DNA from: Vandammella animalimorsus | GTDB lineage: Bacteria; Pseudomonadota; Gammaproteobacteria; Burkholderiales; Burkholderiaceae_C | Direction: 5' to 3' | DNA: 64,000 nt | Assembly (NCBI RefSeq): GCF_002285285.1 | Contig: NZ_NSJF01000003.1 | Location: forward strand, 186,001 to 250,000 | Shown here: positions 1 to 64,000 of the stretch, one piece after another | How positions within the stretch are numbered: the stretch's first letter is position 1 | Layout of the letters: each line of letters begins with the position of its first letter | Program-made: the position numbers and the translations under genes | Notes under the pieces: generated by a model | Told to the model about the DNA's origin: nothing | Seen by the model: only the letters and a program-made list of their open reading frames with translations | Databases searched by the model: none

Positions 1-1
1 A

Positions 2-3000
2 CTGGTGGCCAGCGTGCAGGATGCGCAGGCGCGCCCCTTCAGCGCCGCCACCAGCATCTGGGTCACGCGCGAGGGCGAGCAGTGGTTCGATGCCGACTCC
101 TCCGACCGCATGGACGTGTTGCCCGAAAAGCCCAGCTACCAGCCCGGCGAGACTGCACGCTTCCAAGTGCGCATGCCCTACCGCCAGGCCCAGGCGCTGC
201 TGACCGTCGAGCGCGAGGGCGTGCTGCACAGCCAGATCATCGAACTCTCGGGCAAGGACCCGAGCTTCTCCCTGCGCATCGACCCGAGCTGGAGCCCCAA
301 CGTCTACGTCAGCGTGCTGGCGCTGCGCGGGCGGCTGCGCGAGGTGCCCTGGTACAGCTTCTTCACCTGGGGTTTTCGCTCGCCCATCCTGTGGTGGCGC
401 GCCTGGCGCAGCGACACTGGTGAGGCCGTGCCGCCCACTGCGCTGGTGGACTTGAGCAAGCCCAGCCACCGCCTGGGCGTGGCGATGCTGCGTGTGGGCG
501 ACGACGGCCACCGGCTGCGCGTGCAGGTCACGTCCGACAAGCCGCGCTACCAAAGTGGCGAGACCGCCACGCTGACGCTGCAGGCCCAGCTGCCCGATGG
601 CCAGCCCGCAGCCCATGCCGAGGTGGCGCTGGCCGTGGTGGACAAGGCCTTGCTGGAGCTCTCGCCCAACCCCAGCTGGGCGCTGCTCAAAGCCATGATG
701 GGCGAGCGCGCCTGGCGCGTGCAAACCGCCACCGCGCAGATGGAAGTGGTCGGCCGGCGCCATTACGGCCGCAAGGCCGTGGCCGCAGGCGGCGGCGGCG
801 GCGAGGGCGAAGGCCAGCACGCCACGCGCGAGCTGTTCGACACCCTGCTGCTGTGGCAGCCGCGCATCGCGCTGGACGCCAACGGCCGCGCCAGCGTGCA
901 GGTGCCGCTCAACGACAGCGTCACCACCTTCCACGCCCAGGCCGTGGCCGATGCGGGCGTGCAGTTCTTCGGCGAAGGCAGCGCCGAGCTGCTGGCCACG
1001 CGCGATCTGCAAATCATCAGCGGCCTGCCGCCCGTGGTGCGCGAGGGCGACCGCTACGACGCACGCTTCACGCTGCGCAACACCACCGACCAGCCGCTGA
1101 CCGTGCAGCTCACGGCGCGCCACGGTCAGCAGGAGCTGCCCGCCAGCAGCGTCAGCCTGGCCGCCGGCGCAGCGCAAACCGTGCAGTGGCAGGTCACCGC
1201 GCCCATGCTGGAGGGCGACTTGGCCCAGGCCAGCCTGGACTGGCAGCTGCAGGCACAGGCCCAGCAGACTCAGGGCAATGACAAGGCCGCCCCGCAGGAC
1301 AGCCTGCGCATCACGCAAACCCTGCTGCCGGCCGTGCCCATGACGGTGCGCCAGGCCAGCCTGCGCCAACTGGGCGCGGCCAGCGAAGCGCCGTTGCAAC
1401 TGCAAGTGGCCATGCCCGAGGGCGCGCTGGAGGGGCGCGGCGGCATCGTGCTGCAGGCCCAGAGCCAGCTCGGCGGCGACCTGCTGCCTGGCCTGCAGCG
1501 CTGGTGGAAGCACTACCCCTACGCCTGCCTGGAGCAGCGCCACAGCAAGGCCATCGGCCTGCTGGACGAGCAGCTGTTCCAGTCCGTGCAGGCCGATCTG
1601 CCCAGCTTCCTGGACGACAACGGCCTGGCTGGTTACTTCCCGCCCAGCAGCCGCTACCCAGGCAGTGTGCCCTTGACGGCCCATTTGCTGCAGGTGGATG
1701 CCGTCATGCAGCAGCTGGACATGCGCCACATGCGCATCAACGCCGACTCGCGCCAGCGCATGCTCAAGGCGCTGGAAGACTTCGTGGTCGGCCGGCTCGA
1801 TCTCAAGGCCCCGCCCTACTACCCGAGTGCGCCGCATGAGCGCAGCGCCGAGCGCCTGATGGCCCTGGCCGCACTCAGCATGCACGGCGCGGCCCAGCCC
1901 AGCATGATCGAAAACCTGCAGATCACCCCCAGCGCCTGGCCCACCTACGCCGTGCTGGACTGGCTGCAAACCCTGCGCAATCTGCCCAGCCTGCCCCAAC
2001 GCGCCAAGCTGCAGGCCCAGGCCGAGCAAACCCTGCGCAACCGCCTGCAGCACACCGGCACGCAGCTGATCCTGAGCCAGGACGGGCCGCACCGTGGCTG
2101 GTGGCTGATGCAAAACCCCGACAGCGACGCCGCGCGCCTGCTGCTGCTCACCGCCGACCTGCCCGGCTGGAAGGACGATGCAGGCGCCCTGGCCAGCGCC
2201 CTGCTGGCGCGCCAGAGCAACGGCGCCTGGCGCACCACCACCGCCAACCTGTGGGGCCAGCTGGCACTGCGGCGCTTCTCCAACCTGCACGAGAGCGAGC
2301 CCGTGGGCGGCGCGCTGCAGGCCCGCCTGGGCGGCGAGCAGCAGCAGCGCGACTGGCCCGCGCCCTCGACCAGCGAAGGCCAAGGCGCAGCGCGCGGCGA
2401 AGGCAAGGGCATATCGCGCCTGCAAATGCAGTTTGCCTGGCCCGACGCCATCGCCCGCCTGGGCGATGCCCAGACCGCCGCGCAGCTGGAAGTGGCGCAG
2501 CTGGGCACCGGCCGACCCTGGCTGACCATCTCGGCGCTGGCGGCCATGCCGCTGACGGCCCCGGTGCACAGCGGCCTGCGCGTGGAAAAGCGCATCACCC
2601 CCGTGGTGCAGGCTACGCCCGGGCGCTGGAGCCCTGGCGACGTCTACCGCGTGCACCTGCTGCTCGACAGCGCCGCGCAGCTGAACATGACCGTGCTGAC
2701 CGACCCTATCCCCGCCGGCAGCACCATCCTGGGCAGCGGCCTGGGGCGCGATTCGGCCATCGACAGCCAGGCCGGAGGCGACGAGGGCCACGATGACAGC
2801 TGGTGGCGCATCGCCTGGGTCGAGCGCAAGCACGACGCCATGCGCGTGTACTACCACGGCCTGCCCGCCGGGCAGACCCGCTACAGCTACACCGTGCGCC
2901 TGAACCAGCCCGGCCAGTTCCAGCTGCCGCCTACGCGCGCCGAGGCCCTGTACATGCCGCAGTTCTTCGGCGAGACCCCCAATGCCCAGTTCAGCGTGGC

Positions 3001-3019
3001 CGCGCCCGCAGCGCAGTAA
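2..3019 (+). CDS. Alpha-2-macroglobulin family protein, 3' part (5' end outside window)
   Basis: The reading frame is open from the first bases, so the N-terminus lies upstream; about 1005 codons are present. Bacterial alpha-2-macroglobulins are large periplasmic, usually lipid-anchored protease traps. The visible part has macroglobulin-type beta-sandwich sequence, a central A2M segment (LFDTLLLWQPRIALD) and, near window residue 508, the motif YPYACLEQ. This corresponds to the thioester CxEQ site that covalently captures proteases. The helical thioester-domain region and a C-terminal receptor-like region follow. The stop lies 38 bases inside the next gene, pbpC. This is the classic pairing in proteobacteria, where cell-wall repair and protease trapping are thought to act together after envelope damage. 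Codon use is typical of the window. Confidence is high for the family; the exact subfamily is not resolved. Confidence 0.93.
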   Translation: MVASVQDAQARPFSAATSIWVTREGEQWFDADSSDRMDVLPEKPSYQPGETARFQVRMPYRQAQALLTVEREGVLHSQIIELSGKDPSFSLRIDPSWSPNVYVSVLALRGRLREVPWYSFFTWGFRSPILWWRAWRSDTGEAVPPTALVDLSKPSHRLGVAMLRVGDDGHRLRVQVTSDKPRYQSGETATLTLQAQLPDGQPAAHAEVALAVVDKALLELSPNPSWALLKAMMGERAWRVQTATAQMEVVGRRHYGRKAVAAGGGGGEGEGQHATRELFDTLLLWQPRIALDANGRASVQVPLNDSVTTFHAQAVADAGVQFFGEGSAELLATRDLQIISGLPPVVREGDRYDARFTLRNTTDQPLTVQLTARHGQQELPASSVSLAAGAAQTVQWQVTAPMLEGDLAQASLDWQLQAQAQQTQGNDKAAPQDSLRITQTLLPAVPMTVRQASLRQLGAASEAPLQLQVAMPEGALEGRGGIVLQAQSQLGGDLLPGLQRWWKHYPYACLEQRHSKAIGLLDEQLFQSVQADLPSFLDDNGLAGYFPPSSRYPGSVPLTAHLLQVDAVMQQLDMRHMRINADSRQRMLKALEDFVVGRLDLKAPPYYPSAPHERSAERLMALAALSMHGAAQPSMIENLQITPSAWPTYAVLDWLQTLRNLPSLPQRAKLQAQAEQTLRNRLQHTGTQLILSQDGPHRGWWLMQNPDSDAARLLLLTADLPGWKDDAGALASALLARQSNGAWRTTTANLWGQLALRRFSNLHESEPVGGALQARLGGEQQQRDWPAPSTSEGQGAARGEGKGISRLQMQFAWPDAIARLGDAQTAAQLEVAQLGTGRPWLTISALAAMPLTAPVHSGLRVEKRITPVVQATPGRWSPGDVYRVHLLLDSAAQLNMTVLTDPIPAGSTILGSGLGRDSAIDSQAGGDEGHDDSWWRIAWVERKHDAMRVYYHGLPAGQTRYSYTVRLNQPGQFQLPPTRAEALYMPQFFGETPNAQFSVAAPAAQ

Positions 3020-5318
3020 GCGCTATCTGCGCTATCTGCGCAGTTGGCGCGGCGCGGCGCGGCGCGTGCTGGCCAGCGGCCTGCTGCTGGCTGGCCTGGC
3101 GTTGGCAAGCGCGGGCGCGCCGGCGCTGGCCGATGCCCTGCCCAGCTTTGAGCAGGTGCGGCAGGAGTTCCACTCCTCCGAAACCTGGCTGCTGGACCGC
3201 CACGGCCAGCGCCTGCAGCGCCTGCGCACCGACTTCAGCGTGCGCCGGGGCGATTGGGTGGCGCTACAGGCCGTCTCCCCCGCGCTGCTGCACGCCATCG
3301 TGCTGACCGAGGACAAGCGCTTTTACGAGCACAGCGGCGTGGACTGGGCCGCCGTGGGCGCGGCCGCCTGGGGCAATCTGTGGAACGAGCGCACGCGCGG
3401 CGCCTCCACCATCACCATGCAGCTGGCCGGCCTGCTCAACGAGGCGCTGCGCAGCCGCCCCGGCGGGCGCAGCTGGGGGCAGAAGTGGCGCCAGCTGTGG
3501 TCCGCGCGCGATCTGGAGCAGGACTGGAGCAAGGCCCAGGTGCTGGAGGCCTATCTGAACCTGGTGCCCTTTCGCGGCGAGCTGCAAGGCATCGACGCGC
3601 TCTCGCGCAGCCTGTTCGACAAGGCCCCGCATGGTCTGGACCAACGCGAAGCCGCCATTGCCGCCGCGCTGCTGCGCGCGCCCAACGCGCCCGTGGCGCG
3701 CGTGGCCGAGCGCGCCTGCCTGGCGCTGCAAGCGGCCCAATCGCCCTGGGGGCGCGACTGCAAGGCGCTGGCCTTCTACACCGAAGCGGCCCTGCGCCGC
3801 CGCCATTTCGAGCCCGAGCAAGGCGATGCACCGCACTTCGCCCGCTATGCGCTGCAGCAATACCAAGAGCAGCAAGCGCCGCAAGGGCTACAAGATCAGC
3901 CACTACCGACCGAGCTCCCCAGCTCGCTGGACGCCGGGCTGCAACGCCACGCCGCGCACACGCTGCGCCGGCAACTGCAACAGCTGCAACACCAGAATGT
4001 GCGCGACGGCGCCGTGCTGGTGCTGGACAACGCCAGCGGCGAAGTGCTGGCCTGGGTCGGCTCCTCCGGAGCGCAGCTGAGCCAGGCCGCCGAAGTGGAC
4101 GCCGTGCAGGCGCTGCGCCAGCCCGGCTCCACGCTCAAACCCTTCCTCTACGCCCAGGCCATTGCACAGCGCCGCCTGACGGCCGCCTCGCTGCTGGACG
4201 ACTCGCCCGCGCGCATCCCCACCGCCTTCGGGCTGTACGCGCCAGAGAACTACGACCTGCGCTACCGCGGCTGGGTCTCCGTGCGCCAGGCGCTGGGCAG
4301 CTCGCTGAACATCCCGGCCGTGCGCACGCTGGGCATGGTCACGCCCGATGCCTTCGCCCAGCAGCTGCTCGCGCTGGGTTTTGCCCTGCCCGAGCCGGCC
4401 GGCTTCTACGGCTACAGCCTGGCGCTGGGCGGCGTGGACGTCAGCCTGCTGCAACTGACCAACGCCTACCGCACCCTGGCCAATGGCGGCCTGCACGGCG
4501 CCGTGCGCAGCGCCCGCGCGCCAGCCAATGCGCTGCACCCGGCCGATGCGCAGCCACGCATCTGGGACGAGCGTGTGGCCTTCATCGTCGGCGACATGCT
4601 CTCGGACCGCCACGCCCGTCTGCTGACCTTCGGCACCGACAGCGCGCTGGCCACGCGCTTTTGGAGCGCCGTCAAGACCGGCACCAGCAAGGACATGCGC
4701 GACAACTGGGCCATCGGCTACACACCGCGCTTCACCATCGGCGTGTGGGTCGGCAATGCCGATGGCTCGCCCATGCACGACGTCAGCGGCATCTCCGGCG
4801 CGGCCCCGGTCTGGGCCAGCGTGGCCGCCTACCTGCACGCCCGCCACCCGGCCGCTGCGCCCCAGCCGCCTGCGGGCTTGGTGCGCCTAGGCGTGCACTA
4901 CCAGCCAGAAAGCCCCGATGCCCCGCCCCCCATCGACAGCAGCCGCCAGGAATGGTTTTTGCCCGGCACCGAGCAGGCCATCTTCACCCTGCCCACGGCC
5001 ACAGACCATGCCGCCAGCGACAGCGCCGGCCACGCCACGGCTGCGCGCATCATCGAGCCGCAGCCGGGCACCATCATCGCGCTGGATCCGGACATCCCGC
5101 CGGCCAACCAGATGCTGCGTCTGCAAACCCAGGCTGCACAGGCACAGTGGTGGTTCAACGGCCAGCGCGTCACCGGCCTGGCCGATGCGCACCGCTGGTA
5201 CTGGCCCCCCATGCCCGGCCGGCACCACATCGAACTGCGCAGCGCCGACGGCCGCACCGTGTACGACCAGGTTCACATCGAAGTGCGCGGCGCCTTCCTC
5301 AAGACCGATGCGCCTTGA
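2982..5318 (+). CDS. pbpC: Penicillin-binding protein 1C (bifunctional glycosyltransferase/transpeptidase)
   Basis: A 778-residue protein with one N-terminal membrane/signal segment (about residues 29-50). A GT51 glycosyltransferase domain carries EDKRFYEHSG and GASTITMQL, and the transpeptidase domain carries RQPGSTLKPF (SxxK), SSLN (SxN) and VKTGTS (KTG). The C-terminal 150 or so residues fit the BiPBP_C domain typical of PbpC. It would polymerise and cross-link peptidoglycan at the outer face of the inner membrane. The start overlaps the alpha-2-macroglobulin gene by 38 bp, implying translational coupling. All catalytic motifs are present, so it looks functional. The length matches the family (about 770 aa). 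Confidence 0.95.
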   Translation: MPSSAWPRPQRSKRYLRYLRSWRGAARRVLASGLLLAGLALASAGAPALADALPSFEQVRQEFHSSETWLLDRHGQRLQRLRTDFSVRRGDWVALQAVSPALLHAIVLTEDKRFYEHSGVDWAAVGAAAWGNLWNERTRGASTITMQLAGLLNEALRSRPGGRSWGQKWRQLWSARDLEQDWSKAQVLEAYLNLVPFRGELQGIDALSRSLFDKAPHGLDQREAAIAAALLRAPNAPVARVAERACLALQAAQSPWGRDCKALAFYTEAALRRRHFEPEQGDAPHFARYALQQYQEQQAPQGLQDQPLPTELPSSLDAGLQRHAAHTLRRQLQQLQHQNVRDGAVLVLDNASGEVLAWVGSSGAQLSQAAEVDAVQALRQPGSTLKPFLYAQAIAQRRLTAASLLDDSPARIPTAFGLYAPENYDLRYRGWVSVRQALGSSLNIPAVRTLGMVTPDAFAQQLLALGFALPEPAGFYGYSLALGGVDVSLLQLTNAYRTLANGGLHGAVRSARAPANALHPADAQPRIWDERVAFIVGDMLSDRHARLLTFGTDSALATRFWSAVKTGTSKDMRDNWAIGYTPRFTIGVWVGNADGSPMHDVSGISGAAPVWASVAAYLHARHPAAAPQPPAGLVRLGVHYQPESPDAPPPIDSSRQEWFLPGTEQAIFTLPTATDHAASDSAGHATAARIIEPQPGTIIALDPDIPPANQMLRLQTQAAQAQWWFNGQRVTGLADAHRWYWPPMPGRHHIELRSADGRTVYDQVHIEVRGAFLKTDAP

Positions 5319-5388
5319 GCGCCTCAAACGCCCCAAAAGAAGAAAAGCCCCGGCAGCGAGAACGCCAACGGAGCGCTTGTCGCGCGCA

Positions 5389-5560
5389 TCAGCCCTGTGG
5401 CTCGAAACCTGAAACGGACGGCGCATCCGGATGCAACCAAGCCGGCATGTCGCGCCGCTCATGCAGCACGCACCAGACGTCGATGCGATCCGATCGCGCA
5501 ACGTAAAACACCAGACAGTAGGGGTAGCGCATTCAGGCTTTCGGGCAGGGAGATGCTCAT
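5389..5560 (-). pseudogene. ParE/RelE-type toxin remnant, frameshifted
   Basis: On the minus strand, positions 5532-5389 encode 47 residues (MRYPYCLVFYVARSDRIDVW, then VLHERRDMPAWL). This matches the conserved C-terminal strand pattern of ParE/RelE toxins (RYPYLVFYVE..DHIDVWRVLHGQRDIPAW). The preceding few residues of the family seem to continue in another frame (MSISLPESLN from 5560), so a frameshift separates the two pieces. No N-terminal helices and no antitoxin gene are visible on either side. It lies directly downstream of alr, on the same strand. I infer a decayed toxin-antitoxin remnant. A genuine 47-residue protein is possible but unlikely. Confidence 0.5.
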
Positions 5561-5633
5561 CGTGCGCATGGCGCCGCATGGTTCTGGCAGGCGGGCCAAT
5601 CGTCAAGCGCCTGTACGCTCACGCCCTGTTCAC

Positions 5634-6761
5634 TCACACATCCAAGGGCTGCACCGAAAACGGCACGCGCTGGGCCACGGCGCACATCAGCTCATAGCCT
5701 ACGGTCTGCGCGCAGGCGGCCACCTCGTCGATGGATAGCAGCGCGCCGCCGTGCTCGGCGCTGGCCTGGCCCCAGAGCACGGCCTCGCTGCCAATGCCGC
5801 TGGCGCGCCCGGCCGCCAGCGGCGCGCTCAGATCAACGGCCAGCATGTCCATGCTGATGCGCCCCAGCGTGCGGCTGCGCACCCCGTCGATCAGCACCGG
5901 CGTGCCGGTGGGGCACAGGCGCGGGTAGCCATCGGCATAGCCGCAGGCCACGATGCCCAGCGTCATGGCCTGCGGCGCGGTAAAGCATGAGCCATAGCCC
6001 ACCGTCGCGCCGGCCTGCAATTGCTGCGTGGCGATGATGCGGCTGCGCAGGCTCATGGCCGGCTGCAGGCCCCAGCTGGCGGCCGTGCCGGCCGGGTAAT
6101 CGGGCGCGCTGCCGTACAGCGCAATGCCGGCGCGCACCCAGTCCAGATGGGTGTGCGGCGCGCGGCCAAAGCGCAGTGCGGCGGCGCTGTTGCTGATCGT
6201 GCGCTCGCCCGGCAGGCCTTGCGCGGCCTGCTCGAACAGCGCCTGCTGCGCAGCGATGCCGCCTGGGCCATCGGCATCGCTGAAGTGCGTCATCAGCGAG
6301 ATTTCATCGACCTGCGGCAAGGCATTCAGCCGCGCCCAGGCGGCGCGAAAGCCCGTCAGGCCAAAGCCCAAACGGTTCATTCCGCTGTTGAGTTTGAGAA
6401 ACACCCGGTGCGGCACATGTGTTTTGTGCGCGGCCAGCATGTCGATCTGCTCCTGGCAGTGCACGGTGTGCCACAACGACAGGCGCGAGCACAGCTCCAG
6501 ATCGCGCGGCTCGAACACGCCTTCGAGCAGCAAGATGGGCCCGCGCCAACCCAGCTCCCGCACGCGCTGCGCCTCCTGCAGATCGAGCAGTGCAAAGCCA
6601 TCGGCGCCGCGCAGCGCCTCATAAACCCGCTCAATGCCATGCCCATAGGCATTGGCCTTGACCACCGCCCACAGCTTGGCATCACCTGCATGGGAGCGCA
6701 CCACAGCCAGGTTGTGCCGCAATGCAGGAAGATGAACAGTGGCTTGGATGGGGCGCGGCAT
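5634..6761 (-). CDS. alr: Alanine racemase, PLP-dependent
   Basis: A 375-residue protein that interconverts L- and D-alanine for peptidoglycan synthesis in the cytoplasm. The N-terminal TIM barrel begins with the PLP lysine in AVVKANAYGHG (Lys35). The second catalytic residue, a tyrosine, lies in GATVGYGSCFTA in the C-terminal beta domain. The start at MPRPIQATV is chosen because family members begin just before this strand; the frame stays open 29 codons further upstream without family-like sequence. No good ribosome binding site is visible. In many betaproteobacteria alr lies next to lplT; here a secreted-protein gene separates them. Confidence 0.95.
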   Translation of the reverse strand: MPRPIQATVHLPALRHNLAVVRSHAGDAKLWAVVKANAYGHGIERVYEALRGADGFALLDLQEAQRVRELGWRGPILLLEGVFEPRDLELCSRLSLWHTVHCQEQIDMLAAHKTHVPHRVFLKLNSGMNRLGFGLTGFRAAWARLNALPQVDEISLMTHFSDADGPGGIAAQQALFEQAAQGLPGERTISNSAAALRFGRAPHTHLDWVRAGIALYGSAPDYPAGTAASWGLQPAMSLRSRIIATQQLQAGATVGYGSCFTAPQAMTLGIVACGYADGYPRLCPTGTPVLIDGVRSRTLGRISMDMLAVDLSAPLAAGRASGIGSEAVLWGQASAEHGGALLSIDEVAACAQTVGYELMCAVAQRVPFSVQPLDV

Positions 6762-6987
6762 GGACAAACAGCAGTCAAAAGGGCCAAAACGGCGCGCGTA
6801 TTGTGGCACCCCTGAGAGCCTGTGCGGAGTCTCGATGCAGGCCAGCAAAGGGCTGAGTCACCCCAAGCTGCAAAAAGATTTTGACGATGTTTCGCGACTG
6901 GCCGGGCGCGCCTACAATTTGTTGCGCTCCGCAGTTCAGCACTCTCTGGGGCTGCATGCTTTTTTGACTTTACGGATTTTTTGCACC
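6762..6987 (+). promoter_or_regulatory. Divergent intergenic region between alr and the secreted repeat protein
   Basis: 226 bp without a gene. It holds a TGAGAGCC half-site of the repeat family described elsewhere (6813-6820). It also holds a TACAAT hexamer at 6913-6918 that could be a -10 box for the rightward gene, although only a weak -35 (TTTCGC, 17 bp upstream) accompanies it. No operator recognised. Confidence 0.3.
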
Positions 6988-8862
6988 ATGACTTCACTAC
7001 GCTTTCAACTGCAGGCCACTGCACTCGCTGCTCTGCTGTGCGCCACAGGCGCTGCCCAGGCCAAAACCTGGGTTCTGTCCTCCGACAAGAAAGGACTGTC
7101 CAGCTACGACACAGGCATCAGCATCGTCAACTCCATTTACAACACGTTTGAAGCAGCATCTGGCGGCGCTGCGAAAACCATTGACGGTCGCGGTCTGCTG
7201 CATGCCAGCGCAACCGAGGCCTTGCCTGCCGACGTGCCCGCCGGGGTGGACATCGTGGTGGTTGCCACCGTCCAACCCAATCAAACCGTCACAGGTGTGC
7301 AGCACGGCGTCGATGCCGCGCGCTTTGCCAAAGTCATGAATTGGGCCAAAACCCGCAGCGATCTGACCTTCGTCTTCCTCAACGACGGCTGCTGCCGCCC
7401 TGCGGACACTGGCAGTGTAGCGGACTTTCTCAACAACAGCCTGGGCCTGAGCGGCGCGGACGAGATCACCAGAGTCGGTAGCGTGCCCCCCCAAGGCAAC
7501 TCCGTCTATCTCAACACCAACTCGCCTTACAAAGACAGCTTCGCTGCACTGGACCCCCTGGCTGTCGAGGTCTATGGCAAATACGTCAACGTCCCTGCTC
7601 CCTACGCCGTCTATCTGGCCCCCGCCGCTGCCGACACCCCGCCCGCCCCCATGCCTGCAGCTGCGGACAAAGTGCAGGCCTATGGCGTCGTCGTCCCCCG
7701 CGCAGCCACCAATGGCGGCGCTTGTGTGATCGCCTTTACCGACACCAGCCAATTCGCTCTGGCCTCCGCCCAGGCACAAGCTGGCCAGCTGGCCAATAGC
7801 ATCATGGCTGCCGCGAAAGACTCTGCGGGCGCCTGCCAGGTGAAAACTGTGGCGACTGCCGATCTGGTGCCCTCCATCACCCTCTCTTCGCCCCTGCAAG
7901 TAGGCGGCAGCGGCACGCTCACCGTCAAGGTGGACAACCTCGGCCAAAGCGACAGCGCCGCTGGCGGCAAAGTTGTGGTTACTTTGCCAGCACAGGCGCA
8001 AGTGGATGACACGGCCTTGCCCGCAGGCTGCACCAAACCGGCGCCCTCGGAAGTGGAATGCACACTGGGCGCCATCACCGCACAAAGCCACAAAACACTC
8101 ACGCTGCCCATCACCATCGTTGGCTCTGGCGCAGACAGCACATTCAAGGCCCAAGTCATCGGCGGCTCCGCCGACACTGGCGAGCTTGCCCCCCAGTTGC
8201 AAAACAACGGCCCCATCGACAGCAAAATCACCATCGCCGCTCCCACAGCCACCATCACCGGCCCGGCAAGCGCCCAACCCAACAAAGCCACCACCGTCAC
8301 TGGCTCAGCCGCCAACCTGGCCGATGGCACAGTCATCAATGTCACCGTCAATGGCACCACCGTGCAGGCCACAGTGAATGGCGGCCAGTTCTCCGCCAGC
8401 TTCCCCAAGGGCTTCCCTGAAGGCCAGCACCCCGTGACCATCACCGGCCCTGGCCCGCTGAAAATGACCGCGCCGCACAGCATTGAAGTCAAGGCGGCTC
8501 CTGCCACAGCCACCATCAGCGGCCCAGCCACCGCCCAACCCGATGCAGCCACTACCATCACCGGCACCAGCAACGCCGCTGACGGCACCGTCATCCAGGT
8601 CACCGTCAACGGCACCACCGTGCCTGCTACCGTCAACGGCGGCCAATTCAGCGCCCTCTTCCCCAATGGCTTCCCTGCTGGCACCCACGCGGTGACCATC
8701 ACGGGCGCCACGCTGACTGCACCGCACACCATCAATGTGACGGCTGCACCCACAGCACCGAGCAACGCAGCACCCGTACCGGCGCTGAACGTTTGGGGCT
8801 TGGGCGCCCTGGCGGCCTTGCTGGGGGCAGCTGGCCTGCGTCGCCAGCGCAAGCGCAGCTGA
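6988..8862 (+). CDS. Secreted repeat protein with IPTL-CTERM-like sorting tail
   Basis: 624 residues. A clear signal peptide (ATALAALLCATGAAQAK) sets the start at 6988, although the frame is open further upstream. The first 290 residues are unrecognised. Around residues 290-400 lies a DUF11-like beta-sandwich (ADLVPSITLSSPLQVGG). Two tandem Ig-like repeats of about 80 residues follow, each containing DGTVI.VTVNGTTV.ATVNGG. The tail PVPALNVWGLGALAALLG ends in RRQRKR, the layout of the IPTL-CTERM sorting signal (short motif, membrane helix, basic end). Such proteins are thought to be processed by an exosortase-like or rhombosortase-like enzyme and shown at the surface. The gene sits between alr and lplT and is followed by its own terminator, so it is a single-gene unit. 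Its precise role is unknown. Confidence 0.75.
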   Translation: MTSLRFQLQATALAALLCATGAAQAKTWVLSSDKKGLSSYDTGISIVNSIYNTFEAASGGAAKTIDGRGLLHASATEALPADVPAGVDIVVVATVQPNQTVTGVQHGVDAARFAKVMNWAKTRSDLTFVFLNDGCCRPADTGSVADFLNNSLGLSGADEITRVGSVPPQGNSVYLNTNSPYKDSFAALDPLAVEVYGKYVNVPAPYAVYLAPAAADTPPAPMPAAADKVQAYGVVVPRAATNGGACVIAFTDTSQFALASAQAQAGQLANSIMAAAKDSAGACQVKTVATADLVPSITLSSPLQVGGSGTLTVKVDNLGQSDSAAGGKVVVTLPAQAQVDDTALPAGCTKPAPSEVECTLGAITAQSHKTLTLPITIVGSGADSTFKAQVIGGSADTGELAPQLQNNGPIDSKITIAAPTATITGPASAQPNKATTVTGSAANLADGTVINVTVNGTTVQATVNGGQFSASFPKGFPEGQHPVTITGPGPLKMTAPHSIEVKAAPATATISGPATAQPDAATTITGTSNAADGTVIQVTVNGTTVPATVNGGQFSALFPNGFPAGTHAVTITGATLTAPHTINVTAAPTAPSNAAPVPALNVWGLGALAALLGAAGLRRQRKRS

Positions 8863-8995
8863 TTTCACGCCCCCATACTGCTCTTCAACCAGATCAGCGC
8901 AGGCAAACAATGCCGCGCACGCATGATTTGGCGATTGAACATGGGGGCATGAATTGCATAAGCCACTTTGTGCGGCTACAGGCCACAGCACACAC

Positions 8996-9021
8996 AGCGC
9001 CCTGCGGGGCGCTGTTTTTTT
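8996..9021 (+). terminator. Rho-independent terminator
   Basis: Stem AGCGCCC / GGGCGCT with a TGCG loop, followed by GTTTTTTT. It closes the transcript of the secreted repeat protein before lplT. Confidence 0.8.
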
Positions 9022-9151
9022 GCGCGCCAACAGGCTGGGCCATTGGCGCTACCCCATGACAGTAGTGATATAACCAACCGCTTTGCTGCCCGTGGCGCTG
9101 ACGCGCCGCAGACATCCCCTGCCCCACCTGCGGCCGCTGCGCCTGCCTGTC

Positions 9152-10504
9152 ATGAAACCTGGCTTTTCCACCATCATGTCCGCCCAGTTCTTCAGCTCTC
9201 TGGCGGACAATGCCTTGTTCGTGGTGGCGGTGGAATTGCTGCGCCGCAGCGGCGCGCCTGAGTGGCAAAGCGCAGCATTGGTGCCGATGTTTGCACTGTT
9301 TTATGTACTGCTGGCGCCGTTCGTGGGCGCTTTTGCCGATGCGCAGCCCAAGGGCCGGGTGATGTTCATCAGCAATGCCATCAAGGTCGTTGGCTGCCTG
9401 ATGATGATTTCCGGCGCGCCGCCGCTGCTGGCCTATGCCATCGTGGGCCTGGGGGCTGCGGCCTATTCGCCAGCCAAGTACGGCATCCTCACCGAGTTGC
9501 TGCCCCCGTCGCTGCTGGTCAAGGCCAACGGCTGGATTGAGGGGCTGACGATTGCCTCCATCATCCTGGGCGTGGTGCTGGGCGGCGCGCTGGTCAGCGA
9601 TGCGGTCCATGCCTGGCTGCTGGCGCTGCAATTGCCAGGCATGGCGCCGGCCCTGCACAACCCGGTGCAGGCGGCCATGGCCTGCATCATCGTCATCTAC
9701 GCGCTGGCGGCCTTCATCAATCTCTTCATCCCGCGCACCAGCGTGGCGCGCCGCCCGATGTGGAAGGGCTCGAACCTGGGCGTGCTGGGCAGCTTCCAGG
9801 CGATGATGCGCGACTTCGTCACCTCCAACAACCGCCTGTGGAACGACCGCCTGGGCCAGATTGCGCTGGCCACGACAACCTTGTTCTGGGGCGCCTCGGG
9901 CAATTTGCGTTACATCGTATTGGCCTGGAGCGCCGTGGCCCTGGGCATGGGCACGACCGAGGCCTCGTCGCTGCTGGGCATCGTGGCGCTGGGCACGGCC
10001 GTGGGGGCCGTGGTGTCGTCAACGCGGGTGCGGCTCGAACGCGCCACCAGTGTGCTGCCGGTGGGCGCAGCCATGGGCGCAGTGGTCATGCTGATGCATT
10101 GGGTTGGGAGTCTGTACGGTCACTTCCACACACCAGCGCATTGGAGCGGCCACCTGTACTGGGTGGTGCCCATCTTCGTGCTGGTGGGCTTGCTGGGCGG
10201 ATACATGGTGGTGCCCATGAATGCGCTGTTGCAGCACCGTGGCCATACGCTGATGGGCGCAGGGCGCTCCATCGCGGTGCAGAACTTCAACGAGCAGGCC
10301 TGCATCCTGGCGCTGGGCCTGCTGTATGTGCTGGCTACGCACCTGGGGCTTTCGGCCCCGGCGGCGATGACGGCATTTGGCGCCGTGGTGCTGGGCATGA
10401 CGCTGCTCATCATGGCCTGGCATCGGCGCAACCTGCGCACCGACGGCGCGCGCATCGCCCACGATCTGGAGATGATTCGCCAAGACCACCATCGCCTGGA
10501 CTAG
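9152..10504 (+). CDS. lplT: Lysophospholipid transporter LplT (MFS)
   Basis: A 450-residue polytopic inner-membrane protein with about 12 predicted helices. It matches LplT, which flips lysophosphatidylethanolamine and lysophosphatidylglycerol across the inner membrane for re-acylation. Diagnostic sequence includes MSAQFFSSLADNALF at the start, the AFADAQPKGRVM loop after helix 2 and YSPAKYGILTELLP. The start at 9152 is preferred because family alignment begins at MKPGFSTIM. No acyltransferase (aas) domain is fused here. A possible promoter lies at TTGGCG (9043) with a 17 bp spacer to TGATAT (9066). The next gene, murU, begins 8 bp after the stop. Confidence 0.9.
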   Translation: MKPGFSTIMSAQFFSSLADNALFVVAVELLRRSGAPEWQSAALVPMFALFYVLLAPFVGAFADAQPKGRVMFISNAIKVVGCLMMISGAPPLLAYAIVGLGAAAYSPAKYGILTELLPPSLLVKANGWIEGLTIASIILGVVLGGALVSDAVHAWLLALQLPGMAPALHNPVQAAMACIIVIYALAAFINLFIPRTSVARRPMWKGSNLGVLGSFQAMMRDFVTSNNRLWNDRLGQIALATTTLFWGASGNLRYIVLAWSAVALGMGTTEASSLLGIVALGTAVGAVVSSTRVRLERATSVLPVGAAMGAVVMLMHWVGSLYGHFHTPAHWSGHLYWVVPIFVLVGLLGGYMVVPMNALLQHRGHTLMGAGRSIAVQNFNEQACILALGLLYVLATHLGLSAPAAMTAFGAVVLGMTLLIMAWHRRNLRTDGARIAHDLEMIRQDHHRLD

Positions 10505-10512
10505 AGCGTGTT

Positions 10513-11328
10513 ATGCACTTTTCGCCCCCCGCACTGGCACAGGCCATGATCCTGGCCGCCGGCCGCGGCCAGCGCATGCGCCCGCTGACCGACAACACCC
10601 CCAAGCCACTGCTGGTGGTGCGCGGCCAGCCATTGCTGGCCTGGCACCTGGCGGCACTGGCCAGCGCCGACATTGACTGCGTGCTCATCAACACCGGCTG
10701 GCTGGGCGAGCAAATCCCGGCGCGCCTGGGCAAGCGCTTCGTCCCCATTGAGGCCAGCACTCCCGCCAGCGCCGAGTGCCTGGGTTCGCCAGCGCCTGCA
10801 CCGGCTGCCGTACAGCTGCTCTATTCGCGCGAGGATCTGGACTTTGGCGGCGGCATCGAGACCGCCGGCGGCATCGCCCGTGCGCTGCCGCAGCTGCAAG
10901 AGGTGTTCTGGCTCATCGCCGGCGACGTGTATGCGCCGCAGTTTCGCTTTGATCCGCAGGCGCGCGCGCGCTTTGCCGCCAGCGATGCGCTGGCACACCT
11001 GTGGCTGGTACCCAACCCGCCGCACCACCCGCGCGGCGACTTCCTGCTCGAACATGGGCTGGCGCGCCCATTGCCCGAGCACGCCAGCGATGCGCAGCAT
11101 GGCCAGTCGTACACCTACAGCACCATCGCACTGCTCAAGCAGGCCTTGTTCGCCCCGCCCTGGTGCGAGCTGCCGCGCGGCAACCCCCAAGGCCAAGCCG
11201 CCGCGCTGGGGCCGCTGCTGCAGCGCGCCGCGCGCGCCGGGCGCGTCAGCGCCAGCCTTTACCAAGGCGACTGGACCGATGTAGGCACCCCGCAGCGCCT
11301 GGCCGCCCTGAACCGGCCGCCTGCCTGA
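10513..11328 (+). CDS. murU: Nucleotidyltransferase, probable N-acetylmuramate-1-phosphate uridylyltransferase
   Basis: A 271-residue NTP-transferase with the signature AAGRGQRMRPLTDNTPKPLL near the N-terminus and a metal-binding AGDVY. It resembles MurU, which makes UDP-MurNAc in the peptidoglycan salvage route that bypasses de novo synthesis. MurU is usually about 225-240 residues; the extra length includes a Pro/Ala-rich insert around residues 75-100. The partner kinase AmgK is not in the window, and sugar-1-phosphate guanylyl- or uridylyltransferases of other specificity share the same signature. The stop codon lies in the sequence CCTGAGAGCC, the end motif of the palindromic repeat family. 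Confidence 0.75.
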   Translation: MHFSPPALAQAMILAAGRGQRMRPLTDNTPKPLLVVRGQPLLAWHLAALASADIDCVLINTGWLGEQIPARLGKRFVPIEASTPASAECLGSPAPAPAAVQLLYSREDLDFGGGIETAGGIARALPQLQEVFWLIAGDVYAPQFRFDPQARARFAASDALAHLWLVPNPPHHPRGDFLLEHGLARPLPEHASDAQHGQSYTYSTIALLKQALFAPPWCELPRGNPQGQAAALGPLLQRAARAGRVSASLYQGDWTDVGTPQRLAALNRPPA

Positions 11329-11516
11329 GAGCCGGTTGAAAACACATTGCACAGATCTTCTGGCTGGCGCCACGTCATCTTCCATGGGCCCCAATTGGCA
11401 TTTGGTAACGAGTCCAGCGCAGCGCAGCCCGCGGGAGTGCGCCACATTCGATTAGTATTGCCGCAGCGCATGGGCATCCGCCATGCATCGTCCGTCCAAG
11501 AAAAGGCCCTTGACCC

Positions 11517-12398
11517 ATGTGGGATCGCATCAAGCAGCTCTGGAGCAAAGCCCCTCGTCCGCCGCAAACCCTTCAGCTGCCAGAGCAAGAGCAGCGCGCC
11601 TTGCTCGCGCAGGCACAGCAGGCCCTCGATCAAGGCCAGTACGCCCAGGCCGAGCGCCAGGCCCATGAGCTGGCAGGCTCCAGCATTGCCGAGCTGTCTG
11701 AACAAGGCATACGCCTACTTGGGCTGGTGTACTTCCATCAGCAGCAGTATCTGCAGGCCTGGCCAATCTTCCAAAAACTGGCCCAGCGCACCGGCAGCGT
11801 CAAAGACTGGTTCAATGTCGCCACCTCGGCCACGCTGGCCGGCGAGATCGCTCAGGGCGCCAGCGCCTTCGAAAGCGCTCTCAAGGCCCATGACGGCAGC
11901 GACGAAAGCCCCGCCCTGAGCGCCGCCAGCATGCACCTGTACTACGCCTGCGCGCTGCGCGACCGCAGCGAGCACGCCAAGGCATTCGAGCACGTGCAGG
12001 TGCTGCGCGCCCTGTACGAAAAACTGCCGCAGACCGATGCCCGCACGCTGGAGCTGCGCAACTTCCCGCGGCTCGATGCCGTGCTGGACATGATGGCCGA
12101 TGTATTGGCCCACTCCGGCGACATCCCCGAGGCCGAAGCCTGGCTGCGCAGTTTCGGCCAGCAGCTCAAAGGCAGCAGCATCCATAAGGACATCGCCCAG
12201 GCCATCGAACGTCTACACCGCAAAGCCCCGCCTGCACCGCCCCCGCAAGAGACAGCGGCTGCCGCCGCCACGCCCGGTGCGGCCCCGGCATCAGCGCCAG
12301 AGCCAGCTTCTGCCGCCCATGCACCCCTGGCCGAGGACAGCACCGCACAACAAAGCCTGCCCCTGGAACGCCAGGACAAAGAGCCTAGGCTGGACTGA
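11517..12398 (+). CDS. TPR-like cytoplasmic protein of unknown function
   Basis: 293 residues. No signal peptide or membrane segment is visible. Residues 25-215 are helical, with TPR-like pairs (GQYAQAERQAHEL, YLQAWPIFQKLAQ, GDIPEAEAWLRSF), followed by an Ala/Pro-rich tail of about 60 residues that is probably disordered. It is preceded by a 188 bp gap with no strong ribosome binding site and convergent with the membrane-protein gene at 12549. TPR repeats suggest a protein-interaction scaffold; nothing points to a specific partner. Confidence 0.65.
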   Translation: MWDRIKQLWSKAPRPPQTLQLPEQEQRALLAQAQQALDQGQYAQAERQAHELAGSSIAELSEQGIRLLGLVYFHQQQYLQAWPIFQKLAQRTGSVKDWFNVATSATLAGEIAQGASAFESALKAHDGSDESPALSAASMHLYYACALRDRSEHAKAFEHVQVLRALYEKLPQTDARTLELRNFPRLDAVLDMMADVLAHSGDIPEAEAWLRSFGQQLKGSSIHKDIAQAIERLHRKAPPAPPPQETAAAAATPGAAPASAPEPASAAHAPLAEDSTAQQSLPLERQDKEPRLD

Positions 12399-12548
12399 GC
12401 GCCGCCGCTGGCGCCCGAGCCACTACAGCGGCGAGAGCGCGCCGGGGCCGTTCAGAGCCTGCCCGCCAAAAACCCCGGAAGATGCGGGAATCCAGCCGGA
12501 CAGGCGCTGCGCGGGCAGACACACGAATCAACAGACAGCGCTTCGGCC

Positions 12549-14066
12549 CTAGGCAGGGCCTGCTGCCTGACCCAGGCGCCGCCGCGCCAAGGCTTGCACA
12601 GCCAGCCACAGCAACCCGGTCAACCCAGTGTACAGCCCGACCAGAAAGCCGACGGCATGGCGCGGCACTTCGACGTAGCCATCGCCAAACACCGAGGAAA
12701 ACAGGCTGTAGAACATCACCATGCCGCCCAGGCCCAGCAGCATGTATGCGGCCCGCACGCTGCCATTGCCGCTGCCGCGCAGCACGGCCAGGCCCAGGCA
12801 CAGCGGGCTGGCCAACGCCGCCAGCCAGAACAGCGCCTGCCAGGCCCAAGGGGCCTGCTGCAGACCCAACCAGGCCGCCAAGGCCGTGGACAGCGAGCTG
12901 CCGCGCGCCACCTGGCGGCGCAGCGCAGCGCTGCTGCCATCTGGCGAAGCCGCCTCGAAAGCGATGATGCCTGGATGGGCATGGAAGGGGCTGAGATTGG
13001 CCAGGCCTATGCGCATCGGGGTGAAGAAGGTGGCCGGTTGCTGCACGAACAGCGCCAGCAGGCGCTTTCTGGAGAACTGCTTCAAGGCCGGGCAAGGGTG
13101 GTTTTCGATCATGCCCGGCGCGTACCAGTTCAGGCCCTTGCCGGCCATGCAGCTGGGCGGCAGCTGCAGCGTCTGCAGCGCGGCCTGCGGGTCAGGCGCT
13201 GCGGGCAGCACGGCCTCCAGCACGGTGTTGGTGCTGTTGACCCAGGGGATCACGGCGTGAATTCCTTTGGGCTTGTTCATCTGCCCGTAGGCCAGCGGGA
13301 TCAGCAGCGCCAGTGCCAGCATCAGCGCGCCGGGCCGCCAGATGCGCCAGCGCGCCAGGCACAGCGCGGCCAGCGCACACAGCACTGCCGCCAGCGGCAT
13401 GTACTGGTGCTTGCTCAAGCCCAGCCACAGCAAGATGAGCACCCACAACAGCCAGTAGCCGCTGCCGCGCTGGCTGGCCCTGCCCTGCTGCTGCGCCAGA
13501 TCGGCCAGCAGCAGCAGCGCCAGGCACAGGCCGGCGATGGTCGAGACCTCGTGGTAGAGGGTGTTGAAGTACAGCAGGTGCACCCAGTCGCCCAGCACCA
13601 GCGCCAGCAGGAAGGCCGCGGCCAGGCGCAGCGGCGCGCTGCCCAGCGCCCCCAGCACGGCGGCGGCCATGGCGGCCACAGCAGCGATCTTGATCAGCCC
13701 GATGACGCGGATATCGAACACCGCGCCTTTCTCGAACACCCAGGTCGTCGCCTTGGAGAACAGGTTGTCGCTGGAGCGCGTGCAGTTGGACTTGGCTTTT
13801 TCGCCATCGAAATGCAATTGGGTGTGCACGTGGCCGATATCACCCTGCACGCGCTGGCCTTGCGCATCAATGAGCCAGACACCGTGGCAGGAGGATTGGC
13901 GCACGAAATCCCAGTTGTCGGCGTAACCGAGCACGGGCGCGCCCAGCACCGCCCAGCACATCTTGGCCAGCGTCAGGGCCAGCAGCAGCGCGGCCAGCCA
14001 GCCGGCGATGCGCGTATGGCGCTGCGTTGCGGGACGCTGCGCCGCGCCCGCCTGGGTTTTCAGCAT
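12549..14066 (-). CDS. Polytopic membrane protein, unrecognised (possible glycosyltransferase-like or polymer-export protein)
   Basis: 505 residues with one N-terminal helix, a periplasmic-like loop of about 85 residues (NWDFVRQSSCHG onward), a run of roughly eight helices, a second extracytoplasmic stretch around residues 300-370 containing two to four cysteines, and C-terminal helices. This layout recalls GT-C-type membrane proteins, but I see no diagnostic catalytic motif. The start at 14066 is preferred over upstream ATGs because GAGAGG lies at a good Shine-Dalgarno distance. It follows the small secreted protein gene (14111-14707) on the same strand with a 44 bp gap, so the two are probably co-transcribed downstream of lapAB. 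Confidence 0.6.
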   Translation of the reverse strand: MLKTQAGAAQRPATQRHTRIAGWLAALLLALTLAKMCWAVLGAPVLGYADNWDFVRQSSCHGVWLIDAQGQRVQGDIGHVHTQLHFDGEKAKSNCTRSSDNLFSKATTWVFEKGAVFDIRVIGLIKIAAVAAMAAAVLGALGSAPLRLAAAFLLALVLGDWVHLLYFNTLYHEVSTIAGLCLALLLLADLAQQQGRASQRGSGYWLLWVLILLWLGLSKHQYMPLAAVLCALAALCLARWRIWRPGALMLALALLIPLAYGQMNKPKGIHAVIPWVNSTNTVLEAVLPAAPDPQAALQTLQLPPSCMAGKGLNWYAPGMIENHPCPALKQFSRKRLLALFVQQPATFFTPMRIGLANLSPFHAHPGIIAFEAASPDGSSAALRRQVARGSSLSTALAAWLGLQQAPWAWQALFWLAALASPLCLGLAVLRGSGNGSVRAAYMLLGLGGMVMFYSLFSSVFGDGYVEVPRHAVGFLVGLYTGLTGLLWLAVQALARRRLGQAAGPA

Positions 14067-14110
14067 GTCCGTCCTCTCTTGTGTCGTGCCGTGCATGACG
14101 CTCAATCGTT

Positions 14111-14707
14111 TCAACGGCGTGCGCTGCCGCCAGGCGTCTTGGCCTGGCGCTCGAAGCTGAAGGGTGCCGAGATGGCGCAGGACTGCAGCAGCGGCATTTG
14201 CACTCGGCCCTGGCCACGCATCTGCGTGGGGCTGAGCACATGCAACTCATAGTGCACGTCCAGCGGCAAGGCCAGGCCCTGCACTTGCACGCCCTGTGCC
14301 GTGGCCACAAAGTGGTTGGGGCCAGGCTGCTGCCAGCGCACGGCCTGGTGCTGCACCAGCTGCGCGGGGTGGAAGGGTTTGCCAAAGCGCACTTGCTCGC
14401 CGCGCTGCTGCGGCAGCAACTGGCGCAGAGTTTCTGCCAGGCCGGGCATGCAGGTGGCACTGGACTGAGTCGCGCCCATGTCCCAGCGCCAATAGCCATC
14501 GCGCGGCTGGATGCGCTTGGGCTGGGCAGCGGGCTTGGCCGTCGCATTTTTCACGCCCTGCGCAACGCCAGCCGCTGGCCAGGCCAGCAAGGCCAAGGCC
14601 AGCCAGGCCGCGCAGATCGCCCAGAGGGCAGGCAGGCTGCGACGCATGGGCCGGCAGTGGGCTGGGTTGGCAGGCTGGGCTGCAGCCTGACGGAGCAAAT
14701 TCTTCAT
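14111..14707 (-). CDS. Small secreted protein of unknown function
   Basis: 198 residues from the chosen start; an alternative start at 14647 gives a classic signal peptide (MRRSLPALWAICAAWLALA... ending near AGVAQG). The mature part begins with a basic, Ala-rich linker. A beta-rich domain follows with two cysteines (SATCMPG and LLQSCAI) that could form a disulfide. It sits between lapB and the membrane protein at 12549, same strand. The layout of two cysteines in an export-targeted beta-rich domain resembles DUF3617-type proteins, but this is only an impression. No function assigned. Confidence 0.6.
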   Translation of the reverse strand: MKNLLRQAAAQPANPAHCRPMRRSLPALWAICAAWLALALLAWPAAGVAQGVKNATAKPAAQPKRIQPRDGYWRWDMGATQSSATCMPGLAETLRQLLPQQRGEQVRFGKPFHPAQLVQHQAVRWQQPGPNHFVATAQGVQVQGLALPLDVHYELHVLSPTQMRGQGRVQMPLLQSCAISAPFSFERQAKTPGGSARR

Positions 14708-14808
14708 GGCAATGTCTTGGGGGATGGGAGGGACAAAAGAAAACCCATGGCAAAGGCCTGCGGGCAGGTCTGGGGCCTGGGCCTGGAGCTGGCGCTGCGC
14801 CGGTGTTG

Positions 14809-16056
14809 CTATAGCTCCTCCACCCGCCGGGGCGGGAAGCTCTCCCAGCTCTGGCAGCCGGGGCACTGCCAGAAGTAATGCTGGGTCTCGAAGCCGCATT
14901 GCGTGCAGCGGTAGTGCAGGCGTGGTTGCAAGGCCTTGTACAGCGAGGCCTGTACGGCGGCGGCGCTGTCGCCACCCTCTTGCGCGGCAATGCCTTGCAG
15001 GCTATCGAACTGGGCCTGCATCCAGCGCGCTGCCGCCACCAGCGAGGGCCGGCGGCGCACGTGCTCCACATACCACTGCGTGGCCTGCGGCCAACCCAGG
15101 CGCTGTTCGATGGCCACCAGCGTCAGCAGCACGTCCAGGCTGGGCTCGCGCTGGTACTGCGCACGCAGCAGTGTGTGCAGCTGCTGCAGCGCGGGCTGCT
15201 GCGCATCGACACGGGGCAGCAGCTCACGCACGCAGGAGGCCACCAGCGGCATGGCCTCGGGCTGCTGCCGGGCCAGCTCCAGCCCAGCTTGCAAGGCCTG
15301 CAGATGCTGGCCCTGCTGTTGCAGCAGCTGGATGTGCTCCATGGCCGGGCGCACATGCTGCTGCGCGCCACCGGCTGCGGCCAGTGCACTGGCCTGCGCC
15401 TGGGCCTGCTGCAGCAACGCCTGGGCCTGCGGGTAATCGCGCGCACGGGCGGCCTGCTGGGCCTGTTCGCACCAGTAGTGCACCTGGCGGCCGAGCATTC
15501 TGGGTTGCCGGCCAGCGGCATCGGCGCCAGGCGCGCTATTGGCCTGCGCATCAATGCGTTCGAGCAGCGCCAGGGCCTGCGGCCAATCGCGCAGGCGTTC
15601 ATAAACGTACAGCAGCGCCGTCTGGGCCTGGGGCTCCAGCTCGGTGCCAATCAATGGTTGCAGGGCCTGCTCAGCGAAATCGAACAGGCCGATCTTGAGG
15701 TAGTCCTGCGCCAGCCCCCATTGGGCGCGCGCGCGATCAGCGGCGCTGAGGTCGGCGCGGGCCAGCAGGTGCTCGTGTACGCGCACAGCGCGGTGGTATT
15801 CGCCACGGCGGCGAAACAAACTGCCCAGGGCAAAGTGCAGCTCAATCGTCTCGGGGTCGGATTGCACCGCCTCGACGAAGACGTCAATCGCCTTGTCCTG
15901 CTGCTCGTTGAGCAAATAGGTCAGGCCTTGAAAATAGGTACGCGGCGAGCTGCGCTGCAGCACGCGCATTTGACGCCAATCCAGGCGCGAGGCCAGCCAA
16001 CCCAGCATGAAGGCCAGCGGCAGGCCCAGCAACAGCCAGCTCCATTCGAAATCCAT
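14809..16056 (-). CDS. lapB: Lipopolysaccharide assembly protein LapB (YciM)
   Basis: A 415-residue inner-membrane-anchored protein. An N-terminal helix (LLLGLPLAFMLGWLAS) is followed by about nine TPR repeats and a C-terminal rubredoxin-like metal site with two CxxC pairs (CTQCG and CPGCQ). LapB couples LPS synthesis to FtsH-mediated turnover of LpxC. The start at 16056 has AGGAGT just upstream and lies 2 bp after the lapA stop. E. coli LapB is 389 residues, so this one is slightly longer, with a Gln/Ala-rich section near the middle. Operon: ihfB-lapA-lapB. Confidence 0.93.
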   Translation of the reverse strand: MDFEWSWLLLGLPLAFMLGWLASRLDWRQMRVLQRSSPRTYFQGLTYLLNEQQDKAIDVFVEAVQSDPETIELHFALGSLFRRRGEYHRAVRVHEHLLARADLSAADRARAQWGLAQDYLKIGLFDFAEQALQPLIGTELEPQAQTALLYVYERLRDWPQALALLERIDAQANSAPGADAAGRQPRMLGRQVHYWCEQAQQAARARDYPQAQALLQQAQAQASALAAAGGAQQHVRPAMEHIQLLQQQGQHLQALQAGLELARQQPEAMPLVASCVRELLPRVDAQQPALQQLHTLLRAQYQREPSLDVLLTLVAIEQRLGWPQATQWYVEHVRRRPSLVAAARWMQAQFDSLQGIAAQEGGDSAAAVQASLYKALQPRLHYRCTQCGFETQHYFWQCPGCQSWESFPPRRVEEL

Positions 16057-16058
16057 GC

Positions 16059-16409
16059 TTACTCCTGTGCGCCCTGTCCGCCTGCCGCGCGGCGAGCCCC
16101 GGCCTGATGCACGCCTGCGCCCGGCGGCATGGTGGGAGGGTACATGCTGGGTTGGTAGGCGCTGCTTTGAAACATGCTGGGCATGGCCGCCGAGGCTGCA
16201 TGCTGGCGCCAACGGCGCCAGCGCCCGATCGCCGTGGCCAGGCCCAGTGCCAGGCCCAGTGCAAACGCCACCAGCATGGCCAACACCAGCGGTCCTTGCC
16301 ATTGCAGGCCGAAAAAGCCATGCACGGTCACGCGATGCTGGTTGTTCAACGAAAAGGCGAACAATAAAAAGAAAAAGGCTGCCCGAAGCAGCCACACGAG
16401 GTATTTCAT
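16059..16409 (-). CDS. lapA: Lipopolysaccharide assembly protein LapA domain protein
   Basis: 116 residues with two N-terminal transmembrane helices (LVWLLRAAFFFLLFAFSLNN and VLAMLVAFALGLALGL) separated by the conserved NNQ..V loop of the LapA/DUF1049 family. The C-terminal tail is longer than in E. coli LapA and rich in Met, Pro and Ala. It acts with LapB at the inner membrane. The stop is 2 bp before the lapB start, indicating translational coupling. Confidence 0.88.
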   Translation of the reverse strand: MKYLVWLLRAAFFFLLFAFSLNNQHRVTVHGFFGLQWQGPLVLAMLVAFALGLALGLATAIGRWRRWRQHAASAAMPSMFQSSAYQPSMYPPTMPPGAGVHQAGARRAAGGQGAQE

Positions 16410-16506
16410 GGGAATGGGCAATGGGTCTCAACAGCGGCGGCAAGCACAGGATGCAAGCAACGCCAGCCATCATACCCACTGCTGCACAACGGCTGCCGGG
16501 CCAGTG

Positions 16507-16815
16507 TCACTGTGGCTTGGTGGCCTGTTGCTTGGCGGCCTGATCCACTGCCTCGCGCAAAGCCTTGCCGGGTTTGAAGTGCAGCACGCGCTTCTCGGGC
16601 ACTTGCACGGCCGCGCCATTGCGCGGATTGCGCGCAGTGCGCGGTGCGCGGCGGTTGACGGTGAAGCTGCCAAAGCCGCGGATTTCAATGCGATGGCCCT
16701 GCTCCAGAGCATCGCCCATGGCCTCCAGCAGCACCTTGACCGCGTATTCGGCATCGGTCTGGCTCAGCTGGCTGAAGTGGGCAGTGAGTTCTTCGACGAG
16801 ATCGGATCGGGTCAT
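16507..16815 (-). CDS. ihfB: Integration host factor beta subunit
   Basis: A 102-residue DNA-bending protein of the HU/IHF family. It shows [14 protein letters not shown] at the start, the beta-arm with [19 protein letters not shown] and the intercalating-proline region. It pairs with IhfA to bend DNA in recombination, replication and transcription. The start MTRSDL is standard; the frame is open 15 codons upstream. As in other proteobacteria it lies immediately downstream of rpsA and upstream of lapA. Confidence 0.95.
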
Positions 16816-16877
16816 GGCTCGCAGCGTCCAGTACGACATTCCATGCGGCCTGGGCGGCATCCGCCTGCAATGTGAGC

Positions 16878-16902
16878 GGGCCGGGCCATACAGGCCCGGC
16901 CC
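16878..16902 (-). terminator. GC-rich hairpin between rpsA and ihfB
   Basis: Perfect 9-bp stem GGGCCGGGC / GCCCGGCCC with a 7-nt loop. No T-run follows on the minus strand, so it may be a pause, processing or stabilising structure at the rpsA 3' end rather than a full intrinsic terminator. Confidence 0.45.
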
Positions 16903-16975
16903 TGCTGACTGACTACCAGCGGATGGCCGTGCGCACAGCCCTCAATCATGGGGGCGTGTGCTGGCCGTCACGGCA

Positions 16976-18664
16976 TCACTTCTCTTCGACAGCGCCGCCG
17001 AGCTTGGCCTTGAGCAGCGCGCCCAGGCTGGTCGTGCCGGCATTGCCAACCGATTGCTGCGCCAGGTGGTCCAGAGCCTCTTGCTGATCAGCGGCGTCCT
17101 TGGCCTTGATGGACAGCTGGATGCTGCGGTTCTTGCGGTCGATGTTGGTGATGACGGCGGTGACTTCGTCGCCTTCCTTGAGCACGTTGCGGGCATCCTC
17201 GACGCGGTCAGCGGAAATGTCCGAGGCGCGCAGGTAGCCGGTCACGTCCTCGCCCAGTTCGATCTCGGCGCCCTTGGCGTCCACGCTCTTGACCTTGCCG
17301 GTGACGGCCTGGCCACGGTCATTGACGGACACGAAGGTCGTGAACGGATCGGCGTCAAGCTGCTTGATGCCCAGGCTGATGCGCTCGCGGTCCACGTCCA
17401 CGGCCAGCACGATGGCCTCGACTTCCTGACCCTTCTTGTAGTTGCGCACGGCCGATTCGCCCGGCTCGTTCCAGGAGAGGTCCGACAGGTGCACCAGGCC
17501 ATCGATGCCCGAGGCCAGGCCGACGAACACGCCGAAGTCGGTGATGGACTTGATCGGGCCCTTGACGCGATCGCCACGGTTGGTGTTCTGGGCGAAGTCT
17601 TTCCAGGGGTTGACCTTGGTCTGCTTCATGCCCAGGGAGATGCGGCGCTTGTCCTCGTCGATGTCCAGCACCATGACTTCGACTTCCTCGCCCAGCGAGA
17701 CGACCTTGGAAGGCGCAACGTTCTTGTTGGTCCAGTCCATTTCGGAGACGTGCACCAAGCCCTCGATGCCGGGTTCGAGCTCGACGAAAGCACCGTACTC
17801 GGCAATGTTGGTGACCTTGCCGAACAGGCGGGTATTGGCCGGATAGCGGCGCGAGACGCCGATCCACGGATCTTCGCCCATTTGCTTCAGGCCCAGGGAG
17901 ACGCGGCTCTTCTCGGCGTCGAACTTGAGCACCTTGGCCGTGATTTCCTGACCGGCCTGCACCACCTCGGAGGGGTGACGCACGCGGCGCCATGCCATGT
18001 CGGTGATGTGCAGCAGGCCATCGATGCCACCCAGATCGACGAAGGCGCCGTATTCGGTGATGTTCTTGACCACGCCATCGACGATGGCGCCTTCCTTGAG
18101 GGTGGCCAGCAGCTTTTCGCGCTCTTCGCCCATGGAGGCTTCGACCACGGCGCGGTGGCTCAGCACCACGTTGTTGCGCTTGCGGTCGAGCTTGATGACC
18201 TTGAACTCCATGGTCTTGTTTTCGTACGGAGTCAAGTCCTTGACCGGACGGGTATCGACCAGCGAACCGGGCAGGAAGGCGCGGATGCCGTTGACCAGCA
18301 CGGTCAGGCCGCCCTTGACGCGACCAGAGGTGGTGCCGGTGACGAATTCGCCCGATTCCAGCGCCTTTTCCAGCGCCAGCCAAGAGGCCAGGCGCTTGGC
18401 GGTATCGCGCGAGAGGATGGTGTCGCCGTAGCCGTTTTCGATGGAGCCGATGGCCACGGAGACGAAGTCCCCGACCTGGACTTCGACCTCGCCTTGGTCG
18501 TTCTTGAACTCTTCCAGCGGAATGAAGGATTCGGACTTCAGGCCAGCGTTCACGACCACGAAGTTGTGCTCGATGCGCACGACCTCGGCGGTGATGACCT
18601 CACCGGGGCGCATTTCAGTGCGCTGCAGAGACTCTTCGAATAAGGCGGCAAAAGATTCAGACAT
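16976..18664 (-). CDS. rpsA: 30S ribosomal protein S1
   Basis: 562 residues with six S1 RNA-binding domains, like E. coli S1 (557 aa). The N-terminal domains bind the ribosome, and the later repeats (for example [20 protein letters not shown] and [10 protein letters not shown]) bind mRNA. S1 delivers mRNAs, especially structured ones, to the 30S subunit. The start at 18664 is preceded by AAGGAAACAC, a good ribosome binding site. It follows aroA-cmk after an intrinsic terminator, so it probably has its own promoter in the 98 bp before the start. Confidence 0.98.
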
Positions 18665-18762
18665 GTGTTTCCTTGGCCAGGCTGCCCGCTTCCGCCAGCA
18701 CCATTGCTGGGCGTTTCTACCGTGGCAGCCGGCAGTGTGGGCCGAAGCCCTGGGGGATGATG

Positions 18763-18788
18763 AAAAAAACCAGCCAAAAGCTGGCTGG
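18763..18788 (-). terminator. Rho-independent terminator after aroA-cmk
   Basis: On the minus strand CCAGCC, a short loop, GGCTGG, then TTTTTTT. It lies between the aroA-cmk stop and the rpsA start and would separate the two units. Confidence 0.75.
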
Positions 18789-18808
18789 GCGAACTTCGCA
18801 GCCGGGTT

Positions 18809-20875
18809 TTAGGCGCTGGCCGCAAACGGCTGCCGCTGCTCCCACCACTGCAGCACCTGCTCGGTGGCGGCGGTGATGCTGAGCTCGGAGTTATCCAGCA
18901 TCAGCGCGTCGGCAGCAGCAGCCAGCGGGGCGACCGGGCGCGTGGCATCGCGCCGGTCGCGCTCCTCAAGCTCGGCGCGAAGGTCGGCAAGTGTAGCCGT
19001 AAAGCCTTTGGAAATCAATTGCTTATAGCGGCGTTCAGCGCGTTTTTCGGCGCTGGCCGTCAAAAACACTTTCAGCTGCGCCTGCGGGAACACCACCGTG
19101 CCCATATCGCGCCCGTCGGCCACCAGACCGGGCGCCCGCGCGGCCTGGTGCTGCCAGTCCAGCAGGGCCTGGCGCACTTCGGGCAGGGCCGAGATCAGCG
19201 AGGCGTCGCGGCTGGCCGCATCGCTGCGGGTGGCATCGCTCACATCCTGGCCGTCCAGCCAGATGCGCTCACCCTCGAACACCAGCGCCATGCCGCGCGC
19301 CAGCGCTGCCAGGGCCTGAGCATGGGCGGGCTCGATCGTCAGCCCGGCGTGGCGCGCGGCCAGCCCGGCTGCGCGGTACAGCGCGCCCGAGTCCAGCACG
19401 GCATAGCCCAGGCGCTGCGCCACCTGCGCCGCCAGCGTGCCCTTGCCCGAGGCGCTGGGCCCGTCGATGCAGATCACGGGCACGGCTCCGGGATGGGCCT
19501 GCACCACGCTGAACAAAGTCTCGAAATATTCGGGGAAGGTCTTGCCCACGCAGCGCGGATCCTGGATGCGCACCGGCAAGCGCGCCGGGTTGAAAGCCGC
19601 CAGCGAGAAGCACATGGCCATGCGGTGGTCGTCGTAGGTGGCAATGGTGGCGGCGCGCCACTGCCCGGCATCGGCCGGGGGCGTGATGGCGATCCAGTCC
19701 GCGCCACTGTCCACTCGCGCGCCCAGCTTGGTCAGCTCGGCGGCCATGGCGGCGATGCGGTCGGTCTCTTTGACGCGCCAGCTGCCGATGTTGCGAATGC
19801 GCGTCGTGCCTTGCGCGTACAAGGCCATCACCGCCAGCGTCATGGCCGCGTCGGGGATGTGATTGGCGTCAATGTCAATGGCCTGCAGCGGCCACCGACC
19901 GCGTTGCACCTTCAGCCAATTGGGGCCAGCCTGCACCTGCACGCCCATCTGGCGTGCGGCTTCGACAAAGCGGATGTCGCCCTGGATCGAGTCCTCCCCC
20001 ACGCCCTGGATGGTCAGGCTCTGGCCCTGGGCTGGGTCGCAGGCGATGCCGCCCAGCGCGATGAAGTAGCTGGCCGAAGAGGCGTCGGCCTCCACATCCA
20101 AGCGGCCGGGTGACTGGTAGCGGCTGCCCGCCGCAATGGTGAAGCGCTGCCAGCCTTCATTGGCCACGACCACGCCAAAACGCTGCATGAGATTGAGCGT
20201 GATGGCGATGTAGGGCTGGGAGATCAGCTCGCCCACGACCTCGATGCAGCAATCGCGCTGCTGCGCCGCCAGCGGCAAGGCCATCAGCATGGCGGTGAGG
20301 AACTGGCTGGAGACATCGCCACGAATGCGAACGCACAGCGGCCCCTCGCCCTGCGCCCCGGCCTGGGCTGCGCCGATGCGCAGCGGCGGATAGCCCTCGC
20401 GCCCGATGTAGGCCACGTCAGCGCCGAGCTGGCGCAACGCATCGACCAGATCGCCAATGGGGCGCTCCTGCATGCGCGCCACGCCGGTGAGGGTGAATTG
20501 CTGGCCCGCACCGGCCAGCAACGCCAGCGCAGCGGTCAGCGGCCGCATGGCTGTGCCGGCGTTGCCCAGGTGCAGCTCGGCGCTTTGCGGCAGTGCGGCG
20601 CGGCGCAGCGCCGTGATGCGCAGCGCGCCGGGCGCACCTGGCAGCGCACCTGACGGCACATCTAAGCGCTCGATGCGGCAGCCCAGCGCCTGCAGCGCGC
20701 CGAGCATGGCTTCGGTGTCGTCCGAGTCCAGCAGGCCGTGCAGCTCGGTGCTCTGGCCCTCGCACAGCGCCGCCAGCAGCAGCGCGCGGTTGGAGATGCT
20801 CTTGGAGCCAGGCAACGCCACGCTGCCATGTGCCGCGCACAGCGGCGGGAGATCGAGAAACGGGATGGAGAACAT
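18809..20875 (-). CDS. aroA-cmk: Fused EPSP synthase (AroA) / cytidylate kinase (Cmk)
   Basis: 688 residues. The N-terminal 440 or so are 5-enolpyruvylshikimate-3-phosphate synthase ([31 protein letters not shown]), the sixth step of the shikimate pathway. The C-terminal 225 or so are CMP/dCMP kinase, with the P-loop [14 protein letters not shown], recycling CMP in the nucleotide pool. In most bacteria these are two adjacent genes; here the frames are joined by a short linker with no internal stop. Such fusions are known in Comamonadaceae. The start MFSIPFLDL is chosen because the open upstream stretch is not family-like. It follows tyrA with a 76 bp gap. Confidence 0.95.
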
Positions 20876-20951
20876 GGGCAAGGGGGCGCAAGGGGCTGCG
20901 CCAGCAAAGCGATGAAGGGCCAGAGAGGTTGCCGCTCGACGGCGGCAAGGC

Positions 20952-21821
20952 TCAGTGCTGCTGCCACTGGCCGCGCGCGCTGCTGGCGCTGGCGATGAGC
21001 TTTTCCAGCGCCTGGGCATCCTGCGCGTGCAGCGCGCGCTGGAACTCCTGGATGCTCAACACCAACTCACGCAGCCGGCCAGCGACTTCGGTGCGGTTGG
21101 CCAGCAGCACGTCGCGCCAGAGCACCGGATCGCCAGCGGCAATGCGGCTGAAATCGCGAAAGCCAGGCCCGGCCAGGCGCAACAACTGCTCGCTGTCGCG
21201 CTGCGACAGCAGGCTGTTGACGTAGGCAAAGGCCACCAGATGCGGCAGGTGACTGACGGCGGCCAAGGCGCTGTCGTGCTCCAGCGCCGACATCACCTGT
21301 ACCTGCGCGCCCAGCGCCGTCCACAGCGCCTGGGCCTCCTGCACCTTGTTCAGGTCGGTGGCCGGCGTGGGCGTGAGCACCACCTTGGCGCCTTGGTAGA
21401 GCGCGGCATCGGCATGCTCCACGCCCGAGCGTTCCTTACCGGCGATCGGGTGCGCGGGCACGAAGTACTGGGCGTTCCAGCCCAGCAGTTTTTCGGCGGC
21501 CTGCACCACGTCCTGCTTGGTTGAGCCCAAATCCATGGTCAGCGCATCGGCCTGCACGAATTGGCGGATGGTCTTGAACATCTCGGCCGTGGCCGCCACC
21601 GGCACGGCCAGCACGATCAGGTCAGAGCCGGCGCAGGCCTGCATGGCCGACAGCGCCTCGGTGTCGATGACGCCCATTTGCCGCGCGCGCGCCGTGGTCG
21701 AGGGTGACTTGCTGTAGCCGACCACATGCCGCACGAGCTGGGCCCGTTTGAGCGCCAGCGCCAGCGAGCCGCCCATCAGCCCGCAACCGATCAGGCCAAG
21801 TTGGTTGTATGTTTTTGCCAT
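20952..21821 (-). CDS. tyrA: Prephenate dehydrogenase
   Basis: 289 residues with an N-terminal NAD(P)-binding Rossmann motif ([18 protein letters not shown]) and the conserved [10 protein letters not shown] substrate-binding segment. It converts prephenate to 4-hydroxyphenylpyruvate in tyrosine synthesis. No chorismate mutase or ACT domain is fused, unlike the enteric TyrA. It sits between pheA and aroA-cmk, all on the minus strand with short gaps, forming an aromatic amino acid operon. Confidence 0.95.
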
Positions 21822-21865
21822 GAAATGAATGCCATCAATTGGCGCAGCGCAGAGACTGCGCGCAG

Positions 21866-22975
21866 TCAGTCCTTGACGGGATAAGCCCCCAGCAGCTTGA
21901 AGAAAGCGCTCAGGCCGCGCAGCTCCTGCAGCGCTTGAGCGACCTCGGGCTGGCCGGGGTGGCCGTCAATGTCGATGTAGAAGTAGTACTCCCACTGGCC
22001 GGTGCGCGCCGGGCGCGATTCAAAGCGCGTCATCGACACGCCGTGCTTTTTCAGCGGCGTGAGCAGGTCGTGCACTGCGCCGGGGCGGTTGGGCACGGCA
22101 ATGACCAGGCTGGTGGAGTCGCTCCCGCTGGGCTCGGGCATGGGCATGGTCTGCGGCAGGCAGATGATGCCAAAGCGGGTGCGGTTGTAGGCATCGTCCT
22201 GAATGGCCGGGGCAACGATGTGCAGACCGTACTGCGTGGCCGCGCGCTCGCTGGCCAGGCCGGCCCAGGCTGGATTGGTGGCCGCCAGACGCGCGCCCTC
22301 GGCGTTGCTGGAGACGGGCCTGCGCTCGGCATGCGGCAAGTGCTTGGCCAGCCAGGCATGGCATTGTGCCAGCGCCTGCGGGTGAGCCAGCACGGCCTCG
22401 ATGCCCTCGGCATCGCCGCGCAGGCGCAGCAGGTTGTGGCGCACCTGCAGGCTGACCTCACCGACCATGTGCACCGGCGATTGCAGCAGCAAGTCCAGCG
22501 AGCGCGTGACCACGCCTTCGTTGGAGTTCTCCAGACCGACCACGCCGTACTGCGCATTGCCAGAGAGGGTGGCATGGAACACTTCGTCGAAGCTGTTGCA
22601 GTAGACGATGTCGGCCGCGCCGCCAAAGTACTGCAGCGCCGCCTGCTCGCAAAATGTACCTTCGGGCCCGAGCACGGCCACGCGTTGGGGCGACTCCAGC
22701 GCCAGGCACGCCGACATGATCTCGCGCCAGATGGCGGAGACATGGCCATCCTTGAGCGGCCCGGCGTTGGCCGCCTGCATCTTCTCGATCACCTGGGCCA
22801 CGCGGTCGGGGCGGAAAAAAGTGCTGCCCTCCTTCTTCTTCAGCTCGCCAACCTCCTGCGCCACCCGTGCGCGCTGGTTCAGCGTCTCAAGCAGTTGGCG
22901 ATCCAGCGCATCGATGCGCTGGCGCAGCGCCAGCAGCTCGGGGGTAGCAACGGGTTCGGTCATGGTCTTGTTCAT
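21866..22975 (-). CDS. pheA: Bifunctional chorismate mutase / prephenate dehydratase (P-protein)
   Basis: 369 residues. An AroQ-type chorismate mutase occupies roughly residues 8-95 (LRQRIDALDRQLLETLNQRA). The prephenate dehydratase domain follows (AVLGPEGTFCEQAALQYFG, GLENSNEGVVTRSLDLLL), and a C-terminal ACT domain with the ESRP motif binds phenylalanine for feedback inhibition. It makes phenylpyruvate from chorismate. Start alternatives at 22975 and 22963 are both possible; neither has a strong Shine-Dalgarno sequence. Downstream of serC, upstream of tyrA. Confidence 0.96.
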   Translation of the reverse strand: MNKTMTEPVATPELLALRQRIDALDRQLLETLNQRARVAQEVGELKKKEGSTFFRPDRVAQVIEKMQAANAGPLKDGHVSAIWREIMSACLALESPQRVAVLGPEGTFCEQAALQYFGGAADIVYCNSFDEVFHATLSGNAQYGVVGLENSNEGVVTRSLDLLLQSPVHMVGEVSLQVRHNLLRLRGDAEGIEAVLAHPQALAQCHAWLAKHLPHAERRPVSSNAEGARLAATNPAWAGLASERAATQYGLHIVAPAIQDDAYNRTRFGIICLPQTMPMPEPSGSDSTSLVIAVPNRPGAVHDLLTPLKKHGVSMTRFESRPARTGQWEYYFYIDIDGHPGQPEVAQALQELRGLSAFFKLLGAYPVKD

Positions 22976-23041
22976 GCAAAGCAAGGGGGAAATCAATCGG
23001 GCCAGGCCCTCAAGGCCACGTGGGCCGCAAGGCGGCGCGCA

Positions 23042-24160
23042 TCATGCAGCGCGCTGCTCGAACTCACGCAAATAAGCGATCAGCGCATCCACCCCAGCTT
23101 CGGGCATGGCGTTGTAAAGGCTGGCGCGCATGCCGCCCACGGAGCGGTGGCCCTTGAGTTGCAACAGCCCGCGCGCCTTGGCCCCGGCGAGGAAATCGGC
23201 ATTGCGGCTTTCATCGGCCAAAAAGAACGGCGCGTTCATGCGCGAGCGCGCGGCAGGCTGCACGGGGCAGCGGTAAAAGCTGCTGGCGTCCAGAAAATCG
23301 TACAGCTTGCCGGCCTTGCGGATGTTGCGCGCCTCGATGGCGGCCAGGCCCGTCAAATCGCCTTCTTGCTGGCGCAGCACCCAGTCGAACACCAGCCCGG
23401 CAACGTAAATGCCCCAGGTGGGCGGGGTGTTGTACATGGAGTCGTTCTTGGCCACGGTGGCGTAATCGAAGGCGCTGGGGCAGATGGGCAGGGCGTGGCC
23501 GATCAAATCCTCGCGCACGATGACGATGGTCAGGCCCGAGGGGCCGAGGTTTTTCTGCGCCCCGGCAAAGGCCAGGCCGACGCGGCTCCAGTCGATGGGG
23601 CGCGAGGCGATGTGCGAGGAGCAGTCGATCACCAGCGGAATGTCCGCGCCCAGCGCCGCCAGATCGGGCAGCTCGTGGAACTCCACGCCGTGGATGGTTT
23701 CGTTGCTGCAAATGTGCAGATAGGCCGCATCGGGGCTGATCTGCCAGGTGGCAGGGTCGGGGATGGCGGTAAAGCCGCCCGCCTCGCCGCTGGCGGCGCA
23801 GCGGGCGGTGGCGTATTTGGCCGCTTCCTTGAGGGATTTCTGGCTCCAGCCGCCGGTGACGACCACATCCACCACGCCGCCGCGCGAGAGGTTCAGCGGC
23901 ACGAAGGCGTTTTCGCCCAGGCCGCCGCCTTGCATGAACAGGATCTTGAAATGCTCGGGCACGGCCAGCAGCGTGCGCAGATCGCGCAAGGCTTTTTCAT
24001 AGATGGCGATGAACTCGGGACCGCGGTGGCTCATCTCCATCACGCCCATGCCGCTGCCGTGCCAGTCGAGCATTTCGGCGGCGGCGGTTTGCAGGACTTC
24101 TTCAGGCAGCACGGCCGGGCCGGCGGAGAAGTTGTAGGGGCGCGAATTATTGGTGGGCAT
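23042..24160 (-). CDS. serC: Phosphoserine aminotransferase
   Basis: A 372-residue PLP enzyme of aminotransferase class V that converts 3-phosphohydroxypyruvate and glutamate to phosphoserine; it also serves pyridoxal 5'-phosphate synthesis. [15 protein letters not shown] at the start is diagnostic. The PLP lysine is in [12 protein letters not shown]. The length matches the family (about 360). It precedes pheA by 66 bp, the usual gyrA-serC-pheA order, although here a hydrolase and a PaiB-like gene intervene between gyrA and serC. Confidence 0.97.
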
Positions 24161-24198
24161 GGTCGGGGTTAAAAAACAAACGTGGCAGCCTGCGGCGC

Positions 24199-25005
24199 TC
24201 AGCGCTGGCGCGGGCGGCCTTCAGGGTGGGTGAGAAATGCATTGGCGGCGGCCAGAAAGGCCGCCTTGGCTTCGACGTGAGCGCCGTGGCCGGCAAAGGG
24301 CAAGCACAGCAGCCCGGCGCCCGCAATGCGCTCGCGCAGCGCCAGGGCCTCGTCCAGCGGCATGTAGGGATCGCGGTCGCCGCAGGCGATCAGCACCGGC
24401 GCACTGATCTGCCGCACCTGCTCGCCGGGATAGCCGGTGGCCGGGTCGGTGTCCAGCCACAGCGCGCGGATGTCGTCGATCAGCGCCCCCAGATCGGGTT
24501 GGGGGTTGCCGGCCTCGTAGCGCGCCACCACGGCCGGGAAGCGCGCCTGCCAATCGGCCTGGTTCAGACCATGCAGCAGCGGCAGCGAGGGGTCATCGGG
24601 CAGCAGCCGCCATTGCGAGCCCACCGTGACCAGGGCGCGCACGCGCTGCGGCGCATGCACGGCCAGCCGGTAGCCGACGATGCCGCCATCGCTGAAGCCC
24701 AGCACGCGGGCACTGGCAATCTGCAATTGATCAAGCACGGCCAGCACATCGGCCTGGTATTGCACGTAGCGCAACGGCGCCGCGCCCCGGCTGGATCGGC
24801 CCTGGCCGCGCAGCTCCAGCGCGATCAGGCGCAGCTGCTGCGGCAGCTCAGGCACGATGCGGCGGAAGTCGTAGGCATCGCCCAGGCCGCCGTGCAGCAG
24901 CAACAGCGGCTCGCCGTTCGGGTCGCCAGCCTCGGCCACGAACAGACGGGCATCGCCCACGTCCACATAGCGACTGCGGCGGGCGTCATAAACCTCATGG
25001 GACAT
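24199..25005 (-). CDS. Alpha/beta hydrolase
   Basis: A 268-residue alpha/beta-hydrolase-fold protein. It has an oxyanion HGG motif ([10 protein letters not shown]), a nucleophile elbow GFSDGG (Ser about 114), a late aspartate in [10 protein letters not shown] and a catalytic histidine in FAGHGAH. No signal peptide. The substrate cannot be deduced; esterases, C-C hydrolases and lactonases share these motifs. Its start overlaps the end of the PaiB-like gene by 11 bp, so the two are translationally coupled. This pair is inserted between gyrA and serC. Confidence 0.8.
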
Positions 25006-25642
25006 TGGGAGCGCTCCTTTGCATCAGTTGGGCCATCTCGTGAGCCATGGCCGTGCCATTGGCCTGCAGCCCGGCGATGACGCCTTGCCGGTTGGCTTCG
25101 GGCTGGTTCTGGCTGGCCTTGCATTTGCCTTGCAGGCGGGTGATGACCATTTCGATGCCGACCACGGCGCGCAGCATGGCGTCGATGTAGTCCGCCGGCG
25201 CATCGCCCACTTGCCAGGGCTGGGCCAAAGCGGCTTCTTGCTGCTGCGTCAGCGCCTGCACTTGCTGCATCAGCCAATCGGCATCGCGCACCACGCGCAG
25301 CGCGCCCCAGGCGTGCACGGCCAGGTAGTTCCAGGTGGGCACGACTTTGCCGGTCTCGGCCTTGGTGGCGTACCACGCGGGGCTGACGTAAGCCTGCGGG
25401 CCTTGAAAAATCACCAGCGCCTGGGCCCCTTCAGGGTGCTCGCGCCACAGCGGGTTGGCCTTGGCGATGTGGCCGCGCAGCACGCCCAGCTCGCCCTCGT
25501 CGGCGCTCAGGTGCAAGGGGATGTGGTTGGCCTCCAGCGCGCCGCCTTGGGCCAGAGTGACCAAGGTGGCCAGCGGCTGCGCCTGCATCAAGGCGTGCAG
25601 CGCGGCGGTGTCGTTGTGCTGGAAGTGGCGCGGCTGGTACAT
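24995..25642 (-). CDS. FMN-binding negative transcriptional regulator, PaiB family
   Basis: A 215-residue protein that aligns with PaiB: MYQPRHFQ at the start, AYVSPAWYATK in the flavin-binding split-barrel and VPTWNYLAVHAWG in the central region. PaiB of Bacillus is described as a repressor of sporulation and protease genes; in Gram-negatives the role is uncertain, and a flavin-dependent enzymatic or sensor function is equally possible. It overlaps the alpha/beta hydrolase by 11 bp, suggesting they work in one process. Confidence 0.85.
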   Translation of the reverse strand: MYQPRHFQHNDTAALHALMQAQPLATLVTLAQGGALEANHIPLHLSADEGELGVLRGHIAKANPLWREHPEGAQALVIFQGPQAYVSPAWYATKAETGKVVPTWNYLAVHAWGALRVVRDADWLMQQVQALTQQQEAALAQPWQVGDAPADYIDAMLRAVVGIEMVITRLQGKCKASQNQPEANRQGVIAGLQANGTAMAHEMAQLMQRSAPNVP

Positions 25643-25746
25643 GGCCTGAACGGGATGCGTGGGGGGATGGGCGGCCTATGCGGCCTATGCGGCAGGGCGG
25701 GCGGCCAAGGCCAGCGACCCCGGCCTTGGCATCGCCCCCAAGCGCA

Positions 25747-28494
25747 TCAGGCGCTGCCGCCTTCTTCGGGGGGGCTGGCCTCGTCGTCGCCAGCGGCATT
25801 GGGGGCAGCATCGCCAGCATGGCCCTCTACCGGCGGCGGGGATGCGGCGCCCTGGCCCTCGCTTTCGCCCGCCTCGCCGCGCTCGTCACGCTCGCTATTG
25901 GCATCGTTTTCGACGATGCGTTGCAGGCCGTTGAGCTTGGCGCCTTCGTCCAGCGCGATCAGCGTCACGCCCTGGGTGGCGCGGCCCAGCTCGCGGATTT
26001 CCGCCACCCGGGTGCGCACCAGCACGCCGGTGTCGGTGATGAGCATGATTTCGTCCTCGGGGCCAACCAGCGTGGCGGCAACGACCTTGCCGTTGCGCTC
26101 GGATTGCTGGATGGCGATCATGCCCTTGGTGCCACGGCCGTGGCGGGTGTATTCGGCAATGGCGGTGCGTTTGCCATAGCCGTTTTCGGTGGCGGTGAGC
26201 ACGCTTTGCGCGCTGGGGTCGCCCTCGGCCTGGGCCACCAGCATGGCGATCACGCGCTGGCCTTCTTCCAGGTTCATGCCGCGCACGCCACGGGCGTTGC
26301 GGCCCAGCGGGCGCACGTCGTTCTCGTCAAAGCGCACGGCCTTGCCGCCGTCGGAGAACAGCATCACATCGTGCGCGCCATCGGTCAGCGCCGCACCGAT
26401 GAGGAAGTCGCCCTCGTCGAGCGAGACGGCGATGATGCCTTTCTTGCGCGGGTTGCTGAACTCAGCCAGCGCGGTTTTCTTCACCGTGCCCTTGGCCGTG
26501 GCCATGAAGACGTAGAGGTGCTCGGGGAAGGTGCGCGCATCGCCGGTGAGCGGCAGCACGACGGTGATTTTTTCGCCGTCTTCGAGCGGGAACATGTTGA
26601 CGATGGGCCGCCCGCGCGAGCCGCGCGAGCCTTCGGGCACCTCCCAGACTTTGAGCCAGTACAGCCGCCCACGGTCGGAAAAGCACAGGATGTAGTCGTG
26701 CGTGTTGGCGATGAAGAGCTGGTCGATCCAGTCGTCCTCTTTGGTGCTGGCCGCCAGCTTGCCGCGCCCGCCACGGCGCTGCGCGCGGTATTCGGACAGC
26801 GGCTGGCTCTTGATGTAGCCGGTGTGGCTGAGCGTGACCACCATGTCGGTGGGGGTGATGAGGTCTTCGGTGGATAGATCCTGCGCGCTGTATTCGATCT
26901 GGCTGCGGCGCGCGCCCAGCTTGGTCTCGCCATACTCGGTTTTGATAGCGGCCAGCTCCTCGCCAATGATGGCGGCCACGCGCGCGGGCTTGGCAAGGAT
27001 GTCCAGCAGGTCTTCGATCTGCGCCATGACCTCTTTGTACTCGGCCACGATCTTGTCCTGCTCCAACCCGGTCAGCCGCGCCAGGCGCATGGCCAGGATT
27101 TGCTCGGCCTGCACTTCGGAGAGGCGGTACAGCCCATCGCGCCCCAGGCCGTACTGGCGGCCCAGCGATTCGGGGCGGTAGTCGTCGGCGTTGACCACGC
27201 TGCCGTCCTCGCGCGCGCGGGTGAGCATTTGCTTGACGATCAGACTGTCCCAACTGCGCGCCATCAGCTCGGCCTTGGCCACCGGCGGCGTGGGCGATTC
27301 GCGGATGATGCGAATGAACTCATCGATGTTGGCCAGCGCCACGGCCAGGCCTTCGAGCACGTGGCCGCGCTCGCGCGCCTTGCGCAATTCAAAAATCGTG
27401 CGTCGCGTGACGACTTCTCGGCGGTGCTCCAGAAAGACTTGCAGCAAATCCTTGAGGTTGCACAGGCGTGGCTGGCCGTCGATCAGCGCGACCATGTTCA
27501 CGCCGAAGGTATCCTGCAACTGGGTTTGCTTGTAGAGGTTGTTGAGCACCACCTCGGCGACCTCGCCGCGCTTGAGCTCAATCACCAGACGCATGCCGGA
27601 TTTGTCCGACTCGTCCTGAATGTGGCTGATGCCTTCGAGCTTTTTCTCGTGCACCAGCTCAGCCATGCGCTCCTGCAAGGTCTTTTTGTTCACCTGGTAG
27701 GGCAGCTCATCGACGATGATGGCCTGGCGCTGGCCGCGGTCGATGTCCTCGAAATGCACCTTGGCGCGCATGACCACCCGCCCGCGCCCGGTGCGGTAGC
27801 CATCGCGCACGCCATTCATGCCGTAAATAATGCCGCCGGTGGGGAAGTCCGGCGCGGGCATGAATTCCATCAGCTCGTCGATGTCCGCCTCCGGCTTGTG
27901 CAGCAGGTGCAGGCAGGCGTTGATGGTTTCCGACAGGTTGTGCGGCGGGATGTTGGTGGCCATACCCACGGCAATGCCGCCCGAGCCGTTGACCAGCAGA
28001 TTGGGAAAGCGCGCCGGCAGCACCAGCGGCTCCTGCTCCGAACCGTCGTAGTTCGGGCCGAAATCCACGGTTTCCTTGTCGATGTCGGCCAGCAGCTCGT
28101 GGGCGATCTTGGTCAGGCGCACCTCGGTATAACGCATGGCCGCAGCGTTGTCGCCATCGACCGAGCCGAAGTTGCCCTGCCCGTCCACCAGCATGTGGCG
28201 CAGCGAAAACGGCTGGGCCATGCGCACGATGGTGTCGTACACCGCGCTGTCGCCGTGCGGGTGGTACTTACCGATCACATCGCCCACGATACGGGCCGAC
28301 TTCTTGTAGGGCTTGTTCCAGTCGTTGCCCAGCTCGCGCATGGCATACAGAGCCCGGCGATGCACTGGCTTGAGGCCATCGCGCGCATCGGGCAGCGCCC
28401 GCCCCACGATCACGCTCATGGCGTAATCCAGGTAGCTGCGGCGCATCTCCTCTTCCAAACTGATGGGCAGGGTTTCTTTGGCAAATTCGGTCAT
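25747..28494 (-). CDS. gyrA: DNA gyrase subunit A
   Basis: A 915-residue type IIA topoisomerase subunit that introduces negative supercoils with GyrB. The active-site tyrosine is Tyr122 (AAMRYTE). The quinolone-resistance region carries the wild-type residues Ser83 and Asp87 ([11 protein letters not shown]). Six C-terminal beta-pinwheel repeats follow, with a GyrA box QRRGGRGK. The acidic Ala/Pro/Glu-rich tail of about 40 residues is longer than usual. The start [10 protein letters not shown] is standard. It is divergent from ompA. Confidence 0.98.
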
Positions 28495-28535
28495 GACACC
28501 CCAGCAAGTACACAAGATATAAAAAACAGCTGTTT

Positions 28536-28562
28536 ATTGTAGCCCTGCACCCAATGTTGCAA
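28536..28562 (-). promoter_or_regulatory. Possible gyrA promoter
   Basis: On the minus strand TTGCAA (28562-28557), a 15-bp spacer and TACAAT (28541-28536) precede gyrA by about 40 nt. The -10 is good but the spacer is short. A perfect 12-bp palindrome AAACAGCTGTTT (28524-28535) lies just downstream and could be an operator. Confidence 0.35.
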
Positions 28563-28733
28563 GCTAGCAACACAGCAGCTGAGTTTCCGCCCTTGTGCCG
28601 CGCCAACAGGACATTAACAGTGGCAAGCGCGCAATGCGCTATGGCACAATCGGCTCCAGCGTTCTTGGTGCAAGCACCGAAAACGTTCTTTTTTCGCAGC
28701 GAGGCTGCGGCCCTTTCCCCCAAGAGGAGAACC

Positions 28734-29423
28734 ATGAAGAAACTCAACAAAGTGGCGGTTTTGTTTGCCTCTGCTGCACTCGCAACAGCCGCCGCACACG
28801 CACAGACCACTCTGGCCAACGGCTCCCAAGTTCGCGTGCAAGCTGCTGATGGCGGCAACGTGATCGACAACTGGCAAAACGGCAGCGGCGAGCTGATCTG
28901 GGTCAACGGCACCAACGAATTGTGCTGGCGCAATGCCTTCTGGACGCCGGCCACCGCTGCCCTGGGCTGCGATGGCGCTCTGGTTGCCAAGGCTCCGGAA
29001 CCTGCTCCGCAAACGCCCCCTGCTCCCCCGCCAGCTCCTGAGCCCCAGTGGATCAAGGAAACCTTTGCTGCTGATGCGTTCTTCGACTTCGACAAGTCCA
29101 CGCTCAAGCCCGAAGGCCGCGCCAAGCTCGACGAGCTGGCCCGCCGCGTGCAATCCGAAAACTTCCGTCTGGAAGTCATCGTTGCAACTGGCCACACCGA
29201 CTCCATCGGCTCCGACAAGTACAATCAAGGCCTGTCCGAGCGCCGTGCTGCCACTGTCAAGGCCTACCTGGTCAACAAGGGCATCGACGCCAACCGCATC
29301 TACGCTGAAGGCAAGGGCGAGAAGCAGCCTGTGGCCACCAACAAGACCCGCGAAGGCCGCGCACAAAACCGCCGCGTGGAAATCGAAGTGGTCGGCACCG
29401 CACTGGAACAGCGCGTGCGCTAA
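28734..29423 (+). CDS. ompA: OmpA family outer-membrane/peptidoglycan-binding protein
   Basis: 229 residues. A signal peptide (MKKLNKVAVLFASAALATAA, cleavage near AHA/QTT) sets the start, which is preceded by a strong ribosome binding site AAGAGGAG. A short N-terminal domain with two cysteines and WVNGTNELCWRN is followed by a Pro-rich hinge and a C-terminal OmpA-like domain (FFDFDKSTLKPEGRAKLDEL, GHTDSIGSDKYNQGLSERRA) that binds diaminopimelate in peptidoglycan. There is no eight-stranded beta-barrel, so it is the short OmpA form typical of Comamonadaceae and related bacteria. It ends at a strong terminator and is transcribed divergently from gyrA. Confidence 0.92.
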   Translation: MKKLNKVAVLFASAALATAAAHAQTTLANGSQVRVQAADGGNVIDNWQNGSGELIWVNGTNELCWRNAFWTPATAALGCDGALVAKAPEPAPQTPPAPPPAPEPQWIKETFAADAFFDFDKSTLKPEGRAKLDELARRVQSENFRLEVIVATGHTDSIGSDKYNQGLSERRAATVKAYLVNKGIDANRIYAEGKGEKQPVATNKTREGRAQNRRVEIEVVGTALEQRVR

Positions 29424-29443
29424 TCCTGGCTTTCCCGCCATTC

Positions 29444-29480
29444 AAAAGCCCCTGCATGCCCAGCCTGCAGGGGCTTTTTT
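29444..29480 (+). terminator. Rho-independent terminator of ompA
   Basis: AAAAGCCCCTGCA / TGCAGGGGCTTTTTT: a long perfect stem with a short loop and a T-run directly after ompA. Confidence 0.92.
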
Positions 29481-29526
29481 ACGCCCGCCACCTCTCGCAT
29501 CACATTTCGCAGCCCTGGCTTACGGG

Positions 29527-29532
29527 CATAAT
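29527..29532 (+). promoter_or_regulatory. -10-like hexamer immediately before ubiG
   Basis: CATAAT ends 6 nt before the ubiG ATG and no Shine-Dalgarno sequence separates them. A start site 7 nt downstream would coincide with the A of ATG, giving a leaderless mRNA. The -35 is weak (TTTCGC). Confidence 0.4.
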
Positions 29533-29538
29533 CGCCGC

Positions 29539-30264
29539 ATGGATTCCACACCACTCCCAGACAATGCCGATGCTGGCGAACTGAAAAAATTCTCCGACCT
29601 GGCCCACAAATGGTGGGATCCCAATGGCGAATTCCGCCCGCTGCACGCCATCAATCCGCTGCGTCTGGACTGGATTGTGCAAACCGCTGGCAGCCTGCAA
29701 GACCGGGCCATCGTAGACGTTGGCTGTGGCGGCGGCATCCTGGCCGATGCCATGGCGCGCGCTGGCGCCGCGCGGGTGCTGGGCATCGACCTGGCCGACA
29801 AATCACTCAGTGTGGCGCGCCTGCACGCATTGGAGGCGCAGACCCCAAACATCGAATACCGCTCCATCAGCGCTGAAGCCCTCGCGGCCGAGCAGCCCGC
29901 ACAGTTCGACGTGGTCACCTGCATGGAAATGCTCGAACATGTGCCCGACCCTGCCGCCATCGTGCAAGCCTGCGCCGACATGGCTAAGCCCGGCGGCTGG
30001 TTGTTCTTCTCCACCATCAACCGCAACGCCAAATCCTGGCTGTTTGCCATCCTCGGCGCCGAATACATCCTGCGCCTGCTGCCACGCGGCACCCACTCGC
30101 ACGCCAAATTCATCACCCCCGCCGAGCTAACCAGCTGGCTGCGCCGCAGCGATTTGGACCTGCAGGCCAGCAAGGGGCTGCAATACAACCCCTTCACCGA
30201 CCGTTACTGGCTCAGCGACAACACCGACGTCAACTACATGCTGGCAGCACGCAAGCCAATTTGA
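29539..30264 (+). CDS. ubiG: Ubiquinone biosynthesis O-methyltransferase
   Basis: 241 residues; SAM-dependent enzyme catalysing both O-methylations of ubiquinone synthesis. It has the UbiG start region (DLAHKWWDPNGEFRPLHAIN), SAM motif I IVDVGCGGGILAD and FDVVTCMEMLEHV. The length matches E. coli UbiG (240). No ribosome binding site is seen before the ATG. It is followed by gph with a 97 bp gap; the ompA-ubiG-gph order is common in betaproteobacteria. Confidence 0.96.
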   Translation: MDSTPLPDNADAGELKKFSDLAHKWWDPNGEFRPLHAINPLRLDWIVQTAGSLQDRAIVDVGCGGGILADAMARAGAARVLGIDLADKSLSVARLHALEAQTPNIEYRSISAEALAAEQPAQFDVVTCMEMLEHVPDPAAIVQACADMAKPGGWLFFSTINRNAKSWLFAILGAEYILRLLPRGTHSHAKFITPAELTSWLRRSDLDLQASKGLQYNPFTDRYWLSDNTDVNYMLAARKPI

Positions 30265-30361
30265 TGGCGCATTGCCAAAACCCCACATCGCATGGCCCTG
30301 ACTCAAGCCATGTTTAGCGACTCATGGCTCGTTCACGCCTGCACGCATTTGCACCACCATC

Positions 30362-31039
30362 ATGTCAGCACCGCGCCAGCACGACATTCGCGCCGTCTTG
30401 TTCGATCTCGACGGCACCCTGATCGACAGCGCCGTTGAGCTGGCTCAAGCCCTCAACCACATGCGTGCCCAACGCGGGCTGCCTACCCTGCCCGTGGAGC
30501 GCTATCGCCCCCACGTGGGCAGCGGTGCGCGCGGGCTACTGCCCATCGGCCTGGACATAGGCCCTGCGCACACCGCATTCGAAGCGCTGCGCGAAGAATT
30601 TTTCGACACCTATGCCCAGTGCCTGGGCGCGGGCACCCAGGCCTTCGAAGGCGTCGCGCCCATGCTGCAGCGGCTGCAGGCACGCGGCATCCGCTGGGGC
30701 ATCGTCACCAACAAAATCGAGCGCTTTGCGCGCCCCATCGTCGCCCAGACCCCGGCGCTGGCGCATTGCGCCGCGCTCGTGGCCGGCGACACCACCGCAC
30801 ACACCAAGCCCCACCCCGAGCCCCTGCTGGAAGCAGCCCGGCGGCTGGACATCGCACCGGCACACTGCATCTACGTCGGCGACGACCCGCGCGACATGCA
30901 AGCCGGCCGCAGCGCCGGCATGGGCACCATCGCCGCGCTGTACGGCTACATCGCCCCAGGCGAAAACCCCGCGCAATGGGCCGCCGACCACAGCATCCAA
31001 GCACCGATGGAACTTCTGCAAAAACTGGGAATCGACTAG
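30362..31039 (+). CDS. gph: Phosphoglycolate phosphatase
   Basis: A 225-residue HAD-superfamily hydrolase with motif I FDLDGTLIDS, motif II (IVTNK) and motif III/IV (KPHPEPLL, YVGDDPRDMQAG). It dephosphorylates 2-phosphoglycolate formed during DNA repair or oxygenase activity. The neighbours ubiG and ssrA support the assignment. The TAG stop codon doubles as the first bases of the -10 box of ssrA. Confidence 0.9.
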   Translation: MSAPRQHDIRAVLFDLDGTLIDSAVELAQALNHMRAQRGLPTLPVERYRPHVGSGARGLLPIGLDIGPAHTAFEALREEFFDTYAQCLGAGTQAFEGVAPMLQRLQARGIRWGIVTNKIERFARPIVAQTPALAHCAALVAGDTTAHTKPHPEPLLEAARRLDIAPAHCIYVGDDPRDMQAGRSAGMGTIAALYGYIAPGENPAQWAADHSIQAPMELLQKLGID

Positions 31040-31042
31040 AAT
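31014..31042 (+). promoter_or_regulatory. Putative ssrA promoter
   Basis: TTCTGC, 17 bp, then TAGAAT (31037-31042), 12 nt before the mature tmRNA 5' end. The -10 overlaps the gph stop codon. The -35 is weak; the short 5' leader would be removed by RNase P. Confidence 0.5.
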
Positions 31043-31054
31043 CGCTTCTTCTTC

Positions 31055-31427
31055 GGGGCTGTCCTGGTTTCGACGTGGGTACGGATCTGGAGTGGCGCAT
31101 GCCGAGCTTGAGTCACGCTCGTAAATCTCGATTCACTAAACTAACTGCAAACGACGATCGTTTCGCACTCGCCGCCTAAATCCGGCGAGACTTGCAACAG
31201 CTCGCTGATGGGCTGGGCCAAAGCCGCAAGGTAATGGCTGCAAGTGAATTCACATCAGCTGGCCACATGCCGGGCATCTTGGCATGTGGCGAGACCCAAG
31301 GATGCTGGCCTGATCGATAGCGTGTGGCTGCGCGATCGACCCGGCGAGATCAAAACAGACCACTAAGCATGTAGAACTGCCCGGCAAAGGCTTGCGGACG
31401 CGGGTTCAACTCCCGCCAGCTCCACCA
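31055..31427 (+). ncRNA. ssrA: Transfer-messenger RNA (tmRNA)
   Basis: About 373 nt. The 5' end GGGGCTGTCCTGGTTTCGAC and 3' end GGGTTCAACTCCCGCC...TCCACCA form the tRNA-Ala-like domain with encoded CCA. The tag reading frame starts at GCA 31147 and reads ANDDRFALAA before TAA (31177-31179). The RNA rescues stalled ribosomes with SmpB and marks nascent peptides for proteolysis. The common betaproteobacterial tag is ANDERFALAA, so this has Asp for Glu at position 4. Pseudoknot-like inverted repeats follow the tag (GCCACATGCC / GGCATGTGGC). Confidence 0.97.
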
Positions 31428-31438
31428 ATACCTTGTAC

Positions 31439-31475
31439 AAAGGCCGCTAGGAAAGACCACCTAGCGGCCTTTTTC
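31439..31475 (+). terminator. Rho-independent terminator of ssrA
   Basis: AGGCCGCTAG / CTAGCGGCCT, a perfect 10-bp stem with a 10-nt loop followed by TTTTTC, 12 nt after the tmRNA CCA. Confidence 0.95.
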
Positions 31476-31589
31476 ATTGGGAAATCAAGGCATTACACAG
31501 CAGGAAAGTACAAGAAAGAACATGAGCAGCCAGAGAACGCGAGAGGGGACAGCGCGCAGTGGAACAAGCCGCAGAAGCCCCCAACAGAG

Positions 31590-32115
31590 CTGCTTTATCG
31601 GATTGCCCATGTTGACGAGGCCCAATGCAAGAACGGCGCCGGCCCACGCGCCCTTGATCAGATCGCCCAGCCAGTGCACAGCCATGAGTCGGCATGGCAA
31701 CGGGCGAAGGGGTACGGGCGCAGATGGATGCTGACCATCCCGGAAATTTGCCTGCGTTTGCCGTTTGTCTTTAGCTGCCCATGTGGCCTGAGCGTGCTCT
31801 TGCCCTGGCCCAGCCAGGCAATGAATTGCTTGCGCAAACTCACCTCTGGGGTTGGCGTAGACGATGGTGTCAGTGCTCTCGCAGCAAGATGTGTCAAGCG
31901 CGATCATCGGGGTACACGCGTTTGAGTGTGCGTGAGATTTGCTCGCGGCGATTTGTGGCACCACTCACGGCTGATGTCGCAGGGACTGCACACCCCATCA
32001 AGGTAGCCGTGGCCCTGTGGCTCAAGCCCTGCTGGTACAGCGACGCCAGAGTGATGCGCTACTCTGGCTGCAGTTGCTTGTGTCGTGCTGCCTTCTGTGC
32101 AGCTTGCCCGTTTTA
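31590..32115 (-). pseudogene. IS30-family transposase remnant, multiply frameshifted and truncated
   Basis: Minus-strand pieces in successive frames match an IS30-type transposase in order. An N-terminal helix-turn-helix reads KQLQPE, a stop, RITLASLYQQGLSHRATATL, then, in another frame, DISREW. Next come REQISRTLKRVYPDD, then IVYANPRGE, then SLRKQFIAWLGQGKS and KRRQISGMVSIHLRP, then MAVHWLGDLIKGA, corresponding to the MPGHWEGDLIKG catalytic region. At least three frameshifts and an internal deletion between the HTH and the EQISRTLK block are apparent. The C-terminal half carrying the remaining catalytic acidic residues is missing. It lies just downstream of ssrA, a favoured insertion neighbourhood. 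No inverted repeats were found, so the element is dead. Confidence 0.7.
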
Positions 32116-32360
32116 GCATGTTGCACTTCGGGTTTGAGATCGCCCGCATATTGATTGATGAACAGGCCGCCTTCAGCGCAGCGCAAAGTGCTGCTCCCAT
32201 CAGGCCGAAATGACAGCAGCGTCAGCATCGGAAATGACGTCCGTATCGGAAACACCAGAAACAAGCCGCACACCCGTGATGCCAGTAATGCCAGTGACAA
32301 AATCCTGAATGTTGCAGCCATTGACCTGCCCAGCCGGTCACATTCAACAAGGAGCGTGTC

Positions 32361-32978
32361 ATGACTCAAGAAATCAACGATTTTTCCCGCCGTATTCTGG
32401 ACAAGATCCTGGCAAGCGCCCAACAGCACGATGTCGCCATCATCGGCATCCTGGACGACCAAACCGACGAACCGCAGCGGCAAGCCCGCCTGCTGCGGGC
32501 GTTCTTGGAGCGCCGCCGCTACGGCGTGCAGGTGCTCACCCTTCACTGGCCATCACCGCAGACCCATTTTGTAGTGAGCAATATCGGCAAGCGGGATGAC
32601 TTTCGCCTGACTTTGGCGCGGCTTGGCCGCCACTTTGGCTCCCGTTGGGTGCTCATCATTCCCGAGGGGGGCGAAGGCATCCACACCTTGCAGACCGATG
32701 AAAGGCGTTACGGCTGGGTCAAGCCCATCGAAAACGGCAGGATCATCCAATACTTTTGCCGCATCAACCAAAGCAGCCGTCCGCCGGACGTTGCCAGCTT
32801 GGCCGAAGTCATGCCGATCATGGACGGCATCGGCACCATCATGGGCAAATTCGGGCTTGACGTCTCCGTGAAAAAGCTGGAGAAGACCCTGGCCGACATC
32901 GAAGCGCCGCCGGAAAAGCCAGCGCAATCGCCAAGCCTCCATCTGCAGGATGAGCAGGCCTCGTTGCATGAGGCTTGA
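32361..32978 (+). CDS. Unrecognised cytoplasmic protein
   Basis: 205 residues; I recognise no family. A good ribosome binding site (AAGGAG) precedes the ATG and codon use looks genuine. The N-terminal half has an alternating beta/alpha pattern (DVAIIGILDDQ, YGVQVLTLHWP, THFVVSNIG, WVLIIPEGGEG), like a Rossmann-type or NYN/PIN-like fold, but no catalytic motif is evident. The C-terminal 45 residues are charged and Pro-rich. No membrane segment or signal peptide. It stands alone between the IS30 remnant and a stretch without recognisable genes, so it may belong to acquired DNA next to ssrA. Confidence 0.6.
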   Translation: MTQEINDFSRRILDKILASAQQHDVAIIGILDDQTDEPQRQARLLRAFLERRRYGVQVLTLHWPSPQTHFVVSNIGKRDDFRLTLARLGRHFGSRWVLIIPEGGEGIHTLQTDERRYGWVKPIENGRIIQYFCRINQSSRPPDVASLAEVMPIMDGIGTIMGKFGLDVSVKKLEKTLADIEAPPEKPAQSPSLHLQDEQASLHEA

Positions 32979-33405
32979 TTGCATCATTGCCTGTGATCTG
33001 CATGGCGCCCATATGTCGCTCCCAACGATCTGTATGTAATCAGTCAGCGCCATGAAGCTGATGGCCACTCCATCGGGCAGATCGACTTCGCGCTGCGCCG
33101 CCGCTTTCTGTGGCTACTGTGCCTGTTTGATGCCAAGGCGCTGATCGGTGCCGCCAAAATCCAGGTGGCGTTATCTGAAGTCGGGGTTTGTGAAAGGTTG
33201 CCCAAACTGCACTTGCGCAAGTTGGCGGCGACTGCAGCAGCTTTGAACAAGCAAATCATCACGACCCGCTGCTTGGCACGCAGTACGAGATTGGGCAAAC
33301 ACCGGGCTGCTCGACGACTTGATCGTATTCCTGCGCAATTTCCCCTCATCGCGAGCTACACAACTGGGCACAAATTTCGAATCCTGCAGCGCCAGAGATG
33401 TGCAC
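32979..33405. other. Stretch without a recognisable gene
   Basis: About 430 bp. An open plus-strand frame reads NDLYVISQRHEADGHSIG and continues for roughly 120 codons without an ATG at a sensible place or a family match. I cannot tell whether it is a decayed gene, the antisense of one, or non-coding. Lower GC than the neighbours. Confidence 0.4.
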
Positions 33406-33437
33406 AAAAAAAGCCAAGTGAGCAATCACTTGGCTTT
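33406..33437 (-). terminator. Rho-independent terminator after tRNA-Ser
   Basis: On the minus strand AAGCCAAGTGA / TCACTTGGCTT, a perfect 11-bp stem with a 4-nt loop, followed by a T-run, starting 6 nt after the tRNA CCA. Confidence 0.92.
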
Positions 33438-33442
33438 GTATT

Positions 33443-33535
33443 TGGCGGAGACGGAGGGATTCGAACCCTCGATGCAGCTCATCACCGCATACTCCCTTAG
33501 CAGGGGAGCACCTTCGGCCTCTCGGTCACGTCTCC
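33443..33535 (-). tRNA. tRNA-Ser (anticodon GCU)
   Basis: A 93-nt class II tRNA with the acceptor stem GGAGACG / CGTCTCC, the anticodon loop CTGCTAA (GCU), a long variable arm, GGTTCGAATCC in the T loop and an encoded CCA. It decodes AGC/AGU. It sits downstream of lysC on the same strand and ends at a terminator, so it may be co-transcribed with lysC. Confidence 0.97.
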
Positions 33536-33595
33536 GCAAAGCATGCGATTATGCCTGATTTTTTCGCCCGCTTTGGCAAGTTGCCAGCTTTTCTC

Positions 33596-34897
33596 TTACT
33601 TTTCGTCGTTGCGCTTGGGCACTTCGATGCTGACCTCGCCGTCCAGGCCGAAGGCGGTGTGCAGGCTGCGCACGGCCAGCTCGACGTATTTCTCGTCGAT
33701 GACCACCGAGGTCTTGATTTCCGATGTCGAGATCATCTGGATGTTGATGCCTTCCTGGCTGAGGGCGCGGAACATGGTGCTGGCCACGCCGGCGTGGCTT
33801 TTCATGCCGATGCCGACGATGCTGACCTTGCTGATTTGCTTGTTGCCGTCGAGGCTGGCGCCCTGATCCAGGTTGGGCAGCACTTTCTCGTTAAGCACCT
33901 TGACTGCGCGGTCGTAATCGGCGCGGCTGACGGTGAAGCTGAAGTCGGTCTTGCCGTCCTTGCTGAGGTTCTGGATGATGACATCGACCTCAATGCCGGC
34001 CTCAGCCACGGCCCCGAGGATGGCATAGGCAATGCCGGGCGTGTCGGGAACGCCCAGCACCGAGATTTTGGCTTCGTCGCGGGTGAAGGCAATGCCTGAA
34101 ACGACTGCTTTTTCCATTTTTTCGTCCTCTTCGAAAGTGATCAGTGTGCCCGAGGCGGCTTCCTCTGCCAGGTCGATGTCCCAGGGGGTGAAGCTCGAGA
34201 GCACGCGCAGCGGCACGCGGTATTTGCCGGCGAATTCCACGGAGCGGATTTGCAGCACCTTGGAGCCCAGGCTGGCCAGTTCGAGCATTTCCTCGAAGCT
34301 GATGGTCTTCAGGCGCTGGGCGTTGGGCACGACGCGCGGGTCGGTGGTGTAGACGCCATCGACATCGGTGTAGATCAGGCATTCATCGGCCTTGATGGCG
34401 GCAGCGATGGCCACGGCGGAGGTATCCGAGCCGCCCCGCCCCAAGGTGGTGATGTGGCCTTGCTCGTCGATGCCCTGAAAGCCGGTGACGATGACCACGC
34501 GGCCCGCGTCAAGTTCTTTGCGGATGCGCGTGCTTTCGATGGACTCGATGCGCGCCTTCATATAAGCGCTGTTGGTGCGCACTGGCACCTGCCAGCCAGT
34601 GAAGCTGATGGCTGGCTGGCCTTCGGCCTGCAGCGCGATGGCCAGCAGCGCGGAGGAGGCCTGCTCGCCCGTGGCAGCCAGCGCATCGAGCTCACGGCAA
34701 GTCTGCGCGCTGCGCTCGGCCGGTTCGAGCTCGGCGGCCAGGGCCAGCAGGCGGTTGGTCTCGCCGCTCATGGCGCTGGGGACAACGACCACCTGGTGGC
34801 CGGCCCTCACCCATTTGACGATGCGCTTGGCCACGTTGCGGATGCGCTCGGTGGTCCCCATCGAGGTGCCGCCGTATTTATGAACAATCAGTGCCAT
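33596..34897 (-). CDS. lysC: Aspartate kinase
   Basis: 433 residues. The N-terminal kinase domain begins [14 protein letters not shown], with [11 protein letters not shown] and [11 protein letters not shown] in the substrate and ATP sites. Two C-terminal ACT domains ([16 protein letters not shown] and [13 protein letters not shown]) are typical of lysine/threonine-inhibited enzymes. It phosphorylates aspartate, the first step to lysine, methionine, threonine and diaminopimelate. The start at 34897 agrees with the family; 25 upstream codons are open but not family-like. It lies after tilS with an 81 bp gap. Confidence 0.96.
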
Positions 34898-34978
34898 CTT
34901 CGTACATGAATGAAATGCGGTGCCGCGCGCTGCTGCACCAAGGCGCGCCACCCTGCAGCGGGCGCCGCGCAAAGCTGA

Positions 34979-36046
34979 CTATTCTATCCACAGCAGGTGC
35001 TCGCCCTGGCGCTGCACGCGGCCGCGCCCCAGCCGCAGGTTGATGGCATGGCCGCGCGTGGTGCAGGCCATGATCTGGCGCTGCAGCTCTTGCAACTGCG
35101 CAGCGCTGGGCACGGTGGCGTGGCTGTGCCACAGCCAGTGGCGCAGCGCATTGGCCTGGCGCCCGGGGCTCAGTTGCTGCAGGGCGCCGATGGCTGGCGG
35201 CGCGCCCATGTGCCGCAGGTCTTGCTCGGCCAATTCATGCAGGATTTGCTGGGCCTGCGCCGCGTGGGCGCTGCTGCGCGCAAAGGTCTGGCGAAAGCCC
35301 GGGAAGGCCAGCTCCAGCACGGGCAGCAGTTGCTGACGGATGCGGTTGCGGGTGTAGCGCACATCGGTGTTGCTGGGATCCTCGACCCAGCCCTGCCCCT
35401 GAGCCTGCAGCCATTGGCGCAGTTGCGCGCCAGGCACGGCCAGCAGCGGCCGGTGCCAGTGCAGGCCCTGGCGCTGCCAGCTGGCGGGCATGGCCGCCAG
35501 GCCGGGCAGGCCGGCGCCACGGCTCAGGGCCAGCAGCAGGGTTTCGGCCTGATCGTCGGCGTGGTGCGCCAGTGCGATGTCCGGCTGTTGTGCCCAGCCC
35601 TGCTGCAGGCGCAGCGCCGCCACACCACGCGCCAATGCGGCATAGCGCGCCTGGCGCGCAGCGTCTTCGGGGCTTTGGCCGCTGCCAGGGCGTGCGTCGC
35701 AATGCTCGATCTGCAGGGCGATGCCGTGCTGCGCGCAGAAGTCGCGGCAGAAGCTGGCAAAGTCGTCAGCGGCCTGTTGCAGGCCGTGGTGCACGTGGAT
35801 GGCCGCCACTTGCTGGGGCCAGCGCCGCCAGCAGGCCAGCAGCAATGCGGTGGAGTCCGCGCCGCCGCTGAAGGCCACAGCCAGCGGCAGCCTGGGGGCA
35901 AAGCGCGCCAGAGCCTGCTCGAATGCCGCCTGTGTGGCTTGTGTAGTCACAAACGCTGCTGCGCCGCCGCCATCGGCCCGCTGCATGGGCATGGCATCAA
36001 GCGCCGGGCCTGCCCCGCCCGGCAATGGCTTGGCAATGCGCCCCAT
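34979..36046 (-). CDS. tilS: tRNA(Ile)-lysidine synthase
   Basis: 355 residues with the PP-loop AVAFSGGADSTALLL near residue 60, HVHHGLQ and the N-terminal ATP-pyrophosphatase domain, then a substrate-binding C-terminal domain (NRIRQQLLPVLE). It modifies the wobble C of tRNA-Ile(CAU) to lysidine and is essential. GAGGAG upstream of the ATG at 36046 favours that start; an ATG four codons earlier is also open. It lies between accA and lysC on the minus strand. Confidence 0.93.
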   Translation of the reverse strand: MGRIAKPLPGGAGPALDAMPMQRADGGGAAAFVTTQATQAAFEQALARFAPRLPLAVAFSGGADSTALLLACWRRWPQQVAAIHVHHGLQQAADDFASFCRDFCAQHGIALQIEHCDARPGSGQSPEDAARQARYAALARGVAALRLQQGWAQQPDIALAHHADDQAETLLLALSRGAGLPGLAAMPASWQRQGLHWHRPLLAVPGAQLRQWLQAQGQGWVEDPSNTDVRYTRNRIRQQLLPVLELAFPGFRQTFARSSAHAAQAQQILHELAEQDLRHMGAPPAIGALQQLSPGRQANALRHWLWHSHATVPSAAQLQELQRQIMACTTRGHAINLRLGRGRVQRQGEHLLWIE

Positions 36047-36079
36047 CCAACTCCTCACCGAAGCCCCCGTGCCGGGGCG

Positions 36080-37063
36080 TTAGCGCCGGGTTGGGGCAGC
36101 TGTTTCGTTGAACTTGCCGTAGTGCATGATGCGCTGGTAGCGGCGCTCCAGCAGATCCTTGAGCGGCAGCTCACGCAGCGTGCCCAAAGCTGCCAACAGC
36201 TCGCGCTTGAGCTGGTAGGCCATGTGCTTGTGATCGCGGTGTGCGCCGCCGGCCGGCTCATCGACCACGGTGTCGATCAACCCCAGGCCCTGCAGGCGCT
36301 GCGCGGTGATGCCCAGCGCCTGTGCGGCTTCTTCGGCTTTCTCACCGGTCTTCCACAGGATGGAGGCGCAACCCTCGGGGCTGATGACCGAGTAAACCGA
36401 GTACTGCAGCATGATGACGCGATCGGCCACGCTGATGGCCAGCGCGCCGCCAGAGCCGCCCTCGCCAATGATGGTGCTGATGATGGGGGTTTGCAGCTGG
36501 GCCATCTCGAAGATGTTGCGGCCGATGGCCTCGGACTGGTTGCGCTCCTCGGCATCGATGCCAGGGTAGGCGCCAGGGGTGTCAACGAAGGTGAAGACGG
36601 GAAGACGGAATTTCTCCGCCAGCTGCATCAACCGCAGCGCCTTGCGGTAGCCCTCGGGCTTGGTCATGCCGAAGTTGCGGCGCGCGCGCTCCTTGGTGTC
36701 GCGGCCCTTCTGGTGGCCCAGCACCACGCAGGGCTGCTCATCCAGGCGCGCCAGACCGCTGACGATGGAGGCGTCCTCTGCAAAGTGGCGGTCGCCGTGC
36801 AGCTCGGTGAAGTCGGTGAAGATCTCGCGCACGTAGTCCAGCGTGTAGGGCCGGTCGGGGTGGCGCGCGACCTTGGTGGTCTGCCAGGGCGAGAGGTTCT
36901 TGAAGATGTCGCGCGTGAGCTGCTGGCTCTTGCGGGTCAGCTGCTCGATTTCGCTGCTGAGGTTGACCGATTCATTGCCTTCGTGCAGTAGGCGCAACTC
37001 GTCGATGCGCTGCTCCAGATCGGCAATGGGTTGTTCGAAGTCGAGGTAGTTCTTCTTGGCCAT
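36080..37063 (-). CDS. accA: Acetyl-CoA carboxylase carboxyltransferase subunit alpha
   Basis: 327 residues; with AccD it transfers the carboxyl group from carboxybiotin to acetyl-CoA, giving malonyl-CoA. The start [20 protein letters not shown] is diagnostic, and the carboxyltransferase core ([30 protein letters not shown]) is intact. The biotin subunits accB and accC are elsewhere in this window (59.5-61.5 kb) and accD is not seen. It probably forms an operon with cysS upstream and tilS and lysC downstream. Confidence 0.97.
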
Positions 37064-37182
37064 GGTCGAGAAAAGGCGAGTGCGGGCAATGCCAGCCGTA
37101 GGGCAACAGCCCGGCCAGGCAAGGCCGGTGCGCAGCGCTGTGGCGCGCACCGGCAAAGGCGTTCAATTGTAGGGCGCACGCA

Positions 37183-38565
37183 TCACGGCGCGGCTTTTTC
37201 CCAGGTCGTGCCCTGGGCCGAGTCCTTGAGCACGATGCCCTGTGCCAGCAGCTGATCGCGCAGCGCGTCGGCGCGGGCAAAATCGCGCGCAGCCTTGGCT
37301 GCGGCGCGCTCGGCGATCAAGGCCTCGATGGCTGCCGCATCCACGTCATCGACGCCACCTTGCAGGAACTGCTGCGGCGGTCGCTGCAAAATGCCCAGCA
37401 CGCCGCCCAGGGCCTGCAACAGACCGGCCAGCTGCGCATCCTGGCTGCGATTGACTTCACCGGCCAGCTCGAACAACACGGCCACCGCCTCGGGCGTGCC
37501 AAAGTCCTCGTCCATCGCCGCCTTGAAGCGTGCAGCCAGCGGCTGCGCCCAGTCGATTTCCACAGCAGCCGGCGGCACGGCATCCAACGCTGTGTACAGG
37601 CGCTTGAGGGCGGCGCGCGCGTCCTTCAGGTGTGCGTCGCTGTAGTTCAGCGGGCTGCGGTAGTGGCTGCGCAGGATGAAAAAGCGGATGGTTTCGGCGT
37701 CGAAGGCCTTGAGCACGTCGCGGATGGTGAAGAAGTTGCCCAGGCTTTTGGACATTTTCTCGTTGTCCACATTGATGAAGCCGTTGTGCATCCAGACGTT
37801 GGCCAGCGGCTTGCCGTGTGCGCCTTCGCTTTGCGCGATCTCGTTCTCGTGGTGGGGGAAGGCCAGGTCAGCCCCGCCGCCGTGAATGTCGAAATGCTCG
37901 CCCAGCAGCGCGCAGCCCATGGCCGAGCATTCGATGTGCCAGCCAGGGCGACCCGGGCCGAAGGGGCTGTCCCACTTGGCCTGCTCGGGCTCCTCGGGCT
38001 TGGCGCTTTTCCAGAGCACGAAGTCCAGCGGATCTTGCTTGCCATCGAGCACGGCCACGCGCTCGCCCGCGCGCAGCTCCTCAATGGACTTGCCCGAGAG
38101 CTTGCCGTAGCCGGGGAATTTGCGCACCGAGTAGTTCACATCGCCACTGCCGCTGCGGTAGGCCAGGCCCTTGGCCTCCAGCGTCCCGATGATGGACAGC
38201 ATTTGCGGCACGTAGTCGGTGGCGCGCGGCTCGTGCGTGGGGCGCTCGATGCCCAGGGCATCGGCGTCCTCATTGAGCGCGGCGATCATGCGGTCGGTCA
38301 GGCTGCGGATGGTTTCGCCGTTTTCGGCGGCGCGGCGGATGATTTTGTCGTCGATGTCGGTGATGTTGCGCACATAGGTGACGCGATAACCACTGGCCTT
38401 GAGCCAGCGCTGCACCACGTCAAACGCCACCATGGAGCGCGCATGGCCCAGGTGGCTGTAGTCGTACACCGTCATGCCGCAAACGTACATGCGCACATGG
38501 CCGGGCTCCAGCGGCGTGAAGTCGCCCACGGCGCGCGTGAGCGTGTTGTAAATGCGAAGACCCAT
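37183..38565 (-). CDS. cysS: Cysteinyl-tRNA synthetase
   Basis: A 460-residue class I aminoacyl-tRNA synthetase that charges tRNA-Cys. It has the HIGH-like motif [16 protein letters not shown], and zinc ligands in [19 protein letters not shown] and [12 protein letters not shown]. The start [11 protein letters not shown] is the family start; in-frame ATGs occur up to 26 codons upstream. It is divergent from the TPR gene at 38744 across 178 bp. Confidence 0.97.
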
Positions 38566-38729
38566 GGCAGAAACCATCCTGTCGAACCAAGGCATCCGGC
38601 CCGCCGCGACCGGCCTGGCAGGCACTGCCCTCGTCAATGGCAAAAGGCGCGATTATCCGGGGTTTTGCCGCAGGCCCCATGGGCTGGGGCAGCGCTGCGG
38701 CATCGGCGTGCCAGCATGGCTGGTGTCTC

Positions 38730-38735
38730 TATACT
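38730..38735 (+). promoter_or_regulatory. -10-like hexamer immediately before the TPR gene
   Basis: TATACT ends 8 nt before the ATG at 38744, with no Shine-Dalgarno sequence, consistent with a leaderless or nearly leaderless transcript. The -35 is weak. Confidence 0.4.
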
Positions 38736-38743
38736 ACGCGCCC

Positions 38744-39373
38744 ATGTTTTCATTTCGGACGATTGCCTCGCCCCTCCAGCCCGCCGCGCGTCTGCGCCGG
38801 CTCCGTGTGCTGCCCACCATGCCCTGGCTGCAGGCCAGTGCCGCCTTGCTGGCCGCTGCGCTGCTGGCAGGCCAGGCACTGGCCCAGACGGTCGAGCACA
38901 CGGAGATCGCCCGCCTGCTGCAAGGCGGCCAAGCCGCACAGGCGCTGAGCTTGGCCCAGCGCGCCATCGAAGCTGCGCCGCGCGACCCTCAATTGCAATT
39001 CCTCAAAGCCAATGCCGAGCTGGCCCTGGGGCAGACCCAGGCCGCAGATGCCAGCCTCACGCAGCTGACCCAAACCTACCCAGAGCTGCCCGAGCCCTGG
39101 AACAACCTGGCCGTGATCCGCGCCGGGCAAGGCCGGCTCGACGAGGCCCAGCGCCTGCTGCAAGAAGCCCTGCGCAACAACCCCGACTACGCCCAGGCCC
39201 ACGCCAACCTGGCCGATGTGCTGGTGCAGCAGGCTGTGCAGCACCTGCACAGCGCCCAGCAGCTGGCCCCGCAGGCCAGCACTGCACAGCGGCTGCAGGC
39301 CCTGCAACAGGCCGTGCAAGCCACCACTGGCAGCAGCGCGCCGCCGCCCGCAGCCGCCCCGGCCAAGCCATGA
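38744..39373 (+). CDS. Secreted TPR protein
   Basis: 209 residues. A hydrophobic N-terminal segment ([20 protein letters not shown]) looks like a signal peptide ending near residue 48, preceded by a basic stretch longer than usual. The mature part has three to four TPR units ([60 protein letters not shown]) and a Pro/Ala-rich end. Periplasmic scaffold suspected. It is the first gene of a probable operon with ppiA, ppiB and lpxH, an arrangement common in Burkholderiales. Confidence 0.8.
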
Positions 39374-39506
39374 GGCACCCCACCGGGGAACTTTGCCGAT
39401 AGGGCCTGTTCACACTATGCCCTATGGCCAGCGCCACGCGGCCCGCACTGCACTGCCGGCCCTGCCGCCCCCTCCCATCCATCTCACCACACAAGGAACC
39501 CGTTTC

Positions 39507-40130
39507 ATGCACACCCGCCCAGCCAAACGCCTGACCCTGCGCCGCCTGCTGGCCGCTGCCAGCCTCAGCGCCTGCGCCGCCATGCTGCTGACCAGCCCGG
39601 CAGCCGCCCAAGGCAAGGACAAGCAGCCCGCCGCCAGCCAGCCGCGCGTCAAGCTCAGCACCTCGATGGGCGACATCGTTGTCGCGCTTGAGCCGCAAAA
39701 AGCCCCCAAGACGGTGGAAAACTTCCTGCAGTACGTGCAGGACAAGCACTACGACGGCACGATTTTTCACCGCGTCATCGACGGCTTCATGATCCAGGGC
39801 GGCGGCTTCAGCGCCGACATGGTGCAAAAGCCCACGCGCGCGCCCATCGTGCTGGAGGCAGACAACGGCCTGAAGAACGAGCGCGGCACCATCGCCATGG
39901 CGCGCACCATGGTGCCCAACTCGGCCACCAGCCAGTTCTTCATCAACGTCAACAACAACGTGCCACTCAACGCCACCCCCGGCAACCCCGGCTATGCCGT
40001 GTTCGGCAAGGTCGTCGAAGGCATGGACGTGGTGGACAAAATCAAGGCCGTATCCACCACCAGCAAAGGCCCGCACCAGAACGTGCCGGCCGAGACCATC
40101 ACCATCCTCTCGGCCACCAAGGTCGATTGA
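39507..40130 (+). CDS. ppiA: Periplasmic peptidyl-prolyl cis-trans isomerase (cyclophilin A type)
   Basis: 207 residues; a signal peptide ([20 protein letters not shown], cleaved near AAAQG) directs it to the periplasm. The cyclophilin core has [16 protein letters not shown] and [14 protein letters not shown] with the active-site Arg, Phe and Gln. It assists folding of exported proteins. A ribosome binding site AAGGAA is present. A cytoplasmic paralogue follows 27 bp later. Confidence 0.93.
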
Positions 40131-40157
40131 TTTTCATCCCTTCACTGAAAGCACACC

Positions 40158-40655
40158 ATGAGCAATCCCAAGGTTCAACTGCACACCACCCACGGCGTCA
40201 TCACCGTCGAGCTGGACGCTGAAAAAGCCCCCAAGTCCACCGCCAACTTCCTTTCCTACGTCAACAGCGGGCACTACGACAACACCATCTTTCACCGCGT
40301 CATCGGCAACTTCATGATCCAGGGCGGCGGCTTCGAGCCAGGCATGAAGCAAAAGCCCACCGGCGCGGAGATCGAGAACGAGGCCAAGAACGGCCTGAAG
40401 AACGACCAATACACCATCGCCATGGCCCGCACCAGCGCGCCACACTCGGCCACGGCGCAGTTCTTCATCAACGTGAACAACAACGACTTTCTCAACTACC
40501 CCGGCCAGGACGGCTGGGGCTATGCCGTGTTCGGCAAGGTCGTCGAAGGCACGGAAGTGGTGGACAAGATCAAGGCCGTGGCCACCGGCCGCCGCGGCTT
40601 CCATGACGACGTGCCCAAGGACGACGTGGTCATCACCAAGGCTGTGGCGCTGTAA
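40158..40655 (+). CDS. ppiB: Cytoplasmic peptidyl-prolyl cis-trans isomerase (cyclophilin B type)
   Basis: A 165-residue cyclophilin without a signal peptide. [15 protein letters not shown] and [14 protein letters not shown] mark the active site. It is strongly similar to the ppiA product just upstream, as expected for a duplication with loss or gain of the export signal. Cytoplasmic folding helper. It is followed by lpxH 10 bp later. Confidence 0.95.
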
Positions 40656-40665
40656 CAGCAGCCCC

Positions 40666-41565
40666 ATGGCGCCCGCCAGCCCGCCAACGCCAGCGACAGT
40701 GCCAGCGCTGCCCCCGCAGATTGGCCAGCTGCGCCTGCCCCTGCCGCCGCAGGGCGCCGCGCCGCTGGTGATCGACTGCGTGGCCGACATGCACCTGCAG
40801 CGCAGCCAGCCCGGCACCTGGGCAGCGTTTGCGCACTACCTGCGCCACACCCCGGCGCAGCACGTGCTGCTGCTGGGCGATGTGTTCGAGGTCTGGGTGG
40901 GCGACGACGCCCTGCGCGAGCCCGGCAGTTTCGAGGCCGAGGCCGCCCAGCTGCTGCGCGCCTGCACGCAGGCGGGCAAGGCCTTGTACCTCATGCACGG
41001 CAACCGCGATTTCATGATCGGCCAGGGCTTTGCCCAGGCCACGGGCGTGCAGTTGCTGCCAGACCCCTGTGTGCTGCAACTGGGCAGCAGTCCCGATGCG
41101 CCGCGCTGGCTGCTCTCGCATGGCGATGCGCTGTGCACCGACGACCTGCCCTACCAGCAGTTCCGCGCCATGAGCCGCCAGCCCCAGTGGCAACAACACT
41201 TTCTCGCGCAGCCACTGGCGGCGCGGCGCACACTGGCCAGCCACATCCGCAGCGAAAGCGAGCAACGCAAGCAAGGGCAGGACAGCAGCAACTATGTGGA
41301 CTTGAACCCCGCCGCCACCTGCCAGTGGCTGCAGCACAGCAGCTGCGCCACCCTGATCCACGGCCATACCCACTGCCCTGGCGAGCACGCCCTGGGCCAG
41401 GGCCTGGCGCGCATCGTGCTCTCCGATTGGGATGCCGATGCCCAGCCGCCGCGCCTGCAGGCCCTGCGCCTGCGCAGCGACCAGGGGTTGCACTGGACGC
41501 GCATCGACTTGAGCACCGCTGCCAGCACCGCAGCCAACGATCACGACAACACTGCAGCGCCATAA
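40666..41565 (+). CDS. lpxH: UDP-2,3-diacylglucosamine diphosphatase
   Basis: 299 residues. A calcineurin-like metallophosphoesterase: DMHL (first metal motif, where SDLHL is common), LLLGDVFEVWVGDD, HGNRDFMIG, LSHGDALCTDD and GHTHCP carry the metal ligands in order. It hydrolyses UDP-diacylglucosamine to lipid X in lipid A synthesis at the inner-membrane surface. Longer than E. coli LpxH (240) by an N-terminal Pro-rich stretch and a C-terminal tail. Operon with ppiA and ppiB. Confidence 0.92.
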   Translation: MAPASPPTPATVPALPPQIGQLRLPLPPQGAAPLVIDCVADMHLQRSQPGTWAAFAHYLRHTPAQHVLLLGDVFEVWVGDDALREPGSFEAEAAQLLRACTQAGKALYLMHGNRDFMIGQGFAQATGVQLLPDPCVLQLGSSPDAPRWLLSHGDALCTDDLPYQQFRAMSRQPQWQQHFLAQPLAARRTLASHIRSESEQRKQGQDSSNYVDLNPAATCQWLQHSSCATLIHGHTHCPGEHALGQGLARIVLSDWDADAQPPRLQALRLRSDQGLHWTRIDLSTAASTAANDHDNTAAP

Positions 41566-41622
41566 CCAGGGCCCGTTCAAAGCGCCTACCCGATCACCAC
41601 CTCCATCCTGCCGGCCTTTGCC

Positions 41623-42273
41623 ATGCTTGATCTTCGCCACAGCGGCGTGCAGCACTTCGCCCTGCCCCACGGCCCCATGGAGGTGCTGATCGATGCCGCC
41701 TGCGCCCAGCCGCCGCGCGGCATTGCCTTGATCGCCCACCCTCAACCACTGCTGGGCGGCAGCGCTCGGCACAAGCTGCCGCAGTTTCTGGCCCAAGCCC
41801 TGTGCCAGGCTGGCTGGAGCACCCTGCGCCCCAACTTCCGCGGCGTGGGCGATAGCGCCGGACAGTACGACCACGGCCAGGGCGAAGCCCAGGACTTGTA
41901 CGCCCTGTACCAGGCCGTGCGCAGCGCGCAGCCGGATCTGCCCATTGCCCTGTTGGGCATTTCTTTTGGCGCCTTTGTGCAAGCCTTGCTGGCTGAGCGC
42001 CTGCAGCAACAGGGCCAGCCCGCCGCGCGGCTGGTGCTGGCGGCCATGCCTTGCGGCCAAGTCAATGCCCAGCGCCACTACGCCACCCCCGATGCCATCG
42101 GCGCGCCGCTGGTCATCCACGGCGAGCACGACACCAGCGTGCCACTGCCGCTGGTGCTGGACTGGGCGCGCCCGCGCAGCCACCCGGTGCTGGTCGTACC
42201 CGGCGCCAGTCACTTGTTCACCGGCAAGCTACCACTGCTGCGCGAGCTGGTGCTGCGCCATCTGCAAGCCTGA
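41623..42273 (+). CDS. Alpha/beta hydrolase
   Basis: A 216-residue hydrolase-fold protein with an HPQPLLGGS oxyanion loop, FRGVGDSAG, nucleophile elbow GISFGA (Ser about 109), Asp in HGEHD and His in GASHLF. This is the small 'HPHP' subgroup found across proteobacteria; substrate unknown. It follows lpxH by 57 bp. Its TGA stop is the first three bases of repeat copy A. Confidence 0.75.
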   Translation: MLDLRHSGVQHFALPHGPMEVLIDAACAQPPRGIALIAHPQPLLGGSARHKLPQFLAQALCQAGWSTLRPNFRGVGDSAGQYDHGQGEAQDLYALYQAVRSAQPDLPIALLGISFGAFVQALLAERLQQQGQPAARLVLAAMPCGQVNAQRHYATPDAIGAPLVIHGEHDTSVPLPLVLDWARPRSHPVLVVPGASHLFTGKLPLLRELVLRHLQA

Positions 42274-42411
42274 GAACCTGTTCAAAATCTCGGCGCGAGT
42301 GGGCAAGAAGTGGTTTGCGATGGGCTGCAAGGCTTTGCGAGCGCCGCAGACCGCAGACCGCCCAAATCCGCTTGATTGCACACCGTGCATAGATTTCGAA
42401 CGGCTTTGAGA
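42271..42411. repeat. Palindromic dispersed repeat, copy A (internally deleted)
   Basis: Left end TGAGAACCTGTTCAAAATCT, right end AGATTTCGAACGGCTTTGAG, about 141 bp. The body (GGGCAAGAAGTGGTTTGCGA and CCCAAATCCGCTTGA) matches copies B and C but lacks about 30 bp around the central CCATAGC hairpin. Same orientation as copy C. It lies between the alpha/beta hydrolase and the RNase gene. Confidence 0.8.
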
Positions 42412-42448
42412 ACCCCGCCACCGCCGCCAAGCGACAAACCGGGCGTGC

Positions 42449-42454
42449 GAGAAT
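42449..42454 (+). promoter_or_regulatory. -10-like hexamer immediately before the RNase II-like gene
   Basis: GAGAAT ends 6 nt before the ATG at 42461, with no ribosome binding site, so the start site would fall on the ATG itself. Confidence 0.35.
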
Positions 42455-42460
42455 ACGCCG

Positions 42461-44554
42461 ATGTATTTGTTGTTTGAAGAAGCTGGCAAATTCCAGGCCG
42501 GCCGCATCCTCTCCGAGGCCGATGCCTCTGCCCAGGTCGAGCTTGACAGCGGCAAGCGCGTCAAGGTCAAGAAAGCCAACGCCCTGTTGAGCTTTGCCCA
42601 ACCCAGCCCGCAGGAGCTTTTGGCCCGCGCACAGACCCTGGCACCCGAGATCGATCTGGATCTGGCCTGGGAATTTGCCCCTGAAGACGAATTCGGCTTT
42701 GTCGATTTCGCACGTGAATACTTCAGCGCCGACGCCAGCCTGGCCCACCAGGTGGCCGCGCTGCTGCGCCTGCACGAGGCGCCGCACTACTTTCGCCGCG
42801 CCGGCAAGGGGCGTTTCAAGAAAGCGCCGGAGGACGTGCTCAAGCAAGCTCTGGCGGCGATCGAGAAAAAGCGCCAGCAGCAGCTGCAAATCGATGCCTG
42901 GGCCGCCGAGCTGGCCAGCGGCCAGACGCCCGAGCCAGTGCGTCAGCAGCTCTACAAAATCCTCTTCAAGCCCGACAAGAACGCCCCTGAGTACAAGGCC
43001 GTGGTCGAGGCTGCGCGCCAGACCCAGCTGCCGCCGCTGACGCTGCTGCAAAACGCTGGCGCCATTGCCTCGTGCTACGAATTTCACTGGCAGCGCTTTC
43101 TGTTCGAGCAATTCCCCAAGGGCCATGCCTTTGCCCCCGTCGCTGCGCCCGAGCCCGATGCCCAGTTGCCGTTGGCGGCTGTAGAGGCCTTTTCCATCGA
43201 CGACTCCAGCACTTCGGAAATCGACGACGCGCTGTCCGTGCAGGGCCTGGGCAGCGGCGAAGTCACGCTGGGCATCCACATCGCCGCGCCGGGCCTGGCC
43301 ATCCGCCCCGGCGATGCGCTGGACCAGCTGGCGCGCGCGCGCCTGTCCACCGTTTACATGCCAGGCGCCAAGTTGACCATGCTGCCCGATGCCGTGGTGC
43401 AGCAATACACGCTGGATGCTGGGCGCGCCAACCCGGCCGTATCGCTGTACGTGCGCATCGATGAGGCCAGCCTCACACCCACGGCCTACGAAACCCGCAT
43501 CGAGCGCGTACAGACCAGCCACAACCTGCGCCACGACCAGATCGACCACATCGTCACCGAGGCTTGGCTGGCCGATGCCCAGCTGCCGACCGCCGAAGCA
43601 GCCGATGCCCACGCCAGCGCCGAGCTGCTGGCGCTTCGGCCTCAGCTGGCCTTTCTCTACCGGCTGGCCCAGACGCTCAAGCAGCGCCGCGAAGACGTGC
43701 GCGGCAAGCCCGAGAACTTCAGCCGCCCAGACTACAACTTCCGCCTGTTGGGGCAGCAGGGCGATCTGCCCACAGGCGATGAAACCGTGCAGATCACCAC
43801 GCGCCAGCGCGGCGCGCCGCTGGATTTGATCGTTGCCGAGGCCATGATCGTGGCCAACAGCCACTGGGGCGGCTGGCTGGCGCACTATGGCGTGCCGGCC
43901 ATCTACCGCAGCCAGCACAGCCTGGCGCCGGGCGTCAAGGTGCGCATGGGCACCAAGGCGCTGCCCCATGCAGGCATCGGCGTGCCCAGCTACGCCTGGA
44001 GCACCTCGCCGCTGCGCCGCTATGTGGATCTGGTCAACCAGTGGCAAATCATCGCCGCCGTGCAAGGCGGGCAAACGGCCGCGCTGAGCGCACCCTTCAA
44101 GCCCAAGGATGCGGAGTTGTTCTCCATCATCAGCGCCTTCGATGCCGCCTACACCGCCTACAACCGCTACCAATCCGACATGGAGCGCTACTGGACGCTG
44201 CGCTACCTGCAGCAAAACCAGATCACCGAGCTGGATGCCGCCATCATCCGCGACGCCATCAACGGCGAGCCCGCGCTGGCGCGCGCCGACACCCTGCCGC
44301 TGGTGCTGCGCGTGCCGGGCGGCAGCGAGCTGGTGCGCGGCACGCGCGTGCGCCTGCGCCTGGGCCAGGCCGATTTGCTGGCGCTGGACATCGGCGCCAG
44401 CGTCATCGCCCGCCTGGACGGCCCCGCCAGCGCCGAGGACATCGGCGGCGACGATGCCGAGCAAGAGGACGCCCAGCTCTCCCCGGCCCTGCACATCGCG
44501 CTGGAAGTGTCGCCAGAGGACGACAGCGCAGCCATCGGCGCGCCTGCAGCCTGA
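42461..44554 (+). CDS. RNase II/R-family exoribonuclease (RNB domain)
   Basis: A 697-residue 3'-to-5' exoribonuclease. The N-terminal 230 residues are helical, without clear cold-shock domains. The RNB domain starts about residue 244 with FSIDDSSTSEIDDALSV, carrying the catalytic aspartates, and continues through YAWSTSPLRRYVDLVNQWQI. A C-terminal S1-like region follows. It differs from E. coli RNase II and RNase R in its N-terminus and resembles the group of RNB proteins found in beta- and cyanobacteria. Role: RNA turnover in the cytoplasm. It begins 50 bp after repeat copy A and is followed by tonB. Confidence 0.88.
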   Translation: MYLLFEEAGKFQAGRILSEADASAQVELDSGKRVKVKKANALLSFAQPSPQELLARAQTLAPEIDLDLAWEFAPEDEFGFVDFAREYFSADASLAHQVAALLRLHEAPHYFRRAGKGRFKKAPEDVLKQALAAIEKKRQQQLQIDAWAAELASGQTPEPVRQQLYKILFKPDKNAPEYKAVVEAARQTQLPPLTLLQNAGAIASCYEFHWQRFLFEQFPKGHAFAPVAAPEPDAQLPLAAVEAFSIDDSSTSEIDDALSVQGLGSGEVTLGIHIAAPGLAIRPGDALDQLARARLSTVYMPGAKLTMLPDAVVQQYTLDAGRANPAVSLYVRIDEASLTPTAYETRIERVQTSHNLRHDQIDHIVTEAWLADAQLPTAEAADAHASAELLALRPQLAFLYRLAQTLKQRREDVRGKPENFSRPDYNFRLLGQQGDLPTGDETVQITTRQRGAPLDLIVAEAMIVANSHWGGWLAHYGVPAIYRSQHSLAPGVKVRMGTKALPHAGIGVPSYAWSTSPLRRYVDLVNQWQIIAAVQGGQTAALSAPFKPKDAELFSIISAFDAAYTAYNRYQSDMERYWTLRYLQQNQITELDAAIIRDAINGEPALARADTLPLVLRVPGGSELVRGTRVRLRLGQADLLALDIGASVIARLDGPASAEDIGGDDAEQEDAQLSPALHIALEVSPEDDSAAIGAPAA

Positions 44555-44574
44555 AGTCCCCACCCATATGCACG

Positions 44575-44580
44575 CATAAT
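44575..44580 (+). promoter_or_regulatory. -10-like hexamer immediately before tonB
   Basis: CATAAT ends 8 nt before the GTG at 44589, with no Shine-Dalgarno sequence between them. Confidence 0.35.
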
Positions 44581-44588
44581 CGGCCGCC

Positions 44589-45473
44589 GTGAACAAGCTG
44601 CTCGCCCACTTCAGAAACCTCTCGGCCTTCTCGATCGCTCTGATCGCTTCGTTGGTCGTGCATGCCGTGCTGCTGACGATTCGCTTCGTCAGCCCAGAGG
44701 CCTTTGAACGTACGCTCAGCGCCCAGCCGCTGGAGGTCATCCTCGTCAACGCCCGAAGTGACGACGAGCGCCCCGAGGAAAGCAAAGCCGTGGCCCAGGT
44801 GGCGCTGGCCGGCGGCGGCGATGCCGACAGCGGCCGCGCCACCAGCCCCACGCCCTACGCTGCGCTCACGCGCATTGGCAGCGACACCGAGGACGCCCAG
44901 CAGCGCCAGGAGACCCCGCGCGAGCGCCAAAACCGCCTGCTGGCCGAGCTGCGCGAGCAGGTTGCGCAACTGCCCGTGCCCGACCCGCGCCGCACCGATC
45001 GCACCCCGGAAGAAGTTGCACAGGAGGAAAAGCGCCTGCTGCTGGTCGAGCAGCTTGCCGAGATCGAGCGGCTCGTCAAGGAAGAAAACGAGCGCCCCAA
45101 GAAGCGCTACATCAGCCCGGCCACGCAAGACTCGGTCACAGCCCTTTACCTGGACCACGTGCGCCGCAGCATTGAGGAGCGCGGCACCAGCAACTTCCCG
45201 ACGCAAAACGGCCGCAAGCTCTACGGCAAGCTGATCCTGACTGTGATGATCGACCACGACGGCAGCGTGCTCTCGGCCGAGGTCGATACCAGCTCGGGCA
45301 ATCTGGCGCTGGACGTGCGCGCCCAATCCATCGTGCACGCCGCCGGGCCGTTCGGCCCCTTCTCGCCGGAAATCCGCCGCACGGCCGACCAGATCGGCTT
45401 TACCTCCACCTTCGAATTCCGCCGCGACGCCACACTGGCCACACAGCTGCAAAGCAGGCCTGCCCAACAGTGA
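44589..45473 (+). CDS. tonB: TonB-family energy transducer
   Basis: 294 residues starting with GTG. One N-terminal membrane helix (AFSIALIASLVVHAVLLTI) with a His as in TonB is followed by a long charged, helical periplasmic linker (rich in Gln, Glu and Arg rather than the usual Pro-Lys repeats). A C-terminal domain (YGKLILTVMIDHDGSVLSAE) resembles the TonB C-terminal fold. It would couple the proton motive force to outer-membrane receptors, but no exbB/exbD lie nearby. The linker makes it TolA-like in appearance. It overlaps the GTG alternative start of aroE by 4 bp. Confidence 0.75.
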   Translation: MNKLLAHFRNLSAFSIALIASLVVHAVLLTIRFVSPEAFERTLSAQPLEVILVNARSDDERPEESKAVAQVALAGGGDADSGRATSPTPYAALTRIGSDTEDAQQRQETPRERQNRLLAELREQVAQLPVPDPRRTDRTPEEVAQEEKRLLLVEQLAEIERLVKEENERPKKRYISPATQDSVTALYLDHVRRSIEERGTSNFPTQNGRKLYGKLILTVMIDHDGSVLSAEVDTSSGNLALDVRAQSIVHAAGPFGPFSPEIRRTADQIGFTSTFEFRRDATLATQLQSRPAQQ

Positions 45474-45499
45474 GCAAGCGCCACAGGCTCGCGCAGCCT

Positions 45500-46453
45500 A
45501 TGCCTAACGCCCCCACACCCGCCGCCGCACAGCCCATGCCTGAAGACATTGCAACACAGGCTGAACTGGCAGAACTGATTGCCCAAGGGCAAGACGCCTA
45601 CGTGGTCATCGGCAACCCCATCACCCACAGCCGCTCGCCCGCCATCCACCAGCACTTCGCCCAACTTACCGGGCAGCGCCTGGTCTACGCCCGCTGCCTG
45701 AGCCCCCTGGAGGACTTTGCCCAGACTCTGGACAGCCTGCGCCAGCACGGCATCAAAGGCTGCAATATCACCGTCCCCTTCAAGCATCAGGCCGCGCAAC
45801 TGGCCAGCCAGTGCGATGCGCGCGTGCAGCTGGCCCAGGCCGCCAACACCTTGGTGCTCAACGGCCCGCAAGGCCCGGTGCAGGCCTTCAACACCGATGG
45901 TCTAGGCCTGGTGCGCGACCTGTGCGACAACGCCGGGCTGCGCCTGGCCGGCGCGCACATCCTGCTGCTGGGCGCTGGCGGCGCGGCCGCAGGCGCGTTG
46001 GCGCCGCTGCTGCAGGCCGGCCCCGCCAGCCTGTACATTGCCAACCGCAGCGCCGAGCGCGCCCAGGCCCTGGCGCAGCGCCACGCCGCCCTGGCCGCCG
46101 AGCACGGCGTGCAGCTGCAGGCCCTGGCGCTGGACGAGATCGGCCACACGCCGCTGCCGGCCATGCAATTGCTCATCAACGCCACGGCCAGCAGCCTGCA
46201 AGGCGCTGCACTGCCCATCCAGAACCTGGCGCGCCTGCTGGCGCCTGGTGCCATGGCCTACGACATGATGTACGGCGCTGCCGCCCAGCCCTTTCTGCAA
46301 TGGGTCAGCAGCCAGGGGCAGAACGTCCGTACGCGCGATGGCCTGGGCATGCTGGTGGAGCAGGCAGCCGAATCCTTTGCGCTCTGGCGCGGCCTGCGCC
46401 CGCCCAGCGCGCCTGTGCTGGCGGCGCTGCGCCAGCAGATCAGCGCGCCCTGA
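45500..46453 (+). CDS. aroE: Shikimate dehydrogenase (NADP+)
   Basis: 317 residues. The N-terminal substrate domain has IGNPITHSRSPAIHQ and GCNITVPFKHQA (catalytic Lys), and the C-terminal Rossmann domain has LLLGAGGAAAGAL and the NADP-binding NRSAERA. It reduces 3-dehydroshikimate. Starts at GTG 45470, ATG 45500 and ATG 45536 are all possible; 45500 is a compromise, and the first 35 or so residues are a low-complexity Pro/Ala stretch beyond the family. The stop overlaps the mtgA start (TGATG). Confidence 0.92.
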   Translation: MPNAPTPAAAQPMPEDIATQAELAELIAQGQDAYVVIGNPITHSRSPAIHQHFAQLTGQRLVYARCLSPLEDFAQTLDSLRQHGIKGCNITVPFKHQAAQLASQCDARVQLAQAANTLVLNGPQGPVQAFNTDGLGLVRDLCDNAGLRLAGAHILLLGAGGAAAGALAPLLQAGPASLYIANRSAERAQALAQRHAALAAEHGVQLQALALDEIGHTPLPAMQLLINATASSLQGAALPIQNLARLLAPGAMAYDMMYGAAAQPFLQWVSSQGQNVRTRDGLGMLVEQAAESFALWRGLRPPSAPVLAALRQQISAP

Positions 46454-47217
46454 TGCCCCTGGCCCAACCAGTGCCCGCCACCAACGTGCGCCCAGGCTTG
46501 GTGCGGCGTCTGATTCTGTTCTGCAAACGCTGGCTGGGCATGCTGCTGTTGGCCGGGCTGTGCCTGCAGCTTTACTTTATGGCGCACAGCCTGGCATTGC
46601 GTTGGCTGGAGCCAGGCTCCACCGCCTTCCAGCGCAGCGCGCTGTGGCACATCCTGCAAGGCAGGCAGGACACCCAGGGCCGCCATTGGCTGCACCAGCC
46701 CGTGCCCAGTGGGGCCATCAACGACCATGCGCGCAAAGCCGTCATCGCAGCCGAGGACAATCTATTCTTCCAGCACAGCGGCGCTGACTGGCGCGCCATC
46801 GAACAAGCCTGGCGGCGCAATGCCCAGGGCCAGTCGCGGCTGCTGGGCGGCTCGACCATTACCCAGCAACTGGCCAAGAACCTACACCTCTCGGGCCAGC
46901 GCAGCCTGCTGCGCAAAGGCCAGGAGCTGCTGCTGAGCTGGATGCTCGAAGCGACGCTGCCCAAGCAGCGCATCCTCAACCTCTACCTCAACCAAGTCGA
47001 ATGGGGCACTGGCATCTACGGCATCGAAGCGGCAGCGAAGCATTACTTTGGCGTCAGCGCAAGCCAGCTCAATGCCGCACAAAGCGCCCGCCTGGCTGTC
47101 ATGCTGCCGCAGCCAAGGCGCCTGGGCCTGGCGCCGCACAGCCCCTACATGAACCGCCGCACCCAGGTCATCGTGCAGCGCATGCCGGCCATTGCGCTAC
47201 CATCGCCAGCCCCTTGA
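46453..47217 (+). CDS. mtgA: Monofunctional peptidoglycan glycosyltransferase
   Basis: 254 residues; one N-terminal membrane helix and a GT51 domain with [14 protein letters not shown] and [16 protein letters not shown]. It polymerises lipid II into glycan strands at the inner-membrane surface and lacks a transpeptidase domain. It starts within the aroE stop codon, so translation is coupled. Length typical of MtgA (about 240). Confidence 0.93.
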
Positions 47218-47230
47218 GCCTCATCTTTCC

Positions 47231-47779
47231 ATGCGCATTCTTGGCATCGACCCCGGCCTGCAAACCACCGGCTTTGGCGTGATCGACGTACACGGCACGC
47301 AGCTGCACTACGTGGCCAGCGGCACCATCAAGACCAACGCCGTGGCGCGTGGCGACCTGCCCGCGCGCCTGAAAATCCTGTTCGACGGCATCGCCCAGCT
47401 CAGCCGCCAGTACCAGCCCGACCAGGCCTGCGTGGAAATCGTCTTCGTCAACGTCAATCCGCAATCCACACTGCTGCTGGGCCAAGCGCGCGGCGCCTGC
47501 GTCACGGCGCTGGTAGCCCAGGGACTGCCGGTGGCCGAGTACACCGCGCTACAGATGAAAAAAGCCGTCACCGGCCACGGCCGTGCAGCCAAATCGCAAA
47601 TCCAGGAGATGGCGCGCCGCCTGCTGCAACTTCCCGGCCTGCCCGGCACCGACGCTGCCGACGCCCTGGGCCTGGCCATCACCCACGCCCATGCCCAGCG
47701 CACCCACAGCGCCTTGCAGAAAACCACCACCTTGCAACGCCGCCAGCACGCCATGTACCGCGCCGGGCGCAGTTACTAG
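47231..47779 (+). CDS. ruvC: Holliday junction resolvase RuvC
   Basis: 182 residues with an RNase H-like fold. The catalytic acidic residues are visible as Asp7 (GIDPG), Glu69 (CVEIVF), Asp141 and Asp144 ([14 protein letters not shown]). It cleaves Holliday junctions in concert with RuvAB. ruvAB are not adjacent; the gene follows mtgA by 13 bp, which is unusual relative to the ruvCAB operons of many bacteria. Confidence 0.95.
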
Positions 47780-47797
47780 GGCCTGCGCGCCATGCAT

Positions 47798-47803
47798 TAG
47801 AAT
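47798..47803 (+). promoter_or_regulatory. Possible -10 box upstream of the 57-residue gene
   Basis: TAGAAT followed by a GC-rich discriminator, about 120 nt before the start codon. The candidate -35 (TTACTA) has a 19-bp spacer. Confidence 0.3.
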
Positions 47804-47923
47804 CGCGCGTTTTCCCGCGGCCATTGGCCCCCAGGCTGGGGCGCCAACGGGCAATGCGCTTGACCCATCAGGTCGGCGCGCATTGCCCGATTCGCGCCGC
47901 CCTACCCTTCCGCAGGAGCCGTC

Positions 47924-48097
47924 ATGGGCAACAAAATCGTTACCGAAGCCGATCGCAAATTCACCCCGCCACTGCCCGCCCCCAAAGGCTACGCCATGCC
48001 CAAGCATGGCGGCGGCCAGCGCGTGAGCAAGGAGCGCGGCGTGCACACTCGCAGCAAGAAGAACCCGGGCAAGCGCGCGCACAGCGGCGGCTCCTGA
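47924..48097 (+). CDS. Small basic protein, 57 residues, unknown
   Basis: Encodes MGNKIVTEADRKFTPPLPAP followed by a Gly/Lys/Arg-rich tail ending GKRAHSGGS. A good ribosome binding site (CAGGAG, 8 nt before ATG) and the -10-like TAGAAT support expression. Very basic (about 15 Lys/Arg/His), no hydrophobic segment; composition recalls ribosome- or RNA-associated small proteins, but I know no family. It stands alone between ruvC and repeat copy B. A 221-codon frame overlaps it and the repeat but has no coding look. Confidence 0.6.
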   Translation: MGNKIVTEADRKFTPPLPAPKGYAMPKHGGGQRVSKERGVHTRSKKNPGKRAHSGGS

Positions 48098-48331
48098 TCC
48101 CTGACCTGCCCGGGCAGCAGTCTTGCGCCTGCTGTGGCGGCTTGCTTTCTGTGAAGAGCGGGCTGCCTACGCTTTCCACGCCCGGCGCTTTTCTCACTGC
48201 AACGGCGCGCCATGCGCCATCAGCACAGGCCTCGTCGCGCCCCAGTAGTGTCATTGGTGCAACGCAAACCGGCCGTGGCCACGCAAGCCACCACTTGCCG
48301 CAACCCCGCATTGCCCGCACGCACAGGAGCC

Positions 48332-48500
48332 TGAGAGCCTGTTCAGAATATCTTCACCGCGGGCAAGAGCGCGGATTTGGGCCGCCTGCGGTGCCCGCAA
48401 AGCCTCACCATAGCTCTTGCCATGGATGTGTTTTGCGCCTTGCAGCCATCTCCCAAACCGCTTCTTGCCCACTCGCACCGAGATTTTGAACAGGTTCTGA
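48332..48500. repeat. Palindromic dispersed repeat, copy B
   Basis: 169 bp, opposite in orientation to copies A and C. Ends TGAGAGCCTGTTCAGAATAT and AGATTTTGAACAGGTTCTGA. The outer ends are inverted repeats and the whole element is an imperfect palindrome. The right end stops 2 bp before the proC ATG, so the 5' untranslated region of proC is repeat sequence. The remaining 234 bp upstream (48098-48331) show no gene. Confidence 0.85.
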
Positions 48501-48502
48501 CC

Positions 48503-49336
48503 ATGCAACCAGACATCGTCTTCATCGGTGGCGGCAACATGGCCCGCGCCATCATCGGCGGCCTGCGCCAGCACGGCCAGCCCGCCCCCGCCCTGGCCGC
48601 CATTGAGCCCAATGCCGCTGCACGCGAGGCCCTGACCCAAGACTTTGGCATCCGCACTGCCGGCACGCTGCAGGCGCTGGGCGCCAGCGCTGCTGCGCCA
48701 CTGGCGGCCACCATCGTCTGGGCCGTCAAGCCCCAGGTGCTCAAGGACGCCATGCTCGCGGCGCGCCCGCTGCTGAGCAGCCAGCAATGCCTGCACCTGA
48801 GCATCGCCGCCGGCGTGACCACCGCCTCCATGCAGGCTTGGCTGGGCGATGATGTGCGCATCGTGCGCGCCATGCCCAACACCCCTGCCCTGCTGGGCCA
48901 GGGCATGACCGGCCTGTTCGCCACCGCCAGCGCCAGCCAAGCCGATCGCAGCAAGGCACAAACCATTGCCGCGGCTGTGGGCCAGACGCTGTGGGTCGAG
49001 CAAGAGTCGCTGCTGGACGCCGTGACCGCGCTGTCGGGCTCCGGCCCGGCCTATGTGTTCTATTTCCTGGAGGCCATGCGCGAAGCCGGCACGCAACTGG
49101 GCCTCACACCCGAGCAGGCCTACCAGCTGGCCGTGGCCACCTTCGCCGGCGCCTCGGCCTTGGCAGCACAATCGCCTGAATCGCCCGAAGTTTTGCGCCA
49201 GCGCGTGACTTCCAAAGGCGGCACCACCTTCGCCGCCACACAGGCCATGGACGCCCAGCACATGCAGCAGCACTTCATCGCCGCCATGCGCGCCAGCCAC
49301 GACCGCGCTCGGGAAATGGCGCGTGAATTTGGCTGA
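48503..49336 (+). CDS. proC: Pyrroline-5-carboxylate reductase
   Basis: 277 residues; NAD(P)-dependent last step of proline synthesis. FIGGGNMARAIIGGL is the Rossmann motif, and VRAMPNTPALLGQGM and ALSGSGPAYVFYFLEAM are conserved. The start MQPDIVFIGGG is the family start; the open upstream frame runs through repeat copy B and is not coding. No proper Shine-Dalgarno sequence is present except AACAGG inside the repeat end. Confidence 0.95.
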   Translation: MQPDIVFIGGGNMARAIIGGLRQHGQPAPALAAIEPNAAAREALTQDFGIRTAGTLQALGASAAAPLAATIVWAVKPQVLKDAMLAARPLLSSQQCLHLSIAAGVTTASMQAWLGDDVRIVRAMPNTPALLGQGMTGLFATASASQADRSKAQTIAAAVGQTLWVEQESLLDAVTALSGSGPAYVFYFLEAMREAGTQLGLTPEQAYQLAVATFAGASALAAQSPESPEVLRQRVTSKGGTTFAATQAMDAQHMQQHFIAAMRASHDRAREMAREFG

Positions 49337-49399
49337 TCCTCTGCAGCCTCCCATCGCGAGCAAACGCAGCACTTTGTGAGCTTGCCCCACGCCTTGACC

Positions 49400-50287
49400 A
49401 TGCCCGCTCAAACCACAGCCCGCAAAGGCATCATTCTCGCTGGCGGCTCCGGCACGCGCCTGCACCCGGCCACACTGGCCATCAGCAAGCAGCTGCTGCC
49501 GGTCTACGACAAGCCGATGATTTATTACCCGCTCTCGACCCTGATGCTGGCCGGGATCCGGGACATTCTCATCATCAGCACGCCGCAGGACACGCCGCGC
49601 TTTGCGCAACTGCTGGGCGATGGCAGCGCCTGGGGGCTGAACCTGCAGTACGCCGTGCAGCCCAGCCCCGATGGGCTGGCCCAGGCCTTTCTCATCGGCG
49701 AGTCGTTCCTGGCCGGTGCGCCCAGCGCCCTGGTGCTGGGCGACAACATCTTCTACGGGCACGATTTCGAGACCCTGCTGACCCAGGCCGATGGCCGCAG
49801 CGCAGGCGCGACGGTATTTGCCTACCACGTGCACGACCCCGAGCGCTATGGCGTGGTGGCCTTCGATCCCCAGGGCAAGGCCGTCTCCATCGAGGAAAAG
49901 CCGCAGCAACCCAAAAGCTCGTACGCCGTCACCGGGCTGTATTTCTACGACGCCCAGGTGGTGGAAATCGCCAAGGCCGTGCGCCCCAGCGCCCGCGGCG
50001 AGTTGGAGATCACCTCGGTCAACGAGGCCTACCTGCAGCAGGGCCAGTTGAACGTGCAAATCATGAAGCGCGGCTACGCCTGGCTGGACACCGGCACCCA
50101 CGACAGCCTGATGGATGCTGGCCAATTCATTGCCACGCTGGAGCGCCGCCAGGGCCTGAAGATCGCCTGCCCCGAGGAGATCGCCTGGCGCAAGGGCTTC
50201 ATCGACAGCGCCCAGCTCGAACGCTTGGCCCAGCCACTGGCCAAGAGCGGCTACGGCCAGTACTTGCTGCGCATGATTCGCGACTGA
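49400..50287 (+). CDS. rfbA: Glucose-1-phosphate thymidylyltransferase
   Basis: 295 residues with the RmlA signature [37 protein letters not shown] and [13 protein letters not shown]. First enzyme of dTDP-L-rhamnose synthesis, for O-antigen or other surface glycans. Length and motifs are complete. rfbC follows after 15 bp, but rfbB and rfbD are not in the window. proC upstream is unrelated in function. Confidence 0.96.
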
Positions 50288-50302
50288 CCCCATAGCCACA
50301 CC

Positions 50303-50857
50303 ATGCACACCTGCGCCACAGCCATTCCCGACGTGCTGATCCTGGAGCCCAAGGTCTTCGGCGACGCACGCGGCTTTTTTCTGGAGAGCTTCAACGCCCG
50401 CACCTTTGCCCAAGCCACCGGACTGCAGCTCGATTTCGTGCAAGACAACCACAGCCGCAGCCGCAAAGGCGTCTTGCGCGGCCTGCACTACCAGCTGCAA
50501 CAACCCCAAGGCAAGCTGGTGCGCGTGGTGCGCGGCGCCGTGTTCGACGTGGCCGTGGACATCCGCCGCGGCTCGCCCACCTTTGGCCGCTGGGTGGGCG
50601 TGGAGCTGAGCGAGGACAACCAGCGTCAGCTATGGGTGCCACCGGGTCTGGCGCATGGCTTCGTCGTACTCAGCGACAGCGCCGACTTCCTCTACAAAAC
50701 CACGGACTACTACGCGCCTGAACACGAGCGCAGCATTGCCTGGAACGATCCGGACATCGGCATTGCCTGGCCACTGGCCGAGCACGGCATCGAGCAGCCG
50801 CAGCTATCGGAAAAAGACGCCCGCGCGCTGCCGCTGGCCCAGGCCGAGCTGGCCTGA
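50303..50857 (+). CDS. rfbC: dTDP-4-dehydrorhamnose 3,5-epimerase
   Basis: A 184-residue cupin enzyme; PKVFGDARGFFLESFN, KGVLRGLHYQLQQPQGKLV (catalytic His) and FDVAVDIRRGSPTFGRW are diagnostic. It epimerises C3 and C5 of the dTDP-keto sugar, third step of dTDP-rhamnose synthesis. It forms a two-gene unit with rfbA and is convergent with tktA, with nested palindromes in the 177-bp gap. Confidence 0.96.
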   Translation: MHTCATAIPDVLILEPKVFGDARGFFLESFNARTFAQATGLQLDFVQDNHSRSRKGVLRGLHYQLQQPQGKLVRVVRGAVFDVAVDIRRGSPTFGRWVGVELSEDNQRQLWVPPGLAHGFVVLSDSADFLYKTTDYYAPEHERSIAWNDPDIGIAWPLAEHGIEQPQLSEKDARALPLAQAELA

Positions 50858-50983
50858 ACGACACCGAGTTGACGACGCCAATCAAAACCTGCCTGGATTC
50901 TGTTGCTGGCTCCATTCGAATCTGGGCAACAGCTGATGGGCCATTGATGGCCCCCCACCGTCTGCGGCATTGACAAGACAAAG

Positions 50984-51023
50984 CCCATGTACGAGGCACA
51001 ACAGGTGCCATCCCGTACATGGG
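50984..51023. terminator. Nested palindrome between rfbC and tktA
   Basis: CCCATGTACG / CGTACATGGG (perfect 10 bp) enclosing GGCAC / GTGCC, with a small internal loop. No T-run on either strand, but the position between convergent genes fits a bidirectional terminator. A smaller palindrome GGGCCATTGATGGCCC lies at 50938-50953. Confidence 0.5.
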
Positions 51024-51034
51024 GACAAGCAATG

Positions 51035-53074
51035 TCAGCGCTTGCGGCGCTGCAGGGCTGCTTGCACGGTGTCGGCCACGTTCTCGGCGGTGAAGCCAAA
51101 GTGCTGGAACAGATCGGCCGCCGGGGCCGATTCGCCATAGCAGTCGATGCCCACCACGGCGGCGCAGCCGTATTTCCACCAGAACTGCGTCACACCGGCT
51201 TCGACGGCGATGCGCGGCAGCTTTTCCGGCAGCACCTTGATCTGGTACTTGACGTCCTGGCGGTCGAACACCGTGGTGCTGGGCATGGAGACCACGCGCA
51301 CGGCGATCTTGCGCTGCGCCAGCAGTTGCTGCGCCTGCAGCGCCAGCGCCACTTCGGTGCCGGTGGCCAGCAGCACGGCCTGCGCGGCTTTCTTCAGGCC
51401 CACATCGGCCGGCTCGCTGAGCACGTAGGCGCCGCGCTTGATGTCGGCCACGTCCTTCTTGGCTGCATAGGGCACGGCCTGGCGCGAGAGCAGCAGGGCC
51501 GTGGGGCGATCGTGCTGCAGCAGCGCCTCGGCCCAGGCGATGGCGGTTTCGGCGGTATCGGCCGGGCGCCAGACGTCCAGATTCGGGATCAGCCGCAAAC
51601 TGGCGGCGTGCTCAATGGATTGGTGGGTCGGGCCGTCCTCGCCCAGGCCGATGGAGTCGTGCGTGAAGACGTGCACGACGCGGCGCTTCATCAGCGCGGC
51701 CATGCGGATGGCGTTGCGGCTGTAATCGCTGAAAGTCAGGAAGGTGCCGCCGTAGGGGATGAAGCCGCCGTGCAGCGCGATGCCGTTCATGATCGCGGCC
51801 ATGCCGAACTCGCGCACGCCGTAGTTGATGTGGCGGCCAATCTGGCCGGCTTCGTCGCGCTGCACCGCGCCTTGCGCATCCAGGCGCAGCGCAGGCGTGC
51901 TGGCCGTTTGCGTCAGGTTCGAGCCGGTCAGATCGGCCGAGCCGCCCAGCAGCTCAGGCAGGCTGCGGGTGAGCGCTTCCAGCGCGATCTGGCTGGCTTT
52001 GCGCGTGGCGACTTTCTCTTGTTTGGTGTGCGCATCGACCACCATGTCCACCACGGTCTGGTGGAAGTCCTTGGGCAGGGCGCCGGCCATGCGGCGCGTG
52101 AACTGGGCGGCCAGCTCGGGGTGGGCGGCGGCATAGGCCTCAAAGCGCTGCTGCCAGTCTTGCTGGGCGCGCGCACCGGCGGCCTTGGCGTCCCAGTCGG
52201 CATAGACGTCATCCGGGATCTCGAACGGCGCGTGCGGCCAGGGCAGGTTTTGGCGCACCAGGGCGATTTCCTCGTGGCCCAGCGGCTCGCCATGGGCCTT
52301 GGCGCTGTCCTGGCGGTTCGGGCTGCCCTTGCCGATGTGGGTTTTGCAGATGATGAGGCTGGGCTTGTCCTGCACGGCCTTGGCCTTGGCGATGGCGGCA
52401 TCCAGGGCTTGCACGTCGTGCCCGTCGATGGGGCCGATGACGTCCCACTGGTAGGCAGCAAAGCGCTGCGCCGTGTCGTCGACGAACCAGGGCGCGACCT
52501 GACCGTCGATGGAGATGCCGTTGTCGTCGTACAGCGCGATGAGCTTGCCCAGCTTCCAGGCTCCGGCCAGCGCGCAGGCCTCGTGGCTGATGCCTTCCAT
52601 CAGGCAGCCATCGCCCAGGAAGACATAGGTGTGGTGGTCAACGATGGCATGGCCGGGACGGTTGAACTCGGCGGCCAGCAGCTTTTCAGCCAGCGCAAAG
52701 CCCACGGCATTGGTCACGCCCTGGCCCAGCGGGCCAGTGGTGGTTTCCACGCCGGGGGTCACATCCACCTCTGGGTGGCCAGCGGTCTTGCTGTGCAGTT
52801 GGCGGAAGTTCTTCAACTCCTGCATGGGCAGGTCGTAGCCGCTCAAGTGCAGCAGCGCATACAGCAGCATCGAGGCATGGCCGTTGGAGAGCACGAAGCG
52901 GTCGCGGTCGGCCCAGCGCGGGTCGGCCGGGTTGTGACGCAGGTGGCGGCTCCACAGTGCCACGGCCATCTCCGCCATGCCCATGGGCGCGCCGGGATGG
53001 CCGGAGTTGGCTTGTTGAACGGCATCCATCGCCAATGCACGGATTGCATTGGCCATCGCAGTGGTGTTGGCCAT
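51035..53074 (-). CDS. tktA: Transketolase
   Basis: 679 residues; thiamine-diphosphate enzyme of the pentose phosphate pathway, supplying erythrose 4-phosphate for aromatic amino acids. [36 protein letters not shown] (ThDP binding) and the [17 protein letters not shown] segment are intact. Start [15 protein letters not shown] long leader lies upstream; it contains a terminator-like hairpin. Confidence 0.96.
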
Positions 53075-53159
53075 GGGGGAGAGGCTCCAGAGAAAAGAAA
53101 CAGCGATCAGAAAAAAGAAAGCTCTGCGGCGACCGTAAGGGTGGCAGAGGCTCCAAAAC

Positions 53160-53199
53160 AAAAAAGCCGCGCGCCACAGGCGTCGGCAAGCGGCGCGGT
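53160..53199 (-). terminator. Terminator-like hairpin in the tktA leader
   Basis: On the minus strand a GC-rich imperfect stem (CCGCGCC / GGCGCGCGG) followed by TTTTTT ends 86 nt before the tktA start. It could end upstream transcription or act as an attenuator. Confidence 0.35.
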
Positions 53200-53202
53200 A
53201 TT

Positions 53203-53330
53203 TTAGAGCCTGTCCTCAAAAATCCTCGTGCCGCACTCATCCGCAAGATCGGGCCATTTGCTGCGCTACGGCGCCACCGCAACGGCTGGGGCCACTGCGG
53301 TGGCGCGCGTCTTGCTTTCCCGCCTGATCT
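53203..53330. repeat. Possible relative of the palindromic repeat in the tktA/aminotransferase gap
   Basis: Starts TAGAGCCTGTCCTCAAAAAT (53204 on), similar to the end of the repeat family, and has a central CCACCGCA / TGCGGTGG inverted repeat with GATC-containing arms on both sides. The internal sequence does not match copies A-C. The gap 53075-53495 (421 bp) holds no gene. Confidence 0.4.
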
Positions 53331-53495
53331 GCAACGCACATTGGTCGCAAGCGGCGCGGCGTCGGCGGGCTGGGCCGAGCTGGTTCTACGGTATGCTTGC
53401 CGCGCCTCGGTGCGCGCCGCCTTCATACATTCATCGGCCATAGCCCGCACAGCGCGCGCTGCCCTCACACCCAATCCATTGCCTACAAGACATCC

Positions 53496-54644
53496 ATGCC
53501 CGGCCTGCTGCCCCACGTCGATCCCGACGGTTTGCTCGAATTCTCCGTGGTCTATACGGACCGCGCCCTCAACCACATGTCGCAACGCTTCGTCGGCGTG
53601 ATGCAGGACATTCTGCGCACGCTGCACAGCGTCTACAACGCCCACAGCGCGGCGCTGGTGCCGGGCAGCGGCACTTTTGGCATGGAGGCGGTGGCGCGCC
53701 AGTTCGCCCACGGCAAGAAGGTGCTGGTGGTACGCAATGGCTGGTTCAGCTACCGCTGGTCGCAAATCTTCGAGGCCGGCCACTTCGGCGGCACGGCCAC
53801 CATCTGCCAGGCCCGGCAGCTGGGCGATGACGCGCAGTCACCTTGGGCGCCCATGCCTGCGCAAGAGGTGGCCGAGCAGATTCGCCGGCAACGCCCGGAG
53901 CTGGTCTTCGCCCCACATTGCGAGACCGCCAGCGGCATCCTGCTGCCCGATGACTACATCCGCACACTGGCAGATGCAGCGCATGAGGTGGGCGCGCTGC
54001 TGGTGCTGGACTGCATTGCCTCGGGCGCGATCTGGGTGGACATGCAGCGCTGCGGCGTGGATTTGCTGATTTCGGCACCGCAAAAGGGCTGGAGCAGCAC
54101 GCCCTGCTGCGCCATGGTCATGTTCTCCGAGCGCGCGCGCCAAGCCATTGAGGCCACGAGCAGCAGCAGCTTTGCCTGCGATCTGAAGAAATGGCTGCAC
54201 ATTGCCGAAGGCTATTTGCGCGGCCAACACGCCTACCACACGACCATGCCCACCGATGCCCTGCTGCAACTGCGCGACACCATGCTGGAGACCCAGGCCC
54301 TGGGCTGGGACTTCCTGCGCGAGCGGCAGATCGAGCTGGGCACGCAGGTGCGCGCACTGTTGCAAGCGCATGGCTTTACCAGCGTGGCCGCGCCTGGCTT
54401 TCAATCGCCTGGCGTAGTGGTCAGCTACACCAACGACCCTGACATCCAGAACACACGCAAATTCCTGCAGGTCGGCATCCAGGCCGCTGCCGGCGTGCCG
54501 CTGATGTGCGGCGAGGGCGAGGAGTTCCGCAGCTTCCGCCTGGGCTTGTTCGGGCTGGAGAAACTGCAGCACATCGAACGCAGCGTCGCGCAGTTGCGCG
54601 ATGCGCTGCAGCAGATCGCGCCCCGACAGGCTGCGGCGGCCTGA
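53496..54644 (+). CDS. Class V aminotransferase
   Basis: A 382-residue PLP enzyme similar to alanine-glyoxylate, serine-glyoxylate or 2-aminoethylphosphonate transaminases. FSVVYTDRALNHMSQRFVGV is N-terminal, VPGSGTFGMEAVAR binds phosphate and LISAPQKGWSS holds the PLP lysine. It may act in amino acid or C2 metabolism; the exact substrate is unclear. Start at MPGLLPHVDPDG. The TGA stop is in the motif CCTGAGAGCC, and repeat copy C begins 43 bp later. Confidence 0.82.
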   Translation: MPGLLPHVDPDGLLEFSVVYTDRALNHMSQRFVGVMQDILRTLHSVYNAHSAALVPGSGTFGMEAVARQFAHGKKVLVVRNGWFSYRWSQIFEAGHFGGTATICQARQLGDDAQSPWAPMPAQEVAEQIRRQRPELVFAPHCETASGILLPDDYIRTLADAAHEVGALLVLDCIASGAIWVDMQRCGVDLLISAPQKGWSSTPCCAMVMFSERARQAIEATSSSSFACDLKKWLHIAEGYLRGQHAYHTTMPTDALLQLRDTMLETQALGWDFLRERQIELGTQVRALLQAHGFTSVAAPGFQSPGVVVSYTNDPDIQNTRKFLQVGIQAAAGVPLMCGEGEEFRSFRLGLFGLEKLQHIERSVAQLRDALQQIAPRQAAAA

Positions 54645-54687
54645 GAGCCTCTGTGCGCAGGGCGCACGGGCAGCACGCCCGGCCCCT

Positions 54688-54854
54688 TGAGAGCCTGTTC
54701 AAAATCTCGGCGCGAGTGGGCAAGAAGCGGTTTGGGATGGGCTGCAAGGCGCAAAACGCAGCCATAGCTGGGGCTATGGCGAGGCTTTGCAACGCAGCAG
54801 AGCGCCCAAATCCGCTCTCTTGACCGCCGTGCAAAGATTTTGAACAGGCTCTGA
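54688..54854. repeat. Palindromic dispersed repeat, copy C
   Basis: About 167 bp, same orientation as A and reverse of B. Ends TGAGAGCCTGTTCAAAATCT and AGATTTTGAACAGGCTCTGA are nearly perfect inverted repeats. The centre CCATAGCTGGGGCTATGG forms a hairpin, and arms such as AAGCGGTTTGGG / CCCAAATCCGCT pair outward, so the whole element folds as one long imperfect hairpin. It lies between the convergent aminotransferase and fpr genes. Confidence 0.88.
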
Positions 54855-54929
54855 GAAGGTCTGCACGAATTCAGCCGTCAGGTGCCTGCCGCGATTCGTG
54901 CAGAGGCTTTGAATAAGCGCCTTTGCCGC

Positions 54930-55703
54930 TCACTTCTCGGCAAAAGCGCGCTCGACGACGAACTCGCCCGGCGTGGAGGTATTGCCTTCAATGAAGCCGC
55001 GCTGCTCAAACAAGGTCTTGAGGTCAAACAGCATGGCCGGGCTGCCGCAGATCATGATGCGGTCCTCGGCGCGGTTGATCGTCGGCAGGCCCAGGTCGGC
55101 AAAGAGCTTGCCGTTCTCGATCAGCGTGGTGATGCGGCCCTGGTGGTGGTAGTCCTCGCGCGTCACCGTCGGGTAGTACAGCAGCTTGCCCTTGACGTAT
55201 TCGCCCAGGATTTCGTGCTCGGGCAGCGTGCGGGTGATGAGCTCCTGATAGGCCAGCTCGTTGACGAAGCGCGTGCCGTGCACAAGCACGACCTGCTCGA
55301 AGCGCTCGTAGGTTTCCGGGTCGCGGATGGTGGACAGAAACGGCGCCAGCCCGGTGCCGGTGGCCAGCAGGTAGAGGCGCTTGCCCGGCAGCAGATAGTC
55401 CAGCAGCAAAGTGCCGGTGGGCTTTTTGCCCACCAGAATGGTGTCGCCGGGCTGAATGTGCTGCAGGCGCGAGGTCAATGGCCCATTGGGCACCTTGATG
55501 CTGAAGAACTCCAAATGCTCTTCATAGTTGGCGCTGGCGATGCTGTAGGCGCGCAGCAGCGGTTTGCCATCCACGCGCAGGCCAATCATGGTGAAGTGGC
55601 CATTGGAAAAGCGCAGCGAGGCATCGCGCGTGGTGGTGAAGCTGAACAGGGTGTCGTTCCAATGATGGATGGAGAGAACGCGTTCTTCGTTAAAGGCACT
55701 CAT
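54930..55703 (-). CDS. fpr: Ferredoxin/flavodoxin-NADP+ reductase
   Basis: 257 residues; FAD domain with LRAYSIASANYEEHLEFFSI, NADP domain with LLATGTGLAPFLSTIRD and the aromatic/charged C-terminus VVERAFAEK. It shuttles electrons between NADPH and ferredoxin or flavodoxin, for oxidative-stress defence and Fe-S metabolism. Complete and typical in length. It follows gshB after 263 bp containing a GGCGGCC / GGCCGCC hairpin (about 55857-55877), which may terminate gshB. Confidence 0.93.
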   Translation of the reverse strand: MSAFNEERVLSIHHWNDTLFSFTTTRDASLRFSNGHFTMIGLRVDGKPLLRAYSIASANYEEHLEFFSIKVPNGPLTSRLQHIQPGDTILVGKKPTGTLLLDYLLPGKRLYLLATGTGLAPFLSTIRDPETYERFEQVVLVHGTRFVNELAYQELITRTLPEHEILGEYVKGKLLYYPTVTREDYHHQGRITTLIENGKLFADLGLPTINRAEDRIMICGSPAMLFDLKTLFEQRGFIEGNTSTPGEFVVERAFAEK

Positions 55704-55966
55704 CTTGCGTTGTCGATGTAGCTACACGGGCCTGCTGCCCGCAAGAAAACCGCCAGGCCTGGCGCACGGCGCATAGCGCATGGGCTAGGGCAATGCCTGG
55801 CTGGCACGGGGGCCCTCTCAGGGGTCTATCTATTGGGGGATTGCTGCCAGACAGCAGGGCGGCCACCAAGAGGCCGCCGCCAACCGCTGGCATTCATCGC
55901 GTGGGCAGGCTGCCGCGCCCATGCAGGGCGCGAGCGTATGCAAAAGCGCCAGAGGATAGCGCACAT

Positions 55967-56926
55967 TCACCAGTCAGGCTGGCGGCGTTGCAGCGCATCC
56001 AGGAACATCGCGGCCACGTCAAAGCCAGTCTGCGCGGTGACTTCCTGAAAACCCGTTGGGCTGGTGACGTTGATTTCGGTCACGCAGTCGCCGATCACGT
56101 CCACGCCCACCAGCAACAGACCGCGCGCGGCCAGCACCGGCCCCAGACGCGCGGCGATTTCGGCATCACGCGCGCTCAGCGGCTGGGCTACGGCCTTGCC
56201 ACCCACGGCCATGTTGCCGCGGATTTCGCTGCCCTGCGGAATGCGCGCCAGCGCATGAGGCACGGGCTGGCCGTCAATGAGCAGCAGGCGCTTGTCACCC
56301 TGGCGGATCTCGGGCAGGTAACGCTGCACCATGACGGAGGTGCTGCCATGGGCATTGAGGGTTTCGATGATGCTGCCCAGGTTCAGGCCATCGGGGCCGA
56401 CGCGGAAGATGCCCATGCCCCCCATGCCATCGAGCGGCTTGAGGATGATGTCGCCATGCTCGGCGTGGAAGGCGCGGATGCGCTCGGGCTCGCGCGTGAC
56501 CAGGGTCGGGCCGATCAGCTCCGGGAACTCCAGGATGTCGAGCTTCTCCGGGTGTTCGCGCAACGCCGCCGGGCGATTGAAAACCTTGGCGCCCTCGCGC
56601 TCGGCCTGGCTCAACAGGTGCGTGCAGTAGAAGAACTCGCTGTCAAATGGCGGATCCTTGCGCATCAGCACGGCATCGAAATCGGCCAAAGCCTGCTCGC
56701 CCTGGCGCAGCAGCTGCCACCAAGGGCCATCGGCCGGGGGCTGGGCCAGCAGCTCAATGTGCTGCACCTGGGCGCTCACACGCGCGCCGCGCTGCCAGTA
56801 CAGCGCACGCGGCTCGCACACGGCGATGCCGTGGCCACGCCGCTGCGCCTCGCGCATCATGGCGTAGGTGGTGTCCTTGTGGATCTTGAAGCTGGCCAGT
56901 GCATCGGCCACGAACAGCAGGTTCAT
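55967..56926 (-). CDS. gshB: Glutathione synthetase
   Basis: A 319-residue ATP-grasp ligase joining gamma-glutamylcysteine and glycine. MNLLFVADALASFKIHKDTT is the family start; MRKDPPFDSEF, ILKPLDGMGGMGIFRV and EINVTSPTGF are conserved. The frame is open well upstream in a non-coding-looking stretch, so the ATG at 56926 is preferred. The two roadblock-like genes lie directly upstream on the same strand. Confidence 0.95.
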   Translation of the reverse strand: MNLLFVADALASFKIHKDTTYAMMREAQRRGHGIAVCEPRALYWQRGARVSAQVQHIELLAQPPADGPWWQLLRQGEQALADFDAVLMRKDPPFDSEFFYCTHLLSQAEREGAKVFNRPAALREHPEKLDILEFPELIGPTLVTREPERIRAFHAEHGDIILKPLDGMGGMGIFRVGPDGLNLGSIIETLNAHGSTSVMVQRYLPEIRQGDKRLLLIDGQPVPHALARIPQGSEIRGNMAVGGKAVAQPLSARDAEIAARLGPVLAARGLLLVGVDVIGDCVTEINVTSPTGFQEVTAQTGFDVAAMFLDALQRRQPDW

Positions 56927-56934
56927 AGGAAGGC

Positions 56935-57294
56935 TCAAAACATCAGCGTCTGATCGGCATCGAACACCTTGCGGCGCGCCAACGCCAGGTTGGAGCGCTG
57001 GCGATCGAGCACCAGGTAGAGAAACACGCCGTCCTTGCGCGAGGCCGGACGCATGATGTGGTACTGCTTGCCCAGCGTGATGAGGATGTCCTCGATCACA
57101 TCGTGCAGGCCCAATGCGCGCATGGTGTTGATCTTGGCGCGCATCACCTCGGTATTGCCGGCGGCAGCCACTTCCAAATCGATACCGGCGCCGGCCGAGG
57201 CCAGCATCATGCCGCTGCTGCTGTCCACCACGGCGCAGCACAGCGCGCCTTCAAGCGTCATCAGCTCATCCAGGGTTTGTTTGATCGTTGCCAT
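56935..57294 (-). CDS. Roadblock/LC7-like small protein 1
   Basis: 119 residues. The pattern of an N-terminal helix (TIKQTLDELMTL), a central strand-helix unit (GALCCAVVDSSSGMMLAS) and a C-terminal sheet (GVFLYLVLDRQRSNLALAR) resembles the roadblock/LC7 fold, which regulates small GTPases or acts in polarity and chemosensory proteins. The stop is 8 bp before the gshB ATG, and the next similar gene is 28 bp upstream, so all three probably form one unit. The assignment to the fold is an inference from pattern. Confidence 0.6.
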   Translation of the reverse strand: MATIKQTLDELMTLEGALCCAVVDSSSGMMLASAGAGIDLEVAAAGNTEVMRAKINTMRALGLHDVIEDILITLGKQYHIMRPASRKDGVFLYLVLDRQRSNLALARRKVFDADQTLMF

Positions 57295-57322
57295 AAAAGA
57301 AAGAAAAGCGCCTGTTTGTTCG

Positions 57323-57736
57323 TCACAGCTGGCGCGCCAGCCGGCCAATCTGCGCCGCCTGGGCCAGCACGGCCTGCCAGTTCAGCGCCACGCCATCTTG
57401 GCTGAGCAGCACCAGCACCATGTCTGCAGTACAGGGCACGATGGTCATGCGCATTTGTTGGTGCATCAGCACGCAATAGCGCAGTGGCCCGAGGGTTTCA
57501 AAAAAACTGCCGTGGCGCTGGTAGATACGCCAGTAATTGCTTGCGGCTTCAGCCAGTGCGCCATCCTCCATCAGCGCACCTGTGCTGTGCAACACCATGC
57601 CCGTGGTGACCTCCACCAGCGCACAAGCTTGCAGAGCCTCGAAAGCCTGGGGCAAATCGTCAATGGCCGCTTTGAGCGCCGCAAAGCGGGATTTCCAAAC
57701 GGGTTTGAATGGTGCAACAACTGGGGTGGAAGTCAT
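57323..57736 (-). CDS. Roadblock/LC7-like small protein 2
   Basis: 137 residues; same overall pattern as its downstream neighbour (FEALQACALVEVTTGMVLHS and MVLVLLSQDGVALNWQAVLA), so the two look like diverged paralogues. It is the first gene of the gshB unit. No signal peptide. The promoter would be in the 266-bp gap 57737-58002, shared with the rightward gene. Function unknown; a regulatory GTPase partner is not in the window. Confidence 0.6.
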   Translation of the reverse strand: MTSTPVVAPFKPVWKSRFAALKAAIDDLPQAFEALQACALVEVTTGMVLHSTGALMEDGALAEAASNYWRIYQRHGSFFETLGPLRYCVLMHQQMRMTIVPCTADMVLVLLSQDGVALNWQAVLAQAAQIGRLARQL

Positions 57737-58002
57737 CTCTGAATATCAATTCTGTTGATCATGGCGCGCCACGCTGCTGCACAAAACCACGCGGCAATGC
57801 CAGAGCCCAGCCATGGCATTCATCCTGGCGCACAATCCGTGCCAGCATGCCAGGGCCTGCCTCACGCGGGCCAAGAGGATACGCGAATTTCACAGCCCTG
57901 CCTGCCACAGCCAGGGATGAGCCATCCACTGGCCCAATGCGCACCTGCATTGACAGCCCCGCCAAGACTTTGCACCTCACACACTCACACGCCCCCATCG
58001 CC

Positions 58003-58626
58003 ATGCACACTTCCTTGCAACAGGAAATCGCCCAGGCCGCCGCCGCCCTGATCGTGGACGAAGGCCTGGAGATCGGGCCCGCCAAGCAGCGCGCGCTCAA
58101 GCAGCTGGGCCTGCGCCCCAACACCGCTCTGCCCGACAATCGCAGCGTCGAAGACGCCGTGCGCGAGCACATCGCACTGTTTCACGCCGACACCCAGCCC
58201 CAAGTGCTGCAGGCCCTGCGTGACATCGCCGCGCACTGGATGCAGCAACTGGCCGAGTTCGAGCCGCTGCTGGGCGGCGCCGTCTGGAACGGCACAGCCA
58301 CGCACTGGAGCCCGATTCACCTGCAGCTGTTCTGCGACGACAGCAAGGCCTTGCCCATCTGGCTGCTCAACCATGGGCTGGACTTCGATACCCAAGAGGC
58401 CAAAGGCCTGGGCGGCCAGCCCACAGAAGTACTGGGCGTGCACGTGACCACGCAGCATCCTGCACTGCAACCGCAGGTGCTGCTGTGCCTGTGGAACAAC
58501 CCCAGCCAGGCATTGCGCGGCGCGCTGCAGGCCGATGCCGACGGTCAAGCGCCGCGCGGCACGTTGCAGGGCTTGCAGGCCCGCATGGCCGAGACTGGCG
58601 CCATGCCACAATCGCCCAAGCCATGA
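58003..58626 (+). CDS. Conserved-looking protein of unknown function, overlapping tlpA
   Basis: 207 residues, no signal peptide. N-terminal 60 residues are helical (LQQEIAQAAAALIVDEGLEI), followed by a mixed alpha/beta domain with GGAVWNGTATHWSPIHLQLF, which has the look of a nucleotidyltransferase-like GG..W..G..SDID element. I know no named family. The stop overlaps the tlpA start (ATGA), so the two are translationally coupled. Confidence 0.65.
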   Translation: MHTSLQQEIAQAAAALIVDEGLEIGPAKQRALKQLGLRPNTALPDNRSVEDAVREHIALFHADTQPQVLQALRDIAAHWMQQLAEFEPLLGGAVWNGTATHWSPIHLQLFCDDSKALPIWLLNHGLDFDTQEAKGLGGQPTEVLGVHVTTQHPALQPQVLLCLWNNPSQALRGALQADADGQAPRGTLQGLQARMAETGAMPQSPKP

Positions 58627-59213
58627 AGACTGCTGCTCCTGCCCCAAGCCCTGTGCCCCCCCCTTTGCCCAATCATGAGGGCCATGGTGCCCACCTCAGG
58701 CCGGGGCGCCGCCAATGGCTGCTCTGGGGCGGCGGCCTGGCGCTGGCCGCCGCTGGCGCTGGCGGCTATTGGGGCTGGCTGCGGCGGCAGCACTCGGCGG
58801 CCGAGGCCGCGCTGTGGTCCATCGCCCTGCCCCGGCTCGACGGCCGCCAATTGGCGCTGCGCGATTACCAGGGCCGCCCGCTGCTGCTGAATTTCTGGGC
58901 CACCTGGTGCGCCCCCTGCATACAGGAGCTGCCGCTGCTGAACCAATTCCAGCGCCAGCGGCCTGATTGGGCCGTCGTTGGCATTGCCGTTGATACGTTG
59001 CCGAACGTGCAACGCTTCGCCCAGCGCATGGCACTGGACTTTCCCATCGCCATTGCTGGCGGCGGCCAAGGCATGGAGCTGGCCCGCGCCCTGGGGGGAA
59101 CAGGCGGCCTTCCCTTGACGGTCCTGGCCGATGCCCAGGGCCAGATCCGAGCGCGAAAGCTGGGGCAGATCGAACCGGCCGACCTGCAGCAGTGGCAGGG
59201 CCTGCTGGCATGA
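58623..59213 (+). CDS. tlpA: TlpA-family thiol-disulfide reductase, membrane-anchored
   Basis: 196 residues. A Pro-rich cytoplasmic N-terminus and one membrane helix (WLLWGGGLALAAAGAGGYWG) precede a periplasmic thioredoxin domain with the active-site pair Cys96 and Cys99 (WATWCAPCI). The usual TlpA/ResA helix insertion (RPDWAVVGIAVDTLPNVQRF) is present. It reduces periplasmic thiols, commonly for cytochrome c or cytochrome oxidase assembly. It overlaps the preceding gene by 4 bp. The gap to accB is 292 bp. Confidence 0.88.
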   Translation: MKTAAPAPSPVPPPLPNHEGHGAHLRPGRRQWLLWGGGLALAAAGAGGYWGWLRRQHSAAEAALWSIALPRLDGRQLALRDYQGRPLLLNFWATWCAPCIQELPLLNQFQRQRPDWAVVGIAVDTLPNVQRFAQRMALDFPIAIAGGGQGMELARALGGTGGLPLTVLADAQGQIRARKLGQIEPADLQQWQGLLA

Positions 59214-59505
59214 ACCGCAGGCACCAAAGCGCCCTCGGCAAGGCCCTTAGAGCAATGGCCGTAGAATGCCGGGTTTGATCGCACGCGCGATACGGACATA
59301 GCCGGCCGTGCCTGCCCCTCTCAAAAGTGAGCTCGCGCATCGCCACTCCCAGGTGCGAGGCAAACGCCAACCCAGCGCGCCAATCCCGCAATCTTTAACT
59401 CTCAAACGAAATTTGGCACGAAATAGCAATTTCGCGCCATCCGCCACGAGAAATCAACTTCAAGGTTTCCGCGGCATCGTGTTTTTTTCTGGAGCCTGAA
59501 ACTTT
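59214..59505 (+). promoter_or_regulatory. Long leader of accB
   Basis: 292 bp without a gene. TAGAAT at 59262-59267 is a possible -10, which would give an accB leader of about 230 nt. A long accBC leader is also known in E. coli. No riboswitch is recognised. Confidence 0.35.
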
Positions 59506-59970
59506 ATGGATCTGAGGAAACTGAAGACTCTGATCGACCTGGTGTCCGAGTCGAATGTGACGGAACTGGAAATCACCGAAGCCGAAGGCAAGGTGCGCAT
59601 CGTCAAGGGCGGCGCCCCGGTGTTGGTGCCTGCGCCCGTAGCGGCTGCACCGGCGCTGACCGCCATCGCCCCCGCAGCCAGCGCCCCGCAGCAAGAGGCC
59701 GCGCCCCCCGCCACCGCAGCAGCCCCAGCCGCTGCCGGAGCCAGCATCACAGCGCCGATGGTCGGTACCTTCTACCGCGCCCCCAACCCCTCGGCCGATG
59801 CCTTTGTCGAAGTCGGCACACAGGTCAAGGAAGGCCAGATCGTCTGCATCATCGAGGCGATGAAAATCCTCAACGAGATCGAGGCCGATCGCTCCGGCAC
59901 CATCAAGCAAATCCTGGTGGAGAACGGCCAGGCTGTCGAATACGGTCAACCGCTGTTCATCATCGAATAA
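59506..59970 (+). CDS. accB: Biotin carboxyl carrier protein of acetyl-CoA carboxylase
   Basis: 154 residues; N-terminal dimerisation segment ([20 protein letters not shown]), a Pro/Ala-rich swinging arm (residues 38-80) and the biotinyl domain with Lys120 in IEAMKIL. AMKI replaces the more common AMKM/AMKL, which is a known variant. It carries the carboxyl group from AccC to AccAD. accC follows after a 209-bp gap. Confidence 0.96.
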
Positions 59971-60103
59971 CCCGTTCACCAGAAGGCACCGCTGCACGGC
60001 GCCCACGCCCGTCGCACTGCCTTCGTTTCGGCGTGGCCATGCCGGCCACTATGGATCTGCCGATCCGCCCAAGGCTGCACCGGGGCACGCTTGAACCCAG
60101 GCC

Positions 60104-60122
60104 GCAGCCTCGTCGAGGCTGC
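60104..60122 (+). promoter_or_regulatory. Perfect hairpin between accB and accC
   Basis: GCAGCCTC / GAGGCTGC with a 3-nt loop, 58 nt before the accC ATG. It could control the accB:accC ratio or mRNA processing; there is no T-run, so it is not an intrinsic terminator. Confidence 0.45.
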
Positions 60123-60179
60123 GACAACTGACGCAGCACGGCGCAGCCAAGCCGGCCCCATGCACACGAGACTTCCCGC

Positions 60180-61535
60180 ATGTTCAAGAAAATCCTGATC
60201 GCCAACCGCGGCGAAATTGCCCTGCGCATCCAGCGCGCCTGCCGCGAGCTGGGCATCAAATCGGTCATGGTGTACTCCGAGGCCGACCGCGATGCCAAGT
60301 ACGTGCGCCTGGCCGACGAGGCCATTTGCATCGGCCCTGCACCCGCCAACCAGAGCTACCTGCAAATGCCCGCCATCATCTCGGCCGCAGAGGTCAGCGA
60401 TGCCCAGGCCATCCACCCCGGCTACGGTTTTCTGAGCGAGAACGCCGACTTTGCCGAGCGCGTGGAAAAAAGCGGCTTTGCCTTCATTGGGCCGACGGCC
60501 GAATCCATCCGCATCATGGGCGACAAGGTCTCGGCCAAGCAAGCCATGATCAAGGCCGGCGTGCCCTGCGTGCCCGGCTCCGAAGGTGAGCTGCCCAGCG
60601 ACCCGGCCGAGATCCGCGCCATCGCCCGCAAGATCGGCTATCCGGTCATCATCAAGGCCGCAGGCGGTGGCGGCGGGCGCGGCATGCGCGTGGTGCACAC
60701 CGAGGCAGCCCTGCTGGGCGCGGTGCAAATGACCAAGAGCGAGGCCCAGGCCGCCTTCGGCAACCCGGCCGTGTACATGGAGAAGTTCTTGGAGAACCCG
60801 CGCCACATCGAAATCCAGGTGCTGGCCGACACCCACAAGAACGCCGTGCACCTGGGCGAGCGCGATTGCTCCATGCAACGCCGTCACCAGAAAGTCATTG
60901 AAGAGGCCCCGGCCTTCGGCATTCCGCGCCGCCTGATCGAAAAAATCGGCGAGCGCTGCGCTGCAGCCTGCAAACGCCTGGGCTACCGGGGCGCAGGCAC
61001 CTTCGAGTTCCTGTATGAAAACGGCGAGTTCTATTTCATCGAGATGAACACGCGCGTGCAGGTCGAGCACCCGGTCACCGAGATGATCACCGGCATTGAC
61101 ATCGTCAAGACGCAAATCCTCGTGGCCGCAGGAGAGAAGCTGCCTTTCACACAAAAGGACATCCAGCTGCGCGGCCATGCCATCGAATGCCGCATCAACG
61201 CCGAGGACCCATACAAATTCACCCCCTCGCCAGGCAAGGTCAGCACCTGGCACGCCCCGGGCGGGCCAGGCGTGCGCGTGGATTCGCACATGTACTCCGG
61301 CTACACCGTGCCGGCCAACTACGACTCGATGATCGGCAAGCTCATCGTCTATGGCGACAGCCGCGACCAAGCCCTGGCGCGCATGCGCAGCGCCCTGCTG
61401 GAAACCATCGTCGAAGGCATCAAGACCAACATCCCGCTGCACCGCGAGCTGCTGCTGGACGCCAACTTCATTGCTGGCGGCACCAACATCCACTACCTGG
61501 AAAAGTGGCTTGAGCAACACGCCACACGCCCCTGA
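60180..61535 (+). CDS. accC: Biotin carboxylase of acetyl-CoA carboxylase
   Basis: 451 residues; ATP-grasp enzyme that carboxylates biotin on Acc[21 protein letters not shown] is the start. [16 protein letters not shown] binds ATP, and [20 protein letters not shown] and the catalytic region [18 protein letters not shown] are present. The length matches E. coli AccC (449). It is followed 62 bp later by prmA, the usual order accB-accC-prmA. Confidence 0.98.
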
Positions 61536-61597
61536 ACGCCGGGCTCGGCCTTGGCCGCGCCCGTACCACACAGCCCTCCACTTGCCCGTACCTCTGT

Positions 61598-62503
61598 ATG
61601 TACGCCCTGACCCTGCTGTGCCCGCAAGAGCGGGTCGAAACCATCAGTGAAGCGCTCGACGCCCTGGGCGCACTGAGCGTCTCCGTCGAGGACGCCGACG
61701 CCCAGACCGAGGCCGAGCAAGCGCTGTTTGGCGAACCAGGCATGGAGCCCGAACGCCAGGCCTGGCTGCGCAGCACCGTCAGTGCGCTGTTCAGCCAACG
61801 GCAACAGGCCCATGAGGCGCAGCAACTGCTGGCACTGCAGGATTTCTACGCCGGCTGCCAGCTGCAAGGTCTGGAGGAAGTGCCTGACCTGGACTGGGTC
61901 AGCCTCACCCAGGCGCAATTCAGCGCCGTGGACATCACACCCGATTTCTGGATCGTACCCAGCTGGCATGAAGTGCCCAGCCAGGCGCGCACCAGCATCG
62001 CGCTCGATCCGGGCATGGCCTTTGGCACCGGCACACACCCCACTACCCGCATGTGCCTGCGCTGGCTGGCCGCCCAGCACGAAGCCGGCCAGGCCCTGGC
62101 CCAGCGCAGCGTGCTGGATTACGGCTGCGGCTCAGGCATCCTGGCCATTGCCGCAGCCAAGTTCGGCGCCACCCCGGTGGACGCCGTGGACATCGACGAG
62201 GCCGCCATCGCCGCCACCGCCAGCAATGCCGAAAAAAACCAGGTTGCACTGCGCTGTGGCCTGCCCGACATCATCAGCGACCAGCGCTACCACGTCGTGC
62301 TCGCCAACATCCTGGCCAACCCGCTGCAGGTACTGGCGCCATTGCTGTGCAGCCACGTCGCCCCCGGCGGGCACTTGGTGCTGGCCGGTATCCTCGAGCG
62401 CCAGGCCGAGCTGCTGCAACAGGCCTACGCCCCCTGGCTGGCGCTGCAAGTGGCCGACACGCAGGACGGCTGGATTCTGATGACCGCACAGCGGCCTGCC
62501 TGA
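61598..62503 (+). CDS. prmA: Ribosomal protein L11 methyltransferase
   Basis: 301 residues; SAM-dependent trimethylation of L11. N-terminal recognition domain, then DPGMAFGTGTHPTT and SVLDYGCGSGILAIAA (SAM binding) and VLANILANPLQVLAP. The TGA stop lies in CCTGAGAGCC, the repeat end motif. Downstream of accC, upstream of the zinc-ribbon gene. Confidence 0.95.
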   Translation: MYALTLLCPQERVETISEALDALGALSVSVEDADAQTEAEQALFGEPGMEPERQAWLRSTVSALFSQRQQAHEAQQLLALQDFYAGCQLQGLEEVPDLDWVSLTQAQFSAVDITPDFWIVPSWHEVPSQARTSIALDPGMAFGTGTHPTTRMCLRWLAAQHEAGQALAQRSVLDYGCGSGILAIAAAKFGATPVDAVDIDEAAIAATASNAEKNQVALRCGLPDIISDQRYHVVLANILANPLQVLAPLLCSHVAPGGHLVLAGILERQAELLQQAYAPWLALQVADTQDGWILMTAQRPA

Positions 62504-62629
62504 GAGCCCGTATCTGCGCGAGCGCTGACCGTCTGCTGCGCCCGCCCTGCCCTGGTGCGCGGCGGCGCCAGCCCTTTGCACGCGCCACTCTCGGGCACAA
62601 TACGGGCCTTTGCCATCCCCACCGCCCGC

Positions 62630-64000
62630 ATGCCATCCGTCACCCGCTGCCCAAGCTGCGAGACCCGCTTCAAGGTCTCTGCAGACCAGTTGCACGCCTC
62701 GCAAGGCTGGGTACGCTGCGGGCGCTGCCACCACATCTTCGATGCCACCCAGCACCTTGTGGCAGAACAAGATGGCGCTCAAGCCTCGCCAGGCCCGTCA
62801 GACCTGACACCCACCAGCCAATCCCAGCAGCCTCAAGGCTCATCCCAATTGCTGCTTGGCAGCGAGAGCGAGCTTGCCGGCCCCGCAGCAAATCAGGCCA
62901 ACGCCACGCTGCCAGCCGCTACAGCAGCACAAGCGCCTGCTACGGCGCCAGACAAGCAGCATGACGAAGCCAAGGCGAGCTTCTCCAATCCGCCTGCAGA
63001 CGACCTGGCCTCCCCAGCCCTGACGGACAAGGCCCCGCTGGCTGAATCCGGCCATTTCACCGCGCACTCCACCGAGCGCCCCATTGAGGAGCGTCCCACC
63101 GAGCGCTGGCTCAAGGAGTTGTCGGAAACCTTCTCCCCCTCCAGCCCGGTCGACACGCTGCCCGCTGCCGATGTGGGGGCCGGTGCGGATGCCGAAAAGC
63201 CCGCGCCCCAGGCGCCGGCCAGCGAAGCGGCCACGCCCTCCGCCTTGGCCGAACCGCTTGCCGAGGCCCCCGCCGAACAGCCCTTTGCCGAGCAGCAACT
63301 GGACGCCGCCGATGTCGAGCTGATCGAAGCCGTTGCCCTGGCCGATCTGCCGGACGCCGCATTCGACAACAGCCCACTGTCTGCAGAACAACCGGCTCCG
63401 CAGAACGCCAACGCGCCTGCGCCTGCGCCTGCTGCCGCCGACGATGACAACAGCCACATCGACGCCTTCCAGAAAGAGCTGGAGCGTTGGCAGGCCATGC
63501 AGGCCGCAGCCCAGTCCCAGGATGCCCCAGGCAGCCCAGCCACGCCCGAGCCAGCCGACGATGCGCCCAGTGCTGCTGCGGCCAATGATGTGCCCGCTGA
63601 CGCCATCGTGCTGGCCCCGGCCGTGCTGGTGGACAAAACGCCCGAGCCCGAGCCCGCAGCATCGCCAAGCGCAGCAGCAGGCGCCCGCGGCTCCCGGCCG
63701 CCGGCCACGACCGGTAAAAGCGCATCGCGCAAGCAGCCGGGCAAGACCAAGGCCGTCAGCCCGCCGCCTGCCACTTTGCGCAAGAAAAGCCAGGAGCCTG
63801 CCGACAGCGCTGCCGCCCCCGCCAGCCAGCCAGCCTCTGGCCAGCCCAGCAGCCTGCCAGGCAGCACAGACCCTGCCCCAAAGAAAGGCTCTGCCCGACG
63901 GGAAAAACGCCTCACCGACCTGGACGATGCGCTGCGCGCAGACGCCGATGAATCGTTGCGCGAGGTCTACCGCACCGCCTTCAGCGAAACCCAGGAGCTG
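62630..64000 (+). CDS. Zinc-ribbon (MJ0042/DUF3426-type) protein, 3' end beyond window
   Basis: The first 457 codons are open to the window edge. The N-terminal MJ0042-type zinc ribbon has CPSCETRFKVSADQL and RCGRCHHIF (two CxxC pairs). A very long Ala/Pro/Glu/Asp-rich low-complexity region (residues 45-430) then leads to a basic segment and EVYRTAFSE. Family members have a membrane helix and a DUF3426 domain at the C-terminus, which would lie outside. It follows prmA, as in many betaproteobacteria. Role unknown; probably envelope-associated. Confidence 0.8.
   Translation, partial: MPSVTRCPSCETRFKVSADQLHASQGWVRCGRCHHIFDATQHLVAEQDGAQASPGPSDLTPTSQSQQPQGSSQLLLGSESELAGPAANQANATLPAATAAQAPATAPDKQHDEAKASFSNPPADDLASPALTDKAPLAESGHFTAHSTERPIEERPTERWLKELSETFSPSSPVDTLPAADVGAGADAEKPAPQAPASEAATPSALAEPLAEAPAEQPFAEQQLDAADVELIEAVALADLPDAAFDNSPLSAEQPAPQNANAPAPAPAAADDDNSHIDAFQKELERWQAMQAAAQSQDAPGSPATPEPADDAPSAAAANDVPADAIVLAPAVLVDKTPEPEPAASPSAAAGARGSRPPATTGKSASRKQPGKTKAVSPPPATLRKKSQEPADSAAAPASQPASGQPSSLPGSTDPAPKKGSARREKRLTDLDDALRADADESLREVYRTAFSETQEL

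Follow-up and report, generated by a model that had tools for sequence, protein, structure and literature searches.

The 64,000-nt stretch of the Vandammella animalimorsus genome analysed here (the window) carries three copies of one palindromic sequence, which raise two questions: are they mobile elements, and what is the hairpin that makes up their interior? An earlier note had described them as miniature inverted-repeat elements (MITEs) or large REP-like structures, with copies A and C in one orientation and copy B in the other. All three units were present where that note had placed them (Table 1), and their likeness is far above chance, as judged from family-wide matches and from counts of the terminal 17-mer. 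Covariance model (CM) matches gave the same orientations, plus for C, minus for B and weakly plus for A. The inverted-repeat ends were confirmed as 17-bp terminal repeats on the ~161-bp unit. That the units are non-coding, as had been proposed, was judged from the list of open reading frames alone; the ORFs lying over them are overlapping open frames. Direct reading showed TGA on both sides of copies B and C. Copy A has a 1-base deletion in its right end and shows TGA on both sides once this is allowed for; an automatic flank test scored it as unmatched, and its TGA pair was set by reading and by the empty site in a relative (see below). A promoter-like site was looked for around copy C and none was found.

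Table 1. Repeat units in the window and their parts; unit limits are given without the duplicated TGA.
Feature	Position	Strand	Remark
MITE copy A	42274-42406	+	133 bp; apical part of hairpin deleted
Covariance model match, copy A	42317-42356	+	E 0.012; 42 model positions missing (weak)
Copy A left target duplication TGA	42271-42273	.	Stop codon of ORF 41623-42273
Copy A right target duplication TGA	42407-42409	.	Read after allowing 1-bp deletion
MITE copy B	48335-48497	-	163 bp, diverged; also in G006
Copy B left target duplication TGA	48332-48334	.	
Copy B right target duplication TGA	48498-48500	.	ATG at 48503 starts 2 bp further on
Copy B conserved hairpin core	48379-48453	-	CM R1 43.3 bits, E 7.9e-10
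MITE copy C	54691-54851	+	161 bp, full-length type
Copy C target duplications TGA	left 54688-54690, right 54852-54854	.	
Copy C left terminal inverted repeat, GAGCCTGTTCAAAATCT	54691-54707	+	
Copy C right terminal inverted repeat	54835-54851	-	
Copy C hairpin core (GCAAGGCGCAAAACGCAG / tip / CGAGGCTTTGCAACGC)	54734-54807	+	CM R1 80.7 bits, E 1.9e-20; core is 1 of the 57 rows building R1, so the score includes itself

The family has at least 46 copies of ~161 bp each in its own genome, and thus extends well beyond the three of the window. With copy C as query, at least 40 near-full-length places were found, including copy C itself (E 6e-83 to 8e-56), together with one weaker place (E 8e-20); 40 of 167 candidates were scored, so these copy numbers are lower bounds. 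The terminal 17-mer, with up to two mismatches, occurs 149 times in this genome, and its reversed control 0 times. An identical direct duplication of TNA was found on both sides of 33 of the 42 copies examined (one row of the 42, L072, is a diverged neighbour and not the adjoining full copy), and copy A is a further case. Orthologous sites were compared in relatives. In another V. animalimorsus genome, G006, the site of copy A is cleanly empty, with a single TGA at the insertion point. Since copy B is also present in G006, it is older. Copy C is missing from the corresponding place in G006, and the flank there has changed as well. In G008 the place of copy A is not clean and holds a short end-like stretch, the place of copy B is a run of N, and that of copy C falls at a contig end.

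The mobilising enzyme, which the earlier note had placed outside the window, probably comes from a transposase-bearing insertion sequence (IS) elsewhere in the same genome. This element of 848 bp (L031, G000:C6:254878-255725) has two overlapping ORFs with a DDE transposase (DDE_Tnp_1), was typed to the IS5 family and is flanked by a TAA target duplication. Its ends, GAACCTGTTCAAAATCT, agree with those of copy C in 16 of 17 bases, and the GAACC variant is also found on MITE copies. Judging from these ends, the 848-bp element is likely to mobilise the MITEs. Four more ISs with near-identical ends and a TNA duplication were found in G009 (L030, L035, L046, L051). Elements with different ends are matched by different ISs: in G034, the ends of a 1,171-bp IS of another IS5 group (L314) resemble those of that genome's core elements, and in G009 an 873-bp IS (L056) has the end AGCGTGTTATGCACTTT, which recurs on a two-core element in L051. 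Copy number, TNA duplications, the empty site and the partner IS all favour the first of the two readings originally proposed, and support the three units as non-autonomous MITEs.

The duplicated triplet is a gene's stop codon in 21 of 42 copies, compared with 38 of the window's 269 TNA sites outside coding sequence. This placement favours a reading in which the hairpin is a cis-acting mRNA element: inserted behind a stop codon, it would stabilise or process host transcripts, or terminate them, and would be retained on that account. The minus strand within copy C carries a stem that resembles a terminator and has a T-rich tail (1 found, 0.4 expected), which also fits such a role, and there is precedent in the Correia and ERIC hairpins, which influence mRNA processing or decay according to a review (PMC10969869). 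Against it, copy orientation in this genome is random both at stop codons (11 vs 10) and between tandem genes (12 vs 14), with the orientation of copy A assigned by hand; an oriented mRNA role is therefore unsupported. Positions are not conserved either: the nearest relative lacks A and has no C at the corresponding place. We consider an mRNA role in cis improbable. In the mobile-element reading that we prefer, insertion would often fall at a TGA or TAA stop codon and leave the gene intact, and the hairpin would not act as an oriented regulator of adjoining genes.

The hairpin core that is common to MITE-like elements with other ends is of more interest than the MITE status itself. The centre of the element is an imperfect hairpin of 74 nt, in which the internal loops are conserved and the stems covary. 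Of 369 genomes sampled from the class, 90 contained it, as did 50 of 299 from the phylum; these tallies count its own genome, use rough E-values and score part of the candidates in each genome, with class and phylum taken from the relatives' taxonomy. Extensimonas, Acidovorax and Tibeticola are among the cultured environmental carriers. An alignment (A1) of 57 cores was built from 61 diverse cores chosen among 193, leaving out four longer ones (L128, L209, L230, L262). Core covariation was 0.487, compared with 0.148 in shuffles (0/500), although kinship among the rows of a group means that p-values overstate. RNAalifold recovered the core helices unaided. One of the conserved pairs is an A.G mismatch in the family to which the window's copies belong. 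The pattern used to choose the rows of A1 prescribes a large part of the core, and invariance there is partly by choice. A fairer sample for loop conservation is a set of 37 cores that the model, not the pattern, detected; of these, 31 kept CAAGGCGC and 33 kept GCAAC.

Could the core nevertheless be inert? MITE mobility needs the ends alone, and correction between the arms of a palindrome can make double changes without selection. In ordinary MITEs of this kind, the core would be ancestral filler, the ends would have drifted, and the paired changes would come from template switching. The decayed cores of copies A and B, seen in their CM matches, are in keeping with this, as are two short end pairs that have no core (L405, L409), though these have no duplication either. 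Template switching would, however, erase unpaired loops, whereas the loops are well conserved, also in the cores that the pattern did not find. Nor would template switching be expected to give more G.U than A.C pairs, and the element arms show 102 G.U vs 19 A.C. An inert interior is thus unlikely. The interior of the element is a conserved hairpin module, not IS debris.

The MITE-like elements in which the core sits have ends of about a dozen kinds. When flanks and shifts were allowed for, the ends fell into 13 groups at 12/14 matches, 6 at 11 and 1 at 10. A first grouping had given 24, which is too many, because several ends were misregistered by palindromic flanks (GGCC, TGCA, ACGT); CTAG and TTAA flanks are likewise palindromic and indistinguishable from the inverted repeat. 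Since the count varies with the threshold (24, 13 or 6), the ends may have drifted with their IS; end exchange itself was not observed. The elements have two forms, a one-core form of ~160 bp, with the core at its tip, and an inverted two-core form of ~265 bp. Among 59 representatives (46 one-core, 13 two-core), arms were limited to 44-62 on the left and to 44-64 or 150-172 on the right, a restriction that accounts in part for their narrow lengths. When lengths were left open, 50 elements had a flanking repeat; of these, 31 measured 155-165 bp and 7 measured 250-270 bp.

These lengths bear on whether the core could move by itself, as a small unit inserting at the tips of palindromic MITEs that already existed. 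Its apical place in one-core elements and its occurrence with different ends would suit such a unit. The length classes argue against it, as does a survey of 20 further end sites in the own genome: the three pairs retaining a TNA duplication all still have the core, and none of these 20 loci yielded a core-less element with such a duplication. A single lineage fits the length classes and this result better than repeated insertion, and we consider an independently inserting core very improbable.

The way in which the elements pair suggests that one strand is read as RNA. The sense strand folded better as RNA in all 46 one-core representatives (46/46), and this advantage persisted in 46/46 with the core removed. 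The two-core representatives showed no bias, the sense strand being more stable in 5 of 13. In the 37 model-found cores G.U pairs numbered 62 vs 7 for A.C, a count that is not independent, since the covariance model itself prefers G.U to A.C. Against a sense-strand RNA, the core's middle helix does as well on one strand as on the other, with a probability above 0.5 in 42/46 sense and 41/46 antisense folds. As RNA, copy C has a folding energy of -96.4 kcal/mol, compared with -58.1 +/- 4.1 for shuffles; its strands differ little (sense -96.4, antisense -91.9), and its middle helix is absent from the lowest-energy sense fold and present in the antisense fold.

A strand asymmetry might also be produced by selection on single-stranded DNA of one polarity, as an intermediate of transposition or replication. 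In DNA hairpins, too, G.T pairs stabilise more than A.C; no transcript is known, and orientation to genes is random. Strand tallies by replication half were made by hand in two one-contig genomes, with few counts, the origin assumed at the contig start and each two-core element contributing one match per strand. They came to 8+/8- then 4+/5- in G302 and to 9+/7- then 5+/3- in G448, with no evident bias between halves in either genome, and a replication-strand role is unsupported by them. We also know of no strand-specific single-stranded stage in IS5-type transposition. Selection on single-stranded DNA is accordingly a doubtful explanation, to which we give little weight.

Overall, we favour, with modest confidence, the reading that the repeats are IS5-moved MITEs carrying a conserved hairpin selected as RNA of one strand. 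The transposase of the 848-bp IS would move the MITEs in trans into TNA, and the selected molecule would be an RNA hairpin transcribed from one strand, which may aid persistence or spread of the element by binding a host factor or by processing. Changes of ends would have brought lineages under the action of different IS transposases. The repeats are best read as a putative mobile structured RNA. More tentatively, and with rather less than even confidence, we suggest that the hairpin module predates its present vehicles and spread through Pseudomonadota under successive IS ends, that the RNA strand and not the ends was selected, and that the one-core and two-core forms are two chassis for a single lineage of selfish RNA. 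If this is true, many small repeat families of Pseudomonadota are one superfamily, and an RNA-level reason for small bacterial repeats, an old question, becomes testable. The family offers natural experiments in its one-core and two-core forms, its end types with their own ISs and its precise stop-codon insertions.

Database comparison placed the core in no described family. Rfam 15 returned only tmRNA and tRNA in the window, and in sets of 20 and 14 loci searched at a permissive E-value no core match rose above the gathering threshold; the best sub-threshold match over a core was MIR904 in L150 (32.8 bits vs a cut-off of 80). With copy C as query, plasmids yielded one record, from Mitsuaria, over half the query, and annotated phages yielded no match. 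A core-pattern search of IMG/VR gave 2 contigs, and one place was inspected (L411). Among the papers listed in literature searches, which covered few subscription papers, none was seen to describe a MITE core common to several end types. The review mentioned above (PMC10969869) cites the Polaromonas JS666 genome paper for MITEs, and Polaromonas is a carrier genus.

Several known systems resemble these elements in part. Like REP, BIME and REPIN sequences, they have a conserved hairpin with fixed unpaired bases, and two-core elements pair inverted hairpins as REPINs do. Unlike those RAYT-moved sequences, they are bounded by inverted repeats and TNA duplications and partnered by a DDE transposase. 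The REP hairpin foot is defined as a GTAG or CGTC tetranucleotide (PMC3733652); the 57 cores of A1, read by eye, have no conserved foot of either kind, so that the large REP-like structure of the earlier note is not borne out. Integron attC sites are also imperfect hairpins in which unpaired bases and strand matter, and they have R and L boxes, RYYYAAC and GTTRRRY. The present core shares the significance of unpaired bases and strand; it differs in sitting between inverted repeats, and the invariant columns of A1, read by eye, lack both boxes. Correia/NEMIS elements of Neisseria and ERIC elements of Enterobacteria are palindromic, high-copy MITEs of 100-200 bp, transcribable as long hairpins and often beside genes. 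Their ends differ from those of the present family, their target is TA, and we know of no core that they have in common with other element families. Also similar are the bacterial MITEs derived from the IS5 family, which are likewise short, non-coding, bounded by terminal inverted repeats and a target duplication, and accompanied in the same genome by an IS with near-identical ends. In the usual view, a MITE is a pair of IS ends enclosing disposable filler. In the present elements the ends alone match the IS, and it is the interior hairpin that is conserved far, in company with quite different ends.

The three repeat units that an earlier note had proposed from the window sequence are real, and their limits were set once the duplicated triplet had been removed (see the table). 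A genome-wide search confirmed that they belong to a large family. In the 3.08-Mb genome, a copy C query matched 40 near-full-length places and one weaker place (40 of the 167 candidates were scored). Copies A and B were absent from this match list and were hence added to the count; with three further complete units found at other end sites (L391, L395, and L403), the genome holds at least 46 units. The 17-bp end, allowing up to two mismatches, occurs 149 times, while the reversed control occurs 0 times. In the window, a covariance model of the core, a conserved 74-nt imperfect hairpin at the centre of the unit, matched copy C with an E value of 1.9e-20, copy B with 7.9e-10, and copy A with 0.012; beyond these three, nothing was found below an E value of 0.28. 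Another locus (L151, G000:C11:33422-34434) has a head-to-tail row of four core elements, spaced 162 bp apart and diverged at their ends, in which adjacent elements apparently have one flanking triplet in common.

Features with their coordinates (copies in window positions; IS in contig positions)
Feature	Coordinates	Length	Remarks
Copy A	42274-42406		duplicated triplet excluded
Copy B	48335-48497		duplicated triplet excluded
Copy C	54691-54851		duplicated triplet excluded
IS of L031	G000:C6:254878-255725	848 bp	ends GAACCTGTTCAAAATCT, duplication TAA

The earlier note had read the units as MITE-like or large REP-like structures and had suggested a search for target duplications and empty sites; as MITEs, the units passed the tests made here. 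Flanks were examined in 42 copies, three from the window and 39 fetched. Identical triplets were present on both sides in 33 copies and were TNA every time (TGA 13, TCA 7, TTA 7, and TAA 6), while in nine copies they were not identical. The preceding base was C in 31/42 copies and the following base was G in 30/42. Copy A is among the nine, yet it fits a TNA duplication if its right end is allowed to have lost one base: the orthologous place in the relative G006 reads ...CAAGCC-TGA-GAACCCC..., with a single TGA and no element. G006 has copy B; it lacks copy C at the corresponding place, where the flank is altered and no clean empty site is readable. In a second relative, G008, the place of copy A has a short end-like stretch, that of copy B is covered by a run of N, and that of copy C is at a contig end.

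In 21 of the 42 copies, with gene calls from a simple codon-usage model, the duplicated triplet was the exact stop codon of a flanking gene, and the gene therefore retains its stop. As a background, stop codons made up 38 of the 269 non-coding TNA sites in the window (14%; binomial p 4e-8), and 13/73 (18%) in the stricter YTNAR context. Part of this excess reflects survival, because gene-breaking insertions would have been lost. Eight copies lie between convergent genes and three between divergent genes, and five were unassigned. An oriented effect on neighbouring mRNA found no support, because core orientation to genes is random: 11 sense to 10 antisense relative to the stop-codon gene, and 12 to 14 between tandem genes. 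A replication-strand effect likewise found no support (counted by hand, with the contig start taken as the origin). On copy C, no recognisable promoter was found, and a terminator-like stem on the - strand was within chance (1 found vs 0.4 expected). The right end of copy B occupies the position expected for the ribosome-binding site of the following gene, an ATG at 48503 beginning 5 bases after the copy ends (window 48498-48505).

The mobilising enzyme is indeed not in the window, as had been noted, and a candidate sits on another contig, at locus L031. The ends of this 848-bp IS agree with those of copy C at 16/17 bases, and the same ends occur on several diverged MITE copies. Its DDE transposase spans two overlapping ORFs (L031:1489-2284), of which the first matches DUF4096 and the second DDE_Tnp_1; both match the NCBI IS5 model NF033580, with a score over the cut-off for the second ORF and under it for the first. 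The ORF overlap holds a run of A, TTTAAAAAAATC, which suggests a candidate programmed frameshift. Because the core model finds no match in L031 up to an E value of 5, the MITE and the IS have only their ends in common. The relative G009 has four more copies of this IS (L030, L035, L046, and L051), with duplications TAA, TCA, TGA, and TTA. The units are MITEs that have TNA duplications and, in the same genome, an IS5 partner.

Three pairs of an IS and an element were seen, the 848-bp IS with the MITE being one. In genome G034, a 1,171-bp IS (L314) with ends GGCAACGCTGA and TTAA flanks resembles at its ends the core elements of that genome; its transposase fits a different IS5 model, NF033581, and has a 28-residue stretch in common with that of L031 (BLASTP). 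In G009, an 873-bp IS (L056) has the end AGCGTGTTATGCACTTT, which also bounds a two-core element (an inverted pair) in L051 that directly adjoins an 848-bp IS. The end of another element type, TTAGAGCGTGTTATGCACTTT, directly adjoins the 848-bp IS both in G009 and in the own genome (L031, right flank); in L051 it bounds the complete two-core element (L051:1144-2259). Such adjoining ends might offer a view of how ends change.

When 60 relatives were searched, only the middle of the unit was covered by the matches listed from beyond the genus; loci read directly have this middle embedded in palindromes of other kinds, whose ends differ. The core pattern (GCRAGGCGCARNNCGCAG, tip, CGAGNNTYTGCAACG) occurs in 36 of 150 family genomes, where every row of the reversed control gave 0, and in at least 116 stretches of GTDB genomes. 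The GTDB matches listed are mostly from Burkholderiales and kin (Variovorax, Acidovorax, Comamonas, Roseateles, Extensimonas, Tibeticola, Castellaniella, Herbaspirillum, Duganella, and Methylobacillus); a few are under other labels, such as Lujinxingia vulgaris and several MAGs that may be misbinned. The covariance model matched 90/369 genomes of a class sample at E values up to 0.001 (74/314 of the good ones) and 50/299 of a phylum sample up to 0.0001 (32/239 of the good ones), both tallies taking in the own genome; many matching genomes have several copies and many a single one. IMG/VR holds two contigs with the core (L410 and L411), few relative to its frequency in genomes, and these may be proviral flanks.

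RNAalifold on 57 diverse cores gave a single hairpin interrupted by two internal loops, AAGGC/AACGCM and GCA/GA. On this structure (one loop-crossing pair dropped, two tip pairs included), pairing reached 92.2% of cells, compared with 72.5 +/- 0.8 for shuffles. The score for covariation was 0.487, compared with 0.148 +/- 0.010 for shuffles; neither value was reached by any of 500 shuffles, and sliding the partners gave at most 0.127. The loops and most of the middle helix are set by the row-selecting pattern; the tip and outer helix, both free of it, carry most of the covariation. One middle-helix pair fails in 14/57 rows, including the window's own family (A.G there). The covariance model recovered 37 further cores, none pattern-selected, with CAAGGCGC in 31, CGCA in 35, and GCAAC in 33. 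No Rfam family fitted the core or the units in searches of the window and core loci. The window also holds a tmRNA gene (31055-31427, + strand, 192.7 bits), unrelated to the repeats.

A free-length search assigned ends for 78/83 cores in GTDB loci. Among 50 elements with a flanking repeat of at least 3 bases, 31 measure 155-165 bp, seven 250-270 bp, and 12 other lengths (range 133 to 314); both main sizes also recur, with exceptions, among loci that are more distant. In the longer form, a second, inverted core begins 104-109 bases on. Across all loci collected, 125 elements had ends in set ranges, and 59 representatives were taken from them, one per 9-base end. Their ends differ widely, since they form 13 groups at 12/14 matches (flanks and shifts allowed; matched by 0.06% of shuffled pairs) and six at 11/14 through chaining; by such comparison, the number truly unrelated depends on the threshold. 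CTAG and TTAA flanks are palindromic and indistinguishable from an inverted-repeat end, a problem from which TGA and TCA are free. Adjoining copy C (window 54854-54910), the inverted pair TCTGCACGAAT ... ATTCGTGCAGA matches, with 3 mismatches per side, the ends that bound a different core-bearing family (GGAACCTCTGCACGAAT, as in L176, Acidovorax), and is probably a remnant with its core lost.

The hairpin stays conserved while the ends around it differ, and pairing in the elements is strand-biased. On the core (sense) strand, the 57-core alignment has 59 G.U against 14 A.C cells (hand tally), and arms outside the core in one-core representatives have 102 against 19 (p 6e-15; related rows make such p-values too small, while the direction is uniform). 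The core strand folds more stably as RNA in 46/46 one-core representatives, by a mean of 14 kcal/mol, and still in 46/46 with the core excised (mean 9). Two-core elements, with one core per strand, are a built-in control: the 13 representatives split 5 to 8, with a mean of +0.5. Because the middle helix forms equally on both strands (42/46 and 41/46), the bias sits in the wobble pairs of the stems, above all in the arms. Copy C has a small strand difference, and the middle helix is missing from its lowest-energy sense fold. In genome G167, many listed copies have the same difference between their two ends (TGTTTGATGCT vs TGTTCGACGCT), with exceptions; in L125 and L160, where the core was read, the differing positions form G.U pairs when the core strand is folded. 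If the palindrome were kept only as DNA, or by arm-to-arm copying, the bias would have no evident reason. We propose that the IS transposase would move the units in trans, and that the core strand would be transcribed into a hairpin RNA that binds something favourable to the survival or spread of the element, while element lineages would come under new ends over time.

As a MITE, the unit is one more element of a recognised type; the apparently new part is the strand-biased conserved core common to elements with different ends and IS partners. Such a core is not among the features described in the accessible portions of PMC10969869 and PMC3733652. The literature searched, with most subscription papers beyond its reach, yielded no description of one. 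To our knowledge, Correia elements, ERIC, REP/REPIN, and attC each lack a strand-biased conserved core common to different ends and IS partners, whereas in the elements described here it is present.
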